From positions 2,790,001 through 2,854,000 of the forward strand of contig NZ_CP091975.1 of the NCBI RefSeq assembly GCF_029016285.1: a stretch of 64,000 bases of DNA, given 5' to 3'. This DNA comes from Vibrio sp. DW001 (GTDB taxonomy: Bacteria > Pseudomonadota > Gammaproteobacteria > Enterobacterales > Vibrionaceae). Below, piece after piece: positions 1-64,000 of the stretch (position 1 is its first letter; each line of letters opens with the position of its first letter). The notes beneath the pieces are model-generated. The model had not been told where the DNA came from, ran no database searches, and was given only the letters and a program-made list of their open reading frames with translations. The translations under genes were made by a program, and so were the position numbers.

Positions 1-58
1 AAGGCAACAAACTAAATGTCAGTATTGGCTGTATTTTAACCTAATATTCATTAAATCA

Positions 59-469
59 TCACTGTCCTAGTTCCGCAGCTGTCAGATTATGATACTCATT
101 TGGTATCTGATCCCACGCGGATTTTATCTCTCTAAGGATATCAACCACGTCATCAATAGCTTGAGGATTGCTCTCCACATTGGCTAATGCGATCTGAGTA
201 ATCATGAATTCATATAGCTGATCTAGGTTTTGGGCAACGTCACCACCCTCATCCATAGAAAGACAGGTGCGTAGGCTAATAACAATATCAAGTGCCTTAC
301 CCAAGCGCTCACCTTTAACGGCGATATTGCCTTGAGCCATCGCGGCTTTGCCTTGCACCAAGCGTTCAATTGCACCTGCCATCAGCATCTGAATCACTTT
401 GTGTGGAGAAGCCGCACTCAATTGACTATCTACAGATACCTTTTTATATGCTTGTAATGAACCGCGCAT
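59..469 (-). CDS. fliS: Flagellar export chaperone FliS
   Basis: A 136-residue cytoplasmic chaperone that binds the C-terminus of flagellin and holds it for export through the flagellar type III apparatus. The start RGSLQAYKKV and the helical, Leu/Ala-rich body are typical of FliS, and the length fits the family. I chose the ATG at 469 because AGAGGA lies just upstream; a longer open frame runs to 547 but would extend the protein through the intergenic region and into the preceding gene. It is the last gene of the flaG-fliD-flaI-fliS series, all on the minus strand. In Vibrio the regulator flrA normally follows, outside this window. Confidence 0.93.
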   Translation of the reverse strand: MRGSLQAYKKVSVDSQLSAASPHKVIQMLMAGAIERLVQGKAAMAQGNIAVKGERLGKALDIVISLRTCLSMDEGGDVAQNLDQLYEFMITQIALANVESNPQAIDDVVDILREIKSAWDQIPNEYHNLTAAELGQ

Positions 470-482
470 GGTATTCCTCTTC

Positions 483-788
483 TTATAAAAACTGTTGGTA
501 ACGCTGAACCGATTTGTTACCGTGACGATACTTCTTAAGCTGCTCACCTAACTGGCTGGTTTCTTTTTGAACCAACCCGACAAGTTGTTTCGTCCGCAAT
601 ATCGCGTCTTGCCAATCTTGTGAATTCTCACCATCTGGAACAGACTTAAACGTTAAAATAATCTCTTGCAAAATATGTTCCCTTTCATTTATCAGTGAAA
701 GGATTTCATCGCTATCTATCTCATTTTCTTGGAGTAAAGCGATCAAGCTGAAATCTAAGGCCTTTAAGTTGTCTAATAATTGAGTCAA
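483..788 (-). CDS. flaI: FlaI / FliT-like flagellar chaperone
   Basis: A 101-residue, highly helical and charged protein at the position of Vibrio flaI, between fliD and fliS. FlaI corresponds in place and size to FliT, the chaperone for the filament cap FliD. No catalytic motif is visible. It begins 4 bases after the end of fliD and ends 13 bases before the fliS start, so translation is probably coupled. The role as FliD chaperone is inferred from position, since sequence conservation in this family is weak. Confidence 0.82.
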   Translation of the reverse strand: MTQLLDNLKALDFSLIALLQENEIDSDEILSLINEREHILQEIILTFKSVPDGENSQDWQDAILRTKQLVGLVQKETSQLGEQLKKYRHGNKSVQRYQQFL

Positions 789-792
789 TTTA

Positions 793-2814
793 TTATCCCA
801 ACGCGTTCATCATGCCCGAAAGTTGCCCTTGCATTTTTGTCGTAGCATCTTGCATGGCCATAAATTTATTTTTGGTTCTGTCTTCTAAGCTAACCATCCT
901 GCGATCGAGTTGTGTTTGTTGATCGCTTAATCTGAAATTTTGTTCTCGCAATGAGTTTTCTCGGGTTCTAATGGTTCCCGTTACACCCGTCATTGACTGG
1001 ATGGCATCTTCTACTTTTTTTGCAAACCCTTGATTGCCACCAAAGAATGCCTCTAGCTTAGTAAAATTCTTGTTAAGTTGCCTATCGAGCATCTTATCAT
1101 TAATCTCTAGTGTACCCTGTCTCGTGCTCGTGATCCCGAACTCCGTCAATGTTTTCAGATCTTCCGGTGCATTTTCTACCGCGGTAGAAAATGCAGTTTT
1201 CAGGCGTGATTGTGCTGAGCGAACGATACTGTCGCCCGCCAATGGTCCAGCGGCACCAGTTTGTGGATCAACCGCTGCCAAATCACTAGAAATTTGATGA
1301 AATTGATTATAGGCATTAACAAACTGTTCGATATCTTCTCGCACACTTTGTCGGTCATATTCAACACCAATCTCGGTTCTCTTTTCCGTCGGGTCAGTTA
1401 CCCCCTTCACGGTAATATCGATACCGTCAATGGCATTCTCTATCACATTGTTTTCGCTACTCAACTGAGCAATACCATCCAGCATGACGACGGAGTCTTG
1501 CGCCGATTGGACCTCAGTCATACCAACATAACCTGCCATCGAATCTAAAGCACTTTGTAGCGCCGATTGCGTATCATCGATCTTGACTTGTCGTGCACGT
1601 TCTTCTGGTGGCAACAAGTCAAGCTTTGCTTGATAAGCTTGCTCTTCAGTCATCGTTCCCATTATTACAGAATCATCAATTTTCGTTCTTTGTTCAGCAA
1701 GTTTTGCATCTTGTTCCGCTTTCTCGGCAACAGTGTCTGCATCCATTTGGCTGACTCTCAGATTCTCTGCAATCAGTGCTTCTTCGGGTGTGAGGTAAGA
1801 GTCGGTCAATGTGCCCGATGCTGTGTTATTCCAACCTGGCACATCACCCATTTTGTTCAGTGCTTTCTCATCCAGTTCAGGCTCGGGAGGTTCATAGGAG
1901 TCGAGCAACGTTCCCGAGGCGGTTTCTGACCATCCGGGAATAGAGTCTTCTGGTTTAACAAAAGATGGAACGATATTTCCGTCGGCATCCCGAGTTGTGA
2001 CTAAAGTTTCTGCTGCAGCCTTACCCCTCGCCTCGTCGGGTGAAACCTCGTTAGATGTTGCTTGCTCGAGTTGGCCATTTTCGTTTTGCTGTAAAGCCGT
2101 GCCAATTTGATTGGCAATCTCTTGCCCGAGTGTAGGTGCGGCAAGCGCATTTGCCGCCGCATTTTTTGCCACTTCAAGCGCGCTGATTCGCTCTTCAAGT
2201 GTTTTAAATTCAAATTTTTTGAGTGGATTACCCGATTTTGATTCAACCGACAATTTGATGTCGTTATCTACACCCGATCGATCTGACGCAACAATTAAAC
2301 GTTTGCCATTCGCATCATTTATAATTGAAGCTCTGACTCCGGGGTTGTTCCCTGCCCCATTTATGCCACGTACAACATCTATCATGCTTGAACGGTCTTT
2401 TACATCAACCGTAAAATTATCATCACCTAGAGCAATTTGCAGCTTACCCGGACCAAATTCTGTATCCTCAGAAATAGCCTCTGAGGCAACTTTATGGCTC
2501 TGAGCAAGCTGCAGCACATCGATAGCATATCGGCCAGCAATTGCTTCTGTTGTCGCTGAGGCAGACACAACATCATCATCGGTAGACTCTACGGTTCGTA
2601 CCGCAAAGGCTTTTTCCTGACGAAAGTTTGCCATCAGACTTTTCATCGTATCCAGTGACTCTCTGAGCCGACCGTATGCACTAATATCGGTACCAATTTG
2701 CGCACGATCATTATCGATCCGAGCTTGCTTAGGCACACGCTCGGAATCAACAATTTTGCTGACCATGGAATTGATATCCATACCAGATGACATACCCAAA
2801 GGGCCTAAACTCAT
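793..2814 (-). CDS. fliD: Flagellar filament cap protein FliD
   Basis: Hook-associated protein 2, which caps the growing filament and catalyses flagellin insertion. The 673 residues include an N-terminal FliD domain (about 10-110) and a C-terminal domain ending in a coiled coil. The protein is much longer than the roughly 470 residues of enteric FliD; Vibrio versions are similarly long. The extra middle part holds a repeated motif PGW-x-x-TASGTL-x-DSY at about 293-307 and 326-340. The start has a good ribosome binding site (TAGGTGAG). It lies 20 bases after flaG and is co-directional with flaI and fliS. Confidence 0.95.
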   Translation of the reverse strand: MSLGPLGMSSGMDINSMVSKIVDSERVPKQARIDNDRAQIGTDISAYGRLRESLDTMKSLMANFRQEKAFAVRTVESTDDDVVSASATTEAIAGRYAIDVLQLAQSHKVASEAISEDTEFGPGKLQIALGDDNFTVDVKDRSSMIDVVRGINGAGNNPGVRASIINDANGKRLIVASDRSGVDNDIKLSVESKSGNPLKKFEFKTLEERISALEVAKNAAANALAAPTLGQEIANQIGTALQQNENGQLEQATSNEVSPDEARGKAAAETLVTTRDADGNIVPSFVKPEDSIPGWSETASGTLLDSYEPPEPELDEKALNKMGDVPGWNNTASGTLTDSYLTPEEALIAENLRVSQMDADTVAEKAEQDAKLAEQRTKIDDSVIMGTMTEEQAYQAKLDLLPPEERARQVKIDDTQSALQSALDSMAGYVGMTEVQSAQDSVVMLDGIAQLSSENNVIENAIDGIDITVKGVTDPTEKRTEIGVEYDRQSVREDIEQFVNAYNQFHQISSDLAAVDPQTGAAGPLAGDSIVRSAQSRLKTAFSTAVENAPEDLKTLTEFGITSTRQGTLEINDKMLDRQLNKNFTKLEAFFGGNQGFAKKVEDAIQSMTGVTGTIRTRENSLREQNFRLSDQQTQLDRRMVSLEDRTKNKFMAMQDATTKMQGQLSGMMNALG

Positions 2815-2834
2815 TCAACTCACCTATAAGACAG

Positions 2835-3293
2835 TTAAACTGATTCTTCTATAATAAATCCAGAAGAAGAAGCAGCAGCTAAGCGCCTAAGTATAATTAA
2901 CATCTCTTCGTCAGGGATCTGTCGTATTATGTCGCCAGTACTGGCTTCATAAATCGTCACAACATCTCTTCCTAACTCCTCATCGACTCGAAACGAAAGC
3001 CCTTTATTGATAGAGTTAACAAATTCATCCATTTTCTCTACCATCATTTCAAGTTGTACTTTGTTGATATCAATTCTTTTTTGAACCAATTCTTCAACTG
3101 CTTTCGTTTTTTCTGCCATGTCAGTTTCGCTCACTGCTTTACCGACATCCTTTTGAGTAGACACTGATTTATTAGTCGCGCTATCACTATCCAAAGCAAG
3201 ATTTATGCCACCATTATTACCGCTGGCGTTACCAAATTTCCCGTTTGGTTCGCCATACGATTGGATGTTCGATGTGTATGTGGATATATCCAT
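2835..3293 (-). CDS. flaG: Flagellar protein FlaG
   Basis: A 152-residue protein with a low-complexity Ser/Asn/Gly N-terminus and the conserved C-terminal FlaG region (about residues 85-145: LSFRVDEELGRDVVTIYEASTG, IRQIPDEEML). FlaG influences filament length and is encoded between flagellin and fliD in many polar-flagellated bacteria, as here. Its exact biochemical role is not established. It likely starts the flaG-fliD-flaI-fliS transcript. Confidence 0.92.
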   Translation of the reverse strand: MDISTYTSNIQSYGEPNGKFGNASGNNGGINLALDSDSATNKSVSTQKDVGKAVSETDMAEKTKAVEELVQKRIDINKVQLEMMVEKMDEFVNSINKGLSFRVDEELGRDVVTIYEASTGDIIRQIPDEEMLIILRRLAAASSSGFIIEESV

Positions 3294-3370
3294 ACCGATC
3301 TCCCTTCCACCTAGTTGGTAAGCGATTAATCACTATTGACGGTAAGCACAGGCTCGAAGCCTACACTTAC

Positions 3371-4507
3371 TTATCCCAACAAACTTAGTGCGGCTGATGG
3401 CGCTTGCTTCGCCTGAGCTAGCACCGATGTACTCGCATTCTGAAGAATTTGAGATTTAGTCATCTGGGTCGTCTCTTTAGCAAAATCGGTATCCATAATC
3501 CGACTTCTGGAAGCATTAACATTCTCGTTAATGTTATCCAAATTGCTGATCGCATGATTAAAACGATTCTGGAATGCACCAAGACCAGCACGATGACTGT
3601 CTACATTTTTCAATGCACCGTCTAGTATAGCAACGGCTTGCTGAGATCCAGCAACAGTGGTTACATCGATATCATCGACGCTCTGCTCAGTACCCGCTCC
3701 TATGTTAAGTTCACCTGCTAATGCGCCACTAAAGCTCACATCACCATTCTGGACACTTTGATTAGAAGCAAACACTTGAAGCTTTCCTTCTTCACCAACC
3801 GAGGCTTTAACATCGCTATTTTGACCATTAATGTACGTCGCGAGCTCTTCCAAATCATTTCCAGCTTTCGCATTAACAGTGATCTCTTTCGCTTCGCCTG
3901 ATTCATCATTATAGGAGATAATAAGGTCGTTGGAACCGGCTTGCACAGACCAATTTTCATCTTTCCCTTCTGCTGCGGTATAGCTCTTTCCAGCCATAGC
4001 TGAATCATCCGAGCGCATATTACCCATAGATAAAATGACAGCTTCACCGGAATCCGCACCAATTTGGAATGATTTGGTACCGTAAGAGCCATTCAGCAGT
4101 TTGTTACCACCAAATGACGTCGTTTCTGCAATACGATTAAGTTCGTCATTAAGCGCAGAGATCTCTTCTTGAATCGCAACACGTTCAGAACGAGAATTCG
4201 AACCATTAGACGATTGTAAGGAAAGGTCACGCATACGTTGCATAATATTGGTCGTTTCTTTCATCGCACCTTCAGCGGTTTGAGCAATAGAAATACCATC
4301 ATTTGCATTACGGACAGCCATGTCTAAACCACGGCTTTGAGCGGTAAGTCGGTTGGAAATCTGTAGACCAGCGGCGTCATCTTTCGCGCCATTAATCTTA
4401 TAGCCTGAAGACAGGCGTTCCATCGATTTGTTGAGTCCGTCAGCAGCACCCGACAGGTGTCGTTGAGCGGTCATTGCAGACACGTTAGTGTTTACATTCA
4501 TAGCCAT
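3371..4507 (-). CDS. Polar flagellin (copy 1)
   Basis: A 378-residue filament subunit. The conserved N-terminal D0/D1 region ([35 protein letters not shown]) and C-terminal region ([19 protein letters not shown], ending ALSLLG) form the coiled-coil core; the central part is variable. A strong sigma28 promoter lies about 90 bases upstream. The second flagellin follows upstream on the same strand and is very similar at both ends but diverges in the middle, so the pair arose by duplication. I cannot assign the letter of this paralogue. Confidence 0.95.
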
Positions 4508-4595
4508 AATTGATCTCCTTAGGCATAATAGGGTGATGGGCCGTCGCGTCTCTCACCTCGCTTAGGCACATCTAGTTTTATTTCTCTCGTCCCTT

Positions 4596-4622
4596 GTAAC
4601 GGCGGGATAAGAAATACCTTTA
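4596..4622 (-). promoter_or_regulatory. Sigma28 promoter of flagellin copy 1
   Basis: On the minus strand, TAAAGGTA, 11 bases, then GCCGTTAC. This closely matches the flagellar sigma28 (FliA) consensus TAAAGTTT-N11-GCCGATAA and sits 89 bases before the flagellin start. Confidence 0.8.
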
Positions 4623-4811
4623 GGAAATTATTTAAAATTCTTCTGAAATAAACAATGGTGTGAATTTGATCACAGTATGTATGAAAAGCAACCACCCTTA
4701 TAGCTCGACTTTTCTTTTTAGACACGAGAGCAGGCAATCTCTGCTGAACCTGCACGTTGTCCCTACCTCGATTCAAAGCTCAGGTAACTTTCTTATCCTT
4801 CTAAAACAACA

Positions 4812-4836
4812 AAACCCAGCCATATAGGCTGGGTTT
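4812..4836 (-). terminator. Terminator of flagellin copy 2
   Basis: A perfect 10-bp stem (AAACCCAGCC / GGCTGGGTTT) with a 5-base loop, followed on the minus strand by a T-rich tail (TGTTGTTTTAG). It lies 32 bases beyond the stop of the flagellin at 4868-5998 and separates the two flagellin transcripts. Confidence 0.85.
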
Positions 4837-4867
4837 AAGGAGATGACAACAGATGTTGCTGTCAGAA

Positions 4868-5998
4868 TTAACCGAGTAGGCTAAGTGCTGTCTGTGGTGC
4901 TTGCTTCGCTTGAGCAAGTATTGACGTTGATGCCTGTTGCAGGATTTGAGACTTAGTCATCGCGGTGGTTTCTTTCGCGAAGTCAGTATCCTTGATTCGG
5001 CTGTTAGACGCGTTAACATTCTCGTTAATGTTGTCTAGGTTATTGATTGCGTGGTCGAAACGGTTTTGGAATGCACCAAGCTCACTTCGATGGCTGTCCA
5101 CATACTTCATCGCTGCATCTACAACAGCAACCGCTTCTTGCGCTCCACCGACAGAAGTCACGTCAAGAGTATCGACCGTTACCGCCGTTGCTGGGCCCAT
5201 ACCAAGCTCACCCGCTAGGGTTCCACTGAATGATACTTCGCCTTGAACCGTGTTGTTACCAGCAAAAACTTGTAGACGACCATCTTCATCAACAGAAGCA
5301 CTCACTGCATCTTGCTGACCATTGATGTACGTTGCTAGCTCTTCAATATCGTCGCCAGCTTTCGCATTAACGGTAAATTCTTGTACATCGCCAGATTTGT
5401 TCGTCAAGCCGATAACCATTGTTGCATCTTTAGATACAGCCCAATCTTTACCTTGACCATTCTCCGCTTTGTAAGCGCTACCGCCCATCATCGCATTATC
5501 TGAACGCATGTCTTTTAGGCTAAGCATGACCGCTTCACCATTATCCGAACCGATTTGGAAAGATTTCGTTCCGTGTGTGCCGTTAAGCAGTTTGTTACCA
5601 CCGAATGATGTGGTTTCCGCTATTCGGTTTAATTCGTCGTTCAGTGCTGTTACTTCTTCTTGAATCGCTACACGCTCTTGTTTTGAGTTAGAGCCGTTGG
5701 CAGATTGAAGTGACAAATCACGAACACGTTGAAGGATGTTCGATGTTTCTTTCATCGCGCCTTCAGCGGTTTGGGCAATCGAAATACCGTCGTTTGCATT
5801 TCGTACTGCTACGTCTAAGCCACGGCTTTGTGCATTCAAACGATTCGAGATTTGTAGACCCGCTGCATCGTCTTTTGCGTTGTTGATTTTAAAGCCAGAA
5901 GATAGGCGTTCCATTGAGCTGTTTAGGTCGCTCGCGGCGCCAGACAAGTGACGTTGTGCTGTCATTGCGGCTACGTTTGTATTTACATTTACTGCCAT
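4868..5998 (-). CDS. Polar flagellin (copy 2)
   Basis: A 376-residue filament subunit with the same conserved ends as its neighbours ([18 protein letters not shown] at the start, TALSLLG at the end). The variable middle differs from the flagellin at 3371-4507 in many positions while keeping its layout ([16 protein letters not shown] motif). It has its own sigma28 promoter and its own terminator, so it is transcribed as a single gene. Confidence 0.95.
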
Positions 5999-6078
5999 GG
6001 TGATTCTCCAATTGATTTTCCGTTAAAGCGGTTTCCGACGTCTCAGAAAACCAAGTAGTTCTCTCAAAGTTACTTTCA

Positions 6079-6105
6079 TTAACGGCTCATATGTAGAATC
6101 CTTTA
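6079..6105 (-). promoter_or_regulatory. Sigma28 promoter of flagellin copy 2
   Basis: On the minus strand TAAAGGAT, 11 bases, GCCGTTAA: one mismatch to the -10 consensus GCCGATAA and correct spacing. It is 81 bases before the start codon. Confidence 0.82.
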
Positions 6106-6855
6106 GAAAAAAATTCGTTTTTTTTTACTAATTATTTCTAACCACCTACAAATGTGACCTTTCTCATAAAAATCAAACAAAGCCTACCGATAGAGCTAAA
6201 GATTTTATTTAAATTGCCGAGAGCAAGGGGTTTTAAAAAAAATATCAGGATAAGATAGCGCCACAAATCAGCAGCCCTACTGCATTAAATTTGTGTCTTT
6301 GTTTCTTCAATAGATAGGTAGATAACAAGCACTGAGTAGCATTCGTGACGGTTCATCAAAAGGTAGACTCTGTAACTTTTGAATATGCTTAATTTGAGGA
6401 AGGAACAAATAGACTTAATATAACGAAGAGAATTAGCAACACCGAACGAATTTTTTGGCCTATATTGAAAATCACTTTAAATTCAATATCATCAAGAATC
6501 AACCTGACACTACTTCAGTTTAACGATATTTTTGACTTATTCCGAGATCAGAACCACTTATTGAAAAGAATAAGAAAAAGTAATGATTTTCTTGTATAAA
6601 CATCTGATTTATATACGACATTTCTACCAAAGTACCGATATTTGCTTTTAATCAACTCACTTTGATTTATTTTTTTTAATTGTTTTATTTGAAACGTTAA
6701 TTTGATATTTATGGCCTCCTAATTTAGACCGCAAAGACTTGCAACACATCAATTCTTATTTAAAAGATGTTGATTATTCAATTTACTATTCATTTAACAC
6801 ACAGTCGAACTGACATTCACGTAAACATTTTATATCAAATAGGAGAAATATAGAT
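6106..6855. other. AT-rich intergenic region upstream of the RidA-type gene
   Basis: About 750 bases between the divergent flagellin copy 2 and the triple-RidA gene. The DNA is AT-rich with no convincing open frame. GGAG lies 12 bases before the ATG at 6856 as its ribosome binding site. I see no clear promoter for that gene by eye. Confidence 0.5.
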
Positions 6856-8121
6856 ATGAGTGGAAATATCATAAAGGTTTCAAGAAACACAGACAATGCA
6901 CCGAAGCGTACCGCCTCTACACAAACCGTCGCTTTCTCTCATTACAATAATATTTCAGCGCAATTACCTGTCGACCCTGAGACAGGCAAACTTGTCACAG
7001 GGAGCGTAAAAGAACAGGCATCGCAGTGCCTAGCCAATATTAAAGCCATTGTAGAAAGCATCGATCACGTGATGGACGACGTTGTTAAAATCAATGTATT
7101 CCTTAAAAACATCTCAGATACTGACGCTATAAACGATGTCTACGCCACTTTCTTCCAAGGCGATTTTCCTACCCGTACCACGGTCGCGGTTGCGGCTTTG
7201 CCTATGAGTGATGCTTTAGTGCAAATGGACGCCCTTATTTCAAACGGCGAAGGCACTGCACCACAAGAGCCTTGCGACCTGATTAAACTGTCAAACAATA
7301 CTGAGAATGCACCGATAAGCTCTGTCTCGACACAAACCGTCGCTTTTTCACATTACAACAATATATCAGCGCAGCTACCTGTCGACCCTAAAACGGGTGA
7401 AATTGTTGAAGGTGGTATAAAAGCGCAGACTAAGCAATGTCTACAAAATATCAAGGCAATCTTAACCAGTATCGATGTTCCTTTTGACGACATTGTCAAA
7501 ATCAATCTCTTTCTTAAAGACCTTTCGGATATGGATGCAGTAAACGACGTTTATTCCACATTTTTCCCCGACTCGTCAATCGCTCGGAGCGTAGCCTATG
7601 TGCCTGCGCGAACCACTGTTGCCGCTTTCGCTTTACCTATGGATGCATTGATACAAATTGATGTCGTTGTGTCTCACGGAGATGGTACTCCACCACAAGC
7701 GGTCGAAGACAGACATGGGCTAATTATCAGAGCACACAACACGGAAAATGCACCAAAAAGCACTCTACATACGCAAACAGTCGCTTTTTCCCATTACAAT
7801 CATATTTCAGGCCAGTTACCTTTAGATCCGAAAACCAGTGAGATGATTTCGGGTGATGTTAATGACCAGGCGAGACAATGCCTAGACAATATCAAGGCCA
7901 TTGTAGAAAGTGTCGATCACGTGATGGATGACATTGTGAAAATTAATATTCAGCTTAGAGATGTCGCCGATATTGATACCGTCGACGAGGTGTACACCAC
8001 ATTCTTCAGTGGTGACCTTCCAGCAAGAACAACCGTTGGTGTTTCCGCTATCTCTATGGATGCCTTGATTCAGATTGATGCCGTGGTTTCTAACTGTGAA
8101 GGAACGCCTCCACAAGCATAA
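6856..8121 (+). CDS. Three-domain RidA (YjgF/UK114) protein
   Basis: A 421-residue protein made of three tandem RidA-family domains (about 1-138, 139-283, 284-421). Each contains QTVAFSHYN-x-IS-x-QLP near its start, DDIVKIN in the middle and P-(T/A)-RTTV near its end. RidA enzymes hydrolyse reactive enamine/imine intermediates released by PLP enzymes; the Arg that binds the substrate carboxylate is present in each unit (R107, R252, R391). Ordinary RidA is about 130 residues and trimeric, so this chain could form the trimer by itself. Domain 2 has a small insertion before its Arg. It interrupts the flagellar locus and has no obvious functional neighbour. Deaminase activity is inferred. Confidence 0.88.
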   Translation: MSGNIIKVSRNTDNAPKRTASTQTVAFSHYNNISAQLPVDPETGKLVTGSVKEQASQCLANIKAIVESIDHVMDDVVKINVFLKNISDTDAINDVYATFFQGDFPTRTTVAVAALPMSDALVQMDALISNGEGTAPQEPCDLIKLSNNTENAPISSVSTQTVAFSHYNNISAQLPVDPKTGEIVEGGIKAQTKQCLQNIKAILTSIDVPFDDIVKINLFLKDLSDMDAVNDVYSTFFPDSSIARSVAYVPARTTVAAFALPMDALIQIDVVVSHGDGTPPQAVEDRHGLIIRAHNTENAPKSTLHTQTVAFSHYNHISGQLPLDPKTSEMISGDVNDQARQCLDNIKAIVESVDHVMDDIVKINIQLRDVADIDTVDEVYTTFFSGDLPARTTVGVSAISMDALIQIDAVVSNCEGTPPQA

Positions 8122-8251
8122 CGGACAATTTATTGCTGTCGAGCTGATCACCAATTGATACAAGATGTATTAAATATACGTCAGAAGAACGTGAGAATGA
8201 TAGGTCTTTTTGACCAACTGTAATCGACTATGGAATAAACAGAAAGGTGGC

Positions 8252-8404
8252 ATGTCTATTATCCGTAAAAAGCTTGTCGATATCTTTGAATTTCTCCTTC
8301 AGGAACACATAGATTACTAGTCTGAATCAGAGTTTTACGAGGACTATCGTTAGGGCTTTATTCGCGGAAACAAATGTCGAACTGATCAAAGTTTTAAGCA
8401 ATAA
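8252..8404 (+). pseudogene. Possible small gene broken by two amber stops
   Basis: A good ribosome binding site (AAAGGTGG) precedes ATG at 8252. The frame gives 22 codons, then TAG, 10 codons, TAG, 16 codons and TAA. The composition (MSIIRKKLVDIFEFLLQEHI, then SESEFYEDYR, GFIRGNK) looks protein-like across both stops. It may be a decayed small gene, or only the first 22 codons may be expressed, or it may be chance. No family is recognised. Confidence 0.3.
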
Positions 8405-8448
8405 AAATAATGATCTCACTCTATTCAGACACTTTTTTATTTACCAGA

Positions 8449-8477
8449 AAGAAAGGCGAACATCGTTCGCCTTTCTT
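8449..8477. terminator. Bidirectional terminator
   Basis: A 13-bp perfect stem (AAGAAAGGCGAAC / GTTCGCCTTTCTT) with a 3-base loop between the converging RidA-type gene and the chemoreceptor at 8497. T-rich sequence follows on both strands. Confidence 0.8.
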
Positions 8478-8496
8478 GTTTACAGTATAGAAAAAA

Positions 8497-10143
8497 CTAT
8501 AATTTAAAAATACTTATCGTTTTATCGAGCTGATTTGATAGATTTTGCAGTTTGGTGCTTGCTTCTTTCAACTGTTCCGCAGTATTCACGGTCTCTTCAG
8601 TCAACATACTAATATTCTCAATATTTACGTTAATATTTTCCACCACGGTAGACTGTTCTTCAGTTGCGGTCGCCACTTGAATATTCTGTCCATTTATATG
8701 ATCGATATGATTGTCTATCTCCATCAACGACTCATTTACTTTATTAGCAGAGTCAACTACAAGTGATGCTTGAGTATTTCCCTGCCCCATAGCCCTTACT
8801 GTATTTTGTGATTCGATCTGTAATTTATCAATGACTTCTTGAATTTCTTCTGTTGATTTAGCAGAACGACTCGCTAAGGTTCTCACTTCGTCAGCAACTA
8901 CAGCGAAACCACGACCATGTTCACCAGCCCTCGCGGCTTCAATCGCGGCATTAAGTGCTAATAAATTGGTTTGTTCGGAAATACTTCGTATTGTTGCTAA
9001 AGTAGAACTGATATCATCTATTTCACTAGATAACGTTCCAACCATTTGATTAGCTTGCTCTAATTCAACAGTAAGTGAGCTAATCTGAGATTGTGTTTGT
9101 GATATCAACTCCCTTCCATTACGAGAACTTGTTGAAGCCTCATTGGCTGCCTCAGCTGCGCTTGCAGCAGTAGCAGCGATTTCATTTACTGTCATACCAA
9201 GTTCACTAGATGCGGTAGCTACCTGTATAGTTCTGTCTTTTTGTGAGCTACAATTGTCTTGAGTCGCGTGCGCTTTTTCTGTCACATTGATAGCCATTTC
9301 AGCTAAATCACGCGAATTTGACGCTATATGTGTAATAGAATCATGAACATTGGACAAGAAATGGTTAAAGCTACTCGCTATTTCTGAAAACTCATCTTTA
9401 CCGTCGATCTGAATTCTTGTGTCCAATGCCATATTAGATGTCGCATAAACAACTGTGTCTCGTAAAGAAGTAACGCTACGACGAATTCCCGAAATTATAT
9501 ACCAAGACACCAATACGGAAATGATAATGCCAGCGATTAAAACGGCCATAAGCTGAGTAGAGCCTGTATTATGTGTTTCCTTACTCATCTTATTTTTTTG
9601 CTCTGCCTGTACAAGTAACGCATCTAGAATACTATTTGTTGCCTTTCGCATTACACCATATGACTTGGCATATTTTTCTTTATATATTTTCTGTGCTTCC
9701 GACAAATCGCCTTTATCTAATGCGTTGAGCATAGGAATTAGCTCATCTTTAACCATGCTTTCAAAAGCAGAAAGGAGCTTTTGAGCTTCATTTCTCAGAT
9801 CAGGATTCACTTGACTATCCAGAGCTACTTGCATTGCCTCGCGCATCTCCGGGATATCTTCAGAATGAGCTTCTTGAACCCGTATTTTAATACCTTTTTT
9901 ATCACGTAATTCGGTCTGTTGTAGAAGCATCATATCAACACCCACACGCAACCTTGGAATTCTTGAGGCAACTTCGGCTAACGCTCGCATTGGTGCAGCA
10001 GTGTTATTAAAAAGCATCTCTGATTGCTGTTCCATTTGAGACATTTTAGTGAAGCTGGTCGTACTCAAAACAACCATTGCAATACAAGGAATTACAATGG
10101 CAATAATTAGTCGAGATTTTAATGTGAGATTGTTATTTATCAT
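8497..10143 (-). CDS. Methyl-accepting chemotaxis protein (4HB type)
   Basis: A 548-residue transmembrane chemoreceptor. It has an N-terminal membrane segment (about 12-30), a helical periplasmic ligand domain of four-helix-bundle type (about 35-190), a second membrane segment (about 195-215), a HAMP domain and a cytoplasmic signalling domain with the conserved hairpin tip [20 protein letters not shown]. It signals to CheA through CheW. The ligand is unknown. A near-perfect sigma28 promoter upstream puts it in the late flagellar regulon. Confidence 0.93.
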
Positions 10144-10230
10144 AGAATAATTGTTTTCTTAAGATTCAGGTTTACTTCAATTCATCAATATCATGCTAAA
10201 CATAAACGAATACTCGGCGGTAGATTCTGT

Positions 10231-10257
10231 TTATCGGCATAACCATATAAATCTTTA
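10231..10257 (-). promoter_or_regulatory. Sigma28 promoter of the chemoreceptor
   Basis: On the minus strand TAAAGATT, 11 bases, GCCGATAA. The -10 element matches the consensus exactly. It lies 88 bases before the start codon at 10143. Confidence 0.85.
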
Positions 10258-10486
10258 ACTGATGTTTATGTTGCCCGTTTAGTACTTTGAAGCATTCTCA
10301 AGGTAACTCATTTACTTCAAGCAATTTATGGCAGCATACTTAACTAAATATTCCATCATCGTTTGTTTAAAAAAGAAATAACACACGAGAAACTCACACA
10401 ACTCCTGGGCTTGTCGTTACTTATTTGTCGATGAAATCATAAATAACTAGATAAACAAGAAACTTACGATTTTCAGGTAGAGAAAA

Positions 10487-10514
10487 GCCCCATTTCCTTT
10501 GAGAGAACTGGGGC
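10487..10514 (-). terminator. Probable terminator of flagellin copy 3
   Basis: GCCCCA / TGGGGC stem followed on the minus strand by TTTTCTC. It is about 215 bases beyond the flagellin stop at 10729. The stretch between (10515-10728) has no convincing open frame; it may be a long 3' untranslated region. Confidence 0.55.
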
Positions 10515-10728
10515 CGGTCAGGTCGCAAGCCAGATTGCCTATGTGGAGATCGAGAGAAATAACACATAACTGGCTTAACGATAACATTTTAACGTTCCGT
10601 CCTTTGGCAGTGAGAGTGAGAGAGCCGCCGGACTTCTTATTAAAATGCCATTGCCAATATAACTTTACTCAACGTCGGTTCACGTCTGCGCCAACTAATG
10701 CAGAGTAATGCTAAATCTGTAATATCAA

Positions 10729-11883
10729 CTACTGAAGCAGCGACAATGCAGAGTTTGGCAATTGTTTCGCTTGAGCAAGTATGGAAGTACCTGCCTGTTG
10801 CAAAATTTGGTTTTTCGTAAGTTCCGTCGTTTCTTTGGCAAAATCAGTATCTTTGATCCGGCTCTTCGACGATTCCACGTTTTCTTGAATATTGGACAAG
10901 TTATTAATGCTGTGACTAAGCCTGTTTTGTTGTGCACCTAAATCGGCACGCTGGCTGTCAACATAGGTGAGGGCCGCATCAATAACACCAACTGCATTTT
11001 GTGAGCCCTTAACGCTTGTCACATCAATATCTTGTGCAGTGGTAACGCGCGCTTCTGAACCTGCGATACCAATCTCTGAAGCAAGTGAGCCTGAAATATC
11101 AAGACCACCCGCAATTTTCGGATTCGCCACAAAGAGTTGTAAGTTACCCCCCTCTCCAACGGATGCCGACAATTTGTCTGTCTGCCCATTGATGTAGGTC
11201 GCGAGCTCTTCGATGTCATCACCCGCTTTCGCTTGGATGTCTATTACCAGTTCTTCATTATTGGCGTCAGCCGCGAAGGTAAACTTGATATCGAGTTTAT
11301 CAGCCGGTACACCCCAATCGCTGCCGATGATCTTCCCTTCAGGAAGCTCAGCATTGAATGTCTCACCACCCATGCGGAAATCATCAGCGCGAATGCTGGT
11401 CAATCCCATGATCATGGCTTCACCCGAGTTAGCGCCTATCTGGAACGCCGCTTCACCGAAGGAGCCATTCAGAAGTCGACGACCACCAAACGATGTGGTT
11501 TCTGCAATACGGTTAAGCTCATCTTGCAGAGCGGTCACTTCTTCGTTTATCGCAACGCGTTCAGACAAAGAGTTAGAACCATTAGCCGATTGAAGTGACA
11601 AATCACGCATACGGGTTAGAATTGCCGATGACTCATTCATCGCGCCTTCTGCCGTTTGAGCAATGGAAATACCATCGTTAGCATTACGCATAGCAACATC
11701 AAGACCGCGAGATTGCGAGTTCAATCGATTTGAAATTTGTAGGCCCGCAGCGTCATCTTTAGCACTATTTATTTTGTGCCCAGATGACAAACGTTCCATT
11801 GACGTGTTTAGATTTTCAGTCGCCTTATTTAAATAGCGCTGAGTCGTCATCGCCGCGACGTTAGTACTTACTGTTACAGCCAT
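10729..11883 (-). CDS. Polar flagellin (copy 3)
   Basis: A 384-residue filament subunit with the conserved flagellin ends ([34 protein letters not shown], ending ALSLLQ) and a longer variable middle than its two paralogues. In Vibrio cholerae the flagellin next to flgL is the sigma54-dependent, essential one (FlaA). This gene holds the same place next to flgL and has only a sigma54-like candidate upstream, so it may be that core flagellin; this is inference. Confidence 0.94.
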
Positions 11884-12033
11884 TTTATGCTCTCCTATTG
11901 AGTTCGCAAGATTTCTGCGAAGCGGTCAGCTTTAGTCTCATTTGGATAAGCACTGACCGTATATTTACTTGCTGAACTAAGTGTCACAGTTCTCACTTAA
12001 TTCATTACCAATTACTTTGTCTACTTGTATACA

Positions 12034-12049
12034 TTCAAGTAGTGTGCCA
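12034..12049 (-). promoter_or_regulatory. Weak sigma54-like promoter of flagellin copy 3
   Basis: On the minus strand TGGCACA-CTAC-TTGAA. The -24 element fits the sigma54 consensus TGGCACG-N4-TTGCW, but the -12 GC is replaced by GA, which is a serious mismatch. It is about 150 bases before the start codon. The region 11884-12270 holds no gene; it also contains a directly repeated CACATATGGC near 12232-12260. Confidence 0.4.
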
Positions 12050-12270
12050 CTTTTTTATTTTATTTGAAAAAATAAATTTATTGCTTATTTTCAAATACTT
12101 ACATGGAACACAATTTGAGATATATCTTTATTTGTTCATAGCGGCACTTTGAAAAACGGCAATGATTTGCTGTCTTTTCATGCTATGACAACTATTGCCT
12201 CTTTAACTGAATGTCATATAACTGGTCATTGTTCCGCACATATGGCTCTAGCACATATGGCAAAGGAAAA

Positions 12271-13464
12271 TTAGATATAGTTAAATAACGTCAGGTCTTT
12301 CGTTTTACCAAAGGCTTTTTGTGACGCCTCCAGTGCAAGCGAGTTCTCATTAAATTCGATCACCGCTTGTGAATAATCAAGATCTTCAAAGGCACTTTTT
12401 GACTTTGCTAGTGTTAGCTTAAAATCTTCATGCAAATCCGTTTGAATATCGAGCGTATTCAGACGCGCACCAACATCCGTCCTAGCTTTGCCAAGATGAA
12501 TAAATGCGGCGTCAAATTCTTTGGTCAATCTATGCAATTCAGCCGTTGCCGACGCATCGGACACCGAGGCATCCGAAAGTTCGATAACTTGTTTGAAGCT
12601 GTCAAAAATATTCACGGTTTCTTTGGGTTCTAACGTAAAAGAATCACCCGCCGTTATCTGCCCACGAATCAGAATCGATAAGTCTTCATATTTAATCCCT
12701 CTCCTTGGGTCAAATTCTTCTGTTTGTACCGCGCTACCATCTTTGTCTAGTTGGTATCCGTATTTCCCTGTTCCCATATCAACAAAGGTAATCGTATATT
12801 GGGAATCATCCGTACTGTCTAAATTGGTTGCGCGCTCGAGCAATAATTCTGATGCAGGTTGTAATTGGTAACTCGGTTTGTAATCACCAAATGGATTATC
12901 AACTTCCATATACAACTTACTACCAGGGTCATTCAATGCCATTTCCAATTGATTAGAAATTCTCATCTTGCGCTGATAATCATCACCGGAATAAGTTACA
13001 TTGTTTTCATTATCTCGAAAGAAAGGTTGATTTTTAGGTTTTGTACCAGCAAAAATATAGTTACCTGACTCATCTTGGCTATTCGCTAGGTTAAGCAGGT
13101 TGCTAAAGGTTTCTTGTATCTCTCGGGTTTTCGCTAATCGATCTTCCTCTGAGTGCGAACCATTGATCATCTCCATAACCGTTCTTTTTGCCTGATCCGC
13201 GTATTCTTCAGAGTTCGCTACCAACACTTCATGGTGTTCAAGGCGGTTTCGAGTAAGTACGATCGCGTCCATATATTGGCGAAGTTGTTCTGATTGCTGC
13301 CCAAGATTTTGAATATAGTGCGTGGCTAGTGGATCATCACTTGCATTGAGTAATTTCTTACCGGAAGCCAATTGCGCTTGGTTGTGGACAATCTTTGCCT
13401 CTTGTCTACGAAGATCGTTTTGAACCGCTTGGTAATTATGAAAACTTGATATTCTTCCTACCAT
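12271..13464 (-). CDS. flgL: Hook-filament junction protein FlgL (HAP3)
   Basis: A 397-residue hook-associated protein 3, which joins the hook to the filament. It has flagellin-like helical ends: an N-terminus with QAQLASGKKLLNASDDPLA and a C-terminus with the DLDYSQAVIEFNENSLALEA stretch. The middle is the variable surface-exposed part. It starts 12 bases after flgK and is transcribed with it from the sigma54 promoter near 15410. Confidence 0.95.
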   Translation of the reverse strand: MVGRISSFHNYQAVQNDLRRQEAKIVHNQAQLASGKKLLNASDDPLATHYIQNLGQQSEQLRQYMDAIVLTRNRLEHHEVLVANSEEYADQAKRTVMEMINGSHSEEDRLAKTREIQETFSNLLNLANSQDESGNYIFAGTKPKNQPFFRDNENNVTYSGDDYQRKMRISNQLEMALNDPGSKLYMEVDNPFGDYKPSYQLQPASELLLERATNLDSTDDSQYTITFVDMGTGKYGYQLDKDGSAVQTEEFDPRRGIKYEDLSILIRGQITAGDSFTLEPKETVNIFDSFKQVIELSDASVSDASATAELHRLTKEFDAAFIHLGKARTDVGARLNTLDIQTDLHEDFKLTLAKSKSAFEDLDYSQAVIEFNENSLALEASQKAFGKTKDLTLFNYI

Positions 13465-13476
13465 CTAATTACCCTC

Positions 13477-15351
13477 CTACCGCAATGCCAAAATGGTGTT
13501 AAACGTATCGTTTGCGGCTTGCATGATACGAGATGAAGCCATATACGATTGCTGGAACTTCATCATATTGGCCGCTTCTTCATCTAAATTTACACCGGAG
13601 ATTTCGGCAACACGTTCTTGTGCCGATTCGTTTTCAAGACGTGCCACATCTGACAGTCTAGAGGCGGTAGACATCTTCAATCCCATATTGGTATTGAGGT
13701 CATGGTAAAGCTGTAAAATAGTAGAGTTATTGTCGTTCAAGTTTTTTGCTGTCTGAAGATCCTGCATTTTGCGTAGATTGCCGTTATCACCTTCTGAAGC
13801 AGTAAGGTTTGCCGCAAATCTATCATTTGCAATAGCACCTTTTGTTAGTTCAAAGGTTGTGCCTTGAACAGTAACAGGCCCAGAAGATGGGTAATCTTGT
13901 GGTTTTAGCAGTACTTTTCCATCCATATCCAATACGGCAAACTGATCACCTTTTGGAGATATCACCACTTGAAATTCTTTTAGTTCGCCAGCAACTAACA
14001 CATGAAAATCGGCATCACCTTGCTCAAAAGTAGCTGAACTCTCGTAACTTTGAGCGGCAATAGTTGCCGGATCATTCATGACAACTTTCATCTGTTCCGC
14101 ACCAAATCTTACCGGACGCAAAATTATTTTTTCACCTGCACGAGGAGAGTTATTCATTTCAACTCTCATACCATCGATATACAGTGCGGAATCTTTAGGT
14201 TCTACCTGCACAACCTCTCCGGTTGGCTTAATCACGGTGTAGTCACTACCGTCATATCTAAGATGGTAATCACCTGCATTTATCTTCGAAATATCATCAA
14301 TATAAACAGCCAAATCGGCTTGAGAGTTTTTCTCCAACGTAACTCGAGATTTCGCGACACGTTCGGAGTTCACATCGGTAAACACAAGAGAACCGATATC
14401 GCCTTTTAAATCTAAACCTTGAGCTTGTAGCTCATTAACCGCATAAGAGATAGAAGTAGCAACGCGTCCCAATTCATCCTGCACATAAGGAATAAATTCA
14501 TCTCTCACTCTAAACAGAGACTCTAGTTTGCCGTCTATGCCTTTGTGATTAATCGCTTTTATTCCTTTGCCTTCGATTAACGCGAGTTCGCGCTGCTGTG
14601 GGTCGGGTGAACCATCAATCATGGTCAATCGACTCGATTCCACCCCAGAAACGAGATTATGTCCGCTACCAATATGTATATTGAAACCTTCGTTATTGTT
14701 GCGAGGCGTAACCGTTACTTTTGTGTATTCCGATAGCTCTTTTACTAACTTTTCATGCTTATCCATCAAGTCATTGTGCGGACCAGGAGTACGCATCATC
14801 AATCTATGTAAATCTTTGATATCACTACCAATTTGATTTATTCTCTCGACAGATAGGTCAAGTTTTTTATTAATATTTGAAGACTGCTGACGCACCGTTT
14901 CGTAAAACGTATTAAGATTTTGGCTGACCAGTCCTGCCTTCTCTAACACCACTTTACGTGCGCCCATGTCATTAGGGGAATCGGCTAACGTTTTGACTGA
15001 ATCGAACCACTCATTAATATTTTCTGGTATTTTTTTCGAAGCAAGCGAAGAGAGCATGCTCGTCAACATACCCAAGTTTTCTTCATCATCTTCACGTAAC
15101 GCTTTGCTTGTTGTTGAAACATTAAGTTCGTTGACGGCAAATTGATCCCAAGAGCGGCGAACATTTTCCACATGCACACCCATGCCATAAGTTTCACCAC
15201 CATATTGGCGAGGCGAATTTGTCCCCTGGATTACCGATTGGCGACTATAGCCTTCGGTATTCGCATTCGATATGTTATGACCAGTGGTGTTGAGTTGTCT
15301 CTGAGCGGTTAATACGCTCTGAGTACCAACATTCAACAAGTCCGACGCCAT
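13477..15351 (-). CDS. flgK: Hook-associated protein FlgK (HAP1)
   Basis: A 624-residue protein joining hook and filament. The N-terminus carries the rod/hook motif (LNTTGHNISNANTEGYSRQ) and the C-terminus the matching helical end (SGVNLDEEAANMMKFQQSY). The length agrees with Vibrio FlgK. A near-perfect sigma54 promoter lies 59-75 bases upstream, so flgKL form a separate transcript from flgBCDEFGHIJ. Confidence 0.96.
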   Translation of the reverse strand: MASDLLNVGTQSVLTAQRQLNTTGHNISNANTEGYSRQSVIQGTNSPRQYGGETYGMGVHVENVRRSWDQFAVNELNVSTTSKALREDDEENLGMLTSMLSSLASKKIPENINEWFDSVKTLADSPNDMGARKVVLEKAGLVSQNLNTFYETVRQQSSNINKKLDLSVERINQIGSDIKDLHRLMMRTPGPHNDLMDKHEKLVKELSEYTKVTVTPRNNNEGFNIHIGSGHNLVSGVESSRLTMIDGSPDPQQRELALIEGKGIKAINHKGIDGKLESLFRVRDEFIPYVQDELGRVATSISYAVNELQAQGLDLKGDIGSLVFTDVNSERVAKSRVTLEKNSQADLAVYIDDISKINAGDYHLRYDGSDYTVIKPTGEVVQVEPKDSALYIDGMRVEMNNSPRAGEKIILRPVRFGAEQMKVVMNDPATIAAQSYESSATFEQGDADFHVLVAGELKEFQVVISPKGDQFAVLDMDGKVLLKPQDYPSSGPVTVQGTTFELTKGAIANDRFAANLTASEGDNGNLRKMQDLQTAKNLNDNNSTILQLYHDLNTNMGLKMSTASRLSDVARLENESAQERVAEISGVNLDEEAANMMKFQQSYMASSRIMQAANDTFNTILALR

Positions 15352-15409
15352 AATGCCCCCAGTGAAACTGCTTAAAAATGAATGTTTTTGATTAACTTAA
15401 TGAGTATGT

Positions 15410-15426
15410 AGCAAGGTGTGTGCCAA
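15410..15426 (-). promoter_or_regulatory. Sigma54 promoter of flgKL
   Basis: On the minus strand TTGGCACACACCTTGCT, an excellent match to the sigma54 consensus TTGGCAC-N5-TTGCT, with the invariant GG and GC correctly spaced. Confidence 0.87.
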
Positions 15427-15510
15427 GTTCGTGATTTGCGGAGGTCGCATCAATTTGAGGGGGAAATAAACATAAGAATCTGTAACGTCAGAAGAAGGGC
15501 AATACAATAA

Positions 15511-15534
15511 AAAAGAAGCGTTGCCGCTTCTTTT
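15511..15534 (-). terminator. Terminator after flgJ
   Basis: A 10-bp perfect stem (AAAAGAAGCG / CGCTTCTTTT) with a 4-base loop and a TTTTTTATTG tail on the minus strand, three bases beyond the flgJ stop. It ends the flgB-flgJ operon before the flgKL promoter. Confidence 0.88.
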
Positions 15535-15536
15535 CG

Positions 15537-16463
15537 TTACATCTTGTCGATTCGTTCTTTAACTTGCAAAACTTTGTCCGCATACGCTGGATCCGTTGCA
15601 TAACCTGCTTGATGCAAGCCTCTAATAAACGATTCAGAGTTATTGTTCTGTGAAAGCGTTGTTTCGTATCGTGGATTCTGGTTAAGAAAACGAACGAAAT
15701 CGTTAAAGCTCTCTTCGTAGGTATCGTAAGAGCGGAATGCCGCTTTCTCTTTCACTGGTACATTGTCATGAAACTCTAAGGTTTGAGTCGCAATTTTGTC
15801 GCCTTTCCAGCTTCTATCTGCTTTGATATTAAAAAGATTGTTGCTGCTACCAAGCGAGTTTTGAATCACTTTATTACCCCAACCAGTTTCCAACGCGGCT
15901 TGAGCGATAAGGATAGAAGGATCGATACCAAGCGCTTTGGCGGCTCTATCAGCGTAAGGTTGCAGAGACTGCACAAAATGCTCTGGGCTATCAAATCTGC
16001 CATTGGATTGAACTTTATTAGCCGCCATAACGGAAAGTGCTTCATCCGCTACTTCACCCGCTTTTGATTGTTCTACCGGCAAGCGTAACGACGTATCAAG
16101 AGCCGCATTACGCATGACCAGTTCACTATCATCTGTTTTTGCACCAGAACTTAATTGAGCAACAATCATATCCGCAAGCCCCAAAGAACCTGTGGCACTG
16201 AGTTCACTGGCCATCTGTTCATCTTGCATTTGACGATAGAAATCTTGATTTTGGCTTTTCATCAAATCAGATTCAAAAGCAGAATTAGCATCGCGCATTG
16301 ACTTGAAAAGCATAGCGGTAAAAATGGATTCAAACTGTTTTGCCGCCGCTTTTAACGCCTCTTTCTTATCCCCATCATCACTGCTCACTGCGTCTTGACG
16401 AAGCTTGTCTAAGCTTGCAATATCGTGAATAAAGCCGATGTCATTTGCATTATTTATCATCAT
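15537..16463 (-). CDS. flgJ: Flagellar rod assembly protein / muramidase FlgJ
   Basis: A 308-residue two-domain protein. The N-terminal part (about 1-105) caps the growing rod (KQFESIFTAMLFKSMRDA motif). The C-terminal part (about 150-308) is a peptidoglycan-hydrolysing glucosaminidase with the catalytic Glu in AALETGWG, which opens the cell wall for the rod. It begins 7 bases after flgI and is the last gene of the operon. Confidence 0.95.
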   Translation of the reverse strand: MMINNANDIGFIHDIASLDKLRQDAVSSDDGDKKEALKAAAKQFESIFTAMLFKSMRDANSAFESDLMKSQNQDFYRQMQDEQMASELSATGSLGLADMIVAQLSSGAKTDDSELVMRNAALDTSLRLPVEQSKAGEVADEALSVMAANKVQSNGRFDSPEHFVQSLQPYADRAAKALGIDPSILIAQAALETGWGNKVIQNSLGSSNNLFNIKADRSWKGDKIATQTLEFHDNVPVKEKAAFRSYDTYEESFNDFVRFLNQNPRYETTLSQNNNSESFIRGLHQAGYATDPAYADKVLQVKERIDKM

Positions 16464-16470
16464 GTTATCC

Positions 16471-17562
16471 TTAAATAATAATGAGTTGACCTTCGATCGC
16501 GCCCGCTTGCTTTAACGCCTGTAAAATGGCCATTAAATCAGACGGTGCCGCACCCACTTCATTCACCGCTCTCACCAAGTCATCCAGAGTAAGCCCCGGC
16601 TGGAAATTGAACATCTTGCCTTGCTTCTCTGTCACTTCAATCGTTGAGTCCGGTGTAACCACCGTTTGACCGCCAGCGAATGCGTTCGGTTGACTCACAT
16701 TTAGATTCTCTTTAATCGCAACCGTCATTCCACCATGGGTAACTGCAGCGGCTTTTAGCCTTACGTGCTGCCCGACAACAATCGTCCCTGTTCTTGAATT
16801 AACAATGATCTTTGCTGCACCGTCTGCTGGGTTAAATTCAAGATTCTCGATAGCAGAAAGAAATGCGACACGCTGACTTACATCACGAGGTGCTCTAACA
16901 CGAACAGACGTAGAATCAATAGCCGACGCCATTTGCGGGCCAAGGAAACTATTCACGGCATCCGCCAAACGTTGAGCCGTTGTAAAATCTGACTCGACCA
17001 AATTAAACGTTATAAAGTCACCACGACCAAATGGGCTTGGAATTTCACGTTCCACACTTGCGCCACTGGAAATGAGACCAACCGTTGGATTATTACCCAC
17101 TAATTTTGAACCATCAGCGCCTTCCGCACTGAATCCACTCACTACAAGGTTACCTTGGGCAATCGCATAAACTTCACCATCCAAACCTTTTAGGAAGGTT
17201 TGGATTAATGTTCCACCGCGTAGACTTTTTGCTGAGCCGATAGACGAAACCGTGACATCCACTTTTTGACCCTGTTTTGAAAATGCAGGTAATTCAGCCG
17301 TCACGATAACGGCGGCCACATTCTTCGTTTTAGGCTTAGTGCCGGGTGGCAATTGTATGCCAAAATTTTGCAACATCGCGTTGAAGCTCTGGTCGGTAAA
17401 CGGTGTAGACTCACCCGTACCTGGTAAACCAGTGACCAAACCATAACCGACTAATTGGTTACTACGAACCCCCGCTACCTCTGCGACGTCTTTAATTCGT
17501 GCGGCATAAGCAGACGTTGCCATCATTGCTATACCTACTACCATTACCGCTAACTTGTTCAT
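16471..17562 (-). CDS. flgI: Flagellar P-ring protein FlgI
   Basis: A 363-residue periplasmic protein forming the P ring around the rod in the peptidoglycan layer. A cleavable signal peptide ([14 protein letters not shown]) is followed by the conserved family sequence ([30 protein letters not shown]). The length is usual for FlgI. In Vibrio the P ring also anchors the T ring. Confidence 0.97.
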
Positions 17563-17609
17563 CGCATAAGCCTTATGTTAACCGTCAAATCTTCGACTAT
17601 CCCGCTCTA

Positions 17610-18389
17610 TTATAGAGAGACATTAAAGAATCGTGCCAAGAAACCAGGTTCTTGCATATCTTGTTGTGTTCCGGTACCAGAATAACGAATTCGAGCGTTA
17701 GAAATTCGATTTGATGCAATGGTATTGTCAAAGCTAATATCATCCGGTCGAATTGTGCCACTTAAACGAATGTATTCATCTCCAGCGTTCAATGTTAACC
17801 ATTTTTCCCCTCGAATCACCAAGTTGCCATTGGCCAATACCTCAATAACCTCGACGGTAATAGAACCACTTAAGCTGTTACTCTGATTGGCTGTCGCTTC
17901 ACCACTGAATTTATTGTCATTACTTAACTCATAAGAAAAATCATAGTCGCCAATCGTCAGTGGCTTGCCACCAACAGCAAGTGGGTCCATTGACGAATCA
18001 TTGCTCTTAGTAAGATCAGCATCGGCACTTTTCGCCGCCTTGGTCTGTTCTTCCATCATCACAGTGACAATATCGCCAATACCACGAGGTTTGGAATCAT
18101 CGTATAGATTGGTAGCAAAACCAGTATTAAAAAGCGATCCTGTCGCCGCTGCATAATGTTCAGGTTTGTCTTTTGGATGAATAGGAGCCCAAGCTGGGTC
18201 ACCCGCAATAGGGTCATCTCGAGTTCTCAATGCATCAATAAGACCAGAGTCTTCTGCTTCTGACTGATCACCTTCAACGGCGTCAACTAAGGTTGTACTC
18301 TGTTCTACGTCGGTGCCTTCGTCAGTTGGCGATAACATAGTGCAACCCGACATTGTCATGATCAAAACTAACCCAAATATACGTTTCAT
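17610..18389 (-). CDS. flgH: Flagellar L-ring lipoprotein FlgH
   Basis: A 259-residue outer-membrane lipoprotein of the L ring. The N-terminus has a lipobox (MSGC) with Cys at residue 16. The C-terminal part has the conserved FlgH segments ([30 protein letters not shown]). It sits between flgG and flgI as expected. Confidence 0.97.
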
Positions 18390-18421
18390 AGCGACTTACT
18401 CATCTCAATTTATGACTTACG

Positions 18422-19210
18422 TTATAACTGTTGATTCACAAAGCTCTGCATCTTATCTACCGCAGAGATGACTTTTGAATTCATTTCGTAAACGCGTTGG
18501 GCCTCAATCATGTTCACCAACTCTTCCGTCACATTCACGTTGGAAGTCTCTAGCATCGATTGACGAACTGAACCTAAACCATCTAAGCCAGGTACACCCT
18601 CGGTCGGCTCACCACTTGCTCCGGTCGGTAAATAAAGGTTCTGACCAATCGGTTCTAAACCACCTGGGTTAATAAAATCGACCGTCGTTATTTGACCAAC
18701 GACTTGGTTATCTTGCTGTCCTCTAAGTCGAACAGACACTTCACCATCATTGCCAATAGTGATAGAGATAGAATCATCGGGAATGATAATTTCAGGATCC
18801 AACGAATAGCCAGACCCTGAAGTGACAATTGCCCCCTCGTCATTGAGTGTGAACTGACCATTTCGGCTATAACCCATGTTGCCGTCTGGCAAGACGATTT
18901 GGAAGAAACCATCCCCTTCTATCATCATATCTAGTGAGTTAGTCGTGGTCTGCGCATTACCATTGGTATGTATCTTTTGCGTTGCGACGACTTTAGAACC
19001 CGCACCTAACATAAGGCCACTCGGCAACTCAGTATTTTGTGATGATTGGCCGCCAGGCTGATTAATATTCTGATAAAAGAGATCCTCAAAAACAGGTCGG
19101 CTCTTTTTGTAGCCAATGGTTGAGGCGTTAGCCAAGTTGTTTGATATGGTCGAAATGTTCGTTTGTTGAGCATCTAAACCTGTTTTACTTACCCATAATG
19201 CCGGATGCAT
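18422..19210 (-). CDS. flgG: Flagellar distal rod protein FlgG
   Basis: A 262-residue distal rod subunit. It carries the flagellar basal-body rod N-terminal motif (LDAQQTNISTISNNLANAST) and the C-terminal helix (SNVNVTEELVNMIEAQRVYE). The length is exactly that of the family. It lies 24 bases after flgF. Confidence 0.97.
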   Translation of the reverse strand: MHPALWVSKTGLDAQQTNISTISNNLANASTIGYKKSRPVFEDLFYQNINQPGGQSSQNTELPSGLMLGAGSKVVATQKIHTNGNAQTTTNSLDMMIEGDGFFQIVLPDGNMGYSRNGQFTLNDEGAIVTSGSGYSLDPEIIIPDDSISITIGNDGEVSVRLRGQQDNQVVGQITTVDFINPGGLEPIGQNLYLPTGASGEPTEGVPGLDGLGSVRQSMLETSNVNVTEELVNMIEAQRVYEMNSKVISAVDKMQSFVNQQL

Positions 19211-19234
19211 AACTAATCCCCTTCACTCAATCCG

Positions 19235-19984
<750 letters not shown>

Positions 19985-20136
19985 AATTTTGCTCCAAAAA
20001 TTCAGTTACTGAACCTAATAAAGCAATAGACGTGCCAATTATTTTTATTTATAAAAAACAACAAGATAAGTAAAGAATTAGAAAAGAGTCGCTACATGGC
20101 AGATGAAGAAGGGAAGTTTGCTGCCTGTGCGGCAAC

Positions 20137-20168
20137 GACACCCAAACGCTATAAAACGATTGGGTGTC
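20137..20168 (-). terminator. Hairpin between flgE and flgF
   Basis: A 9-bp perfect stem (GACACCCAA / TTGGGTGTC) around a 14-base loop, 13 bases beyond the flgE stop. There is no clear T run on the minus strand, so it may stabilise the abundant flgE message or attenuate rather than fully terminate. Confidence 0.5.
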
Positions 20169-20181
20169 TCAGAAGATTGCG

Positions 20182-21486
20182 TTAACGGATTTGCAAAATA
20201 GTCTGTTGAGTCTGGTTATGTACTTCTAGCGAACGGGAGTTTGCTTGGAAGTTACGTTGCGCAGAAATCAAATCCACTAACTCTTGTGTCATATCAATGT
20301 TTGACTGCTCTAATGTACCATTAGAAATGGTGCCATATGACCCTTTGTTAGACTCACCCCAAATTTTCTCACCAGAGAACTGAGTGGAATCCCACTGAGT
20401 GCCTCCTTTTTTGTCCAGACCTTGTTCGTTAGCAACGCGTACTAATGCGACTCGACCTAACGTGACGTTCTCACCGTTAGAATAAGTCCCTAAAATACTG
20501 CCGTTTTCATCAAAGTCTAGCTTAGTAAGGAAACCTGTTGTAGCGCCATCTTCATCAAATTTGGTCAATTCAAATGGAGCAGCAAACTGTGTCGCGCCAT
20601 CCAGTTTAAATGACATTAATTGCGTTGTATCGGCACCATTCAAGTCTATTGCATTTGGCCCTACACCTAGCTGTTCAGTAACGATATTATTACCGCCGTT
20701 GATACTAGCAAGTGTACCGTCTGTATTGAACTTGACTGTATGTCCAATATGACCGGCCGCATTTTGCGCATCACCACCGGTAATATTCAGCGGTTTTTCA
20801 CCAACTTTGTCCGTGACCGTATAATACGTTTGCCATGTGTTGGGCTGGGTCATATCTTTCAAATAATACGATGACAATTTGTAAGACTGGCCCATCGAAT
20901 CATAGATGGTTGAGGAAGTTGAGCGGTTATATGTCTCTTTATCTGAAAAATCAAACAAAGCTGGATCTTTTAAGTCACCATTCGCCGGTAAATTTACACC
21001 CACTTCTACGTTTGCCGTCTGTTTCGGTTTACCAAACTCAGGCGGAACTTGAAGAGGCGATGGCTCATATGACAGTACATCACCGGTATTCTTATTCACC
21101 TGATAACCTAATAGAAACTCTTCATCAGAAGTGACCATATAGTTATCTTTGTTCAGGTGAAAAGCTCCATTTCGAGTTATTTCATTTTGCTGCGGAACCA
21201 TACGATCTTTTGATACAGCAAAGAAACCTGTACCACCAATGCGTAAGTCCATAGGGTTGTTAGTATAAACACTAGAACCTTCATGGAATTGCTGAGCAAC
21301 CTTACTTGGTTGAACACCGCCACCAGGCGTGGTTTTTGCGTTAGTAAATACTGAACTCGAATACACATCACCAAATTCTGCACGCGACTCTTTAAAGCCA
21401 AAAGTGTTTGCGTTAGCAATGTTGTTACTGGTTGTATTTAGATCCAATTGAGCAGCGGATAAACCGCTTAAAGCTACATATGACAT
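20182..21486 (-). CDS. flgE: Flagellar hook protein FlgE
   Basis: A 434-residue subunit of the hook, the flexible joint outside the cell. The N-terminus (MSYVALSGLSAAQLDLNTTS) and C-terminus (SNIDMTQELVDLISAQRNFQ) are the conserved rod/hook ends, and the variable middle is surface exposed. It lies 27 bases after flgD. Confidence 0.97.
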   Translation of the reverse strand: MSYVALSGLSAAQLDLNTTSNNIANANTFGFKESRAEFGDVYSSSVFTNAKTTPGGGVQPSKVAQQFHEGSSVYTNNPMDLRIGGTGFFAVSKDRMVPQQNEITRNGAFHLNKDNYMVTSDEEFLLGYQVNKNTGDVLSYEPSPLQVPPEFGKPKQTANVEVGVNLPANGDLKDPALFDFSDKETYNRSTSSTIYDSMGQSYKLSSYYLKDMTQPNTWQTYYTVTDKVGEKPLNITGGDAQNAAGHIGHTVKFNTDGTLASINGGNNIVTEQLGVGPNAIDLNGADTTQLMSFKLDGATQFAAPFELTKFDEDGATTGFLTKLDFDENGSILGTYSNGENVTLGRVALVRVANEQGLDKKGGTQWDSTQFSGEKIWGESNKGSYGTISNGTLEQSNIDMTQELVDLISAQRNFQANSRSLEVHNQTQQTILQIR

Positions 21487-21513
21487 TTCAATTTCCTCTT
21501 ATCTAGCTAGCGT

Positions 21514-22218
21514 TTACGCTTTGCCAACTTCTAGTACTTCAGCAAGTTTAACTGGCGATTCAAAGCCAGCCAGATTGAGCAGTACATTCCCATCGCCTTT
21601 ACCTAAAAGAACACTATTCACATTCGCATAAGTCGAAACTTCAAACTCTGTGCTTTGTCCTTCCATTAGGCCACCGGCTTTAACATTATATTTACCGGCT
21701 GGCGTCGGAACACCGTTTTCGTCTTTACCGTCCCATTCAACACGGCTATCACCCGCTGGGGTAGCACCAACATCAAGTGTTCGCACTAACTGGCCAAGTT
21801 CATTCTCGATTCTGACAAAAAGATTATCGACAGACTGAGGTAACTTAACCATGGCCGCCATGCCAGCGTTTTCCGCTTTAAGGCCTGCGACACCAGGAAC
21901 CAATACATCACGCCCTACCAGCGTTGAAGCTTGTAATGCTTGATTAGAGGTCATCGATGAATTTAAGTTTTCAAACTGTCCATTCATCTGATTGATGCCA
22001 TCAACGGTCGCAAATGAAGCCATTTGCGCAATCATCTGGTCATTGCCGACCGGCTTAAAGGGGTCTTGTTGAGCAAGTTGCTTAGTGAGCAATGATAAGA
22101 AGTCCTCTTGTTTGAGTTCTTGCTTACCTGTTGTCTCAGTGGGCTTTTTTTGATCTTGAAGCGCTTTAAGCTGGTCTACATAGGACAAGCCGCTCTGACC
22201 AACGTCGTTGATTGCCAT
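21514..22218 (-). CDS. flgD: Flagellar hook assembly protein FlgD
   Basis: A 234-residue scaffold that caps the growing hook. The N-terminal region has the FlgD motif (LKQEDFLSLLTKQLAQQDPF) and the C-terminal half has the FlgD tudor/Ig-like repeats (VRIENELGQLVRTLDVG, VEWDGKDENG). Position between flgC and flgE supports the call. Confidence 0.96.
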   Translation of the reverse strand: MAINDVGQSGLSYVDQLKALQDQKKPTETTGKQELKQEDFLSLLTKQLAQQDPFKPVGNDQMIAQMASFATVDGINQMNGQFENLNSSMTSNQALQASTLVGRDVLVPGVAGLKAENAGMAAMVKLPQSVDNLFVRIENELGQLVRTLDVGATPAGDSRVEWDGKDENGVPTPAGKYNVKAGGLMEGQSTEFEVSTYANVNSVLLGKGDGNVLLNLAGFESPVKLAEVLEVGKA

Positions 22219-22236
22219 TACGCTATCTCCTTATCC

Positions 22237-22653
22237 TTATTGACCCATCTGCAGCGTACGCAGCAGCATTTGTTTACTTGCATCTGCAACCTGGACATTC
22301 GTTTGATATGAACGGGAAGCAGAAATCATATTTGCCATTTCTTCCATTACATTAACGTTTGGCTTGTAAATATAGCCTTCATCGTTAGCGAGTGGATGCT
22401 CGGGGTTATACTCCGCTTGAAGAGGCTTATCGCTCTCGACAATTCCTAACACCTTAACCGGAACATTATGATCACGGTTAAAACCGGCCTTATTTAACTC
22501 TGCACCAAATACAGCATGACGAGCTCTATATGTCTCTTTTGCTGAGCCACTAATGCTGTCTGCATTGGCAAGGTTACTTGAGGTTGTATTTAGACGAACA
22601 GACTCAGCACTCATCGCAGAACCCGTCACATTGAATACGTTAAATAAACTCAT
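22237..22653 (-). CDS. flgC: Flagellar proximal rod protein FlgC
   Basis: A 138-residue rod subunit. It has the rod motif (RLNTTSSNLANADSISGSAK) at the N-terminus and PNVNVMEEMANMISASRSYQ at the C-terminus, both diagnostic. It starts 4 bases after the flgB stop, suggesting coupled translation. Confidence 0.97.
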   Translation of the reverse strand: MSLFNVFNVTGSAMSAESVRLNTTSSNLANADSISGSAKETYRARHAVFGAELNKAGFNRDHNVPVKVLGIVESDKPLQAEYNPEHPLANDEGYIYKPNVNVMEEMANMISASRSYQTNVQVADASKQMLLRTLQMGQ

Positions 22654-22657
22654 CTAA

Positions 22658-23053
22658 TTATTCCCCTCTTATTGCCTTGGTTAAATTCTTAAATTTACCA
22701 CCTAAGAAATCTAGTGATGCTTGGTGTCTGATCTGGTTCTGCATAAACAAGTTACGCTCCAGATCCACATCTACAGTATTGCCATCACCAGTGTCAGGCT
22801 GTGTAGGAACTCGGTACTTCACATCCCCAGTCACATTGGAAGAGGCAGCGATATGCCGCTCGTTGGTACGATTAAGACCAAAGTTTGCCTCTGACGTTGC
22901 CGCCTGAAGTGCTCTTTGAAAATCCATTCCTTTTGACTTATAGCCCGGCGTATTCGCTTGCGCAATGTTTGTAGAGATTATCTCTGCATTGCGTTCACGT
23001 GTACCAACAGTATGTTGGTGAATACCTAAAGCGTTGTTAAAAGAAATGGCCAT
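22658..23053 (-). CDS. flgB: Flagellar proximal rod protein FlgB
   Basis: A 131-residue rod subunit, first gene of flgBCDEFGHIJ. The N-terminal motif (RNAEIISTNIAQANTPGYKS) and C-terminal QNQIRHQASLDFLGGKFKNL are those of FlgB. The sigma54 promoter at 23097 lies 44 bases before the start codon. Confidence 0.97.
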   Translation of the reverse strand: MAISFNNALGIHQHTVGTRERNAEIISTNIAQANTPGYKSKGMDFQRALQAATSEANFGLNRTNERHIAASSNVTGDVKYRVPTQPDTGDGNTVDVDLERNLFMQNQIRHQASLDFLGGKFKNLTKAIRGE

Positions 23054-23096
23054 GCCGTACCTCTACCATAAAAATGACTTACTACTGAAATTAAAA

Positions 23097-23113
23097 GCAA
23101 TCTTCATGCCAAA
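23097..23113 (-). promoter_or_regulatory. Sigma54 promoter of flgBCDEFGHIJ
   Basis: On the minus strand TTGGCATGAAGATTGCT, matching the sigma54 consensus TGGCACG-N4-TTGCW with one mismatch. In Vibrio this operon is controlled by sigma54 with FlrC-type activators. No gene lies in 23114-23414. Confidence 0.85.
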
Positions 23114-23356
23114 AAACAAAAACACGTCAATTTCTTCTTTTCTCAGTGATGCAACGAATTGTTGCAAGTAAACATTTGCAACAATTAAGCCAAGAAGTTG
23201 AACTCTATTTGAAATGTCGATCTAAGAATAGCGGAATGTAGCGAGAAGGGCGAATCTTAACAAAATCGTATTTAGACTTTAGTAGTCAATGAAATCAATT
23301 CCAATAACTATTCGGTTAAAATAAGTTCGATTCTACGAGCCAAGCAAAAATGAAAA

Positions 23357-23380
23357 AGGAGCGGCATAATGGCCACTCCT
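23357..23380 (-). terminator. Terminator after cheR
   Basis: Stem AGGAG/CTCCT extended by an inner GGC/GCC pair around ATAATG, followed on the minus strand by a T run (TTTTTCATTTTT). It is about 35 bases past the cheR stop and ends the cheV-cheR transcript. Confidence 0.75.
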
Positions 23381-23414
23381 ATCTTTTTAATCTTCAGTGT
23401 TATTACATTTCAAT

Positions 23415-24242
23415 CTATTTAAGTTTATAGATAATACCCGGATTACACCTCACCATTTCAAAACGGTCAGTGAGCCCAGTTAACGATTCTGAAGCACCCA
23501 ATAACAAATACCCTCCAGGGTTCAGCGAGTTGGCTATTGAGTTAAGAACTTGAGACTTCATATCAGGCGAAAAATAGATAAGAACATTTCGACAAAAAAC
23601 AATGTCAAACTTTCCTAATAGCACATAGCTTTCCATTAAATTCTGAGGGCGAAAATTAACGAATCGCTTAACGTTATCTTTGACTTTCATTCTGCCGTCG
23701 CCTGCATCTTCAAAATAGGTACGTCGACGTTCAGGGGAAAGTCCTCTTCCCAGCGCTAAACTATCATAGACACCAGCGCGGCACATATCGAGCATACTGG
23801 CAGAAATATCCGTCGCAGTTATAGAAACATTTGGAATTAAACCCGGTCTCTTTTGCTGGGTCTCCAATATTGTCATTGCCATTGAATACGCTTCTTGACC
23901 AGAAGAGCTCGCTGCTGACCAGATCTTAATTGGTCTTTTACGCTCAGCGGCTTCTGGTAAAAGCTTCTCTGCCAACACAGTAAAGGGGTAACCATCACGA
24001 AACCATAGCGTTTCATTCGTTGTCATTGCATCTACTGCTGCAATCCGCAATTCGCGGTTTCTACCTGTGACCACATTTTTCAATAAATCAGATAACGAAT
24101 CGAGCTTAAACTTATTAACTAGCGGGCTCAAACGGCTACGCACAAGGTATTGCTTGCTGTCACCTAATACGATGCCGCATTGTGATTCCAGAAAGCGGCT
24201 AAAGTCACGGTACTCTTGATCACTTATCGTAATAGCTGTCAT
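23415..24242 (-). CDS. cheR: Chemotaxis protein methyltransferase CheR
   Basis: A 275-residue enzyme that methylates glutamates of chemoreceptors with S-adenosylmethionine, for adaptation. It has the helical N-terminal domain (about 1-75) and the Rossmann methyltransferase domain (KIWSAASSSGQEAYSMAM, FDIVFCRNVLIYF). It follows cheV by 13 bases, the usual Vibrio order next to flgB. Confidence 0.96.
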   Translation of the reverse strand: MTAITISDQEYRDFSRFLESQCGIVLGDSKQYLVRSRLSPLVNKFKLDSLSDLLKNVVTGRNRELRIAAVDAMTTNETLWFRDGYPFTVLAEKLLPEAAERKRPIKIWSAASSSGQEAYSMAMTILETQQKRPGLIPNVSITATDISASMLDMCRAGVYDSLALGRGLSPERRRTYFEDAGDGRMKVKDNVKRFVNFRPQNLMESYVLLGKFDIVFCRNVLIYFSPDMKSQVLNSIANSLNPGGYLLLGASESLTGLTDRFEMVRCNPGIIYKLK

Positions 24243-24255
24243 TAATTTCTCTTTA

Positions 24256-25188
24256 TTATTTTACTACTGCTGCTTTTACTGCTGCACCCAACTCATCAGG
24301 GTTAAACTTAGCGATAAATTCATTGGCACCTACACGTTCTACCATAGCTTGGTTAAATACACCACTCAGAGAGGTATGCAAAATGATATGTAGATCTTTT
24401 AGGTCTGGGTGTCTTCGAACTTCCGCCGTTAACGTATAACCATCCATTTCAGGCATTTCGATATCCGAGATGACCAGAGAAATCTGTTCGTAAATACTAC
24501 CTTCTGAGGCCATTTCCACGAGTTTATCATACGCTTCCTTGCCATCTTTAACTAAAACGGCTTCAAATCCAATAGATTCAACCGCTCTTTGCACCTGTTT
24601 TCGTGCAACGGTCGAGTCATCTGCTATCAGTATACGGCGAACAATTTGTTTTTCTGCTTTTTGTTCTGCGTCAGCAATTTCTTGCGCTATATCCGTGCTC
24701 ATTTCTTCTTCAACTGGCGATATCTCAGCCAAGATTTTTTCGACATCTAATATCTCTACCAGCTCGTTGTCTATATTGGTTACGGCTGTTAGGTAATGAG
24801 CACTACCTGCCCCGTCCGGTGGAGGAAGTATGGCTTCCCAATGCATATTTATAATGCGTTCAACAGACGTGACCAAGAAACCCTGTACCGTTCTGTTAAA
24901 CTCAGAAATAACGACAAAACAATTTGCTAGATCGGTTGTAGGTCGTCCACCAATTGCCAAGCTCAAGTCTATAACTGAAATCGTATTCCCACGTATATGC
25001 GCAACCCCAACAACGAGTGGATTCAAGTTAGGCATTGATGTAAGTCTAGGGCATTGGAGCACTTCTTTCACTTTAAATACGTTTATACCGTATCTTTGAC
25101 GTCCCATAAGTCGAAATGTCAGTAGCTCTAATCTATTCTGACCTACTAATTGTGTACGTTGATTCACTGAATCCATAATACCGGTCAT
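24256..25188 (-). CDS. cheV: Chemotaxis coupling/response protein CheV
   Basis: A 310-residue fusion of a CheW-like coupling domain (about 15-165; FRLMGRQRYGINVFKVKEVL) and a receiver domain (about 185-310) with the acidic pocket in LIADDS, the phospho-acceptor Asp in ISDIEMPEMDG and the conserved K in IAKFNPDE. It links receptors to CheA and buffers signalling. GGAG lies 9 bases before the chosen ATG. Confidence 0.96.
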   Translation of the reverse strand: MTGIMDSVNQRTQLVGQNRLELLTFRLMGRQRYGINVFKVKEVLQCPRLTSMPNLNPLVVGVAHIRGNTISVIDLSLAIGGRPTTDLANCFVVISEFNRTVQGFLVTSVERIINMHWEAILPPPDGAGSAHYLTAVTNIDNELVEILDVEKILAEISPVEEEMSTDIAQEIADAEQKAEKQIVRRILIADDSTVARKQVQRAVESIGFEAVLVKDGKEAYDKLVEMASEGSIYEQISLVISDIEMPEMDGYTLTAEVRRHPDLKDLHIILHTSLSGVFNQAMVERVGANEFIAKFNPDELGAAVKAAVVK

Positions 25189-25291
25189 AAACTCAACTCC
25201 ATTTAAAAACTTCTGAATAAAAAAATGTTAACCTAATTGAGCCATTTTACAAGAAAGCACAATATGGATGCTGTAATAAGGGAATTCTAAT

Positions 25292-26011
25292 ATGTATTTT
25301 ATCTATGTATGCAAGGCATTATATAACTCTCTTGATAAATCTATCGGTCTTTTTATCTTTTTCTTTAGCATTTTTTCATATGCTGCCACTACTGAACAGA
25401 TAGAGTTAATTCAAAAAGCAGCGGAAGATCACGTTATTCAAATTACTCAAGTGCCTGCTGACGGAGCCCTAGTGGTTGCCGCGGCGAATATCGATTCTAG
25501 AATAAAAGCGACCACCTGCCCAACCCTCTTAGCCACTTCATCCACTTCTAAAGGTCACTCCACCAGCAATATAACCGTTTTAGTTGAGTGTAAAGAAGAC
25601 AACTGGCGCGTTTATGTGCCCGTTCGCACCAAACTATCATTACCACTAGTGACGGCAAATCGTTCGTTGGTTCGCGGCGAAATTATCGATAAATTTGATC
25701 TCACCATATCAATGATAGAACTGAATTCTTATCGCCGACAAGGTTTTGATGCAATAAAAAACGTAGCGGGCGCAAAAATGAAGAAAAACGTTCGTGTCGG
25801 TGAAGTAATTGAACGAAATGATATTTGTGTCGTATGCAGAAATGAAAAAGTCATCATTAAAGCCTTCAAAGGCGAACTAACGATTACAACGAAAGGCACG
25901 GCGCTCTCTGACGGTTCCACCGGTGACCAAATAAGGGTGAAAAACGACAAATCTAAACGTATAATAGAAGGTGTTGTAACAGGAATCTCAGAAATAACGG
26001 TGTATTTTTAG
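25292..26011 (+). CDS. flgA: P-ring assembly chaperone FlgA
   Basis: A 239-residue periplasmic chaperone for FlgI P-ring assembly. It has an N-terminal hydrophobic signal segment (SIGLFIFFFSIFSYAA) and the C-terminal SAF/FlgA domain (RSLVRGEIIDKFDLTISMIE, GDQIRVKNDKSKRIIEG). It is divergent from cheV and heads the flgA-flgM-flgN series. The first about 18 residues are unusual, and an internal start is possible. Confidence 0.93.
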   Translation: MYFIYVCKALYNSLDKSIGLFIFFFSIFSYAATTEQIELIQKAAEDHVIQITQVPADGALVVAAANIDSRIKATTCPTLLATSSTSKGHSTSNITVLVECKEDNWRVYVPVRTKLSLPLVTANRSLVRGEIIDKFDLTISMIELNSYRRQGFDAIKNVAGAKMKKNVRVGEVIERNDICVVCRNEKVIIKAFKGELTITTKGTALSDGSTGDQIRVKNDKSKRIIEGVVTGISEITVYF

Positions 26012-26081
26012 TTCACTTTCTAACAAACTGGCCGATACAAAGAATAATGAGAGAAAAGTCAGAAAAAACGCAACAAATAAT

Positions 26082-26108
26082 TAAAGTTCGTGCTAAGTTG
26101 GCCGATAT
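26082..26108 (+). promoter_or_regulatory. Sigma28 promoter of flgMN
   Basis: TAAAGTTC, 11 bases, GCCGATAT: one mismatch in each element to the consensus TAAAGTTT-N11-GCCGATAA. It lies 43 bases before flgM and makes the anti-sigma28 gene part of the sigma28 regulon, a feedback loop. Confidence 0.88.
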
Positions 26109-26150
26109 CTCATACATGACATTTACTAAATACGCGAAAAGGCTTCAATT

Positions 26151-26459
26151 ATGGCAGGTATAGACAATATTCGATCGAGCCACACAATGACAACTGGTCG
26201 TAGTGCGACTCGCTCTGAATCTGGATCTTCTAACTCTAGTTCTGTTACAGAACCTAAGAGTAGTAAAGATTCCGTTTCCCTAAGCCAACAAGGAAAAGCC
26301 ATCGGACAACTTCATCAAGATATGGCTTCTCAGCCAAGCTTCGATAGTGCTAAAGTAGCCGCGATCAAAGATGCAATCGCTAATGGCTCTTACCGTGTCG
26401 ACCCAGAAAAATTGGCGGAGAATATGATGAAATTTGAAAACGAATTAGGTGGGCTGTAA
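26151..26459 (+). CDS. flgM: Anti-sigma28 factor FlgM
   Basis: A 102-residue protein with a disordered Ser/Thr-rich N-terminus and the conserved C-terminal sigma28-binding region (VAAIKDAIANGSYRVDPEKL). It blocks FliA until the hook is finished and it is exported. It has its own sigma28 promoter and is followed by flgN after 21 bases. Confidence 0.95.
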   Translation: MAGIDNIRSSHTMTTGRSATRSESGSSNSSSVTEPKSSKDSVSLSQQGKAIGQLHQDMASQPSFDSAKVAAIKDAIANGSYRVDPEKLAENMMKFENELGGL

Positions 26460-26480
26460 TTCAGCCTAACTTATAATCCC

Positions 26481-26906
26481 ATGGCAAAACTTGTTGATTT
26501 AGTTAATTACCAATTAGAAAACGCGCAACAGCTTTCTATCCTTTTAGAAAAGGAGAAAGTGGCGATCACCTCACGCACATCTTCCGATATAGAAGTACTG
26601 GCTAAAGAAAAACTCCAGCTGATTACTCAACTTCAACAAAGCGATCAACGTATTGCTAATCACACCGATATAGAGCAGTTACAAACGGATGAATCATTAA
26701 AGTCTAAGGTTGAACTGATCCGCTCTGTGATTCATGACTGCCAACAAGCAAACGAAGTTAATGGCGAAGCGCTTCAACGAGCCCAACTAAGCTACAATAA
26801 ACTGAATAACTTGATGCAGCAAAGCAGAGGAAAAATAGGAATGACCTATACCTCTGATGGTCACACATCGACAGTTTCTACTCTCGGAACAAATATCAAA
26901 GCGTAG
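26481..26906 (+). CDS. flgN: Flagellar export chaperone FlgN
   Basis: A 141-residue helical protein, chaperone for the junction proteins FlgK and FlgL. The family shows the QLLxxEKxAL-type helical start, here LSILLEKEKVAITSRTSSDI, and a long coiled-coil body. Position after flgM is diagnostic. Confidence 0.93.
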   Translation: MAKLVDLVNYQLENAQQLSILLEKEKVAITSRTSSDIEVLAKEKLQLITQLQQSDQRIANHTDIEQLQTDESLKSKVELIRSVIHDCQQANEVNGEALQRAQLSYNKLNNLMQQSRGKIGMTYTSDGHTSTVSTLGTNIKA

Positions 26907-26926
26907 TTTTTTAATATTTCAAATAC

Positions 26927-26956
26927 AAAAAAACGGCATATATTGCCGTTTTTTTT
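26927..26956. terminator. Bidirectional terminator between flgN and flgP
   Basis: A7-CGGCA stem with TGCCG-T runs and a TATAT loop: an intrinsic terminator on both strands between two converging transcripts. Confidence 0.9.
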
Positions 26957-26977
26957 ATCTGGAGAGAAAGTTGATAA

Positions 26978-27415
26978 TTAAAAGAGCGTTTGCTGCCGCT
27001 TAGACGGCACTTGTTGTACTTCTCCGTAATCTTTTAATCTGTCCATTTTGGTCACGTCCAACTCAAGCTCTGTGACATAACTGTCGCCAACGGGATAACT
27101 ACGCACAACTTCAGCACCACGGATTACGCCATCTACTGAACCTGTTGTCAGTTCCGTGCCTAACCTTTGATCCTGTAAGCTTGCTCGGCCACTTACTCGC
27201 ATACCATAGATTTGCTCTGCTAGTTCACGATAGGCATCTATTTTGGAGGCCCGCATAGCTCGAATGCGTTGCTCTTCTACACTTTCGCCCTTCTGTTCAC
27301 TAACACTCGCGTAACCCACTGCCGTTAATACATTATCCGCATTCATCTTCTGGAGCGGTTGGCATCCTGTCGCAATTAACACAGACGCTATCAACAATAA
27401 CGTTTTCAAATACAT
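26978..27415 (-). CDS. flgP: Flagellar outer-membrane lipoprotein FlgP
   Basis: A 145-residue lipoprotein with a signal peptide ending in the lipobox ATGC (Cys 18). The mature part (QRIRAMRASKIDAYRELAEQ) is the LPP20/FlgP fold. In Vibrio FlgP forms outer-membrane-associated structure (H-ring/basal disc) around the polar flagellum and is needed for normal motility. It follows flgO by 10 bases. Confidence 0.93.
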   Translation of the reverse strand: MYLKTLLLIASVLIATGCQPLQKMNADNVLTAVGYASVSEQKGESVEEQRIRAMRASKIDAYRELAEQIYGMRVSGRASLQDQRLGTELTTGSVDGVIRGAEVVRSYPVGDSYVTELELDVTKMDRLKDYGEVQQVPSKRQQTLF

Positions 27416-27424
27416 AATAAGCTC

Positions 27425-28060
27425 CTATGGGCGCAAAATGATGGTATTTTTAGATGAACGAGTAGGGTCTGAACGAATAATTAACCCATCTTCGGTTCGA
27501 ATAGTGTTCAAGGTATCTAAGTCACGGCCAATTCGATCCGCAGGTAGGAAACCTTGTGCCGTTGCGACCACAATACGGCTACGCATTGCCACAACCCTTG
27601 CATTCACTAATACGCCACCTTCTTGACGCAGCATCGTTCCTGTCAAAACATAGGTCACCTGTTGTTCTTGCGCTAGATCTTGCCAATCACGACTTAACGC
27701 AAAATCACCTTGCTGTGTGACTCTTATTGACCCGGTTGTTTTGAAATCCACCACCTGAAAACCTCGTTGTTGAAGCTGGTATATAAATGCTTCAGACACT
27801 GAGTTCCCCAGCCAACTAGAGGTATCTAACTCTTGCAAATCAACAAACGATGTCACCGCGATAGGCGTTCGTGCAGAAATGCTGGTATTGGTTACGATTA
27901 ATTCATCGGTCAGGCTTTCCACAAAAAAATCCATCGTATGTCGAGGATTCTCCATCAGCATAAAACGACTTCCAGCGTAGGGTTCTTTACCGTTATAAAT
28001 GGGTGCATATGAGCACGATGCTATAAGCACACTCACTACTGCAATAAACCATTTTTTCAT
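27425..28060 (-). CDS. flgO: Flagellar outer-membrane protein FlgO
   Basis: A 211-residue exported protein with a signal peptide and lipobox-like IASC near residue 15. The FlgO family sequence (TPIAVTSFVDLQELDTSSWL, AFIYQLQQRGFQVVDF) is clear. I chose ATG 28060 because GGAG lies 9 bases before it; ATG 28069 touches the same site and a longer frame to 28105 has no ribosome binding site. FlgO and FlgP are together needed for the sheathed polar flagellum of Vibrio. Confidence 0.92.
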   Translation of the reverse strand: MKKWFIAVVSVLIASCSYAPIYNGKEPYAGSRFMLMENPRHTMDFFVESLTDELIVTNTSISARTPIAVTSFVDLQELDTSSWLGNSVSEAFIYQLQQRGFQVVDFKTTGSIRVTQQGDFALSRDWQDLAQEQQVTYVLTGTMLRQEGGVLVNARVVAMRSRIVVATAQGFLPADRIGRDLDTLNTIRTEDGLIIRSDPTRSSKNTIILRP

Positions 28061-28128
28061 TGTCTTCATCTCCAGATATACTTGATGCCGTATGTTCTTT
28101 AACAAAGTTTAACTCTCATAAACCATTG

Positions 28129-28144
28129 TGGAACAATCTTTGCT
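28129..28144 (+). promoter_or_regulatory. Sigma54 promoter of flgT
   Basis: TGGAACA-ATCT-TTGCT, matching TGGCACG-N4-TTGCW with the invariant GG and GC in place. It lies about 88 bases before the chosen flgT start and diverges from flgO. Confidence 0.72.
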
Positions 28145-28231
28145 TTTCAATATTTGCTTATAATGAAAATTGACATCTTAAATCAACTAACCAAACAAGT
28201 TGCAAGAACTATACCCACTTGGGAAACACAA

Positions 28232-29368
28232 ATGAAAAAACTAAAAATCAGTACTTTCTTGTTTTTAATATCGCTATTGTTTAGCAAGGTAGTCTTCGCA
28301 GAGTGGTACGAAGTCAATGGTTCTTCAACCTATGTCTCTTCTGAAGAAACGGCAAGAATCTATGCGTTAGAGGATGCCATCTACCAGGCGATGAAATTCT
28401 CTGGAGCAGACATAGGCTCACTGAGTACGTTGCGTCCATTTCTGGAAGAGAAAAGAAACGAATATCAATTTACAAACCATGAAGTGAGATACATTCGAGT
28501 ATTAAATTCGAAATCTAGTGACGGCAACATGGTGTTACGTGTTCAATTAGACATTTATCCTTCGGCAACGGGTTGCCATGTTGACCAATACAAAAAGACG
28601 TTCCTAGTGGGTAATATTGATCTTACTTCACCTCAGCAGGCTGTCATGGGGCAGATCTACGATATAGGTGACGACTTTAGCCATGTAGTCAACCGGCAAT
28701 TAGACCAAGAGTCCATCAGCTTTGTCTCCGTTGGAACCACCGATTATGAAATAGATAAACGCAACCCTTCAATGCTCCAAATGATTGCTCAAGACGCCAA
28801 TGCGCAATATATCATTGGTGGAAAAATCACTGACTTAACGGCAACCGTTGATCAGAAGTTGTTAAGAGATGACATCACCAATCGCCAGTTTGCTTTGGAG
28901 ATGCAGATCTATGACGGTAAGACCGGACAAGAGGTGTATCGCCGTGCTTATAGAGAAGTGGCGGTATGGGGTTTTCCCAAAACCAGTCAGGTCGATACGC
29001 GAAGCGCTCGATTCTGGGCATCAACATATGGTCAAATGCTCTTAAGGGTGAGCCGCAATATCATGCTTGATCTAGAATCAGAACTCTCGTGTAAAATCAC
29101 GCTACCTGAAGTGGTCGACATCCGTGGTGACAAAGTCATGATAAATTTGGGTAGAATACATGGTGTTAAGGTAGGTGATAAGTTGCAACTATGGCACACT
29201 GGGTCATTTATCGACCAAGCCGGACTCCCTAGAAACCGAGTATCCCAAAGCGAAATCACACTTACCGTTGCAAGAATATTTGATCAAGAAGCGGAGCTAA
29301 ATATAGATCAACCGCAGTTAGCGCAGAGCATTCAGATTGGGGATGTCATGCACAAAGAGATTCGTTGA
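28232..29368 (+). CDS. flgT: H-ring protein FlgT
   Basis: A 378-residue periplasmic protein of the H ring, a Vibrio-specific ring around the LP ring that supports the Na+-driven motor. The signal peptide (LFLISLLFSKVVFA) is followed by the WYEVNGSS start of the mature domain. The ATG at 28232 was chosen because it places the signal peptide at the N-terminus; the open frame begins at 28154. It diverges from flgO-flgP. Confidence 0.93.
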   Translation: MKKLKISTFLFLISLLFSKVVFAEWYEVNGSSTYVSSEETARIYALEDAIYQAMKFSGADIGSLSTLRPFLEEKRNEYQFTNHEVRYIRVLNSKSSDGNMVLRVQLDIYPSATGCHVDQYKKTFLVGNIDLTSPQQAVMGQIYDIGDDFSHVVNRQLDQESISFVSVGTTDYEIDKRNPSMLQMIAQDANAQYIIGGKITDLTATVDQKLLRDDITNRQFALEMQIYDGKTGQEVYRRAYREVAVWGFPKTSQVDTRSARFWASTYGQMLLRVSRNIMLDLESELSCKITLPEVVDIRGDKVMINLGRIHGVKVGDKLQLWHTGSFIDQAGLPRNRVSQSEITLTVARIFDQEAELNIDQPQLAQSIQIGDVMHKEIR

Positions 29369-29426
29369 GTTATCTGTGATGATTTTGCGTAAAAGTGCGT
29401 CAACTTGTAAATAGGATGAGTTAGAC

Positions 29427-29452
29427 GGTCAAGTAGATCTCTCTACTTGACC
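29427..29452. terminator. Hairpin between flgT and the NIT chemoreceptor
   Basis: An 11-bp perfect stem (GGTCAAGTAGA / TCTACTTGACC) with a TCTC loop between converging genes. The flanks are only moderately T-rich (TTGTTGATTTT on plus), so it is a probable but not textbook terminator. Confidence 0.65.
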
Positions 29453-29461
29453 TTGTTGATT

Positions 29462-31447
29462 TTACGATGTTTTGAATTGATTAGAGAGACTCTGTAATTT
29501 ATCTGCAAGTACCGTCTGTTCTTTAGCGGCCAAAGCGATTTGCTCACCACTTTCCACACTAATTTGAACGCTATTACTTATGCTTTGTGCATTAGACGAA
29601 ATATCCGTACTTACTATAACTTGTTGTTCCGCAGCGGTTGCTATTCCAGCGGCCATTTGTCGTATTCTGTCAATAGAAGCCACCACGGTGTTTAGTGTTT
29701 TTTGTACCTCTGACGACTTTGTTACGCTAGACAGTGCAAGCTCTTTTGTATCACTCACTTGTTCAAACGCGCTATCACTGTCTGATTGAAGCTTCTTCAC
29801 CATCGCTTCTATCTCTTGAGTTGAGTCTTGAGTACGCTGAGCCAAAGAACGTACTTCATCGGCAACAACTGCAAATCCCCGGCCATATTCGCCCGCTCGT
29901 GCCGCTTCAATTGCCGCATTTAGGGCCAGCAAGTTCGTTTGCTCGGCAATGCCATGAATGACATCGACGACACTAGATATATTACTGCTACTTTCATGCA
30001 GTTGGCTAATGGTAGAGGAAACACGATCAATTTTTAACGATACTTGATTGATCGACCCTGATGACTCTTCGACAATCCGACGACTTTCAGAGATTAAATT
30101 ATTGGCGAGATTCGCTTCGTCCGATGCTGAGTGAATATTTAGCGCTACCTCTTTTACCGATTCACTCATCTCTTCTATCGCATTGACCACCTGCAAAACT
30201 TGTTTTTGTTCATCTTTAAGAATAGATGCACTCTCATTTACAATCACTTCCGATTCTTCTGCTGCCGTCGCTAATTGGTCACTAGAGTTCGCGATTACAT
30301 GTACCGCATCCGTTAAAGAGTCCAGCATCACATTTAGATTCTTAGCGATGGTACTTAACTCATCGTTCCCCGTGATCTCACAACGCAACACCAAGTTTTT
30401 TTCAGCGGCATAGGCCATAGTGCGATTCAAATCTAACACCTGCTTTGAGAGGCATCTCATTAATAACAGGCTAAAGTAACTTGTCACTAACACTAATATC
30501 GTAGCTAAAATAAGGTAAAACCAAAATGCTTTCGTTTCATTACTCACTATATTTGCAGAAAAATGAAGTAATTCAGAGGTTAACTTCTCTTCTTGCTCTT
30601 TCAGTAAGTTTATTCTGTTGGTTGAAGCGGTAAACCATGCCTCTGCATTTTGGTTCAGTTCATTCGCATAGGCTTTGGCCCGATATTCGTCAACCTCACC
30701 AAATGGTTGTTGCTTTTCTAACTGCTTGAAAGAGGTGATATGATCGTCAGTCGCGTAGATTTGAAAAGTACCTAAATAGCTATTTTGTTCGCTAACTAAC
30801 TGAACAAATTTTTTAAACATTCCCGGAGAAAACTGTCCTTGACCAAAGGTATTACTTAATACCGCTCTCTCGATGCCAGCCCGCTCCTTTCCTTGCAGAA
30901 ACTCGTAGTAGGCAGCAAGTGACCGACTAATATCTGCGACATGTGATATCCGTACTGCCAAACCAGGTACGGATAGCAACCTCGCATTTAATGTAGTGTA
31001 ATACTTAAGTGCGTCTCCGAGTGGTGTTGATAACGCAGTAATGCCGTTTCTCATCGACGGGATATCAGCAATCATTCTATTAGCTTCTTCAACAACGGAC
31101 CAAAGCTCTGGATGGCGCTTTAGGTTCACATCATTTTCGTTAAGATATCCTTGTAGTTCCGAGAGTCGTTTGTCGGTTTCCTCTCTCTGAACGGGTAGTT
31201 TTGAAACAAACTTATTACCTTTCGAACCTAGGTATCCTGCAGACATTCCCCTTTCTTTTTGCAGCTCATGAACAAGCCGACTATTGAAAGCTGAAAGCTC
31301 TACGAAGTTATAAACTTCTGAAGCGGAGTTTTTAGAATTATTGGTGACGATTATTTTTGTACCTGAAAAATAGCATAAAGCTACCAGCAAAGGCAGAATG
31401 ACTAGCATGAGCTTTTGTTTGACGTTGAAGTGCATGTCGTTTTCCAT
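29462..31447 (-). CDS. Chemoreceptor with periplasmic NIT domain
   Basis: A 661-residue transmembrane chemoreceptor. After an N-terminal membrane segment (about 12-32) comes a large helical periplasmic domain bearing the NIT signature ([20 protein letters not shown]), a family known for nitrate/nitrite sensing. A second membrane segment lies near 310-330, then HAMP, then the signalling domain with [20 protein letters not shown]. The actual ligand is not shown by sequence. MHFNVK four residues in is an alternative start. No sigma28 promoter is visible upstream. Confidence 0.92.
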
Positions 31448-31694
31448 TGTTGTTCATTCAATCTATTAGCGATCGAATTTTTTATTCCATTAAATAGTTA
31501 TATAAGATGCAATCTACCTATGATTTTTCACTAAAGCCTAGTGTTGCGCAGATCCGCTAATACACTTTAGTTTAGATTTGAAAAGTTTGCGCAAGTCGCT
31601 GGTCATTAACTCACCTGAGCAATCAAAAAAGATTGCATCATGACTTAAGTGGTTTGTTTTAATGGAAGTAAATCCAGACGGACACGCCTGAACT

Positions 31695-31719
31695 AGGATA
31701 TCCAAGAACTGGATATCCT
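31695..31719. repeat. Perfect hairpin between two chemoreceptor genes
   Basis: AGGATATCCA, 5-base loop, TGGATATCCT: a 10-bp perfect inverted repeat whose arms are themselves near-palindromic. It is 63 bases downstream of the CZB receptor on the minus strand; no T run follows. The rest of 31448-31781 shows no gene. Confidence 0.5.
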
Positions 31720-31781
31720 GCGGTATAGAAGTGAATGAACACTCAGTCGAAGAATGGCTTTATTATTTCTGTATTCAAACA

Positions 31782-32870
31782 CTATTTCGAGTTGATTATC
31801 TCGTCCATCAAACCATCGAGTTGATAAACGACTTGAGTACTGGCATCTTCCATCGCGTGTACTGAACTTATTATCTTACCAATATTAGTATTGTTACCCG
31901 ATTGCATCGCTTCCCTACCATGTTCGTGTACCAAACGATGCGGCTCCTCGAGCAAAGAATAACTGCGAAGATTCTTATATTGGACACCACCACCGTTGTA
32001 ATACCATTTTCCTAACCTGCATTCAGTGTGAGTATTTACAGTCTCGTTAAACGCCTTCTTTTCAAGATGACTGTATATATTGCTTTTCCACACAGCATGG
32101 TCAAGTTTAACCGTGTCTAAAAACGCCCTTGTTGAGGCAATATGAATCACATATTGCATATGTTCAGATTTTAAAATGACCTCATTAACTATCGAGCCAA
32201 TTTGGGCTGATGATGCGGAAACCTCCTCGGCACAAATATGGTTTTCGTCAATAGTGCTTTTGATTGAACCTACCTGAGTGAGTACTTGGTTAACGAGTTT
32301 ATCAATCTGCTTGCTCGCGTCATGGGCTTTTCCTGCTAACGTTCTAACTTCATCCGCTACTACTGCAAATCCTCTGCCCGCTTCTCCTGCCCTTGCCGCT
32401 TCTATGGCGGCATTAAGTGCAAGCAGATTCGTTTGATCTGATATTTCTTGTATTGTCGATACAAGGTGCCCAATCGAGTTCGCCGTGTCGTCTAAGACTG
32501 TCACAGCTTCCATACTACTGCTGGCTTGACTACCTATTTTTTCCGACCGATTCTCTAGTCGGGCTAGCGCTTGATGAGTTTGGCTAAACATGTCATCAAG
32601 TAATGTAAGCTCATGGTTTTCCTGTTCAAGCGATTCGGCACTTGTCGCCATTCCTGTTCGGATAGCTTCAAGCATGGTGCCGCCTTTCAAGCTGCTTAGC
32701 ATCAACTCCGTTCCCAAGTCACATTTCCCCTTAGCAACGGTCACTTCTAATGACGACGTTTTCAGTTGTTTTCGTAAAGATTCGACCTCATTTTGATATT
32801 GAGTTTTTAACGCTGCTAATTCTTGCCTCAAAAGGTCATTTTCAATTTTAAGTTTTCTTGATGTAAACAT
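31782..32870 (-). CDS. Soluble chemoreceptor with C-terminal CZB domain
   Basis: A 362-residue receptor-like protein with no membrane segment. The N-terminal 45 residues are a coiled coil, residues about 65-240 form the signalling domain ([20 protein letters not shown]), and residues about 245-345 form a chemoreceptor zinc-binding (CZB) domain. The Zn ligands appear as H258, C284 (in [11 protein letters not shown]), H311 and H315. CZB proteins bind zinc and can report oxidants such as hypochlorous acid. The sensed signal here is inferred. Confidence 0.92.
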
Positions 32871-32978
32871 AATTTGCCTACCCTAGCCATTCGGTATAGT
32901 TATTATTTACATATAATTTAACACGCCAGTTATATAAACTTAGTGACCTATACGGGCGAGCGTATTTTTGTTAATGAC

Positions 32979-33122
32979 CTACTTCATATTTACCAAAAAT
33001 TCACGTATTTTAGTAGTGGCATACTCACCTCTTTCTAATAAGAGAACTTTAAGCTCTGCGGCTTTAAACTCTGCATCTATAGACAATTCAGAATAATCTG
33101 GGTGGGTTGGGAGTGTACAACA
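32979..33122 (-). pseudogene. Possible gene remnant (C-terminal fragment)
   Basis: A 47-codon minus-strand open frame without a start codon, bounded upstream by TAA. Its translation (HPDYSELSIDAEFKAAELKV, LLLERGEYATTKIREFLVNM) looks protein-like and ends at TAG. It may be the decayed 3' end of a gene. No family is recognised. The rest of 32871-33308 shows nothing. Confidence 0.25.
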
Positions 33123-33308
33123 TTAGACTTTGCCAGCGATCATGCGTCAGTAAAGGACACCACAACCGGCACATACCGAGTTCTCTCGGTTCGATTACAT
33201 AACTCTATCTATTATTGAATTGAAAAAGCAGCGTTAAAAATACATTTAATCGCGGCCTTATGTCTATTTCACTCTTTATCGGTTAAGAGCTAGATTCAAT
33301 AATAATTC

Positions 33309-34034
33309 TTATTTCTCATCCACATCTGCAATCAAAATTGACTCCAAAGCAATTTCAATCATGGCATTAAAGATATATTTATCATCATCAGAAACCACCT
33401 CATTTTCCCGCACCATATGAGCGCTTACCGTACAAATAACAAGTGCTTTAGCGCCGAATTCGGTAGCAACACCGTAAAGACCAGCGGCTTCCATCTCAAC
33501 ACCCAACATGCCATATCTCGCAATAGTCTCGCTAAATTTTTCATCCGGACTATAGTACAAATCCGACGAGAATATATTTCCAACCTTAGTTGGAATTCCC
33601 TTTATTTTTGCTGCCTCTACTGCACAACGAGCCATGTCAAAATCAGCTATTGCGGCCAAATCGAAACCACCGAAACGCGTACGGTTTACATTAGAATCAG
33701 TAGACGCACCTAGTCCAATGATTACATCCTGTAATTTTATGTCGTCAAGAACAGCACCACATGTACCCACACGAATCAATTTTTTTACACCAAAATCTTT
33801 GATTAACTCTGTCGCGTAAATAGAACATGACGGGATCCCCATACCATGCCCCATAACTGAAACTTTGCGATCTTTATAAGTTCCTGAAAAACCCAACATG
33901 CTTCTAACATTACATACTTCTATTGCGTTATCAAAAAAATTCTCGGCGATATATTTTGCACGAAGAGGGTCTCCTGCGAGCACAACTACGTCTGAAAAAT
34001 CACCTACTTCGGCGTTTATATGTGGTGTTGCCAT
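33309..34034 (-). CDS. deoD: DeoD-type purine nucleoside phosphorylase homologue
   Basis: A 241-residue member of the hexameric PNP family, which splits purine (deoxy)ribonucleosides with phosphate. The fold is well kept ([39 protein letters not shown]). However, the catalytic loop, VSDH in E. coli DeoD, reads VSAH (A205), so the Asp204 equivalent is lost, and the residue aligned with Arg217 is Asp. Both are key to proton transfer to the base. It could be inactive, altered in substrate, or use another acid. It stands alone beside a Crp/Fnr regulator, not in a deoCABD operon. Confidence 0.9.
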
Positions 34035-34412
34035 TGTAATACGTCTCCATTTAATAATTGGTTATCAACTCATCACTTAGATAAAAAATTTATATATAAA
34101 TCAGTTGCGTAAACTTAAATTAAAATTATTAGTTTGAACTTACTTATACATATTAATTAATAACGTGATGTACTTACAGGTCAAAAGTCCGCAGCCTCTG
34201 ACTCACCTCTCACTTAGCATACTTTAATAACCTCAAAATAACTGACTTACAATTTGGCTATAAAAATGGACTTCATGGTAAAGGAATGGGAAGGAATAAC
34301 ATGATTTTTTAATATATTGGTATATCAATGATAACACGCACAAAAAACGCCCAAGCCAAGGTGATATCACGAATAACAATCATTCTATAATAAATAAAAT
34401 AGAAGCTTCTAT
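34035..34412. other. AT-rich intergenic region, deoD leader
   Basis: No open frame or recognisable RNA. AGGTT-free, AT-rich DNA; a good ribosome binding site (ATGGAGACG) precedes deoD. No obvious operator was identified by eye. Confidence 0.4.
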
Positions 34413-35105
34413 TTAACCATGATTCGGTTCTGAATTATCTATGTAGTCTTTAAGTTTGTCATAGTCGGCTATTTTAATACCATCTTTCGCTCTTTCTATT
34501 AACCCTAACTCTTCAAGTTTTTGTAATGCTCTTCGATATACTCGGTCTGTTGTACCAAATCGTTCTGCTTCTAAATATTGCTTGGAAAAACCTGAAAATG
34601 AGGCCACACCTTCGTGACTTTGATAAAGTTCAAACGCTATATTATAAGAGATTGAATACACCAACCTAGATAAATAAACATCGACTGAATTTTGATAATC
34701 AAGAGCGATATAATACGCAAAAAACAGGGCTAAACTCGTTTCTTTCAATAGGCAAGCACGTAATTTCTCTATATCAATAATATAAGCTTCTAAGGTTTCT
34801 ACCGCTAATATATCTATTTGGCATTCCAAGTTAGTAAAGAACTCCAATTCACCAAAAATATGACCATCACAATCTATCACTCCGATTTGGAAGCTTTTAC
34901 CATTGGACGCATTATAGCCCATTGATATCGAGCCCTGTTCCACCAAGAGCAGGCTTTTTAGTTGAGAGCCTTGATTTAGTAAGTAATCCCCAGCTTGATA
35001 CAACTCTTTCCGAACGACACAGCTTTCAATAATAGTACGAACCTGGTTAATATCTACGCGCCAGTGCTTCTCAAAGTTGCTGCCTGCTAACAGATTAAGT
35101 TGCAT
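34413..35105 (-). CDS. Crp/Fnr-family transcription regulator
   Basis: A 230-residue regulator with an N-terminal cyclic-nucleotide-binding-like beta barrel (about 15-135; KELYQAGDYLLNQGSQLKSL, GHIFGELEFF) and a C-terminal winged helix (about 165-222; RFGTTDRVYRRALQKLEELG). It resembles the YeiL branch. No Fnr-type cysteine cluster is seen at the N-terminus. ATG 35105 is preferred because GGGA lies 8 bases before it; the open frame extends to 35177. It may control deoD or the EamA transporter, both adjacent and co-directional. Confidence 0.85.
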   Translation of the reverse strand: MQLNLLAGSNFEKHWRVDINQVRTIIESCVVRKELYQAGDYLLNQGSQLKSLLLVEQGSISMGYNASNGKSFQIGVIDCDGHIFGELEFFTNLECQIDILAVETLEAYIIDIEKLRACLLKETSLALFFAYYIALDYQNSVDVYLSRLVYSISYNIAFELYQSHEGVASFSGFSKQYLEAERFGTTDRVYRRALQKLEELGLIERAKDGIKIADYDKLKDYIDNSEPNHG

Positions 35106-35263
35106 ATCTGATTCCCGTCGATTGGAGCCTAAAGACTTATCATTAATTATTGTCCAATTTCTATAAAGGCACAACATGATTGTTCATCTTTAGAATCCGT
35201 AATGACACTAGGAATACCAGCGTCATTATTCGTACTTTATATGGATTGATTGGGGATTTATTT

Positions 35264-36193
35264 CTATATATTATTCGCCTCTTCATGGACTTCTTTCTCT
35301 TTACTCACACCTTCTTCTGACGCATTCTCTGCTTTTATTAGGAACACTGCTGCCACAATAGCGAACGTTATACCGGCAGCAACGGTAGAAGATGGCATCG
35401 ACTGGTAAATAATCAAAGAAAGAATAACCGTAAATGCTGGGGTTAGTGCATTTACAATAGAGGCAACGATGATTGCTTTACCATATTTAAATGCAGATAT
35501 TAAGCCTATCATTGCTATTGCGCTAAATGACTGAACTAATATAGAGTAACCTACTCCATCAAGAGAGTAGTTAATTTCCTTACTAAAATCGGTAATACTA
35601 ATGGCCCATGGAATACATATTAGTCCTGAAAATGTCATATAGAAAAATGTTGAGGATGTATTCATGGTCTCACCAGCTTTTTTTAACATGAATGATTGCC
35701 CACCCCACATCAAGCAAATTGCGATTGCATAGAATAACCATTCGTTGCCATACTTAGTTTCATCACCGTCACCACCACCAAAATATGAAAAGAGTGCGAT
35801 CGATAAAAAGGCGAAGAAAATACCAATCCAACCACTTACATTCGTTCTTTCTTTAAGAAATACAAGAGACAAAATCACAGCGACAGCAGGAGACAATGAT
35901 ATAATTGGAAATATAAGATACGCAGGCCCGGAACTAAGTGCTTTAAAGAAGAAGATCATTCCAACTGATGCACATAATCCAATAATCATTCCATAAAAAA
36001 TATCTCTACCACTTCGATTAACATTCCACCCTTCTTTCTTTAATATGATAACCGCGGGAATAACCATTACGATTGCCCAGACAACATAGCTGAGTGTCCC
36101 AGGAAAACCATTTATTTCAGGGAATTCAGATAGCGCTCCAGCTGCACCACCAAAAAACATATATAACAGACTGTAACTTAACCATTTAGTCAT
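35264..36193 (-). CDS. EamA-type (DMT superfamily) transporter
   Basis: A 309-residue inner-membrane protein with about ten hydrophobic segments arranged as two repeats of five, as in drug/metabolite transporters. The C-terminal tail (about 290-309) is charged and cytoplasmic. The substrate cannot be read from sequence. It lies between the Crp/Fnr regulator and the second sorbitol PTS set; a link with nucleoside or base export is only a possibility. Confidence 0.85.
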   Translation of the reverse strand: MTKWLSYSLLYMFFGGAAGALSEFPEINGFPGTLSYVVWAIVMVIPAVIILKKEGWNVNRSGRDIFYGMIIGLCASVGMIFFFKALSSGPAYLIFPIISLSPAVAVILSLVFLKERTNVSGWIGIFFAFLSIALFSYFGGGDGDETKYGNEWLFYAIAICLMWGGQSFMLKKAGETMNTSSTFFYMTFSGLICIPWAISITDFSKEINYSLDGVGYSILVQSFSAIAMIGLISAFKYGKAIIVASIVNALTPAFTVILSLIIYQSMPSSTVAAGITFAIVAAVFLIKAENASEEGVSKEKEVHEEANNI

Positions 36194-36347
36194 TTTAATA
36201 ACCTCTACATAAATTATGTGTATATTATTTGAATCGCCTCAAACACGCATAATCCATATATTAATCACTGTCACGTCATTTAACAGGACTTAGGTCCGCT
36301 TGAGCTGCACTTGCTCTCAATCTGCTAATATTTACCTCAGCAGTAGT

Positions 36348-36707
36348 TCAACCAAATAAAATACAATCACCACATTTTAGTGACGTTGGATGACGGCCTA
36401 TTACATGTATGGTCCCAGGATACTCAGCGACCGACTGAGCATCAAACTTAATGGTAATATGCCCTAACATCTCAAGGTTTTGATTTGCTACAGAACCAAC
36501 AGCCGTCACAATGTAGTCCTTACCCGCAAGTAGCAATGTGCTGTCTGTCGTAATCAATCCAACATCCTTACCTTGGTTGTGAATAATACAGTACTCTGCC
36601 ACATCTTCAGGCGCACTTTGATTGAATAATATCAACATATTATCCTCCAAAGCACTTTCTGCATATTTACCTATGTGAGTGATTGTCGCTTTAAACTGCA
36701 ATGCCAT
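36348..36707 (-). CDS. srlB: PTS glucitol/sorbitol IIA component (set 2)
   Basis: A 119-residue SrlB protein that receives phosphate from HPr and passes it to the IIB domain of SrlE. The motif EYCIIHNQGK holds the phospho-His; TAVGSVANQNLEMLGHITIK is characteristic. The frame stays open upstream to 37082 inside srlE, but family length, the ATG at 36707 and the 8-base gap to srlE fix the start. It is the last gene of the second srlAEB set. Confidence 0.93.
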   Translation of the reverse strand: MALQFKATITHIGKYAESALEDNMLILFNQSAPEDVAEYCIIHNQGKDVGLITTDSTLLLAGKDYIVTAVGSVANQNLEMLGHITIKFDAQSVAEYPGTIHVIGRHPTSLKCGDCILFG

Positions 36708-36715
36708 ATTAATTC

Positions 36716-37696
36716 TTATTGGTAAATAAACATCGACACAAACCACGCAACTAATACGGTTGGTGCTCCCGTGAGAAAACGAGAATAGAGAACCGATGGC
36801 ACACCGATCTCGATCGTCTCTTGTTTTGCTTCCGCAAGTCCCAATCCGACGGGAATGAAATCGCACGCCGCTTGGGCGTTGATCGCAAATAAAGCAGGCA
36901 GCGCCAAATGTGGGGGAATATTTCCAACACCAATTTGAACTCCGATTAAAACACCAATGACTTGTGCAATAACGGCACCAGGGCCAAGAAAAGGAGAGAG
37001 AAGAGGGAACGAACAAATTAATGCTAAGGTCATTAAGCCAAGGGGGTTTTGTGCCAACGGTGTAAGTGCATGCGCAATCCAATCTCCGATACCAGAAGCC
37101 ATAATGATGCCAATTAACATAGCCACAAAAGCCATGAATGGCAGAATAGTTTTTAATACTGTGTCGATGGTGTCTCGTCCTGCTTGATAAAAGGTAGCCA
37201 TGACACTGCCCATACCGACACCGACTGTTGCAACCAACCCCGTACTTTGCTGACTTATTTTTTTTGTTTCATCATATTTTGGTATTGTTGGATTTGTAGC
37301 CCTATTTGAGGAAATAGAGCGCACGTCGTCACTAATAATTTGGATACCGCTTATTTTTACTGATGAAACATATATATCTTCATGGATAAACTCAGCCAAC
37401 GGACCACTTTTTCCAGTCGCGTGTATGTTCAATGTGAAAATATTTTTCTTCGGATATAGACCACAACGTAGTGTACCACCACAGTCGATGATGACTAATG
37501 CTACGTCTTCATCTGGCACGACTGTCTTAAAGCCATCGACGGCTTCCAATCCCGTTAATGTACAGATGTGACCAACCAAACTTGGTCTGATTCCTGCTGT
37601 GATATAAAGTATTTTCTTTCCAGATTCGACTGGAATAGACAACGGCCCTCCCCAGCCACCATCACCGGAGGTTACGTGTAGCAACTGACTCATCAA
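36716..37696 (-). CDS. srlE: PTS glucitol/sorbitol IIB-IIC2 component (set 2)
   Basis: A 326-residue protein with a cytoplasmic IIB domain (about 1-125) and a C-terminal membrane part (about 180-326). The phospho-Cys lies in [15 protein letters not shown]. The membrane part holds [20 protein letters not shown] and [20 protein letters not shown]. It phosphorylates sorbitol during uptake together with SrlA and SrlB. The region between the domains differs most from set 1. It starts directly after srlA. Confidence 0.94.
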
Positions 37697-38254
37697 CTAC
37701 TCCTTCTCCGAAAAATCGACGACTTTGGACAGTGCTTTACCCTGCTGCTTACTAACCATTGCAGTGGTAAAATCTGTCACCCATCCTCTGAAAAAATTCG
37801 TCACCAAACCGACCAATAGATAACTAACTGCTAAAGGACCTAATGGTAAACCTAGCTGAGTTATCCCACTGGCTATACCTAAGTAAATAAACAGTTCGCC
37901 GGGGTTTACATGGGGGAACAAGCCATTCATTGAATGGCAGCTATAGGAAGCCGAAGCGTAGTAGGATGGTTTATAACGCTCAGGCAAAAACTTCCCTAAA
38001 CTTAATGTCATAGGGTTACAAAATATGAACGTACCAATGAAGGGTAAAATAAGATATCGAGATACAGGGTTGCTACCGCATTTTTGTGCAATAGCTTCTA
38101 TTCTCTTTTGTCCAATAAAGCGGATAGTCGCATTCATCGCGACCAGTAAGCAGATTAGTAAAGGCAGAATACCGGTCACCATTCCGACAAAAATTTCACC
38201 ACCTTTTTCAAACAACCCTATAAACCACTCAGCCCCAAAAATAACAAAATCCAT
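37697..38254 (-). CDS. srlA: PTS glucitol/sorbitol IIC component (set 2)
   Basis: A 185-residue integral membrane sorbitol permease part. Diagnostic segments are [20 protein letters not shown] and [23 protein letters not shown] 38254 is chosen because [11 protein letters not shown] aligns with the start of E. coli SrlA; the frame opens 10 codons earlier at 38284. It heads set 2, about 175 bases downstream of the repressor gene stop, with operator-like repeats in the gap. Confidence 0.93.
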
Positions 38255-38354
38255 AACATCCACAACAAATAAAGAGTAGTGCATATGATTATTAAATATA
38301 ATGTTCGTTTTGGATAGCTATCACTTTCATTTTGTGAACAATGACGCTTATTAA

Positions 38355-38369
38355 CTTTCAAAGTGAATG
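38355..38369. promoter_or_regulatory. Candidate sorbitol-repressor operator of set 2
   Basis: CTTTCA-AAG-TGAATG, a near-palindrome matching the operators of the gutQ/srlA set 1 region. A looser copy (CTTTCA-N5-TGAACA) lies at 38324-38340. Both are upstream of srlA set 2. Confidence 0.55.
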
Positions 38370-38429
38370 CAAATCAGCCACTCATTGACAAGTTTAAATG
38401 TCAATTCACCAAAAGAATAGTGACATCAA

Positions 38430-39200
38430 CTACACTCGGTAGACATTTATACCTTTATCTTCGAGACCTAAAGCCTCTTCTTCACTAAAATCCGTGTCAG
38501 TAATGACAGCATCAATACGGTCCAAGGGAACCACAACATTAGGACTTCGACGGCCAAATTTTGATGAATCTATCACTACAATAATATTTTTGGCTGACTG
38601 GCACATGGCTTGACTAACCTGATAAGCCTCATTGTATGTAGTACATCCCTGAGACAGATCAAAGCCATCAGCACCAATAAATAGTTTATCAAATGAAAAC
38701 TGACTAAAGGCGCGCTCTGCTAACCCCCCATGGAATGAAGCTGATTTTTTCCGATATGACCCTCCGGGCATGATAATCGTGTGATCAGAATCTAGTTCTG
38801 CCATCGTATTAACAATATCCATACTATTTGTCATTAATGTCAATGACATAAAGCTATCTAATTCAGGCACCATCTGAAGTGTCGTACTACCACAATCGAG
38901 TATTATAGAATCTCCATCGTTCACTAGTTGAACCGCTTTTTTTGCAATTCGTATTTTTTTATCAAGATTGATGGTCTTTTTCTCATCCATGGCGAACTCT
39001 TCAGCAGCAACAACTTGTGGTAAACATGCTTCTGCACTGCCATAACGGCGAACCACAACACCATCTTCTTCAAGCTTTCGTAAATCCGTTCTGATTGTGG
39101 CACCAGAGGTATCAAAAATGTCGGCTAATTCATTTACAGCCGTTTTGCCATTCTCTTTTAAATAAGCAACCAACTCATTTCTTCTATCAATAATATTCAT
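38430..39200 (-). CDS. srlR: DeoR-family sorbitol operon repressor
   Basis: A 256-residue regulator with an N-terminal DeoR helix-turn-helix (about 1-58; VNELADIFDTSGATIRTDLR) and a C-terminal sugar-phosphate-binding domain (about 75-250; DGDSIILDCGSTT, FDKLFIGADGFDLSQGC). In enteric bacteria SrlR/GutR represses the sorbitol operon. Its position between gutM and the second PTS set supports the same task. The likely operators are the CTTTCA-N3-TGAAAG repeats nearby. Confidence 0.92.
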   Translation of the reverse strand: MNIIDRRNELVAYLKENGKTAVNELADIFDTSGATIRTDLRKLEEDGVVVRRYGSAEACLPQVVAAEEFAMDEKKTINLDKKIRIAKKAVQLVNDGDSIILDCGSTTLQMVPELDSFMSLTLMTNSMDIVNTMAELDSDHTIIMPGGSYRKKSASFHGGLAERAFSQFSFDKLFIGADGFDLSQGCTTYNEAYQVSQAMCQSAKNIIVVIDSSKFGRRSPNVVVPLDRIDAVITDTDFSEEEALGLEDKGINVYRV

Positions 39201-39278
39201 TGCTGTCTCATTTTTATGCGATAGCTTTTATAATACACGAAAAAGCTTTCATATTAAAAAAATAAAAATTTAAGGCAA

Positions 39279-39632
39279 TCACTTTGAAAATGCAACTTCT
39301 AACGCTTCTTGAATTCCGTTATCAAAACCTAGAGTGACGTGCTGTGCAAAAGGATAACGCTCACCAATAACATTAGGTAAAACTTTAGGCCGAGCAAAAA
39401 CAGTCCATCCTTTAAATACTTTGGCATCGACAATACGCTTATCTTCGGATTCAACCAAAACGACTATTGTACGGGCCTTCCAGCGACTTGTCGTTTTCCC
39501 CATTTTAACCGTGCCTTTGACCGCCATGGCTTGCAGCATATGATTAAATGCTCTGATTTGGAAAAATGTAAACCCGATTTGTAATGCCCATGCAATAATT
39601 GCAATCACTATCAGAGTTGAAATCGAATCCAT
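39279..39632 (-). CDS. gutM: Glucitol operon activator GutM
   Basis: A 117-residue protein with an N-terminal hydrophobic segment (about 5-25) followed by a basic, beta-rich part (KGTVKMGKTTSRWKARTIVV). GutM activates the glucitol operon in E. coli by a mechanism that is not well defined. AAAGGTGATGT precedes the start. The order srlD, small frame, gutM, srlR follows the enteric operon. Confidence 0.9.
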   Translation of the reverse strand: MDSISTLIVIAIIAWALQIGFTFFQIRAFNHMLQAMAVKGTVKMGKTTSRWKARTIVVLVESEDKRIVDAKVFKGWTVFARPKVLPNVIGERYPFAQHVTLGFDNGIQEALEVAFSK

Positions 39633-39643
39633 ACATCACCTTT

Positions 39644-39742
39644 TTATTTTTGTTTAAAAGCTCTTGCTTTCATGTACTCAAGGAATTTTTTCGTTACCCA
39701 ACTCATTCCGAAAATGAAGATAAGCACATAAATCGCGTCCAT
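39644..39742 (-). CDS. Candidate 32-residue membrane peptide
   Basis: ATG at 39742 preceded by GGTG at 5 bases spacing opens a 32-codon frame ending at TAA 11 bases before gutM. The peptide begins MDAIYVLIFIFGMSWVTKKF and ends in a basic tail (KARAFKQK): one hydrophobic helix and a positive cytoplasmic end, as in many small inner-membrane proteins. It lies just after the terminator that follows srlD. No family is recognised; GutM also starts with a membrane helix but is not alignable. Confidence 0.5.
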   Translation of the reverse strand: MDAIYVLIFIFGMSWVTKKFLEYMKARAFKQK

Positions 39743-39751
39743 ATTATCACC

Positions 39752-39779
39752 AAATAAAAAAGGAGCTATGACTAGCTCC
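39752..39779 (-). terminator. Intrinsic terminator after srlD
   Basis: Stem GGAGCTA / TAGCTCC with a 4-base loop, followed on the minus strand by TTTTTTATTTG. It lies 10 bases after srlD and before the small frame, gutM and srlR, so it likely attenuates expression of the regulators relative to the PTS genes. Confidence 0.82.
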
Positions 39780-39789
39780 CCTACCAACA

Positions 39790-40566
39790 TTAAAACATTA
39801 CTTGACCACCAGTAATATTAATCGACTGCCCCGTGCAATATTTAGCACCATCACTCGCATAAAACTTAAGTACGTTCAACACATCATCATAGCCGCAGCC
39901 CGCTTTAAGTGGCACTTTATCTATATAGTGTTTCATCACTTGATCTTCCGGAAGGCCAAGCTTTTGAGCGTATTGTGGAATAAGACTTTGAAACATCGGC
40001 GATTCGAGTAAATTACCTAACATTAAGCTGTTAACAGTAATATTATCATCGGCTAAATCTAGTGCTATAGATTGTGTAAGACCAATGCCTGCAAACTTGG
40101 CTGAACTATAACCTGCGTTATGTTTGCTACCCACTTTTCCAGACTTGCTGTTGATCTGTAGTATGCGACCACCGATTCCTTGAGCAACCATATATCGTGC
40201 GGCTTCTCTAGCGCACAAAAAATAGCCATTTAAATTCACACCAACGTTAAAGTTAAAATCATCTAGTGTAAAATCCGTCACTTTTGCGGCCTTCGCGACG
40301 CCCGCGCTATAAACCATTACATCGATGCTACCTAAATTATCATTGATTGCCTCAAAACATGCTTTAACACTCATCTCATCCGTGGCATCTACTGACGTAC
40401 CAAAAGCCTGTGTCCGACCGTACGTAGTATTAATTTTATCTGCCACTCTTGCCGCATTTTGACCATTTAAGTCCGCTATGCCAACGTTATAACCGTCAGC
40501 AGCCAACCCTTCACAAATATACTCACCGAGTGTTTGACCACCACCAATTACTACTGCTGTTCTCAT
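39790..40566 (-). CDS. srlD: Sorbitol-6-phosphate 2-dehydrogenase
   Basis: A 258-residue short-chain dehydrogenase converting sorbitol 6-phosphate to fructose 6-phosphate with NAD+. It has the nucleotide motif VVIGGGQTLGEYICEGLA at the N-terminus and the catalytic Tyr-Lys in GYSSAKFAG with Ser in QINSKSGKVG. The length is that of E. coli SrlD. GTAGGAGAT precedes the start. It is the only dehydrogenase for the two PTS sets in this window. Confidence 0.95.
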   Translation of the reverse strand: MRTAVVIGGGQTLGEYICEGLAADGYNVGIADLNGQNAARVADKINTTYGRTQAFGTSVDATDEMSVKACFEAINDNLGSIDVMVYSAGVAKAAKVTDFTLDDFNFNVGVNLNGYFLCAREAARYMVAQGIGGRILQINSKSGKVGSKHNAGYSSAKFAGIGLTQSIALDLADDNITVNSLMLGNLLESPMFQSLIPQYAQKLGLPEDQVMKHYIDKVPLKAGCGYDDVLNVLKFYASDGAKYCTGQSINITGGQVMF

Positions 40567-40578
40567 AACGATATCTCC

Positions 40579-40617
40579 TACAAAATAAAACGGGACTTAA
40601 ACAAGGTGTTAAGCCCC
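40579..40617 (-). terminator. Terminator/attenuator between srlB and srlD
   Basis: A 9-bp stem (GGGACTTAA / TTAAGCCCC, one mismatch) followed on the minus strand by CGTTTTATTTTG. It sits between srlB set 1 and srlD, within the operon, so partial termination is expected. Confidence 0.65.
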
Positions 40618-40624
40618 TTAAAAG

Positions 40625-40981
40625 CTAACTAAACGTAAAGGTGGAGCCTGTAACCAGCGTTCTTGGTTGAGCACCAGACAAATGGAGGCTCCCAATAAAA
40701 TCTGCCGTATTCGCACCATCAAATCGCAATGTAATGTGGCCAAGGTTGCCTAAGTTTTGATTAACCGCATCACCAACCGCGGTGATGGGATAGTTAACTC
40801 CATCAATGTCCACTTTCCCCCCAACAGCAATGTCACCTTTCAATGTGTCATGGTTATGGATAAAGCAATACTCAGCAGCATCTTCAGGAACCGACTCATT
40901 AAATAGAATCAACATGTCGTCACTAAGCGCTTCCAATGCACATTCGCCAACTTTGATAATCGAAATATTGTACAAACTCAT
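40625..40981 (-). CDS. srlB: PTS glucitol/sorbitol IIA component (set 1)
   Basis: A 118-residue SrlB with the phospho-His in EYCFIHNHD and the family segment GHITLRFDGANTADFIGSLH. It is closer to the E. coli protein in several positions than the set 2 copy. It begins 10 bases after srlE of set 1. Confidence 0.94.
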   Translation of the reverse strand: MSLYNISIIKVGECALEALSDDMLILFNESVPEDAAEYCFIHNHDTLKGDIAVGGKVDIDGVNYPITAVGDAVNQNLGNLGHITLRFDGANTADFIGSLHLSGAQPRTLVTGSTFTFS

Positions 40982-40991
40982 TTTTCAGTCC

Positions 40992-41993
40992 TTAGTTGTA
41001 GATGAACATCGACACAAACCACGCTAACAATACGGTTGGCGCACCTGTTAGGAAGCGTCCATATAATACGGAAGGAACCCCTACGCGAACCGTTTCAGGC
41101 TTAGCTTCTGCTAGACCTAAACCGACAGGAATAAAGTCACATGCGGCCTGAGCATTAATTGCAAATAAAGCCGGTAACGCTAACTGCGGAGGGATATTAC
41201 CCAAACCGATTTGAGTACCAATAAGCACACCAATAACCTGCGCGATAACCGCACCAGGGCCTAAAAATGGTGACAAGAATGGGAATGAACAAATAAGTGC
41301 TAGTACAACAAGACCAATCGGATTCGTTGCTAAAGGGACAAGTACATGAGCAATACTGTCGCCGATCCCACTTGCCAAAATGACCCCGATAAGCATGGAA
41401 ACGAACGCCATAAACGGGATAATGGTAGACATGACTGTATCGATCGTGTCACGTCCTGCTTGGAAAAAAGTGGCCATGACATTACCCATGCCCATACCAA
41501 TTCGTGCAAGCATGCCATCTGATTGTTCAGTTAGCTTTTTGCTTGTATCAATATATCCACCAGACATCGTTCCTGCGCCTCCAGCATCAATTGAAATATT
41601 CTCGGCATAAACCGTTGCTGTTTCTGCTTCTCCCGCGATACTGACGCAGTGTTCATCAACATTGGAAATGTAGTTGTTTTCGTTTATATGTTTCGCCATT
41701 ACTCCAGACTTCCCTGTCGGCATGACATTCAATGTTGGGATATTATTTTTTGGATACAAACCACATCGCATCGAACCACCACAGTCAATAACTGCACAGG
41801 CCATTTCGCTGTAATCACAACTTTCTTTAAATCCATCAACGGCTTCTAGACCCGTTAACTCCACTAAGCGATCAACCAATGCTGGGCGAGTTCCGCCAAC
41901 CATGTACATGATTTTTTTGTGTTTAGGGAAGTCGATTACTAACTCGTTACCCCAACCGCCTTTTCCAGCGCGTACTTTAAGTGTCTTTGTCAT
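40992..41993 (-). CDS. srlE: PTS glucitol/sorbitol IIB-IIC2 component (set 1)
   Basis: A 333-residue protein with a IIB domain (about 1-125; phospho-Cys in [15 protein letters not shown]) and a C-terminal membrane domain (about 185-333). It shares long identical stretches with the set 2 protein, such as [15 protein letters not shown] and [20 protein letters not shown], while the linker (about 125-165) differs completely. It lies 11 bases after srlA. Confidence 0.95.
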
Positions 41994-42004
41994 AAATCCC
42001 CCGA

Positions 42005-42553
42005 TTAACCAAATTTAACTTCGCGTTCTAGAGTGATACCTTGCTGCTTTTCAACCATCATCGTAGTGAAGTCAGTCACCCAACCACGGAAGAAATTAGA
42101 AACAGCACCGACGAGAAGGTAAGACACAGCAAGTGGAGCGAGCGGCAAACCAAGTGTTGTCAATCCACTCGCTATCCCGAGATAAACAAACAGTTCACCA
42201 GGATTCACGTGTGGGAATAGACCGTTCAACGAATGGCAAGAATATGAGCCTGCAGCGTAATAGCTAGGTTTGTAGCATTCTGGTAGAAACTTCCCAAGTG
42301 ACAAGGTCATAGGGTTGCAAAAAATGAATGTGCCCACCACAGGGAGAATTAGGTAACGAGACACAGGATTACTTGCACACTTACTCGCCAAGTTTTCAAC
42401 GCGATGCTCACCAACGAAGGCGATCAACGCATTCATCGCACAGAGCAGCGCAATGAGCAATGGTAAAATACCAGACATCATACCAAGCATGACCTCTCCC
42501 CCTTTTTGGAATAGTCCAATAAACCATTCAGCCCCGAAAATTACAGTTTCCAT
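42005..42553 (-). CDS. srlA: PTS glucitol/sorbitol IIC component (set 1)
   Basis: A 182-residue membrane component of the sorbitol permease ([40 protein letters not shown]). ATG 42553 is chosen because AGAGGT precedes it and [11 protein letters not shown] matches the family start; the frame opens at 42598. It is the first gene of the main srl operon and diverges from gutQ across an operator-rich region. Confidence 0.95.
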
Positions 42554-42598
42554 TTGTTTTACCTCTTTGTTGTTTGGTGGCTGAATTATGCGCTTCAA

Positions 42599-42613
42599 CT
42601 TTCAGTTTGAAAG
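42599..42613. promoter_or_regulatory. Candidate sorbitol-repressor operator
   Basis: CTTTCA-GTT-TGAAAG, a perfect 6-bp inverted repeat 46 bases upstream of srlA set 1. It abuts the candidate CRP site. Confidence 0.6.
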
Positions 42614-42627
42614 TGATCTCTTTCACA
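42612..42627. promoter_or_regulatory. Candidate CRP site of the srl/gutQ region
   Basis: AGTGA-TCTCTT-TCACA keeps the CRP core GTGA-N6-TCAC exactly. cAMP-CRP control is expected for a sorbitol operon. Confidence 0.6.
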
Positions 42628-42652
42628 ATAATTATCATTGGTGGTTAATTTA

Positions 42653-42670
42653 CTTTCATTATAATGAAAA
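42653..42670. promoter_or_regulatory. Candidate sorbitol-repressor operator
   Basis: CTTTCA-N6-TGAAAA, a second inverted repeat of the same half-sites with wider spacing. Two further direct half-sites CTTTCAAAT lie between 42712 and 42750. Confidence 0.4.
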
Positions 42671-42796
42671 ACGCACACGATCGCCTTAGTTTAACATCAT
42701 TTAACTTGCACATGACTTTCAAATGGCTTTTACTTGCTTTCAAATAGAAATTATTAGAAAATACGTATCACTTGATTAATACGACACTACATCTAG

Positions 42797-42811
42797 CTTT
42801 CACAGTGAAAG
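42797..42811. promoter_or_regulatory. Candidate sorbitol-repressor operator of gutQ
   Basis: CTTTCA-CAG-TGAAAG, a perfect palindrome ending 16 bases before the gutQ start codon, well placed to block its transcription. Confidence 0.62.
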
Positions 42812-42827
42812 TGTTGAAGGGGCAATA

Positions 42828-43799
42828 ATGAACATTGAAAGTGAGCATATAAAAAAACTAGGAATTACCTTCCTTAGAGATGAACTTATTGAAGCAAACC
42901 ATATGCTTGAAAGAATTGATGATGAATTTGTGAATGCTTGTCGCATACTTTCAACGACCAAAGGTAAGGTCGTGGTTATGGGTGTAGGAAAAAGTGGTCA
43001 CATAGGGAAGAAAATCGCGGCGACATTCGCAAGTACGGGCACCCAAGCATTCTTTATTCATCCCACCGAGGCTTTGCATGGGGATATGGGCATGATTGGA
43101 AAAGCTGACAGCACGTTACTTATCAGTTACAGCGGAGAGGCCAACGAGTTCAGGATACTATTGCCACTATTGGCTGCACAGGGAAATAAAGTCATCAGCA
43201 TTACTGGTAACAAAAATTCAACCCTTTCGATAAGTTCAGACGCGGCATTAAATGTCGCGATAAACCAAGAAGCCTGTCCGCTAGGACTTGCTCCAACATC
43301 CAGTGCGTTATGCACATTAATGATGGGTGACGCATTGGCTTTAACCGTCATGAGCCAAATAGGATTCAGTCAAAATGATTTTGCTCGCAGCCACCCCGCA
43401 GGTAGCTTAGGGGCCAAACTGCTCACCACAGTAATAGATGTATTAGATAATCAAATTGAAGGGACGCACTGTTTTACATACAGTTCGTTATTGGATGCGG
43501 TGGATTGTTTATGCCTCAGTGGAAAAGGGTTAATTGCAATCATTGATGACAATCAAGTTGTTGGCGTATTTTCTGATGGTGATTTTAGGCGAGCTATCGC
43601 TAACAAGGCAGATCTCAACGGAAATGTTGATCAATATATGTCAAAGAACTTCCATTACATCGGTGCTAAGGCAATGTGCACACATGCCTTAGCCTCTATG
43701 AATACAAACCATATTACTGCCTTACCTGTGCTGCATCCAAATCATCATCTAATCGGAATCGTGAGTGTTGCTCAAATTCATGCTGCTGGTATTCGATAA
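42828..43799 (+). CDS. gutQ: GutQ/KpsF-type arabinose-5-phosphate isomerase
   Basis: A 323-residue sugar isomerase with an N-terminal SIS domain (about 30-180; VVMGVGKSGHIGKKIAATFA) and a C-terminal pair of CBS domains (about 205-323). GutQ of E. coli interconverts ribulose 5-phosphate and arabinose 5-phosphate and belongs to the glucitol operon. Here it is divergent from srlAEB with a shared regulatory region. KdsD would be the alternative name; context favours GutQ. Confidence 0.9.
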   Translation: MNIESEHIKKLGITFLRDELIEANHMLERIDDEFVNACRILSTTKGKVVVMGVGKSGHIGKKIAATFASTGTQAFFIHPTEALHGDMGMIGKADSTLLISYSGEANEFRILLPLLAAQGNKVISITGNKNSTLSISSDAALNVAINQEACPLGLAPTSSALCTLMMGDALALTVMSQIGFSQNDFARSHPAGSLGAKLLTTVIDVLDNQIEGTHCFTYSSLLDAVDCLCLSGKGLIAIIDDNQVVGVFSDGDFRRAIANKADLNGNVDQYMSKNFHYIGAKAMCTHALASMNTNHITALPVLHPNHHLIGIVSVAQIHAAGIR

Positions 43800-43919
43800 A
43801 ACAGAAAATGAAGTATTAAAGTATTATTGGCTCTTATTGCCGTTTATATTTTAAGCGAACGGCGGTGTGAGTATTTAATGCGTAACGTGATTAGTATACA
43901 ATGACGCCTCAGACAAAAA

Positions 43920-43995
43920 GTCCCCTTAGTTCAGCTGGATAGAACAAGGACCTCCTAAGTCTTAGACACAGGTTCGAATCCTGTAGGGGACACCA
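43920..43995 (+). tRNA. tRNA-Arg (anticodon CCT)
   Basis: A 76-base cloverleaf with acceptor stem GTCCCCT / AGGGGAC, D arm GTTC/GAAC, anticodon stem AGGAC / GTCTT around the loop CTCCTAA (anticodon CCT), T arm ACAGG-TTCGAAT-CCTGT and encoded CCA. One G-T pair is in the anticodon stem. It decodes AGG. No attachment-site duplication is seen downstream. Confidence 0.93.
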
Positions 43996-44182
43996 TTTCT
44001 TCTGTTTATTCCATTAAAATCAACAAAATCTCTCTTATTGCGTTTTCTCTTCCTCTTTAGCCCTATCCACCCCGGATGAACTGCATCTGATAGATGTCAC
44101 TATTGTCGTACCAATTGTTCTAAGTGGGGAGTTCCACAAGGTCAATGACTCTCAGATTTATCGCCGAGAGCCAACTCCCAGT

Positions 44183-45079
44183 TTAGAACTCGACATTCGT
44201 TTTCAAGTAATCAATAAACTTTGACGCTCTGGAACTCAATAGCTGTCTTCGATACCAAACGGCATACACATCTCTATCTATACCTTGCCAACTTGGTAGA
44301 ACTCGCACCAATTGTTGATTTTTGAGTTCCTCTTTTATTTCCGTCGATGGTAACAATGTGATACCTAATCCATTGACTGAAAACTGCTTTGCAATCTGTA
44401 AATCATTAACCAATATCCTTCTTTTACTAGGATTGAAGGTGACTCGATGGTCTGTATTTGAACATTCAAATAACGCCAATGACGAAGTCAGCGGGTTGCT
44501 AATAATTAAGTTTGCTCTCTCAAGATCTTGAAGGTCTTCTAGTTTACTTTGAGATTCAATATATAAAGGGCTCGCAACCAGTATTGTTTCAATTCGGCCT
44601 AACTTGAGTTGGGTAAGGTCTGAATCTTTTTGTTTACCGACTCTAATCGCAAAATCAGCGTTGGATGAATAGAACTCAGTAAGCGTATTACTCAACTCCA
44701 GTTCCAGATCTATTTCTGGATTCTGATGCAAATAACAAGACATATTTGTTTGTAAACAACTGGCAACCAAATTTGTTGGTGCAATAACCTTGATGAGACC
44801 TTTATCTCCTGATATATCATCTTGAATTTCATTAATAATCGAGCCAACCGAGTTCACATGGAAGTATGCGTTGTCAAACAGCTTATGACCTTCTCTTGTC
44901 ATTTCAAAGTGATGGCTACTTCGATTCAATAACTTACAACCAAATTCGACTTCCAATGCTTTTATACGTCGGCTCACGGTAGAGGACGGAATTTTTAAAA
45001 TTTCACTTGCCGACTTTAAACTGCCAGCTTCCACTACTGCAATAAATAACGAAATATCATCAAACATACTCAATTCCAT
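44183..45079 (-). CDS. LysR-family transcription regulator
   Basis: A 298-residue regulator with the N-terminal winged helix-turn-helix (about 1-65; FIAVVEAGSLKSASEILKIP, SSTVSRRIKALEVEFGCKLL) and a periplasmic-binding-like effector domain. It belongs to the group of CrgA/AaeR-like LysR proteins by its start. It diverges from the DUF2798 gene at 45178, its likely target by position. The effector is unknown. Confidence 0.92.
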   Translation of the reverse strand: MELSMFDDISLFIAVVEAGSLKSASEILKIPSSTVSRRIKALEVEFGCKLLNRSSHHFEMTREGHKLFDNAYFHVNSVGSIINEIQDDISGDKGLIKVIAPTNLVASCLQTNMSCYLHQNPEIDLELELSNTLTEFYSSNADFAIRVGKQKDSDLTQLKLGRIETILVASPLYIESQSKLEDLQDLERANLIISNPLTSSLALFECSNTDHRVTFNPSKRRILVNDLQIAKQFSVNGLGITLLPSTEIKEELKNQQLVRVLPSWQGIDRDVYAVWYRRQLLSSRASKFIDYLKTNVEF

Positions 45080-45177
45080 ATTTGGGTTTCATAAACCCAA
45101 ACTAACGCCTAGATTTCATCTATGACTATAAAATATAGTACTTGCCATCCATCATCAACACCATCAAGGTATCTAGT

Positions 45178-45387
45178 ATGAAACAGCGTGTATTGTTTAC
45201 TGTAATAATGTCATTTTTTCTTTCTTCATTGATGACATTGTGGGTGACGTATATCAACCTAGGGTATACGCCAGAATTTTTAGACATGTGGAGAAATGCA
45301 TTTCTGTTAGCGTGGCCCGCTGCTGGCATTATTTCATTTATTATTTCGCCTTTAGCCTTACGCATTACACATAAAGTTTTGGGATAG
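45178..45387 (+). CDS. DUF2798 small membrane protein
   Basis: A 69-residue protein with two hydrophobic helices (about 5-25 and 38-60) and the family pattern (FFLSSLMTLWVTYINLG, WPAAGIISFIISPLALRI). AAGGT lies 8 bases before ATG 45178, which fixes the start; the frame opens at 45142. Function is unknown. It diverges from a LysR gene and is followed by a long hairpin. Confidence 0.85.
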   Translation: MKQRVLFTVIMSFFLSSLMTLWVTYINLGYTPEFLDMWRNAFLLAWPAAGIISFIISPLALRITHKVLG

Positions 45388-45390
45388 CGT

Positions 45391-45430
45391 TCAATGCTTT
45401 GACGGCAAAAAGTTGTCGTCAAGGCATTGA
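45391..45430. terminator. Strong hairpin after the DUF2798 gene
   Basis: A 16-bp stem with two G-T pairs (TCAATGCTTTGACGGC / GTCGTCAAGGCATTGA) and an 8-base A-rich loop, starting 4 bases after the stop codon. No T run follows, so termination is likely but not certain. The remaining part of 45431-45739 is AT-rich without a gene. Confidence 0.55.
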
Positions 45431-45739
45431 CACGATTTGTCACTATAATCTCAAGCTGAATTAACTTTCGATAAGCTTACTTTTTTTATGGTTTTATTGA
45501 TTGGTTTTTATATAAAAACCTCATAATGATGTCGTATTCACAAATAATTGCAGTGTTACATCCTGATCTGACTGAATTTTCTGGTTGTTAGTTTCAATTT
45601 CTTATTGAACAGGTTTTAATCCTAGAATATACCAACGTACTTGGGTTTATGTATTGATAAAATATTAATACGCGAGATAATAAGCTCGTTGTTAAATTTT
45701 TGTTAACCGAATAAAGCATAGGCTACACAAGGACAAATC

Positions 45740-46378
45740 ATGGAAATGGAAAATAAATTTCTTATAGAAGTTTTTCAAACTCCGGAAAATGTTGCCCCCC
45801 AACTTTCGTCTTACTTTGACGATTTACCGGCGGATAAGTACGTAGACAGTGATCACCGTTATCGCTCCTATGCGCAGTTTCAAGCAGGAAACACCGGACT
45901 AGTGAGGTTACCTCACAGCACATTTACCCAGTCATCAGAATTTAACCGAGTTGTTGGTGATGTAGAGCGAGACTTCGCCGAAATGGATAACGAGATGGTG
46001 CAAACACCGTGTTTCCAGCACATACTTAAGTCGTTCATGCAGCGAACAGGTACGGATAAAGATAATTCGGTAGTCCATGTTCACCAAATTCGAGTCACGT
46101 GCAAATCTGACGCAACGAGCGCTCCTGCGCCTGAAGGAATCCACCAAGATGGTTATCGCTTTGTTGGTATTTTCTGTGTACAACGGAAGAATATCGCTGG
46201 CGGCTTTACACAGATCTTTGTTTCTCCAGTCGAGCAGCACCCACATTTAAATACCGTGTTGGAAGAGAACCAGTTTGTTATCCTGAATGACTCTAGGTTT
46301 TTCCACCATATTTCTGAGACCCTCTCAAGTGAAGCAGGCGAAAAAGGAGTGCGTGATGTCTTCGTATTTACCGCTTAA
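45740..46378 (+). CDS. 2-oxoglutarate/Fe(II) dioxygenase family protein
   Basis: A 212-residue protein of the 2OG-Fe dioxygenase family that includes bacterial free L-amino-acid hydroxylases (L-isoleucine dioxygenase type). The iron-binding HxD is H135-D137 (EGIHQDGYRFVG), the distal His is H189 or H190 (NDSRFFHH), and R205 is placed to bind 2-oxoglutarate. The substrate is inferred to be a free amino acid. Its last 23 bases overlap the next gene, which encodes a PLP enzyme, so the two are translated together and likely act on one pathway. Confidence 0.85.
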   Translation: MEMENKFLIEVFQTPENVAPQLSSYFDDLPADKYVDSDHRYRSYAQFQAGNTGLVRLPHSTFTQSSEFNRVVGDVERDFAEMDNEMVQTPCFQHILKSFMQRTGTDKDNSVVHVHQIRVTCKSDATSAPAPEGIHQDGYRFVGIFCVQRKNIAGGFTQIFVSPVEQHPHLNTVLEENQFVILNDSRFFHHISETLSSEAGEKGVRDVFVFTA

Positions 46379-47597
46379 TCAAAAAAGTGTAATGAGTTTG
46401 CGTGACCAATTCCCTGCGTTAGGGGCACTAAATAATGGTCGGTCACCCGTGTTCTTCGATGGACCCGGTGGAACACAGTTACCTCAGTCGGTGATAGAAG
46501 GCTTTGGTGATTATTTGAGTCGTGGCAATTCTAATCTCGGCGGCCGATTTTTTGTCAGCGAAAGCACCGTAAGTTTGGTGGATAATTGCAGAAAAAAAGC
46601 AGCGGCTCTGTTTGGCGCTGCATCAGAAGATGAAATTGTGTTTGGCGCGAATATGACGAGTATGACTTTCCATTTTAGTCGAGCGATGAGTCAAGAATGG
46701 CAACCCGATGATGAGATTATTCTCAGTGATGCTGACCATGGTGCAAATCGATCTTCATGGGCCAGGGCCGCTAAAGACAAAGGCGTAAAAGTACACTATG
46801 TGCCCATCAACGATACCAGCTGTAACCTAGATTTAGACATATTTCAGTCTCTGCTTAATGACAAAACCCGCCTTGTCGCGATTACCGCCGCGAGTAATCT
46901 ATCGGGCACTATTGTCGATATTAAAAAGGTCATTGAACTGACTAAAGCGAATGGTAGTGTCGCATTTATCGACGCTGTCCATCTTCTACCTCATCAAATT
47001 CTTAACGTACGCCAGTTAGATGCTGATTTTGTTGTCGGTTCAGCGTATAAATTTTATGGCCCGCATTTGGGGGTTTTATATGGTCGTAAAGCACTGCTCG
47101 AAAAATACCAACCATACAAGGTTGAGCCTGCACCTACCTACGCTCCGAATTGCTGGGAGACTGGAACGCTAAATTTTGAGGCACTTTCAGCATTCTCTAA
47201 AACTGTCGATTATCTAGCCTCTTTGGGCGAAGGCAATACGCTTAGATCGAAGCTAGAGTCAGCCTACAGTAATATTCACCAATATGAATTGTCACTCACC
47301 ACTTACTTTTTGGCCCGTTTAAAAGAATTTCCGATTATCGAGCTTTTTGGTCACCCAACAGCAAGTAACCGAACCGCGACATTCGCTCTTCGTTTTGGTG
47401 ATACCGATCCAAGCGAGGTTGCCGCGTATTTGGGCGAACATGAGATATACACCTGGAGTGGTCACCTCTACGCAGATAAACTAACTGATGCGCTCGGAGT
47501 AACCCAAAAGGGTGGAATACTCCGAGTCGGGTTGATGCATTACAATACGAAAGAAGAGATAGACCGGTTTTTCAGCGCACTGAGTGGCATGTTGTAA
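46356..47597 (+). CDS. Class V aminotransferase / cysteine desulfurase-like protein
   Basis: A 413-residue PLP enzyme of the subgroup represented by V. cholerae VC1184. The Schiff-base lysine is K232 (GSAYKFYGPHLG) and the PLP-binding Asp-His is in FIDAVHLLPHQ. The active-site Cys loop of true cysteine desulfurases is not evident, so lyase or other PLP chemistry is possible. ATG 46356 has GGAG at 7 bases; the frame opens at 46287. It overlaps the dioxygenase gene and ends before a terminator. Confidence 0.88.
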   Translation: MSSYLPLNQKSVMSLRDQFPALGALNNGRSPVFFDGPGGTQLPQSVIEGFGDYLSRGNSNLGGRFFVSESTVSLVDNCRKKAAALFGAASEDEIVFGANMTSMTFHFSRAMSQEWQPDDEIILSDADHGANRSSWARAAKDKGVKVHYVPINDTSCNLDLDIFQSLLNDKTRLVAITAASNLSGTIVDIKKVIELTKANGSVAFIDAVHLLPHQILNVRQLDADFVVGSAYKFYGPHLGVLYGRKALLEKYQPYKVEPAPTYAPNCWETGTLNFEALSAFSKTVDYLASLGEGNTLRSKLESAYSNIHQYELSLTTYFLARLKEFPIIELFGHPTASNRTATFALRFGDTDPSEVAAYLGEHEIYTWSGHLYADKLTDALGVTQKGGILRVGLMHYNTKEEIDRFFSALSGML

Positions 47598-47604
47598 GAG
47601 CATT

Positions 47605-47629
47605 AAAAAGCCACCTGAGGTGGCTTTTT
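47605..47629. terminator. Bidirectional terminator
   Basis: AAAAAGCCACCT-GAGGTGGCTTTTT: a perfect stem with A and T runs on the two sides, between the converging PLP enzyme gene and deoC. Confidence 0.92.
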
Positions 47630-47673
47630 AAACTTTCCGCTATCGGCAAAAGAGAAAACAATAAGAAGGACAG

Positions 47674-48450
47674 CTAGTAACCGCCTTCAACACCTTTCTC
47701 ACCTTCATCTAACGTATGAAGTAGATTAACAAGTAAGCTAGAGGCACCAAAACGGTAGTGCATATTATTGTCAGTCCAATCGGCCCCAAAAATACCATCA
47801 ACCATATCTAGGTATATTTTTGCTTCTTCTGTGGTCTGCACTCCACCAGAAGCCTTAAAACCAACCGTTTTTTCAACTCCCATCTCTTTGATAACCGATA
47901 GCATAGTTTTTGCCGCTTCCGGGGTGGCATTAACAGGCACTTTACCGGTTGATGTTTTAATGATGTCAGCCCCTGCCTTGATTGAGATCTCAGACGCTTT
48001 CCTGATCAATGCATTGGTTTTCAGCTCACCAGATTCAATGATAACTTTCAGAAGAACGTCACCGCAAATGGCTTTACATTGCCTAACAAGCTCAAAGCCT
48101 ACATTCTCGTTTCCGTCTATCAGCGCACGGTATGGAAACACGACATCGACATCATCAGCACCGTACATTATTGCCGCTTTAGTTTCCGCAACCGCAATGT
48201 CGATATCCTCGTTCCCATGAGGAAAGTTCGTCACGGTGACAACGCGAATGTCTGGCGTACCTTGTAAAAGTAATTGTTTCTTAGCTACAGGAATAAAACG
48301 TGGGTAGATACAGATCGCAGCCGTATTCCCTGCCGCTGTTTTAGCTTTCTTACACAATTCGATTATATTTTCATCCGTGTCATCGTCGTTCAAAGTAGTC
48401 AAATCCATTAATTTAAGTGCGCGCAGTGCTACGGTTTTTAAGTCGCTCAT
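47674..48450 (-). CDS. deoC: Deoxyribose-phosphate aldolase
   Basis: A 258-residue class I aldolase that splits 2-deoxyribose 5-phosphate into acetaldehyde and glyceraldehyde 3-phosphate. The catalytic Lys residues are in IKTSTGK and VGFKASGG, and Asp in [12 protein letters not shown] 48450 ([17 protein letters not shown]) fits E. coli DeoC and has AGGAA at 7 bases; an ATG two codons earlier touches the site. It is alone, without deoABD. Confidence 0.95.
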
Positions 48451-48719
48451 CGTCATTTCCTATTAAGTTTTGTTTTATAAAATATCTGGCAGTTAATATA
48501 AAATCGATACAATACCCAAGAGGTCACATCATCTTCGGTTCATCATTCAAGTGAAGCGATTATAAAAACATTTAGAAAACTATAATAGATACAAAAATTA
48601 GAACATTTTGTATAACAGATGGGGTGTGAGTATTATTATACGGCGTGTAGCGGACGGAACGTGTTGTTTCGTGGACAAAAATATAGTCTGCTTCAAACTG
48701 CCTTTGAAAGGTACGTGAT

Positions 48720-49211
48720 TCATCGCTCGTTATTCTCAATTTGTTGATTAAGTATAGGCTGAATGGACAGGCGCAATTCTACCTCCCGCCCTTCAACGAA
48801 TAAGCCTGTCAGTTCAAATCCGCACTTCTGATAAAATTCAATGGGGCCATTTTTAGCAGGAACAACACTTGTATAAAGGTTAGCGATACCAAATTCAGTT
48901 TGCAACTCAGACGCCAACTCGCGTAATGCACGAGTACCGTAGCCTTTAGATTGATGGCACTTATCAAGCATCAACCTCCAGAGTGAACACTTACCAAACT
49001 GGATATTGGCGTCAACGAGAATAAAACCCACTGGTAGCCCATCCACGTAAATACCTCGATACCAGGGAAATTCCATGAAGTTGGCTTCCGCTAAAGAAAT
49101 GGCATTATTATCAACATGATTCACCTGATCAGGAGCGACTTCTAACTGACAGATCTGATAGAAGGTTTCGTGAGTGATTTTTCGTAATTCTAAGTCCACT
49201 TTTCTCCCCAC
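48720..49211 (-). CDS. GNAT-family N-acetyltransferase
   Basis: A 163-residue acetyltransferase with the acetyl-CoA loop HQSKGYGTRALRELA, preceded by the beta strand WRLMLD, and the C-terminal NGPIEFYQKCGFELTG. It resembles polyamine/diamine acetyltransferases (BltD/SpeG-like), so the acceptor may be an amine; the substrate is not certain. It is a single gene with its start near GTGGGGAG. Confidence 0.87.
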   Translation of the reverse strand: MGRKVDLELRKITHETFYQICQLEVAPDQVNHVDNNAISLAEANFMEFPWYRGIYVDGLPVGFILVDANIQFGKCSLWRLMLDKCHQSKGYGTRALRELASELQTEFGIANLYTSVVPAKNGPIEFYQKCGFELTGLFVEGREVELRLSIQPILNQQIENNER

Positions 49212-49247
49212 CTTTTTTACAACGGCATCAAATTTAGCACAATAATT

Positions 49248-49577
49248 TTATATTATTTTATTCATTTTAAGCCAAAACTGCTCTTGGCATCGATTGCTAA
49301 ATGTCTTTTTTTTAGGCTTAATCGATGTGTGTATTGTCTCTTCAATTACTTCATACGATATCCAACATTCAGGGCAAACTAGATCATTTACTTCAGAGCT
49401 TTCAGACTCTACACAATATTTAAGAATCACACCATTTGAGAAACAGTATCGCGATTCACCACATTGTACGACTGTTCCCTGATCTTCATATGATTTGTCC
49501 AAATTATCGTAGCTAACCAATGTGACATCGTTGGCTTCGCCATGTATGACAGATATGTAACTAGCTAAATTGTTCAT
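49248..49577 (-). CDS. Hypothetical protein with CPEC motif
   Basis: A 109-residue protein of unknown family. The N-terminal half is acidic and beta-like (VVQCGESRYCFSNGVILKYC); a CPEC pair with nearby cysteines could bind metal; the C-terminus is basic (KPKKKTFSNR). It has no clear ribosome binding site, so the call rests on length and composition. Confidence 0.55.
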   Translation of the reverse strand: MNNLASYISVIHGEANDVTLVSYDNLDKSYEDQGTVVQCGESRYCFSNGVILKYCVESESSEVNDLVCPECWISYEVIEETIHTSIKPKKKTFSNRCQEQFWLKMNKII

Positions 49578-49761
49578 TTTATAAGCCGTTGTAGAACGAG
49601 ATTTATTCTCTATATACGTTATTAATCAGAAGTTTACATTACAAAAAGATCAGATGGTATAAGGTAAACTGTTGCAACATTGTTGACACTGGCTATCTGA
49701 ACTGACCCCCAACCGTTGGATAACTTTTTTATTTCCATATGAAGGGGGTCGTAAAGTGCCT

Positions 49762-51507
49762 TTAAATTTGGCGGCTAATTTTATCAATTTCCTCGCGCCA
49801 TTGTTGTTGCAAGCTCGGTTTTTGATGTTTGGGTCTTCGTTGCAAATCCTCATCAAGTAGTGACTCTAGCTTTATCAAATACTCCAATAGTTGGTCTTCT
49901 CCAGACAAAACCTCATTTGAAGAAAAGGATTCCTCTGTTGCTATTGAAACGTTGTTGTCCATTAGCTGCTCTGGGTGCTCTGTCATTCTCAGGTATACCT
50001 CTTCCACAGACAGGTATTCAGTGAGGGTTCCATTTTGAATAAGCCAGAATCGATTACAACTTTGTTCAATTAAGCTGCGATCGTGGCTTACCAACACCGT
50101 TGCCCCTTTAAACTGGTTGAGTGTTTCAATAAGCTCCTCTTTTCCATCCATGTCTAAATGATTGGTAGGTTCATCAAGAAATAACAAGTGATACCTTGCT
50201 AGAGTGAGTCCGATAAACAGTAATCTAGCTCTTTCTCCCCCACTAAGCGATGCAACGTTCTGGCCGTGTCTAGCATATTCGAAGCCCGCACTGATTAAGG
50301 CTCGTTTGCTCTGCTCATTACTGATTAAAGCAAACCTGCATAGTGCGTCACTCAGCGTGTCTAGATCATCAAGTTGCTCTAACGACTGGTCGTAGTAGCC
50401 TAAGCGACAGCGGTCATGGAAGGTCACAGGCCACTCCGTGCTTTCTGGGGTTAATTCTGCCTGGCCTTCTTTTAACAGGTAGAGCCGATGCAAAAGGTTT
50501 AGTAACGTTGATTTACCACAGCCGTTGCTACCCAAAACGGCTATCCTGTCCCCACTTTTAATGCGTATTTCTGCCAAATCAAAGAGAGCTAGATTGCTTT
50601 GCGGTGGCTTGATTGTACAAGGGGCGATCTCCATTAAGCGGTTCGCTGGTAAAGCGTCACCTTGAAGCTGCAAGCGCCAAGGCGAGCCTTCACTAAGTTC
50701 GGTTTGTTCCTCTTCTAAGCGCTCTTTTTTGGCATACATGGTTTTGGCTTTGCGAGCCAAATCCTCGTTGTCGTAAACCTTTCCCCAGACGGCTAGTCGC
50801 TTAGCACTTTTTTCTATGCGGTTGATTTCCTTTTGTTCATTAAGGTGACGAGCTTTGTCTTGATCATCTTTTTCTTTCAGCGCTTTTCTTGCTTGCGAAC
50901 AAGGCAGATCAAAATGATGAAGCGATTGATCGCGCAGAACCCACGTTATATTGGTCGCGGCGTCTAGCAGGGTTTGATCGTGAGAAACCAACACGAAAGA
51001 TCCCTTCCATTGTGACAGGAACTGTTCTAACCATAGGAGTGAAGGGAGGTCTAAATGGTTGCTTGGTTCGTCGAGCAATAACAAATCAGGCTCAGTAATG
51101 ATAGCTCTGGCAAGTAGAAGTCGCATTTGCTGACCACCACTGCAATTCGATACTGGCATTTGCCAATCGGATTCAGAAAAAGCGAGTTCAGTTAAAAGGA
51201 GCTCTGCACGCCAATAGTCATCTTCGACAAGTGTTTCAGCCAGTGCTCCAAGAACTGTCTTGGTTTGCAATTCGTACGGAATTTGCTGTTCAACATAACT
51301 AATTAGACATTGTTTTGCCTTAGCGATATGCCCTTCACTTGGTTCATATTGCTCACTAAGCAGTTTGAGCAGTGAACTTTTTCCACAACCGTTATGACCA
51401 ATAAGACCAATTTTATTACCGCGATTTATGGAGAAAGTTAGCTCTTTGAACAGAGCGGTAGACGTGTAGGAAAGGGTTAGGGATTGTGCTGTTATAAAAG
51501 TACTCAT
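49762..51507 (-). CDS. ABC-F family ATPase
   Basis: A 581-residue soluble protein with two ATP-binding cassettes joined by a charged linker and no membrane domain. Walker A motifs are GHNGCGKSS and GSNGCGKST, signatures SGGQQ and SGGER, Walker B/H-loop LLLDEPSNHLD and FLDEPTNHLD. ABC-F proteins act on ribosomes, some giving antibiotic resistance. Which target it protects is not shown. ATG 51507 is preferred over an upstream TTG at 51519. Its C-terminal about 60 residues are a charged helix. Confidence 0.92.
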   Translation of the reverse strand: MSTFITAQSLTLSYTSTALFKELTFSINRGNKIGLIGHNGCGKSSLLKLLSEQYEPSEGHIAKAKQCLISYVEQQIPYELQTKTVLGALAETLVEDDYWRAELLLTELAFSESDWQMPVSNCSGGQQMRLLLARAIITEPDLLLLDEPSNHLDLPSLLWLEQFLSQWKGSFVLVSHDQTLLDAATNITWVLRDQSLHHFDLPCSQARKALKEKDDQDKARHLNEQKEINRIEKSAKRLAVWGKVYDNEDLARKAKTMYAKKERLEEEQTELSEGSPWRLQLQGDALPANRLMEIAPCTIKPPQSNLALFDLAEIRIKSGDRIAVLGSNGCGKSTLLNLLHRLYLLKEGQAELTPESTEWPVTFHDRCRLGYYDQSLEQLDDLDTLSDALCRFALISNEQSKRALISAGFEYARHGQNVASLSGGERARLLFIGLTLARYHLLFLDEPTNHLDMDGKEELIETLNQFKGATVLVSHDRSLIEQSCNRFWLIQNGTLTEYLSVEEVYLRMTEHPEQLMDNNVSIATEESFSSNEVLSGEDQLLEYLIKLESLLDEDLQRRPKHQKPSLQQQWREEIDKISRQI

Positions 51508-51831
51508 ATTTTTTCTCAAGAATTTTGGGCATAAAGCCTCACTGTCAAAGTTGACAATAATTCTTCGAGCTTGAGGGAAAGTACTCGGATGGCGTTATTC
51601 GCCGAAGGTAATTATTCGCTCAAGTCGAGATTATCGCAACGCGATATCAATAACTCTTGAGCGAGCCTTCATGCCAAATAAGCGTGGGTTGATCGAACAC
51701 CACAATGACATAATTTCCTCCTTAGTTTAGTTGTGAAAATGTAACCACTTTCAATTATTCAATAACGCGCATTTTATCGCCGGTTTAAACATTGTAAAGA
51801 GATTTAGATCAGAAAATACATACTTGCGTTG
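51508..51831. other. Intergenic region upstream of the ABC-F gene
   Basis: About 320 bases without a gene. It includes several partly complementary stretches (AATAATTCTTCGAGC, TCGAAGTATTC-like) that could form leader structure as known for some ABC-F genes, but no definite leader peptide was established by eye. Confidence 0.35.
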
Positions 51832-52120
51832 TCACGTGATTATTAAGTTGTATTCAACTGTACTTTCACCGCTAGAACCTATCATTTTAAAACCAAGTTT
51901 CTTCAGAATGGACGCACTACTAACGTTCCAGTTATGAACTCCTGCGCACACAACCTCGGCAACCTTCACTTTGATTATGAAAGCGCAAAGATTCGCACAT
52001 TTGAGTTGCTATTCCTTGCCTCCACGGTTCAGGACCTACCCAATAGGCCAAAGCGAGGCGATTTTCCTGTGGAAGCAGAGTAACCTGTCCGACGGCTACT
52101 GAATCCAATAAACATAAGAC
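51832..52120 (-). pseudogene. Frameshifted GNAT acetyltransferase
   Basis: The minus strand encodes a GNAT fold in two frames. The first part reads VAVGQVTLLPQENRLALAYW and VGPEPWRQGIATQMCESL; the second, in another frame, reads KVKVAEVVCAGVHNWN and ASILKKLGFKMIG and ends at TGA at 51832. The shift lies near 51980. No start codon exists upstream (TAG in frame), so the N-terminus is lost as well. A once-functional acetyltransferase of RimJ/RimL type is inferred. Confidence 0.75.
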
Positions 52121-52232
52121 CTAAGAACTTATCTCATGATATTAACTTGTTAGCAATACAAGCATCTCGCAATATACGTCACATCGTCGAAATCACTTCA
52201 CTGCATCAACTGTTAAATTATGAATAATAAAA

Positions 52233-52248
52233 TTTGATACAAATCACA
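52233..52248. promoter_or_regulatory. Candidate CRP site (distal) of the PTS-PFK operon
   Basis: TTTGAT-ACAA-ATCACA; the right half is exact and the left half has one mismatch to TGTGAT. It is 152 bases upstream of the first gene. Confidence 0.45.
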
Positions 52249-52324
52249 AAACAAGACCCTCATCACATATATAAACACATTTATTAAAGACGTAGATCCC
52301 AAAATGGCATGTCAACCATACATT

Positions 52325-52342
52325 TAGTGATCTTCATCACTT
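52325..52342. promoter_or_regulatory. Candidate CRP site and promoter of the PTS-PFK operon
   Basis: AGTGA-TCTTCA-TCACT keeps the CRP core GTGA-N6-TCAC. A perfect -10 hexamer TATAAT follows at 52352-52357, 43 bases before the first gene. The spacing to the inferred start is shorter than the usual class II geometry, so the site may act as a repressor-like or overlapping site. Confidence 0.5.
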
Positions 52343-52399
52343 TTTACGAATTATAATGCGTGCACAATAGATACATAGATATTATTAAGGACGTTAAAT

Positions 52400-53380
52400 A
52401 TGCGAATAGCGCTTACAGTGAGTGGTGGAGATTCCACTGGAATAAATAACTTCATATTCCAAATAGCAAAGTTAACGAATGCTGAAATAACCATATTTAA
52501 TGGTGGAATTAATGGATTACTTGAAAATAATCATACGGTTGTTTCATATCGTGATTTACTCGACTTTTCCACATCATCAATGCCAATTATTTCTGCCGGG
52601 AGGACCGAGCGAAATCTAAAAGAAAGTGAATATTTACAAATCGTCAAAAATTTAAAATCCAACAAAATTGATTTATTAATTCTTGCTGGTGGCGATGGTT
52701 CAATGTTGTTTCTTAAAGCACTAACCGATTACGGAGTTAATTGCTTTGGGGTTGGTATGACCATTGATAATGACATTGAAGGAAGTCAATACACCATCGG
52801 TTTCTCAACTGCTTGCGAACAAGTATTGAAAGAAGTCGCCAAACTGAGAAATACAGGTCGAGCACTACCTAACCGAGTATTTATGGTGGAAGTTTTAGGC
52901 GCGTACTGCGGGGAATTAACCTTGCAATCCGCCATAAAATCTAACGCTGATTTTGCGTTAATACCTGAGCACCAGATTCCAATTCGGGAATTAGCACGCA
53001 AAGTTAACGACAAATTAACGACTCAAAACTCGGTAGTGATTTTATGCTCTGAGAGTTACACCGATGAGTATGTATCTGGATTCCAGGGTGCCATTGATAC
53101 TGTAATAAAGAAACTAGAACCTTTAATTAGTGTAAGAATTCGAAAAAGCATTATGGGTTTTAGTTTAAGAAATGGAGATCCAACAACTGAAGAAATATAT
53201 CAAAGTACAAGCCTAGCTAATGAATTAGTGCACTGTATTAATTCTGGAATGGTTAATAAAGCAATAGTAATAAATTATGCCAATAAGCCTATACCTATTG
53301 ACTTAGATAGTGTCAAAAGTCGTCGAGTGGATATTGATGGGCATTATTTTAACCTAGCTCGAGAATTAAAAATAATATAA
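52400..53380 (+). CDS. Phosphofructokinase-family sugar-phosphate kinase
   Basis: A 326-residue PfkA-type protein. It keeps the ATP loop (VSGGDSTGINN), GGDGS at 97-101, the catalytic TIDND at 121-125, R248 and R257 (E. coli R243, R252 equivalents). It lacks two residues that hold the 6-phosphate of fructose 6-phosphate: E. coli R162 is A168 (LGAYCGELTL) and H249 is F254 (IMGFSLRNGD). The allosteric arginines are not recognisable. A different phosphosugar is inferred, the product being a bisphosphate for the aldolase encoded downstream. First gene of the PTS operon. Confidence 0.88.
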   Translation: MRIALTVSGGDSTGINNFIFQIAKLTNAEITIFNGGINGLLENNHTVVSYRDLLDFSTSSMPIISAGRTERNLKESEYLQIVKNLKSNKIDLLILAGGDGSMLFLKALTDYGVNCFGVGMTIDNDIEGSQYTIGFSTACEQVLKEVAKLRNTGRALPNRVFMVEVLGAYCGELTLQSAIKSNADFALIPEHQIPIRELARKVNDKLTTQNSVVILCSESYTDEYVSGFQGAIDTVIKKLEPLISVRIRKSIMGFSLRNGDPTTEEIYQSTSLANELVHCINSGMVNKAIVINYANKPIPIDLDSVKSRRVDIDGHYFNLARELKII

Positions 53381-53389
53381 GGATAAAAG

Positions 53390-53686
53390 ATGAGTATTAA
53401 AGTTTTATGTGTATGCGGTGCTGGCCTTGGTTCTAGTTTTGCAATTGAAATGGCAGCAAATGCTGTACTAGAAGAAATGGGCATTGATGCTGATTTAGAT
53501 CACACCACAGTTTCAGAAGCCGTAGCTTTAGATTTTGACATCATGCTAACTCAAAAGACGTTTGCAGATTCGATGCGTGAAGGTATGTCACAAGAACGAG
53601 TTGATAAAATCATCGTCTTACATAGATTGACAGATAAAGTGGAAATTAGAGAAAAAATCACAGCCTTACTGGAAAATAATAAGTAA
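53390..53686 (+). CDS. PTS ascorbate/lactose-type IIB component
   Basis: A 98-residue IIB protein of the UlaB/SgaB type with the phospho-Cys loop at the N-terminus (VLCVCGAGLGSS, Cys 9 most likely). It accepts phosphate from the IIA at 56462 and phosphorylates the sugar brought in by the IIC at 53910. The stop codon TAA is part of the first heptanucleotide repeat unit that follows, so the last codons are within the repeat. Confidence 0.9.
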   Translation: MSIKVLCVCGAGLGSSFAIEMAANAVLEEMGIDADLDHTTVSEAVALDFDIMLTQKTFADSMREGMSQERVDKIIVLHRLTDKVEIREKITALLENNK

Positions 53687-53768
53687 TAAGTAATAAGTAA
53701 TAAGTAATAAGTAATAAGTAATAAGTAATAAGCAATAAGCAATAAGCAATAAGCAATAAGCAATAAGT
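53678..53768 (+). repeat. Heptanucleotide tandem repeat in a PTS operon
   Basis: Thirteen uninterrupted 7-base units: seven AATAAGT, five AATAAGC and one AATAAGT (91 bases). The array contains the stop codon of IIB and ends 141 bases before IIC. Two blocks of identical variants suggest slippage expansion. Every unit contains TAA. It is followed by short AT-rich inverted repeats around TAGCTA (53803-53826). Unit number may vary between strains and change IIB-IIC message spacing. Confidence 0.95.
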
Positions 53769-53909
53769 AAAAAAATAAACAACCAATTAATCTACCAATT
53801 AAATAGCTAGCTATATAGTTAGCTATTCAATCAGCTATATAAAATAAATAGATAACCAAATAGATAACTAACAATTACTTACACTCCAATAACTCAAGAG
53901 GTATTTACT

Positions 53910-55280
53910 ATGGGTGCAATATTTGATTTTATTGTAAAAGATCTGCTCGGTCAGGCATCTATTCTCATCGCTTTGATGGCAATGATAGGCCTGATTGTAC
54001 AAAGAAAACCTACTGGAAAAATCATCGAAGGAACATTCAAAACTTTATTAGGCTTTATGGTAATGATGGCGGGTATTAACATCGTCGTTGCTACATTAAC
54101 CTTTTTGAATGACATTTTTACCAACGGTTTCGGCATGACCGGTTATGTGACTGATGTTGGTGCTATTGCTGGCATCGCAGCGAAAGAGCTCGGTACTGAA
54201 GTAGCATTAACTCTGATTGTCATTTTTGCTGTTAACATCCTAGTTGCTCGCTTTAGTCCTTGGAAGTACATATTCCTAACAGGCCAAGCATTGTTATGGA
54301 TGGCTACTATTGGTGCCGTTATGGGATATAAAGCAGGGCTTACTGGTCTTCCTTTAATCTTAGTCGGTGGTATTTTCGGCGGTATCATGGCTGTGATAAT
54401 GCCAGCTATTGCCCAACCTGTTGTTCGGAAAATTACAGGCTCTGATGACATCGCATTAGGTCATTTCTGTACGATTGGTTACATGTTCCAAGCTGCTGTT
54501 GCAAAAGTAGTCGGTAAAGGTTCTAGATCTACTGAAGATTTGGTGCTTCCGGAATCAATGAAATATTTGTCTGACACATACGTATCAATGGCTGTAGTCA
54601 TGGTTCCAATGTACATTATTCCGACTATCGCTGCTGGTCCAGAAATGATAGCAACTTATGCTGGTCAGATGAATTACATCATGTATGCATTCATTCAAGC
54701 AATTCAGTTTGTTACCGGTGTTTTTGTTTTATTAACAGGTGTTCGCCTTCTAATTAGCTCCCTTGTACCTGCATTTCAGGGGATTGCCGCTCGCCTTGTG
54801 CCAAATGCCAAACCCGCTCTAGATTGCCCGGTCTTATTCCCATATGCACCAAATGCAGTAATAGTGGGTTTCCTCGCGACAACAGTTGGCTCCATTATTG
54901 GCATGTTGGTATTCCCTATGTTCGGTCTAGCCATGATTCTACCTGGGCTACTAACGAACTTTTTTGCAGGGGGTACAGCAGGTATCTTCGGTAACGCAAT
55001 GGGAGGGCGTCGTGGTGCCATCATTGGCGGTGTCGCTCATGGTTTATTTATTACGTTCCTACCAGCAATCCTCATTCCACTACTAGAAAGTTATGGTTTC
55101 ATAGGCGTAACGTTCTCTGATTCTGACGTTATCTCGACGGGTCTATTACTGGGCCATGCATTTAACGGTAATTGGATGTTTGTTATCGGCTTTGTAGCTT
55201 TCTGTGCTGCTATTGCTACTTTCGTAAACCTAGGTATCAAGAAAGAAAATAAAGCTTCAAGCCAAACAGCTAAGGCTTAA
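53910..55280 (+). CDS. PTS ascorbate-type IIC permease
   Basis: A 456-residue membrane protein of the UlaA/SgaT family with about eleven hydrophobic segments and the family stretch DCPVLFPYAPNAVIVGFLAT. E. coli UlaA (about 465 residues) carries L-ascorbate. Here the neighbours are a sugar-phosphate kinase and an aldolase rather than the ascorbate catabolic genes, so a different substrate is likely. It is preceded by AAGAGGT and followed by an intrinsic terminator. Confidence 0.92.
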   Translation: MGAIFDFIVKDLLGQASILIALMAMIGLIVQRKPTGKIIEGTFKTLLGFMVMMAGINIVVATLTFLNDIFTNGFGMTGYVTDVGAIAGIAAKELGTEVALTLIVIFAVNILVARFSPWKYIFLTGQALLWMATIGAVMGYKAGLTGLPLILVGGIFGGIMAVIMPAIAQPVVRKITGSDDIALGHFCTIGYMFQAAVAKVVGKGSRSTEDLVLPESMKYLSDTYVSMAVVMVPMYIIPTIAAGPEMIATYAGQMNYIMYAFIQAIQFVTGVFVLLTGVRLLISSLVPAFQGIAARLVPNAKPALDCPVLFPYAPNAVIVGFLATTVGSIIGMLVFPMFGLAMILPGLLTNFFAGGTAGIFGNAMGGRRGAIIGGVAHGLFITFLPAILIPLLESYGFIGVTFSDSDVISTGLLLGHAFNGNWMFVIGFVAFCAAIATFVNLGIKKENKASSQTAKA

Positions 55281-55291
55281 CTAACTATCAT

Positions 55292-55324
55292 TGGTAGCCA
55301 GCCTCTGGCTACCATTTTTTATTT
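55292..55324 (+). terminator. Intrinsic terminator inside the PTS operon
   Basis: Stem TGGTAGCCAG / CTGGCTACCA with a CCT loop and TTTTTTATTT tail, ending 13 bases before the aldolase start codon. It is a textbook terminator, so transcription of the aldolase, IIA and kinase genes needs read-through or their own promoter. AAAGGA between it and the ATG serves as ribosome binding site. Confidence 0.9.
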
Positions 55325-55337
55325 AAAGGATTATCGA

Positions 55338-56180
55338 ATGAAACTTAAGAATTTTACAGAACTCAATGCAATTTCAAAAGAACGTGGTTTTAATGCTATC
55401 GGCTCATTTAACTTACATAATTTAGAAGCGCTCCCTGCTTATTTTTCAGCAGCTGTTGAAACAAATACACCGTTGATGATTCAAATTTCTACAGGTACAG
55501 CAAAGTTTCTTGGTTACGAGTTATTAGTTGATTCAGTAAAATCGTTATCACGCACGCATAATGTGCCTGCTTGCTTACACCTTGACCACTGCTCAATTAT
55601 TGATGACATTCAAGTAGCTATTGATGCTGGCTTTAGTTCCGTTATGTATGATGGTTCTCACCTTCCTATAAGAGAAAATATTGCCAATACAAAGAAGGTA
55701 ATTGATATCGCAAAACCGCTTAACATCACGGTAGAAGCAGAACTTGGCGCAATTGGCGGAGCAGAAGACGGTCAAGCTATTGCTGACGAGGATATCGCGT
55801 TTACCAAAGTCGAGGACGCAGTTAAGCTCCTCAGTGAAGCCCCTGTGGATATGCTCGCTGTTAGTATCGGTACAGTCCATGGTTCCTACACTGCCAAAAC
55901 AGATATCCAACACGATTTACTTTGTGAGATAGCTAAAGCAACATCAACTCCGTTGGTACTACATGGTGGTACCGGTGTAAGCAATGATGACATGCATTTT
56001 GTGGTTAAAAATGGAATCGACAAAGTGAATGTTGGCACTGAAATGAATGTTCAGTGGGTAAGAAAATGCAAAGAAACTTTTGAATCAGGTAAGGTCAACG
56101 ATTCGGTAAGAAAATTTCTAATTCCGGCTAATGAGGCAGTTAAGAACACCTTAGTGGATAAAATTAGCTTATTTAAATAA
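55338..56180 (+). CDS. Class II ketose-bisphosphate aldolase
   Basis: A 280-residue zinc aldolase of the FbaA/GatY/KbaY family. Zn ligands and catalytic residues are in LHLDHC, VEAELG, SIGTVHGSY and LVLHGGTGV; the phosphate site is in KVNVGTEMN. It splits a ketose 1,6-bisphosphate into two triose phosphates. Whether it prefers fructose, tagatose or another isomer is not clear from sequence. The neighbouring PFK-like kinase is its likely source of substrate. Confidence 0.92.
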   Translation: MKLKNFTELNAISKERGFNAIGSFNLHNLEALPAYFSAAVETNTPLMIQISTGTAKFLGYELLVDSVKSLSRTHNVPACLHLDHCSIIDDIQVAIDAGFSSVMYDGSHLPIRENIANTKKVIDIAKPLNITVEAELGAIGGAEDGQAIADEDIAFTKVEDAVKLLSEAPVDMLAVSIGTVHGSYTAKTDIQHDLLCEIAKATSTPLVLHGGTGVSNDDMHFVVKNGIDKVNVGTEMNVQWVRKCKETFESGKVNDSVRKFLIPANEAVKNTLVDKISLFK

Positions 56181-56188
56181 GGGTTGTT

Positions 56189-56455
56189 ATGGGATGGTTT
56201 AAAAACTTTTTTGGCAGTAGCAAACCAACTGAGCCTGTAGATGAAACTCAAGCTTCGACCTTGTATTCTGAGATAAGAGCTTTAGAAGTTGTTCTTGAAG
56301 AAGACGATTCGGATTCCGAAGTCCACAAAGAGTTGATGAAAAAATATAATAGAGCCGTGTCTGTGTATGCTTCATGTCCGTCATTCAACCAACACATTGA
56401 CGAAACATTTGAGAAGATTGAATCACTGCGCGGTGTCATAAGAAAAAATATGTGA
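56189..56455 (+). CDS. Small acidic protein of unknown function
   Basis: An 88-residue protein between the aldolase and IIA genes, with 8 and 6 base gaps, so it is a true operon member. It begins MGWFKNFFGSSKP, an amphipathic start, followed by an acidic helical part (ALEVVLEEDDSDSEVHKEL) and a second helix. No family is recognised. A regulatory or adaptor role for the PTS proteins is conceivable but not supported by any motif. Confidence 0.78.
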   Translation: MGWFKNFFGSSKPTEPVDETQASTLYSEIRALEVVLEEDDSDSEVHKELMKKYNRAVSVYASCPSFNQHIDETFEKIESLRGVIRKNM

Positions 56456-56461
56456 GGTCTT

Positions 56462-56899
56462 ATGTCAATAAAAGAAGCACTAATCAACGCAAATGCAATT
56501 CAAGTCGGTGTTGATTGTAAAGATTGGAAAGAAGTCATTGCTATTGCAGCAAAGCCATTATTGGTTTCGGGTAAGATTACGGACGCCTATATTGAAGGTA
56601 TCATTTCAAGCACAATAGAGCACGGTGCTTATTACGTCCTCGGTGAAGGTGTAGCGATACCCCATGCACGACCTGAATGTGGAGCATTGGATACAGGGTT
56701 TTCTATGGTGATATTAAAAACCCCTATTTCAATTGAGGGTTCTGAAGATGTTGATATTCTAGTTATGTTTAGTGCCAAAGACAGCAATAGTCATATTCAA
56801 GATGGCATCAAACAGATCGTTGAAATGTTGGATGATGATACCAAATTGCTAAGTTTGCGTAATGCAACGACAGTAAAGGAGGTAGTAGATTTACTATGA
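56462..56899 (+). CDS. PTS IIA component (fructose/ascorbate type)
   Basis: A 145-residue IIA protein with the phospho-His in VAIPHARPECG (His 68). The family (PTS EIIA type 2) includes UlaC, partner of ascorbate-type IIB and IIC. Its stop codon overlaps the start of the kinase gene (ATGA), so the two are translationally coupled. Confidence 0.92.
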   Translation: MSIKEALINANAIQVGVDCKDWKEVIAIAAKPLLVSGKITDAYIEGIISSTIEHGAYYVLGEGVAIPHARPECGALDTGFSMVILKTPISIEGSEDVDILVMFSAKDSNSHIQDGIKQIVEMLDDDTKLLSLRNATTVKEVVDLL

Positions 56900-57420
56900 G
56901 CACAAAGATCATTTTAGTTAATGGTGTCCCAGCGAGTGGTAAAAGTACAGTTGCTAAATTGATTGCATCACATATAGGTGCTGCTTATCTATCTGTTGAT
57001 ACATTCAAAGAACCTTTCATGAATATTTACACTGCATTAGATCGTGATTTTAATCGTGAATTGGGAAAGGCAGCTTATCAAGCCTTGTGGAATACTGTAA
57101 AAGACAATTCCGGCATTTTTGTTATTGATGCTTGGTTTGGCTTCCAACCAAAGGAAATATTAGAGGAATACCTTTCAGAGGTTAGTCCATGTACTGTGCT
57201 TGAAATCTGGAATAATATTGACTCTGACAATGTTGTAAAACGGTATAAAGTCCGTATTCCATTGCGGGATCACCGGCATCCTAAAGAAGAGTATCTTCCA
57301 CAACTTAGAAAGCTAAATGACTCCGCCGAACCGATGGGGATTGGTCTTACCTATATTGTGGATCAAAATAAACCATTGGATAATAATTCAATTACGTCAT
57401 GGATTGACGAAAATATTTAG
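56896..57420 (+). CDS. P-loop kinase of unknown substrate
   Basis: A 174-residue nucleoside-monophosphate/shikimate-kinase-like protein with Walker A VNGVPASGKST at 8-18, a DTFKEP segment and an Arg-rich lid (RYKVRIPLRDHRHP). Homologous folds include gluconate kinase and antibiotic phosphotransferases. Given the operon, phosphorylation of a sugar or sugar acid is likely, but the substrate is not readable. It overlaps IIA by 4 bases and is the last gene before a terminator. Confidence 0.82.
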   Translation: MSTKIILVNGVPASGKSTVAKLIASHIGAAYLSVDTFKEPFMNIYTALDRDFNRELGKAAYQALWNTVKDNSGIFVIDAWFGFQPKEILEEYLSEVSPCTVLEIWNNIDSDNVVKRYKVRIPLRDHRHPKEEYLPQLRKLNDSAEPMGIGLTYIVDQNKPLDNNSITSWIDENI

Positions 57421-57445
57421 TAATAAAAAGTTACCCGCAATGAAT

Positions 57446-57470
57446 GGCCCCCGATGAGGGGGCTCTTTTT
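57446..57470 (+). terminator. Terminator of the PTS-PFK operon
   Basis: Stem GCCCCC / GGGGGC around GATGA, followed by TCTTTTT. It is 26 bases after the kinase stop. Confidence 0.9.
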
Positions 57471-57600
57471 ATGTATCTAACCCTAAAACCGTCGCAGAGC
57501 TTGCTTATATCTATGGTCAAATAACAAAATAGTCGCCGACTGAGGCCGCCACTCTTTTTTCTGACTTTTCATAATAGATTATTGAGGGTGACGCCGTTTG

Positions 57601-57643
57601 CAAGCCTTAACTAACACGTTTACAGATTGTCAGTTAAGGCTTG
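57601..57643. terminator. Hairpin after frdD
   Basis: A 12-bp perfect inverted repeat (CAAGCCTTAACT / AGTTAAGGCTTG) with a 19-base loop, 9 bases beyond the frdD stop on the minus strand. No T run follows, so it may stabilise the message end or need a factor for termination. Confidence 0.5.
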
Positions 57644-57652
57644 AAGGCATGG

Positions 57653-58015
57653 TTAGATCATGAAGATGAGTACAATAGACAGCACGGTAATAGAGCTAGC
57701 AATTGAATAGCAAACAACTTTACCAACCACACCAGTGTGCAGTTTTAGGTCGTGCATACCGTGGTGAACACGGTGCATGGCATGCCACATTGGAAGGGCG
57801 AGTGTTCCGATGATAAAGAGGGCGCCAATAAAGCTGGTTGCAAAATCGGCAACGCGCTCATAACTCATCGCTTCCGCATCAATAATTCCGAGGGGGGCAA
57901 GGATACCTATCACCAATACGGTAATTGGGGTGATCATGGCAAACCAGGTACCACCGGCACCAAATAGACCCCACCATACGGGCTCGTCTGAACGTTTTGG
58001 ATGTTTATTAACCAC
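57653..58015 (-). CDS. frdD: Fumarate reductase membrane anchor FrdD
   Basis: A 120-residue membrane anchor with three hydrophobic helices and the FrdD pattern ([36 protein letters not shown]). With FrdC it fixes FrdAB to the inner membrane and provides the menaquinol site. It begins 10 bases after frdC. Confidence 0.96.
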
Positions 58016-58025
58016 AATGAGCTCC

Positions 58026-58409
58026 TTATACGATGATGAGTACGATTAATGAGATAGCAGCAACGGCTGCCCACTGACCAAGCACAATAATCTTCGTGTC
58101 CACGAGTTTGCCTTTCAATCGAATCGGCATCACTTGTGGGAACATCGTAAAGAATGTGTGTGCGTGGTACAGGCTCCCGGCTAACGAGACGATATTGATC
58201 GCCACGACAACAGGGTTCGCCATAAAGGTTAGCCAAGCGTCCCATGATTCGGGGCCTTTAACTAAGCTGCCTAGCCCGAAAGTTAGGCACAGTGTGAAAA
58301 ATATAATGGGTAATACAGTCGCTTCACGGATCATGTACATGCGGTAGAAATTGCTCTTCTGCCACCATGTTGCTTTCATTTCGCGAACGTAAGGTTTACG
58401 GTTACTCAT
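58026..58409 (-). CDS. frdC: Fumarate reductase membrane anchor FrdC
   Basis: A 127-residue membrane anchor with three helices and the start [20 protein letters not shown] typical of FrdC. It pairs with FrdD. It starts 2 bases after the frdB stop. Confidence 0.96.
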
Positions 58410-58411
58410 CC

Positions 58412-59152
58412 TTAGTTCTCCTGAGGTTTAAGCATAGCAATCACAAAGTCTTTAGAAGACTCAACTTTACCTTGGTTTACCGCCGCGGCAGGATCAACAC
58501 TCTTCGGACAGACATCAGAGCAGAAGCCGACAAATGTACAGCCCCACACGCCATTGTCACCGTTAAGTAGCTCCATGCGCTCTTCTTTACCATTGTCACG
58601 GCTATCTAAGTTGTAGCGGTGAGCAAGCGCGATGGCCGCAGGGCCAAGGAACTCTGGGTTCAGACCAAACTGAGGACAAGCGGCGTAACAAAGGCCACAG
58701 TTGATACAAGCAGCAAACTGCTTATATTTTGCCATTTGTTGTGGTGTTTGGTTGTTTGGACCATCTTCCGGTGTGCGGTCATTACCGATAATATAAGGCT
58801 TAAGTGCTTCAAGACGTTCGATGAACGGCGTCATGTCGACGATTAAGTCTTTCTCGATAGGGAAGTTGGCTAACGGCTCAATCAAAAGACCGTCAGGGTA
58901 ATCACGTAAAAACGTTTTACAGGCCAACTTAGGATAGTTGTTTACCATCATGCCGCATGAGCCACAGATAGCCATACGACAAGACCAGCGATAGGACAGG
59001 TCTTTATCTAGGTTATCTTTGATGTAGCCCAGTGCGTCAAGCACGGACATCGTGTCATCGAAAGGAACTTCGAAGGTTTGCTTATAAGGCTCGGCGTCTT
59101 TTTCTGGATCGTAACGCAGAATATCGACTTTTTGAATTCTAGTGCCCGTCAT
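58412..59152 (-). CDS. frdB: Fumarate reductase iron-sulfur subunit FrdB
   Basis: A 246-residue electron-transfer subunit. The [2Fe-2S] site is in [15 protein letters not shown]; the [4Fe-4S] and [3Fe-4S] sites are in [12 protein letters not shown] and [12 protein letters not shown]. It shuttles electrons from menaquinol to FrdA. It overlaps frdA by one base. Confidence 0.97.
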
Positions 59153-60963
59153 TACTTCTGCTCCTCTGCGGCTTGTGCGTCTACGGCTTCTTTCGCCGCC
59201 GCTTCTTCTGCTGCTGCCCCATACAGGCGAGCTTTAGGTTGAGATTTCGTGATAGTAACATCACTGTATTCAATCGTTGGTGCGCGTCCTTCGTTGAAGA
59301 GCGCAAGTGAGTGCTTCAAGTAGTTCACATCGTCACGTTCGGTACAGCCTTCATCTAAACGTTGGTGCGCCCCGCGAGATTCACGACGAAGAATAGCCGA
59401 GTGGGCCATTGCTTCTGCCACTTCAAGGCCATAACCGATCTCAATGGCATAAAGAAGGTCGGTGTTGAACACCTTTCCTCGGTCTTTAATGCTGATTTTC
59501 TTATAACGCTCTTTCAGCTCGGTCAGCTTATCCATGGTCTCTTGAATGAGATCTTCGCGGCGGTAAATACCACAGCCCGCTTCCATAGAGTGGCCCATTT
59601 CTGTTCGAATGGTTGACCAGCTTTCATCGCCTTCTTGGTCCATCAATCCTTGGATACGTGCTTCTACCGCTTTCACTTGTTTTTCAATCGCGTCGTCGTT
59701 CCAGCCGGTAAACGTTTCAGCACGTTTCACCGCACTTTCGCCTGCCACGCGGCCAAATACCACGAACTCCGCCAACGAGTTTGAGCCTAAGCGGTTTGCA
59801 CCATGTAGACCTGAAGAGGCACATTCACCCACGGCAAAGAGACCTTTGATTTTCGTTTCACAACTCGGATCGGTTTCAATCCCACCCATGGTGTAGTGAA
59901 CCGTTGGACGAATTGGGATCGGCTCTTTTGCCGGATCGACGTTAACATACGCCTTCGACAGCTCACAAATAAACGGCAGACGCTCTTGAAGGTATTCTTC
60001 ACCTAAGTGTCTCAGGTCTAGGTGCACCACATCGCCAAGGGGATGGTCGATGGTGTTGCCTTTTTGTTGCTCGTGCCAAAACGCTTGAGAAACTTTGTCT
60101 CGAGGACCCAGTTCCATATATTTGTTTTTCGGCTCTCCAACCGGGGTTTCCGGTCCCATTCCATAATCTTGTAGATAACGGTAACCATTTTTATTGACGA
60201 TGATGCCGCCTTCGCCACGACAACCTTCGGTCATCAAGATACCCGTACCAGGAAGGCCAGTTGGGTGATATTGAACAAACTCCATATCACGCAAAGGCAC
60301 ACCGTGGCGATACGCCAATGCCATACCGTCGCCGGTAACAATGCCACCGTTGGTGTTGGTGTTATAAACCCGTCCCGCGCCACCCGTGGCCAGTACGACA
60401 GACTTCGCTTTAATCGTAACAAGCTCGCCTTCGGACATGTGAATCGCAACCAAACCTTGAATCTCATCGTTTTCAACCAGTAGGTCAACCACGAAGTACT
60501 CATCAAATCGTTTGATTTGATTGTACTTGATAGAGGTTTGAAAAAGCGTATGCAGCATATGGAAGCCTGTTTTATCTGCGGCAAACCATGTGCGTTCTAC
60601 TTTCATTCCTCCAAAGCGACGGACGTTCACTTCACCGTTTTCTTTCCGGCTCCATGGACACCCCCATTGCTCCATTTGGATCATTTCTCTTGTTGCGTTT
60701 TCAACAAAATATTCAACGACATTCTGTTCACATAACCAGTCACCACCGCCAACAGTATCGTTGAAGTGGTTATCGAGTGAATCTTCATCTTTGATGACGG
60801 CGGCAGAGCCACCTTCAGCGGCGACAGTATGTGAACGCATTGGGTAGACTTTTGAAATCAGGGCTACTTCTAGCTCAGGATTTGCTTCAGCCGCTGCGAT
60901 TGCAGTTCGAAGACCAGCGCCACCGGCGCCGATCACTGCGATATCTGTGGTAATTATTTGCAC
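59152..60963 (-). CDS. frdA: Fumarate reductase flavoprotein subunit FrdA
   Basis: A 603-residue flavoprotein that reduces fumarate to succinate in anaerobic respiration. It has the FAD Rossmann motif ([17 protein letters not shown]), the flavin-linked His in [14 protein letters not shown] and catalytic regions [20 protein letters not shown] and [14 protein letters not shown]. The length is that of enteric FrdA. Upstream lie an FNR-like site and two long inverted repeats; GGAGGAT precedes the start. Confidence 0.98.
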
Positions 60964-60996
60964 AGTTATCCTCCAAGGGTAATTTAAAATATTAGA

Positions 60997-61057
60997 AATG
61001 AAAATAGATATTGAACCGCAGATTTACTGTGGTAATAGTTCAATATCTATTTTCATT
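60997..61057. repeat. Long perfect inverted repeat upstream of frdA
   Basis: Two 20-base arms (60997-61016 and 61038-61057, beginning AATGAAAATAGATATT) are exactly complementary around a 21-base loop, and the loop can form its own 7-bp stem (ACCGCAG / CTGTGGT). It lies 34-94 bases upstream of the frdA start. The right arm abuts the FNR-like site. Confidence 0.85.
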
Positions 61058-61069
61058 GTTAATAATCAA
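61056..61069. promoter_or_regulatory. FNR-like site of frdABCD
   Basis: TTGTT-AATA-ATCAA, 9 of 10 matches to the FNR consensus TTGAT-N4-ATCAA, centred about 100 bases before frdA. Activation of fumarate reductase by FNR without oxygen is well established in related bacteria. A possible -10 (TATTAC on the minus strand) lies about 25 bases nearer the gene. Confidence 0.65.
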
Positions 61070-61072
61070 GCA

Positions 61073-61109
61073 ATATTAATTTATATTCACAAAGAATATA
61101 AATTAATAT
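61073..61109. repeat. Second perfect inverted repeat upstream of frdA
   Basis: ATATTAATTTATATTC and its exact complement separated by ACAAA: 16-bp arms with a 5-base loop, all AT-rich. It begins 3 bases after the FNR-like site. Confidence 0.8.
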
Positions 61110-61532
61110 AATCACATGGCAATCTTATCTTGACCATTAGCTTTATAAATATTATGTAAAAATTCAAAGTTGAAAAGTATTCATATTTATTCGACCACAA
61201 TAAACATGTGTGTTTGTCTTGTAAAATGCCAATATCGATAAGCTTTATGTTTAAAATGCATGAAATAAATTGCAATACTGTGATCTAACTTATAGACGAG
61301 ACGAGAAAAAGTGATATCGTGCGCCTATCATGGCATTGACCAAGCATAAAATACTACTATATTTGTACATAACGACATTAAAACTTGATTCTCATGCCGT
61401 ATACGTATAGCTAATCCTTGCTACGACCCACAATTAATGTTTTTATATATGTCGTTCATTCGCACACTGAATCTTTTGTTAGCAAGGATATGCTTAGGCA
61501 AGGTTCTTCTATACCAGTTTTAGGAGCTACAA
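61110..61532. other. Intergenic region between frdA and the LysR gene
   Basis: No convincing gene. A 10-bp inverted repeat (ATCCTTGCTA at 61414-61423, TAGCAAGGAT at 61480-61489) lies close to the LysR start and could be its operator; its position is typical of LysR autoregulation. Confidence 0.4.
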
Positions 61533-62450
61533 TTGAATAATATTGAAACCAAATGGCTGCGTGACTTTATTATGCTTGCCGAATTGGGCAGTTTTTCTCA
61601 CGCCGCATCCGCACGAAACATTACCCAACCTGCATTTAGTCGCCGTATCAAATCTCTGGAATCTGAGCTAAACCTGCTTCTCATCGATAGAACCAAAACA
61701 CCTATCGAGCTGACTACATCAGGTAAGCAATTCAAAACAACCGCAGAGTCTATTCTCTATCAATTAGATGAAGAGATAGACCGCTTAACTGGTAGCTCAG
61801 TACAAGGGCGACACACCGTGAGATTGAGCGCAGCCCATTCTATTGCCATCGGTATACTGCCTCAGATACACGAAGGCATATTTAATCCAAAGCTGAATAC
61901 TAATCTGTCTATCGTTGCCAATGAGGTTGATACTTCAATCGAACAGCTCATTGATGGTAAAAGCGATTTTCTATTTTCCTTCTACGACGATAGATTGCAA
62001 GTGGCCCCCTACCGCTCTATCTATTTAGGACGTAGCTTTTTGTATTGTGTATCCGGTGTTGATGATCAGGGCAAGCCTTTGTTCGACCTTAACCGAGATT
62101 CAAATATACCAAGTCTAGATTACACCCCCGAAAGCTATATGGGCCGAGCACTGAAAAGAGCACACAGTTCGCTTACAAATAACACCATTTCCACCTCATC
62201 GATGAGCGATTTGAACAAGGAGTTTGTCATACAGGGCAAGGGAATCAGCTGGCTTCCAGATTACACTATTCGAGACGAATTAGCGTCGGGAAAGCTTGTC
62301 ATTCTAAACGAAAAGCAGCCCGTCCCTCTCGACCTCTATGTTTATAGGTACGTTTCAAAGCTTCATCCATCATGTGAAGCGATATGGAACCAACTTATAA
62401 AAATAAGCCCCATAAAAGAGTTGCACGGTTTCGATACAGAATCGGCATAG
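61533..62450 (+). CDS. HypT-like LysR-family regulator
   Basis: A 305-residue regulator with the N-terminal helix-turn-helix (NIETKWLRDFIMLAELGSF, ITQPAFSRRIKSLESELNLL) and an effector domain. Its beginning and end (KGISWLPDYTIRDELASGKL) resemble E. coli HypT (YjiE), a hypochlorite-responsive LysR protein. The first codon is TTG (ttgaataatattg) preceded by AGGAGCTACAA. It sits between frdABCD and dcuA, so control of fumarate respiration genes is possible but not shown. Confidence 0.88.
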   Translation: MNNIETKWLRDFIMLAELGSFSHAASARNITQPAFSRRIKSLESELNLLLIDRTKTPIELTTSGKQFKTTAESILYQLDEEIDRLTGSSVQGRHTVRLSAAHSIAIGILPQIHEGIFNPKLNTNLSIVANEVDTSIEQLIDGKSDFLFSFYDDRLQVAPYRSIYLGRSFLYCVSGVDDQGKPLFDLNRDSNIPSLDYTPESYMGRALKRAHSSLTNNTISTSSMSDLNKEFVIQGKGISWLPDYTIRDELASGKLVILNEKQPVPLDLYVYRYVSKLHPSCEAIWNQLIKISPIKELHGFDTESA

Positions 62451-62875
62451 TGGTGCCGCTTTATTGCTCTGGATCAATTCTAACAGTAGAGTACTTACAC
62501 TATGCATCTATCGGATAAAGAGAAACGCATCACATTTATAAAGGTTTAGGTGATGCTATTTTATTATACGACAGTCAAATGAAACATTTCTCAAAACGAC
62601 TTTATATTAGTACTCTATTCATCAATTGATAGATTGTTAATACTTTTTCATTTAGATACGAATAAAGTATTCAAAAAATAAAACATCATTATTGAGTAAT
62701 TTAAATTATTGCTACGGCACGGCTATGCCCAAATAAAATAGAGACATTTATTGTTACAAAAAAACAACATGCTTCTCTATTTGTGACAAATAACAGTGAA
62801 CCGTGCTTAGGTATACCCCCTTTTTTATACATTTTAAATTTAACTTTTACATCAAGGAAAAAAATATGATAGTTG
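62451..62875. other. AT-rich leader of dcuA
   Basis: About 425 bases without a gene. AAGGA lies before the dcuA start. One loose FNR-like sequence (TTGAG-TAAT-TTAAA near 62693) has too many mismatches to call. Confidence 0.35.
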
Positions 62876-64000
62876 TCGAATTACTAGTCGTACTGCTCTT
62901 TATATTCTTAGGAGCAAGAATAGGCGGAATAGGCATCGGTTTAGCGGGTGGTGCAGGTGTTATCGCATTGACCATGTTTATGGGTGTAGATGCGGGTAAC
63001 ATTCCTGTTGACGTTATTCTTATCATTATGTCCGTTATTACTGCCATTGCTGCGATGCAAGTGGCTGGTGGTATGGATTGGTTGGTTGATCTTGCAGAGC
63101 AGTTTCTTCGTAAGAATCCGAAACGCATTACTTTTTACGCACCTATCGTAACCTACTTCATGACGTTACTTGCGGGTACAGGTCATACGGCATTTTCTAC
63201 TCTTCCAGTTATTGCAGAAGTGGCGAAAGAGCAAGGTATCCGCCCTTCTAGACCACTGTCTATTGCAGTTGTTGCTTCTCAGATAGCAATCACGGCCTCG
63301 CCAATTTCAGCCGCTGTTGTGTTCTTCTCTGGCATCCTAGAGCCTTTAGGTGTGGATTACTTAACTCTACTTGCCGTTTGTATCCCTACAACTTTCACCG
63401 CTTGTATGGTTGGTGCTTTTGTTGCAAACCTAATGGGTGGCGAACTAAAGGACGATCCAGTTTATCAAGACCGCTTAGCTAAAGGACTTATTAAAATACA
63501 AGGCGCAACACAGCGTACTATTTTGCCGACGGCAAAAACGTCTGTGTACATCTTTCTTATCGCCATTGTTGCTGTGGTTTCTTACGCAACAATGATTAGT
63601 GGTACTGTTGGTCTAATCGAAAATCCAACCATCGGACGTAACGACGCTATCATGGCGATTATGTTAACGGCGGCAACCGGCATCGTCATGCTAACTAAGA
63701 TCGACGCGTCAAAAATCGCAAACGCCGCAACGTTTAAATCTGGTATGAGTGCCTGTGTTTGTGTTCTAGGTGTTGCTTGGCTGGGTGATACTTTCGTATC
63801 TAGTCACATCAGCGAAATCAAAGAATTTTCTGCACAAATTCTTGAGCAATACCCGTGGATGCTTGCAATTACTTTGTTCTTTGCTTCTATGCTTCTTTAT
63901 TCTCAGGGCGCAACAACAACCGCACTAATGCCTGCTGCATTAGCAATCGGTGTTGCACCATTAACAGCTGTCGCCTCTTTCGCCGCGGTAAGTGCTTTAT
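62876..64000 (+). CDS. dcuA: Anaerobic C4-dicarboxylate transporter DcuA (3' end cut)
   Basis: The first 375 residues of a membrane carrier exchanging fumarate, malate or aspartate for succinate. The N-terminus (ARIGGIGIGLAGGAGVIAL), AIAAMQVAGGMDWLVDLAEQ and GMSACVCVLGVAWLGDTFVS match DcuA more than DcuB. About 60 residues are missing beyond the window. It supplies substrate for the fumarate reductase encoded nearby. Confidence 0.95.

Follow-up and report, generated by a model that had tools for sequence, protein, structure and literature searches.

Seven co-directional genes in a stretch of 64,000 nucleotides from Vibrio sp. DW001 (the window) probably constitute a self-contained catabolic module in which, judging from the encoded proteins, a ketose would be imported by a PTS, phosphorylated a second time and split by aldol cleavage. 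The genes and the elements around them are located as follows, with the basis of the assignments in parentheses.

52070-52399, + strand: upstream control region with CRP-like sites
52400-53380, + strand: PfkA-family (PF00365) sugar-phosphate kinase; cluster-specific motif MTIDND (ORF, Pfam)
53390-53686, + strand: PTS IIB, PF02302 (ORF, Pfam)
53677-53770, + strand: heptanucleotide array (TAATAAG)13.4 between the IIB and IIC genes
53910-55280, + strand: PTS IIC of the EIIC-GAT family, PF03611 (Pfam; NF009551 exceeds its cut-off)
55292-55314, + strand: terminator-like hairpin between the IIC and aldolase genes (10-bp stem, then T6)
55338-56180, + strand: class II ketose-bisphosphate aldolase, PF01116 (Pfam; TIGR00167 exceeds its cut-off)
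56189-56455, + strand: small protein, probably TPR-related, three-helix model (ORF, model)
56462-56899, + strand: PTS IIA, PF00359, PTS_EIIA_2 (Pfam)
56896-57420, + strand: P-loop kinase with an adenylate/gluconate-kinase-like fold (ORF, Pfam matches below cut-off, model)
57446-57464, + strand: terminator-like hairpin 3' of the last gene

In the proposed pathway, the IIA, IIB and IIC proteins would bring in a monosaccharide with concomitant phosphorylation, most likely at the terminal carbon, after which the PfkA-like kinase, the P-loop kinase or both would place a phosphate on the opposite end. The class II aldolase would then cleave the ketose bisphosphate into dihydroxyacetone phosphate and an aldehyde phosphate, the latter being glyceraldehyde 3-phosphate in the case of a hexulose. 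The small TPR-like protein would be a conserved accessory, perhaps an adaptor, and expression would be controlled by CRP. As for the sugar, our guess among the D-ketohexoses would be tagatose, psicose or sorbose rather than fructose. Import, second phosphorylation and aldol cleavage had made up the original prediction, which is partly backed by the conservation of the unit, the kept arginines of the kinase and the replacement of the class II aldolase by a LacD/DeoC-family enzyme; from these we infer the reactions themselves, namely their order, the ketose substrate, the products and the role of the small protein.

Gene arrangement and upstream region

Gene content and order, conservation, kept and changed residues and the CRP-like sites are read directly from the DNA. 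The original prediction of seven co-directional genes was confirmed, all of them being + strand ORFs, and both flanking signals that it named were found, the CRP-like sites upstream and the terminator-like hairpin at 57446-57464 downstream. The seven genes are likely transcribed as one unit because their order is conserved. Two features qualify this picture. A second terminator-like hairpin sits inside the gene set, upstream of the aldolase gene. The gap between the IIB and IIC genes, which holds the (TAATAAG)13.4 array, is 223 bp in the window; elsewhere it is about 20 bp in 17 Enterobacterales loci and reaches 66 bp in some further loci.

Four CRP-like sites start 232, 167, 148 and 74 bp before the kinase ATG and match the consensus at 7, 9, 7 and 8 of 10 bases, respectively, the two nearest the ATG being spaced by exactly 74 bp. 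This arrangement recurs: the mid site matches at least 8 of 10 bases in 30 of 32 distinct upstream regions, and all 30 of these carry a partner site of at least 7/10 exactly 74 bp downstream of it; among 200 shuffled sets the corresponding maxima are 2 and 0. The two regions that miss the threshold of 8 include the window, whose mid site scores 7.

Conservation of the gene cluster

The gene order was sought in other genomes as a check on the original prediction, and the cluster proved to be a conserved unit: counting the window, 26 of the 29 distinct gammaproteobacterial loci have all seven genes in the same order, which therefore does not reflect chance. The gammaproteobacterial loci were retrieved mostly through the kinase, so the presence of the kinase in them is partly by construction. 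In Bacillota, 23 further loci (52 distinct loci in total) contain a rearranged gene set together with a BglG-type regulator. The predicted lack of a local regulator thus held for gammaproteobacteria, where the translations and annotations of the flanks of 17 of the 29 loci revealed no shared regulator, but not for Bacillota. Among these 17 flanks, a DeoR gene adjoins the Serratia locus, and the neighbours vary elsewhere. As predicted, no isomerase is encoded among the seven genes.

Megablast, which diverged copies would escape, found no match to the Klebsiella michiganensis cluster in 20,395 records (E. coli check) and none to the window cluster on plasmids. A protein search located the kinase together with IIC on two PLSDB records, Sodalis and CP125156.

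Aldolases and the tagatose pathways

The aldolase of the window belongs to the class II family, scoring 275.3 bits against PF01116 and 251.5 bits against TIGR00167, both past the cut-off. The residues that we take to be metal ligands and catalytic residues are invariant in all 49 class II aldolases of the clusters. The three gammaproteobacterial loci that depart from the common order (the Sodalis praecaptivus plasmid, G162 and G405) lack this enzyme and instead carry a DeoC/LacD-family class I aldolase at the cluster end; this family assignment comes from Pfam and NCBIfam searches of the Sodalis protein, to which the other two copies are 75% and 90% identical. Such a replacement would be anticipated if the clusters are conserved for aldol cleavage, and it backs the cleavage step of the original prediction.

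Which sugar bisphosphate is cleaved bears on the most plausible specific alternative, a special case of the favoured pathway in which D-tagatose is imported as tagatose 6-phosphate and passed through the PfkA-like kinase to the aldolase. We consider it possible, though somewhat unlikely. The aldolase matches models and structures of GatY, KbaY and class II fructose-bisphosphate aldolases, and the replacement enzyme of Sodalis is nearest to models named "tagatose 1,6-diphosphate aldolase". However, the LacD-type matches of the latter fall below cut-off, and the window aldolase misses all of the tagatose-bisphosphate cut-offs (GatY, 229 of 383 bits; KbaY, 170 of 542; TIGR01858, 214 of 444) while scoring higher on the fructose-bisphosphate model TIGR01859 (268 versus 214 bits).

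LacABCD converts a ketose 6-phosphate to the 1,6-bisphosphate and then to triose phosphates, and both LacC and TagK are PfkB-type kinases. The LacD/DeoC-family aldolase of the three variant loci resembles this pathway, whereas the gene block has no LacAB isomerase and its kinase, a PF00365 protein, is of a different family from LacC and is not of the TagK type. The available part of PMC10101011 describes a D-tagatose PTS (tagKTH with gatY) in enteric bacteria and Bacillus licheniformis that follows the same logic: the sugar enters through a PTS, is phosphorylated again and is split to triose phosphates by a class II aldolase. E. coli PfkA is said there to convert tagatose 6-phosphate to tagatose 1,6-bisphosphate, a point in favour of the tagatose reading. 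In contrast to the EIIC-GAT transporter and PfkA-like kinase of the window, the tagatose clusters presented in that part of the article use a fructose-PTS-related transporter and TagK (PMC10101011).

Residues of the PfkA-like kinase

In the favoured module, the second phosphorylation may fall to the PfkA-like kinase. Its whole-domain match to PF00365 (192.4 bits, cut-off 30.9) places it in the PfkA family; against the NCBIfam model of the housekeeping 6-phosphofructokinase it scores 198 bits, below the cut-off of 253, and it is also below cut-off in the other 11 NCBIfam families listed. All 41 distinct cluster kinases keep R72, D127, R162, E222, R243 and R252, of which, in E. coli PfkA numbering, we take D127 to be catalytic and R162, R243 and R252 to bind the 6-phosphate. 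Because the phosphate-binding arginines are kept, a phosphosugar substrate, as originally predicted, is plausible. The gammaproteobacterial copies also share GGDGS with housekeeping PfkA.

Unlike housekeeping enzymes, the cluster kinases lack the PGTIDND motif: MT[IV]DN[DN] takes its place in 41/41, whereas GTIDN, with G124 kept, is found in all 21 other PFKs examined. G124 is changed to M, M169 to L/F, R171 to G/A and H249 to Y/F in every one of the 41, although H249F also occurs in 5 of the 21 other PFKs. The effector site is altered in part. Allosteric R21 is lost in 29/29 gammaproteobacterial and 11/12 Bacillota rows, and K211/K213 are Q/N in all gammaproteobacterial rows (29) and kept in about half of the Bacillota rows; D59 and R154 remain in 29/29 gammaproteobacterial rows and E187 in 41/41. 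D103 is N or E in 11 of the 12 Bacillota kinases, a change that could alter catalysis.

P-loop kinase and small protein

The original prediction had not foreseen the P-loop kinase as a conserved part. Its Pfam matches (AAA_18, AAA_33 and CPT) are all below cut-off, and the Walker A residues N9, G10 and P12-S17 do not vary across the 36 rows that were aligned, a choice from 120 listed. The model (pLDDT 93.2; best fold match 2rhm, TM 0.80) identifies the protein as a predicted small-molecule kinase with an adenylate/gluconate-kinase-like fold.

Among the 23 Bacillota loci, 11 have only the PfkA-like kinase, 11 only the P-loop kinase and 1 both. Because the two nearly exclude each other, they may be alternative second kinases; and because 11/23 loci do without it, the PfkA-like kinase is dispensable in Bacillota, which speaks against an indispensable role in the pathway. 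A further point against the proposed pathway is that the P-loop kinase would be left without a task if the PfkA-like enzyme did the whole job. We did not adopt the kinase exchange as strong evidence: the case is weakened because few evolutionary events are involved, 4 changes on the IIC tree sufficing for all five label groups, and because a second, different PFK is encoded in 5 of the 9 P-loop-only genomes that were searched. This PFK, with an ordinary GTIDN but with GGEGS and H249F, could be the missing kinase itself.

The small protein is probably TPR-related, which the original prediction had likewise not anticipated. No Pfam family is above cut-off, and the fold search yielded nothing significant (best E 0.26); its top three hits are TPR proteins, but they superpose poorly, and other three-helix folds superpose better on the model (e.g., 1tqg, TM 0.65). 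A more elaborate scheme, which we hold to be rather unlikely as a whole, would be an undescribed PTS pathway common to the two phyla, in which a repurposed PfkA-type or a new P-loop sugar-phosphate kinase performs the second phosphorylation and the TPR-type small protein, whose gene always stays next to those of the transporter, links import to the kinase and aldolase.

Transporter, neighbouring genes and the substrate

The substrate could instead be a pentulose or heptulose, whose 1,5- or 1,7-bisphosphate would give dihydroxyacetone phosphate plus glycolaldehyde phosphate or erythrose 4-phosphate. The changed sugar-facing residues of the kinase, an RbtT/DalT-type transporter with dehydrogenases near the Salibacterium locus and a D-arabitol-type operon adjoining one Mangrovibacter locus (from its translations) are consistent with this reading, but it is unlikely, such neighbours not being seen in the other loci with listed flanks.

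IIC scores 398 bits against EIIC-GAT (PF03611), matches UlaA (4rp8) and passes the cut-off of NF006919, "PTS ascorbate IIC", so that it belongs to the UlaA family. The set could serve a side branch in the breakdown of L-ascorbate or of a related acid, and in one Bacillota locus (L088) it does sit between ula genes. We regard this as quite improbable. Within 6.5 kb and on the same strand, ula genes accompany just 2 of 52 distinct loci; in the other of these, the gammaproteobacterial locus L074, the ula operon is close by but separated by an intervening gene, and IIC is only 29% identical to the IIC of that operon. The predicted ascorbate-type transport therefore stands at the family level and not as a closer kinship. 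The Ula lactonase, decarboxylase and epimerases (UlaG/D/E/F) were, as predicted, absent among the seven genes in Pfam and NCBIfam searches of these proteins, unlike in the Ula L-ascorbate system, and to our knowledge a kinase and a class II aldolase are not part of the Ula route.

Redundant fructose use, in which fructose 6-phosphate is imported and glycolysis repeated, would account for every enzyme coming from a glycolytic family but is very improbable, as G124, M169 and R171 of ordinary PFKs are changed in 41/41 cluster kinases and the ordinary motif is already present in two further PFKs of the host, to which the window kinase is 30% and 27% identical. The pentitol-type neighbours (Salibacterium, Mangrovibacter) and the ula genes (L074, L088) are isolated cases, and we did not take them as proof of the substrate.

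Among the open-access papers listed in literature searches (10 of 71 in one of them), none has a title or abstract opening that describes the operon, and the accessible part of PMC9007349 does not mention it; a psicose locus in the portion available of PMC6020474 has a permease and an AlsE-type epimerase. Public records label the genes "6-phosphofructokinase", "PTS sugar transporter" and "AAA family ATPase", names that conceal a conserved catabolic unit. If the sugar were found, MT[IV]DN versus GTIDN could separate cluster kinases from true 6-phosphofructokinases, and the P-loop family could be tested as a sugar-phosphate kinase. Naming the sugar would also reveal a nutrient used across the carrier groups, which include Pantoea, Serratia, Vibrio, Enterococcus, relatives of Klebsiella oxytoca and others.

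The seven-gene set is a conserved PTS module

The seven plus-strand open reading frames that the original prediction had placed between window positions 52400 and 57420 are all present at exactly those positions. Pfam and NCBIfam assigned five of the products as a PfkA-family kinase, PTS IIB, PTS IIC (EIIC-GAT family), a class II aldolase, and PTS IIA. The 88-residue small protein between the aldolase and IIA matched no Pfam or NCBIfam family above cut-off. The final gene encodes a P-loop kinase, identified through family matches that all score below cut-off in the two databases. In gene order, the intergenic gaps are 9, 223, 57, 8, and 6 bp, and the last pair overlaps by 4 bp. The G+C content of the set is 38.3%, versus 41.8% in the remaining window. 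Three non-coding features accompany the genes:

53677–53770, heptanucleotide array (TAATAAG)13.4, directly after the IIB stop codon
55292–55314, terminator-like hairpin with a T tract, inside the operon between IIC and the aldolase
57446–57464, terminator-like hairpin closing the set

The array is the sole one found in the host genome using a three-unit pattern with at most one mismatch, and its length could vary, changing the spacing between IIB and IIC.

Gene order, which had been singled out for comparison with other genomes, proved to be largely conserved in gammaproteobacteria. A kinase-pattern scan of a species-genome collection, a method limited to close relatives, recovered 18 loci: 17 from Enterobacterales and a single one from Salibacterium. 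All 17 Enterobacterales loci hold the identical seven genes in the identical order, counting as present the small gene of locus L043, which was absent from the first tblastn. In total, we collected 52 distinct loci including the window, 29 of them gammaproteobacterial; because most of these were found via the kinase, its occurrence throughout the 29 is partly by construction. The window's order occurs in 26 of the 29, and the other three read PFK-IIB-IIC-small-IIA-P-loop followed by a DeoC/LacD-type aldolase, which replaces the class II enzyme. The set is a real, conserved PTS module and, as far as our searches go, an uncharacterised one: judged from titles and the starts of abstracts, no description of this operon was found in the open-access literature.

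The distribution of the set is patchy. A cluster-type kinase (>60% identity) occurs in two of 61 genomes near the host (37 of them in its genus), namely the host and G019. Across the host's order, 394 genomes yielded 12 with such a kinase, counting the host (E ≤ 1e-60). Among 369 genomes of the class of genome G062, the IIC search matched G062 only (E ≤ 1e-135). The IIC gene of G019 is broken into two frames (L079 9505–10877), reflecting either an assembly error or decay.

Paired CRP-like sites precede the operon

We scored 32 distinct upstream regions against TGTGA-N6-TCACA (10 bases), with 200 shuffled sets as the control. A mid site with at least 8/10 matches lies 140–160 bp before the start in 30 of the 32 regions (at most 2 in shuffled sets), although the regions are related to one another and hence are not independent tests. 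All 30 have a partner site (at least 7/10) exactly 74 bp downstream, approximately seven helical turns (0 in shuffled sets), and a third site further upstream was found in 27 of 32 (at most 3). The window is one of the two exceptions because its mid site is weak; it keeps the 74-bp pair at 7/10 (mid) and 8/10, with an additional 9/10 site at −167.

The PfkA-like kinase carries a distinct active-site signature

Four housekeeping PfkAs served as comparison rows in the kinase alignment. All 41 distinct cluster kinases retain R162, R243, and R252, the residues holding the 6-phosphate in E. coli PfkA, and its base D127, as well as E222 and R72 (E. coli PfkA numbering). The same 41 are substituted at G124 (to M), M169 (L/F), R171 (G/A), and H249 (Y/F). 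Among 21 other PFKs, PGTIDND is present in all and the MGR motif in 20, the remaining one being unmatched by the pattern used, and residue 249 is H in 16 and F in five. Thus, G124M marks the cluster kinases, whereas the change of H249 alone does not. We read the kinase sequence as that of an enzyme whose substrate would be a sugar phosphate, either one different from fructose 6-phosphate or one used in addition to it.

At the effector site, R21 is altered in 40 of 41 cluster kinases; every one of the 29 gammaproteobacterial rows has changes at K211 and K213 but retains D59 and R154, and E187 is retained in all 41 kinases. Of the 12 Bacillota rows, 11 have N or E in place of D103. Allosteric control has probably changed. 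Apart from the cluster kinase, the host encodes two PFKs that have the ordinary motif (L177 and L178), of which, by eye, only the L178 copy adjoins a triosephosphate isomerase gene.

Aldol cleavage and the proposed pathway

The aldolase scores above cut-off for TIGR00167, the general ketose-bisphosphate aldolase model, while none of the specific fructose- or tagatose-bisphosphate NCBIfam models passed. The positions interpreted as metal ligands or as catalytic are invariant in 49 of 49 aldolases. The best support for aldol cleavage of a ketose (bis)phosphate as the conserved function comes from the three loci where a LacD/DeoC-family enzyme stands in for the class II aldolase.

The tagatose PTS pathways (PMC10101011) work in a similar manner but rely on transporters and kinases of different families, and we therefore do not class the operon among them. 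The Ula pathway was rejected, as it shares only IIC with the operon, at family level. The originally predicted scheme, in which PTS import is followed by a second phosphorylation and cleavage to two triose phosphates, stands as the best reading, with a substrate and reactions that we infer, but it left the conserved P-loop kinase and small protein unexplained.

The small protein, the P-loop kinase, and the Bacillota form

IIC searches revealed a rearranged Bacillota version of the module, which comprises a BglG-type regulator with IIA, an optional PfkA-like kinase, IIB, IIC, a TPR protein, a class II aldolase, and an optional P-loop kinase. In the class to which genome G061 belongs, five of 398 genomes contain it. 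In one Bacillota genome (L088), the module is flanked by a UlaG gene on one side and other ula genes on the other.

In profile comparison, the small protein matched this TPR protein over 61 columns (probability 93%, single-comparison E 2.7e-07). The small protein was modelled as three helices (pLDDT 82.8), a structure that gave no significant Foldseek match; the three top-ranked, non-significant hits are TPR proteins that superpose poorly, worse than other three-helix folds do. For the P-loop kinase, the alignment over 36 rows is good, and the confident model of this protein (pLDDT 93.2) is nearest to the uncharacterised kinase 2rhm, followed by adenylate and gluconate kinases. Profile comparison aligned the gammaproteobacterial and Bacillota P-loop kinases with each other across 98 columns, at a probability of 93%.

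Of 23 Bacillota loci, 11 have the PfkA-like kinase alone, 11 the P-loop kinase alone, and one both. On the IIC tree, four changes suffice for all five label groups, so the mutual exclusion of the two kinases rests on few events. A PFK search covering nine of the 11 P-loop-only genomes, all but the two Enterococcus, found none with the cluster motif; four have one PFK and five have two. The second PFK in these five (L158, L160, L169, L171, and L174) combines GGEGS and H249F with an ordinary GTIDN. It is a possible stand-in for the missing kinase, and its presence in five of nine genomes speaks against a simple exchange of the two kinases.

The module occupies a variable genomic site

In G022, a close relative with 91–94% identical flanks, approximately 7.6 kb of other genes lies between those same flanks, indicating that the set occupies a variable site, a location for metabolic genes. 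Read by eye, the G022 content (L153 6935–14506) includes LeuC/LeuD-like, LysR, alpha/beta hydrolase, permease, and ADP-ribosylglycohydrolase-like open reading frames. The adjoining fumarate reductase subunit FrdD (window 57653–58015) has a second, 93% identical copy in the host at G000:C1:278021, and G022 likewise has two FrdD copies in a comparison that covered FrdD alone among the subunits.
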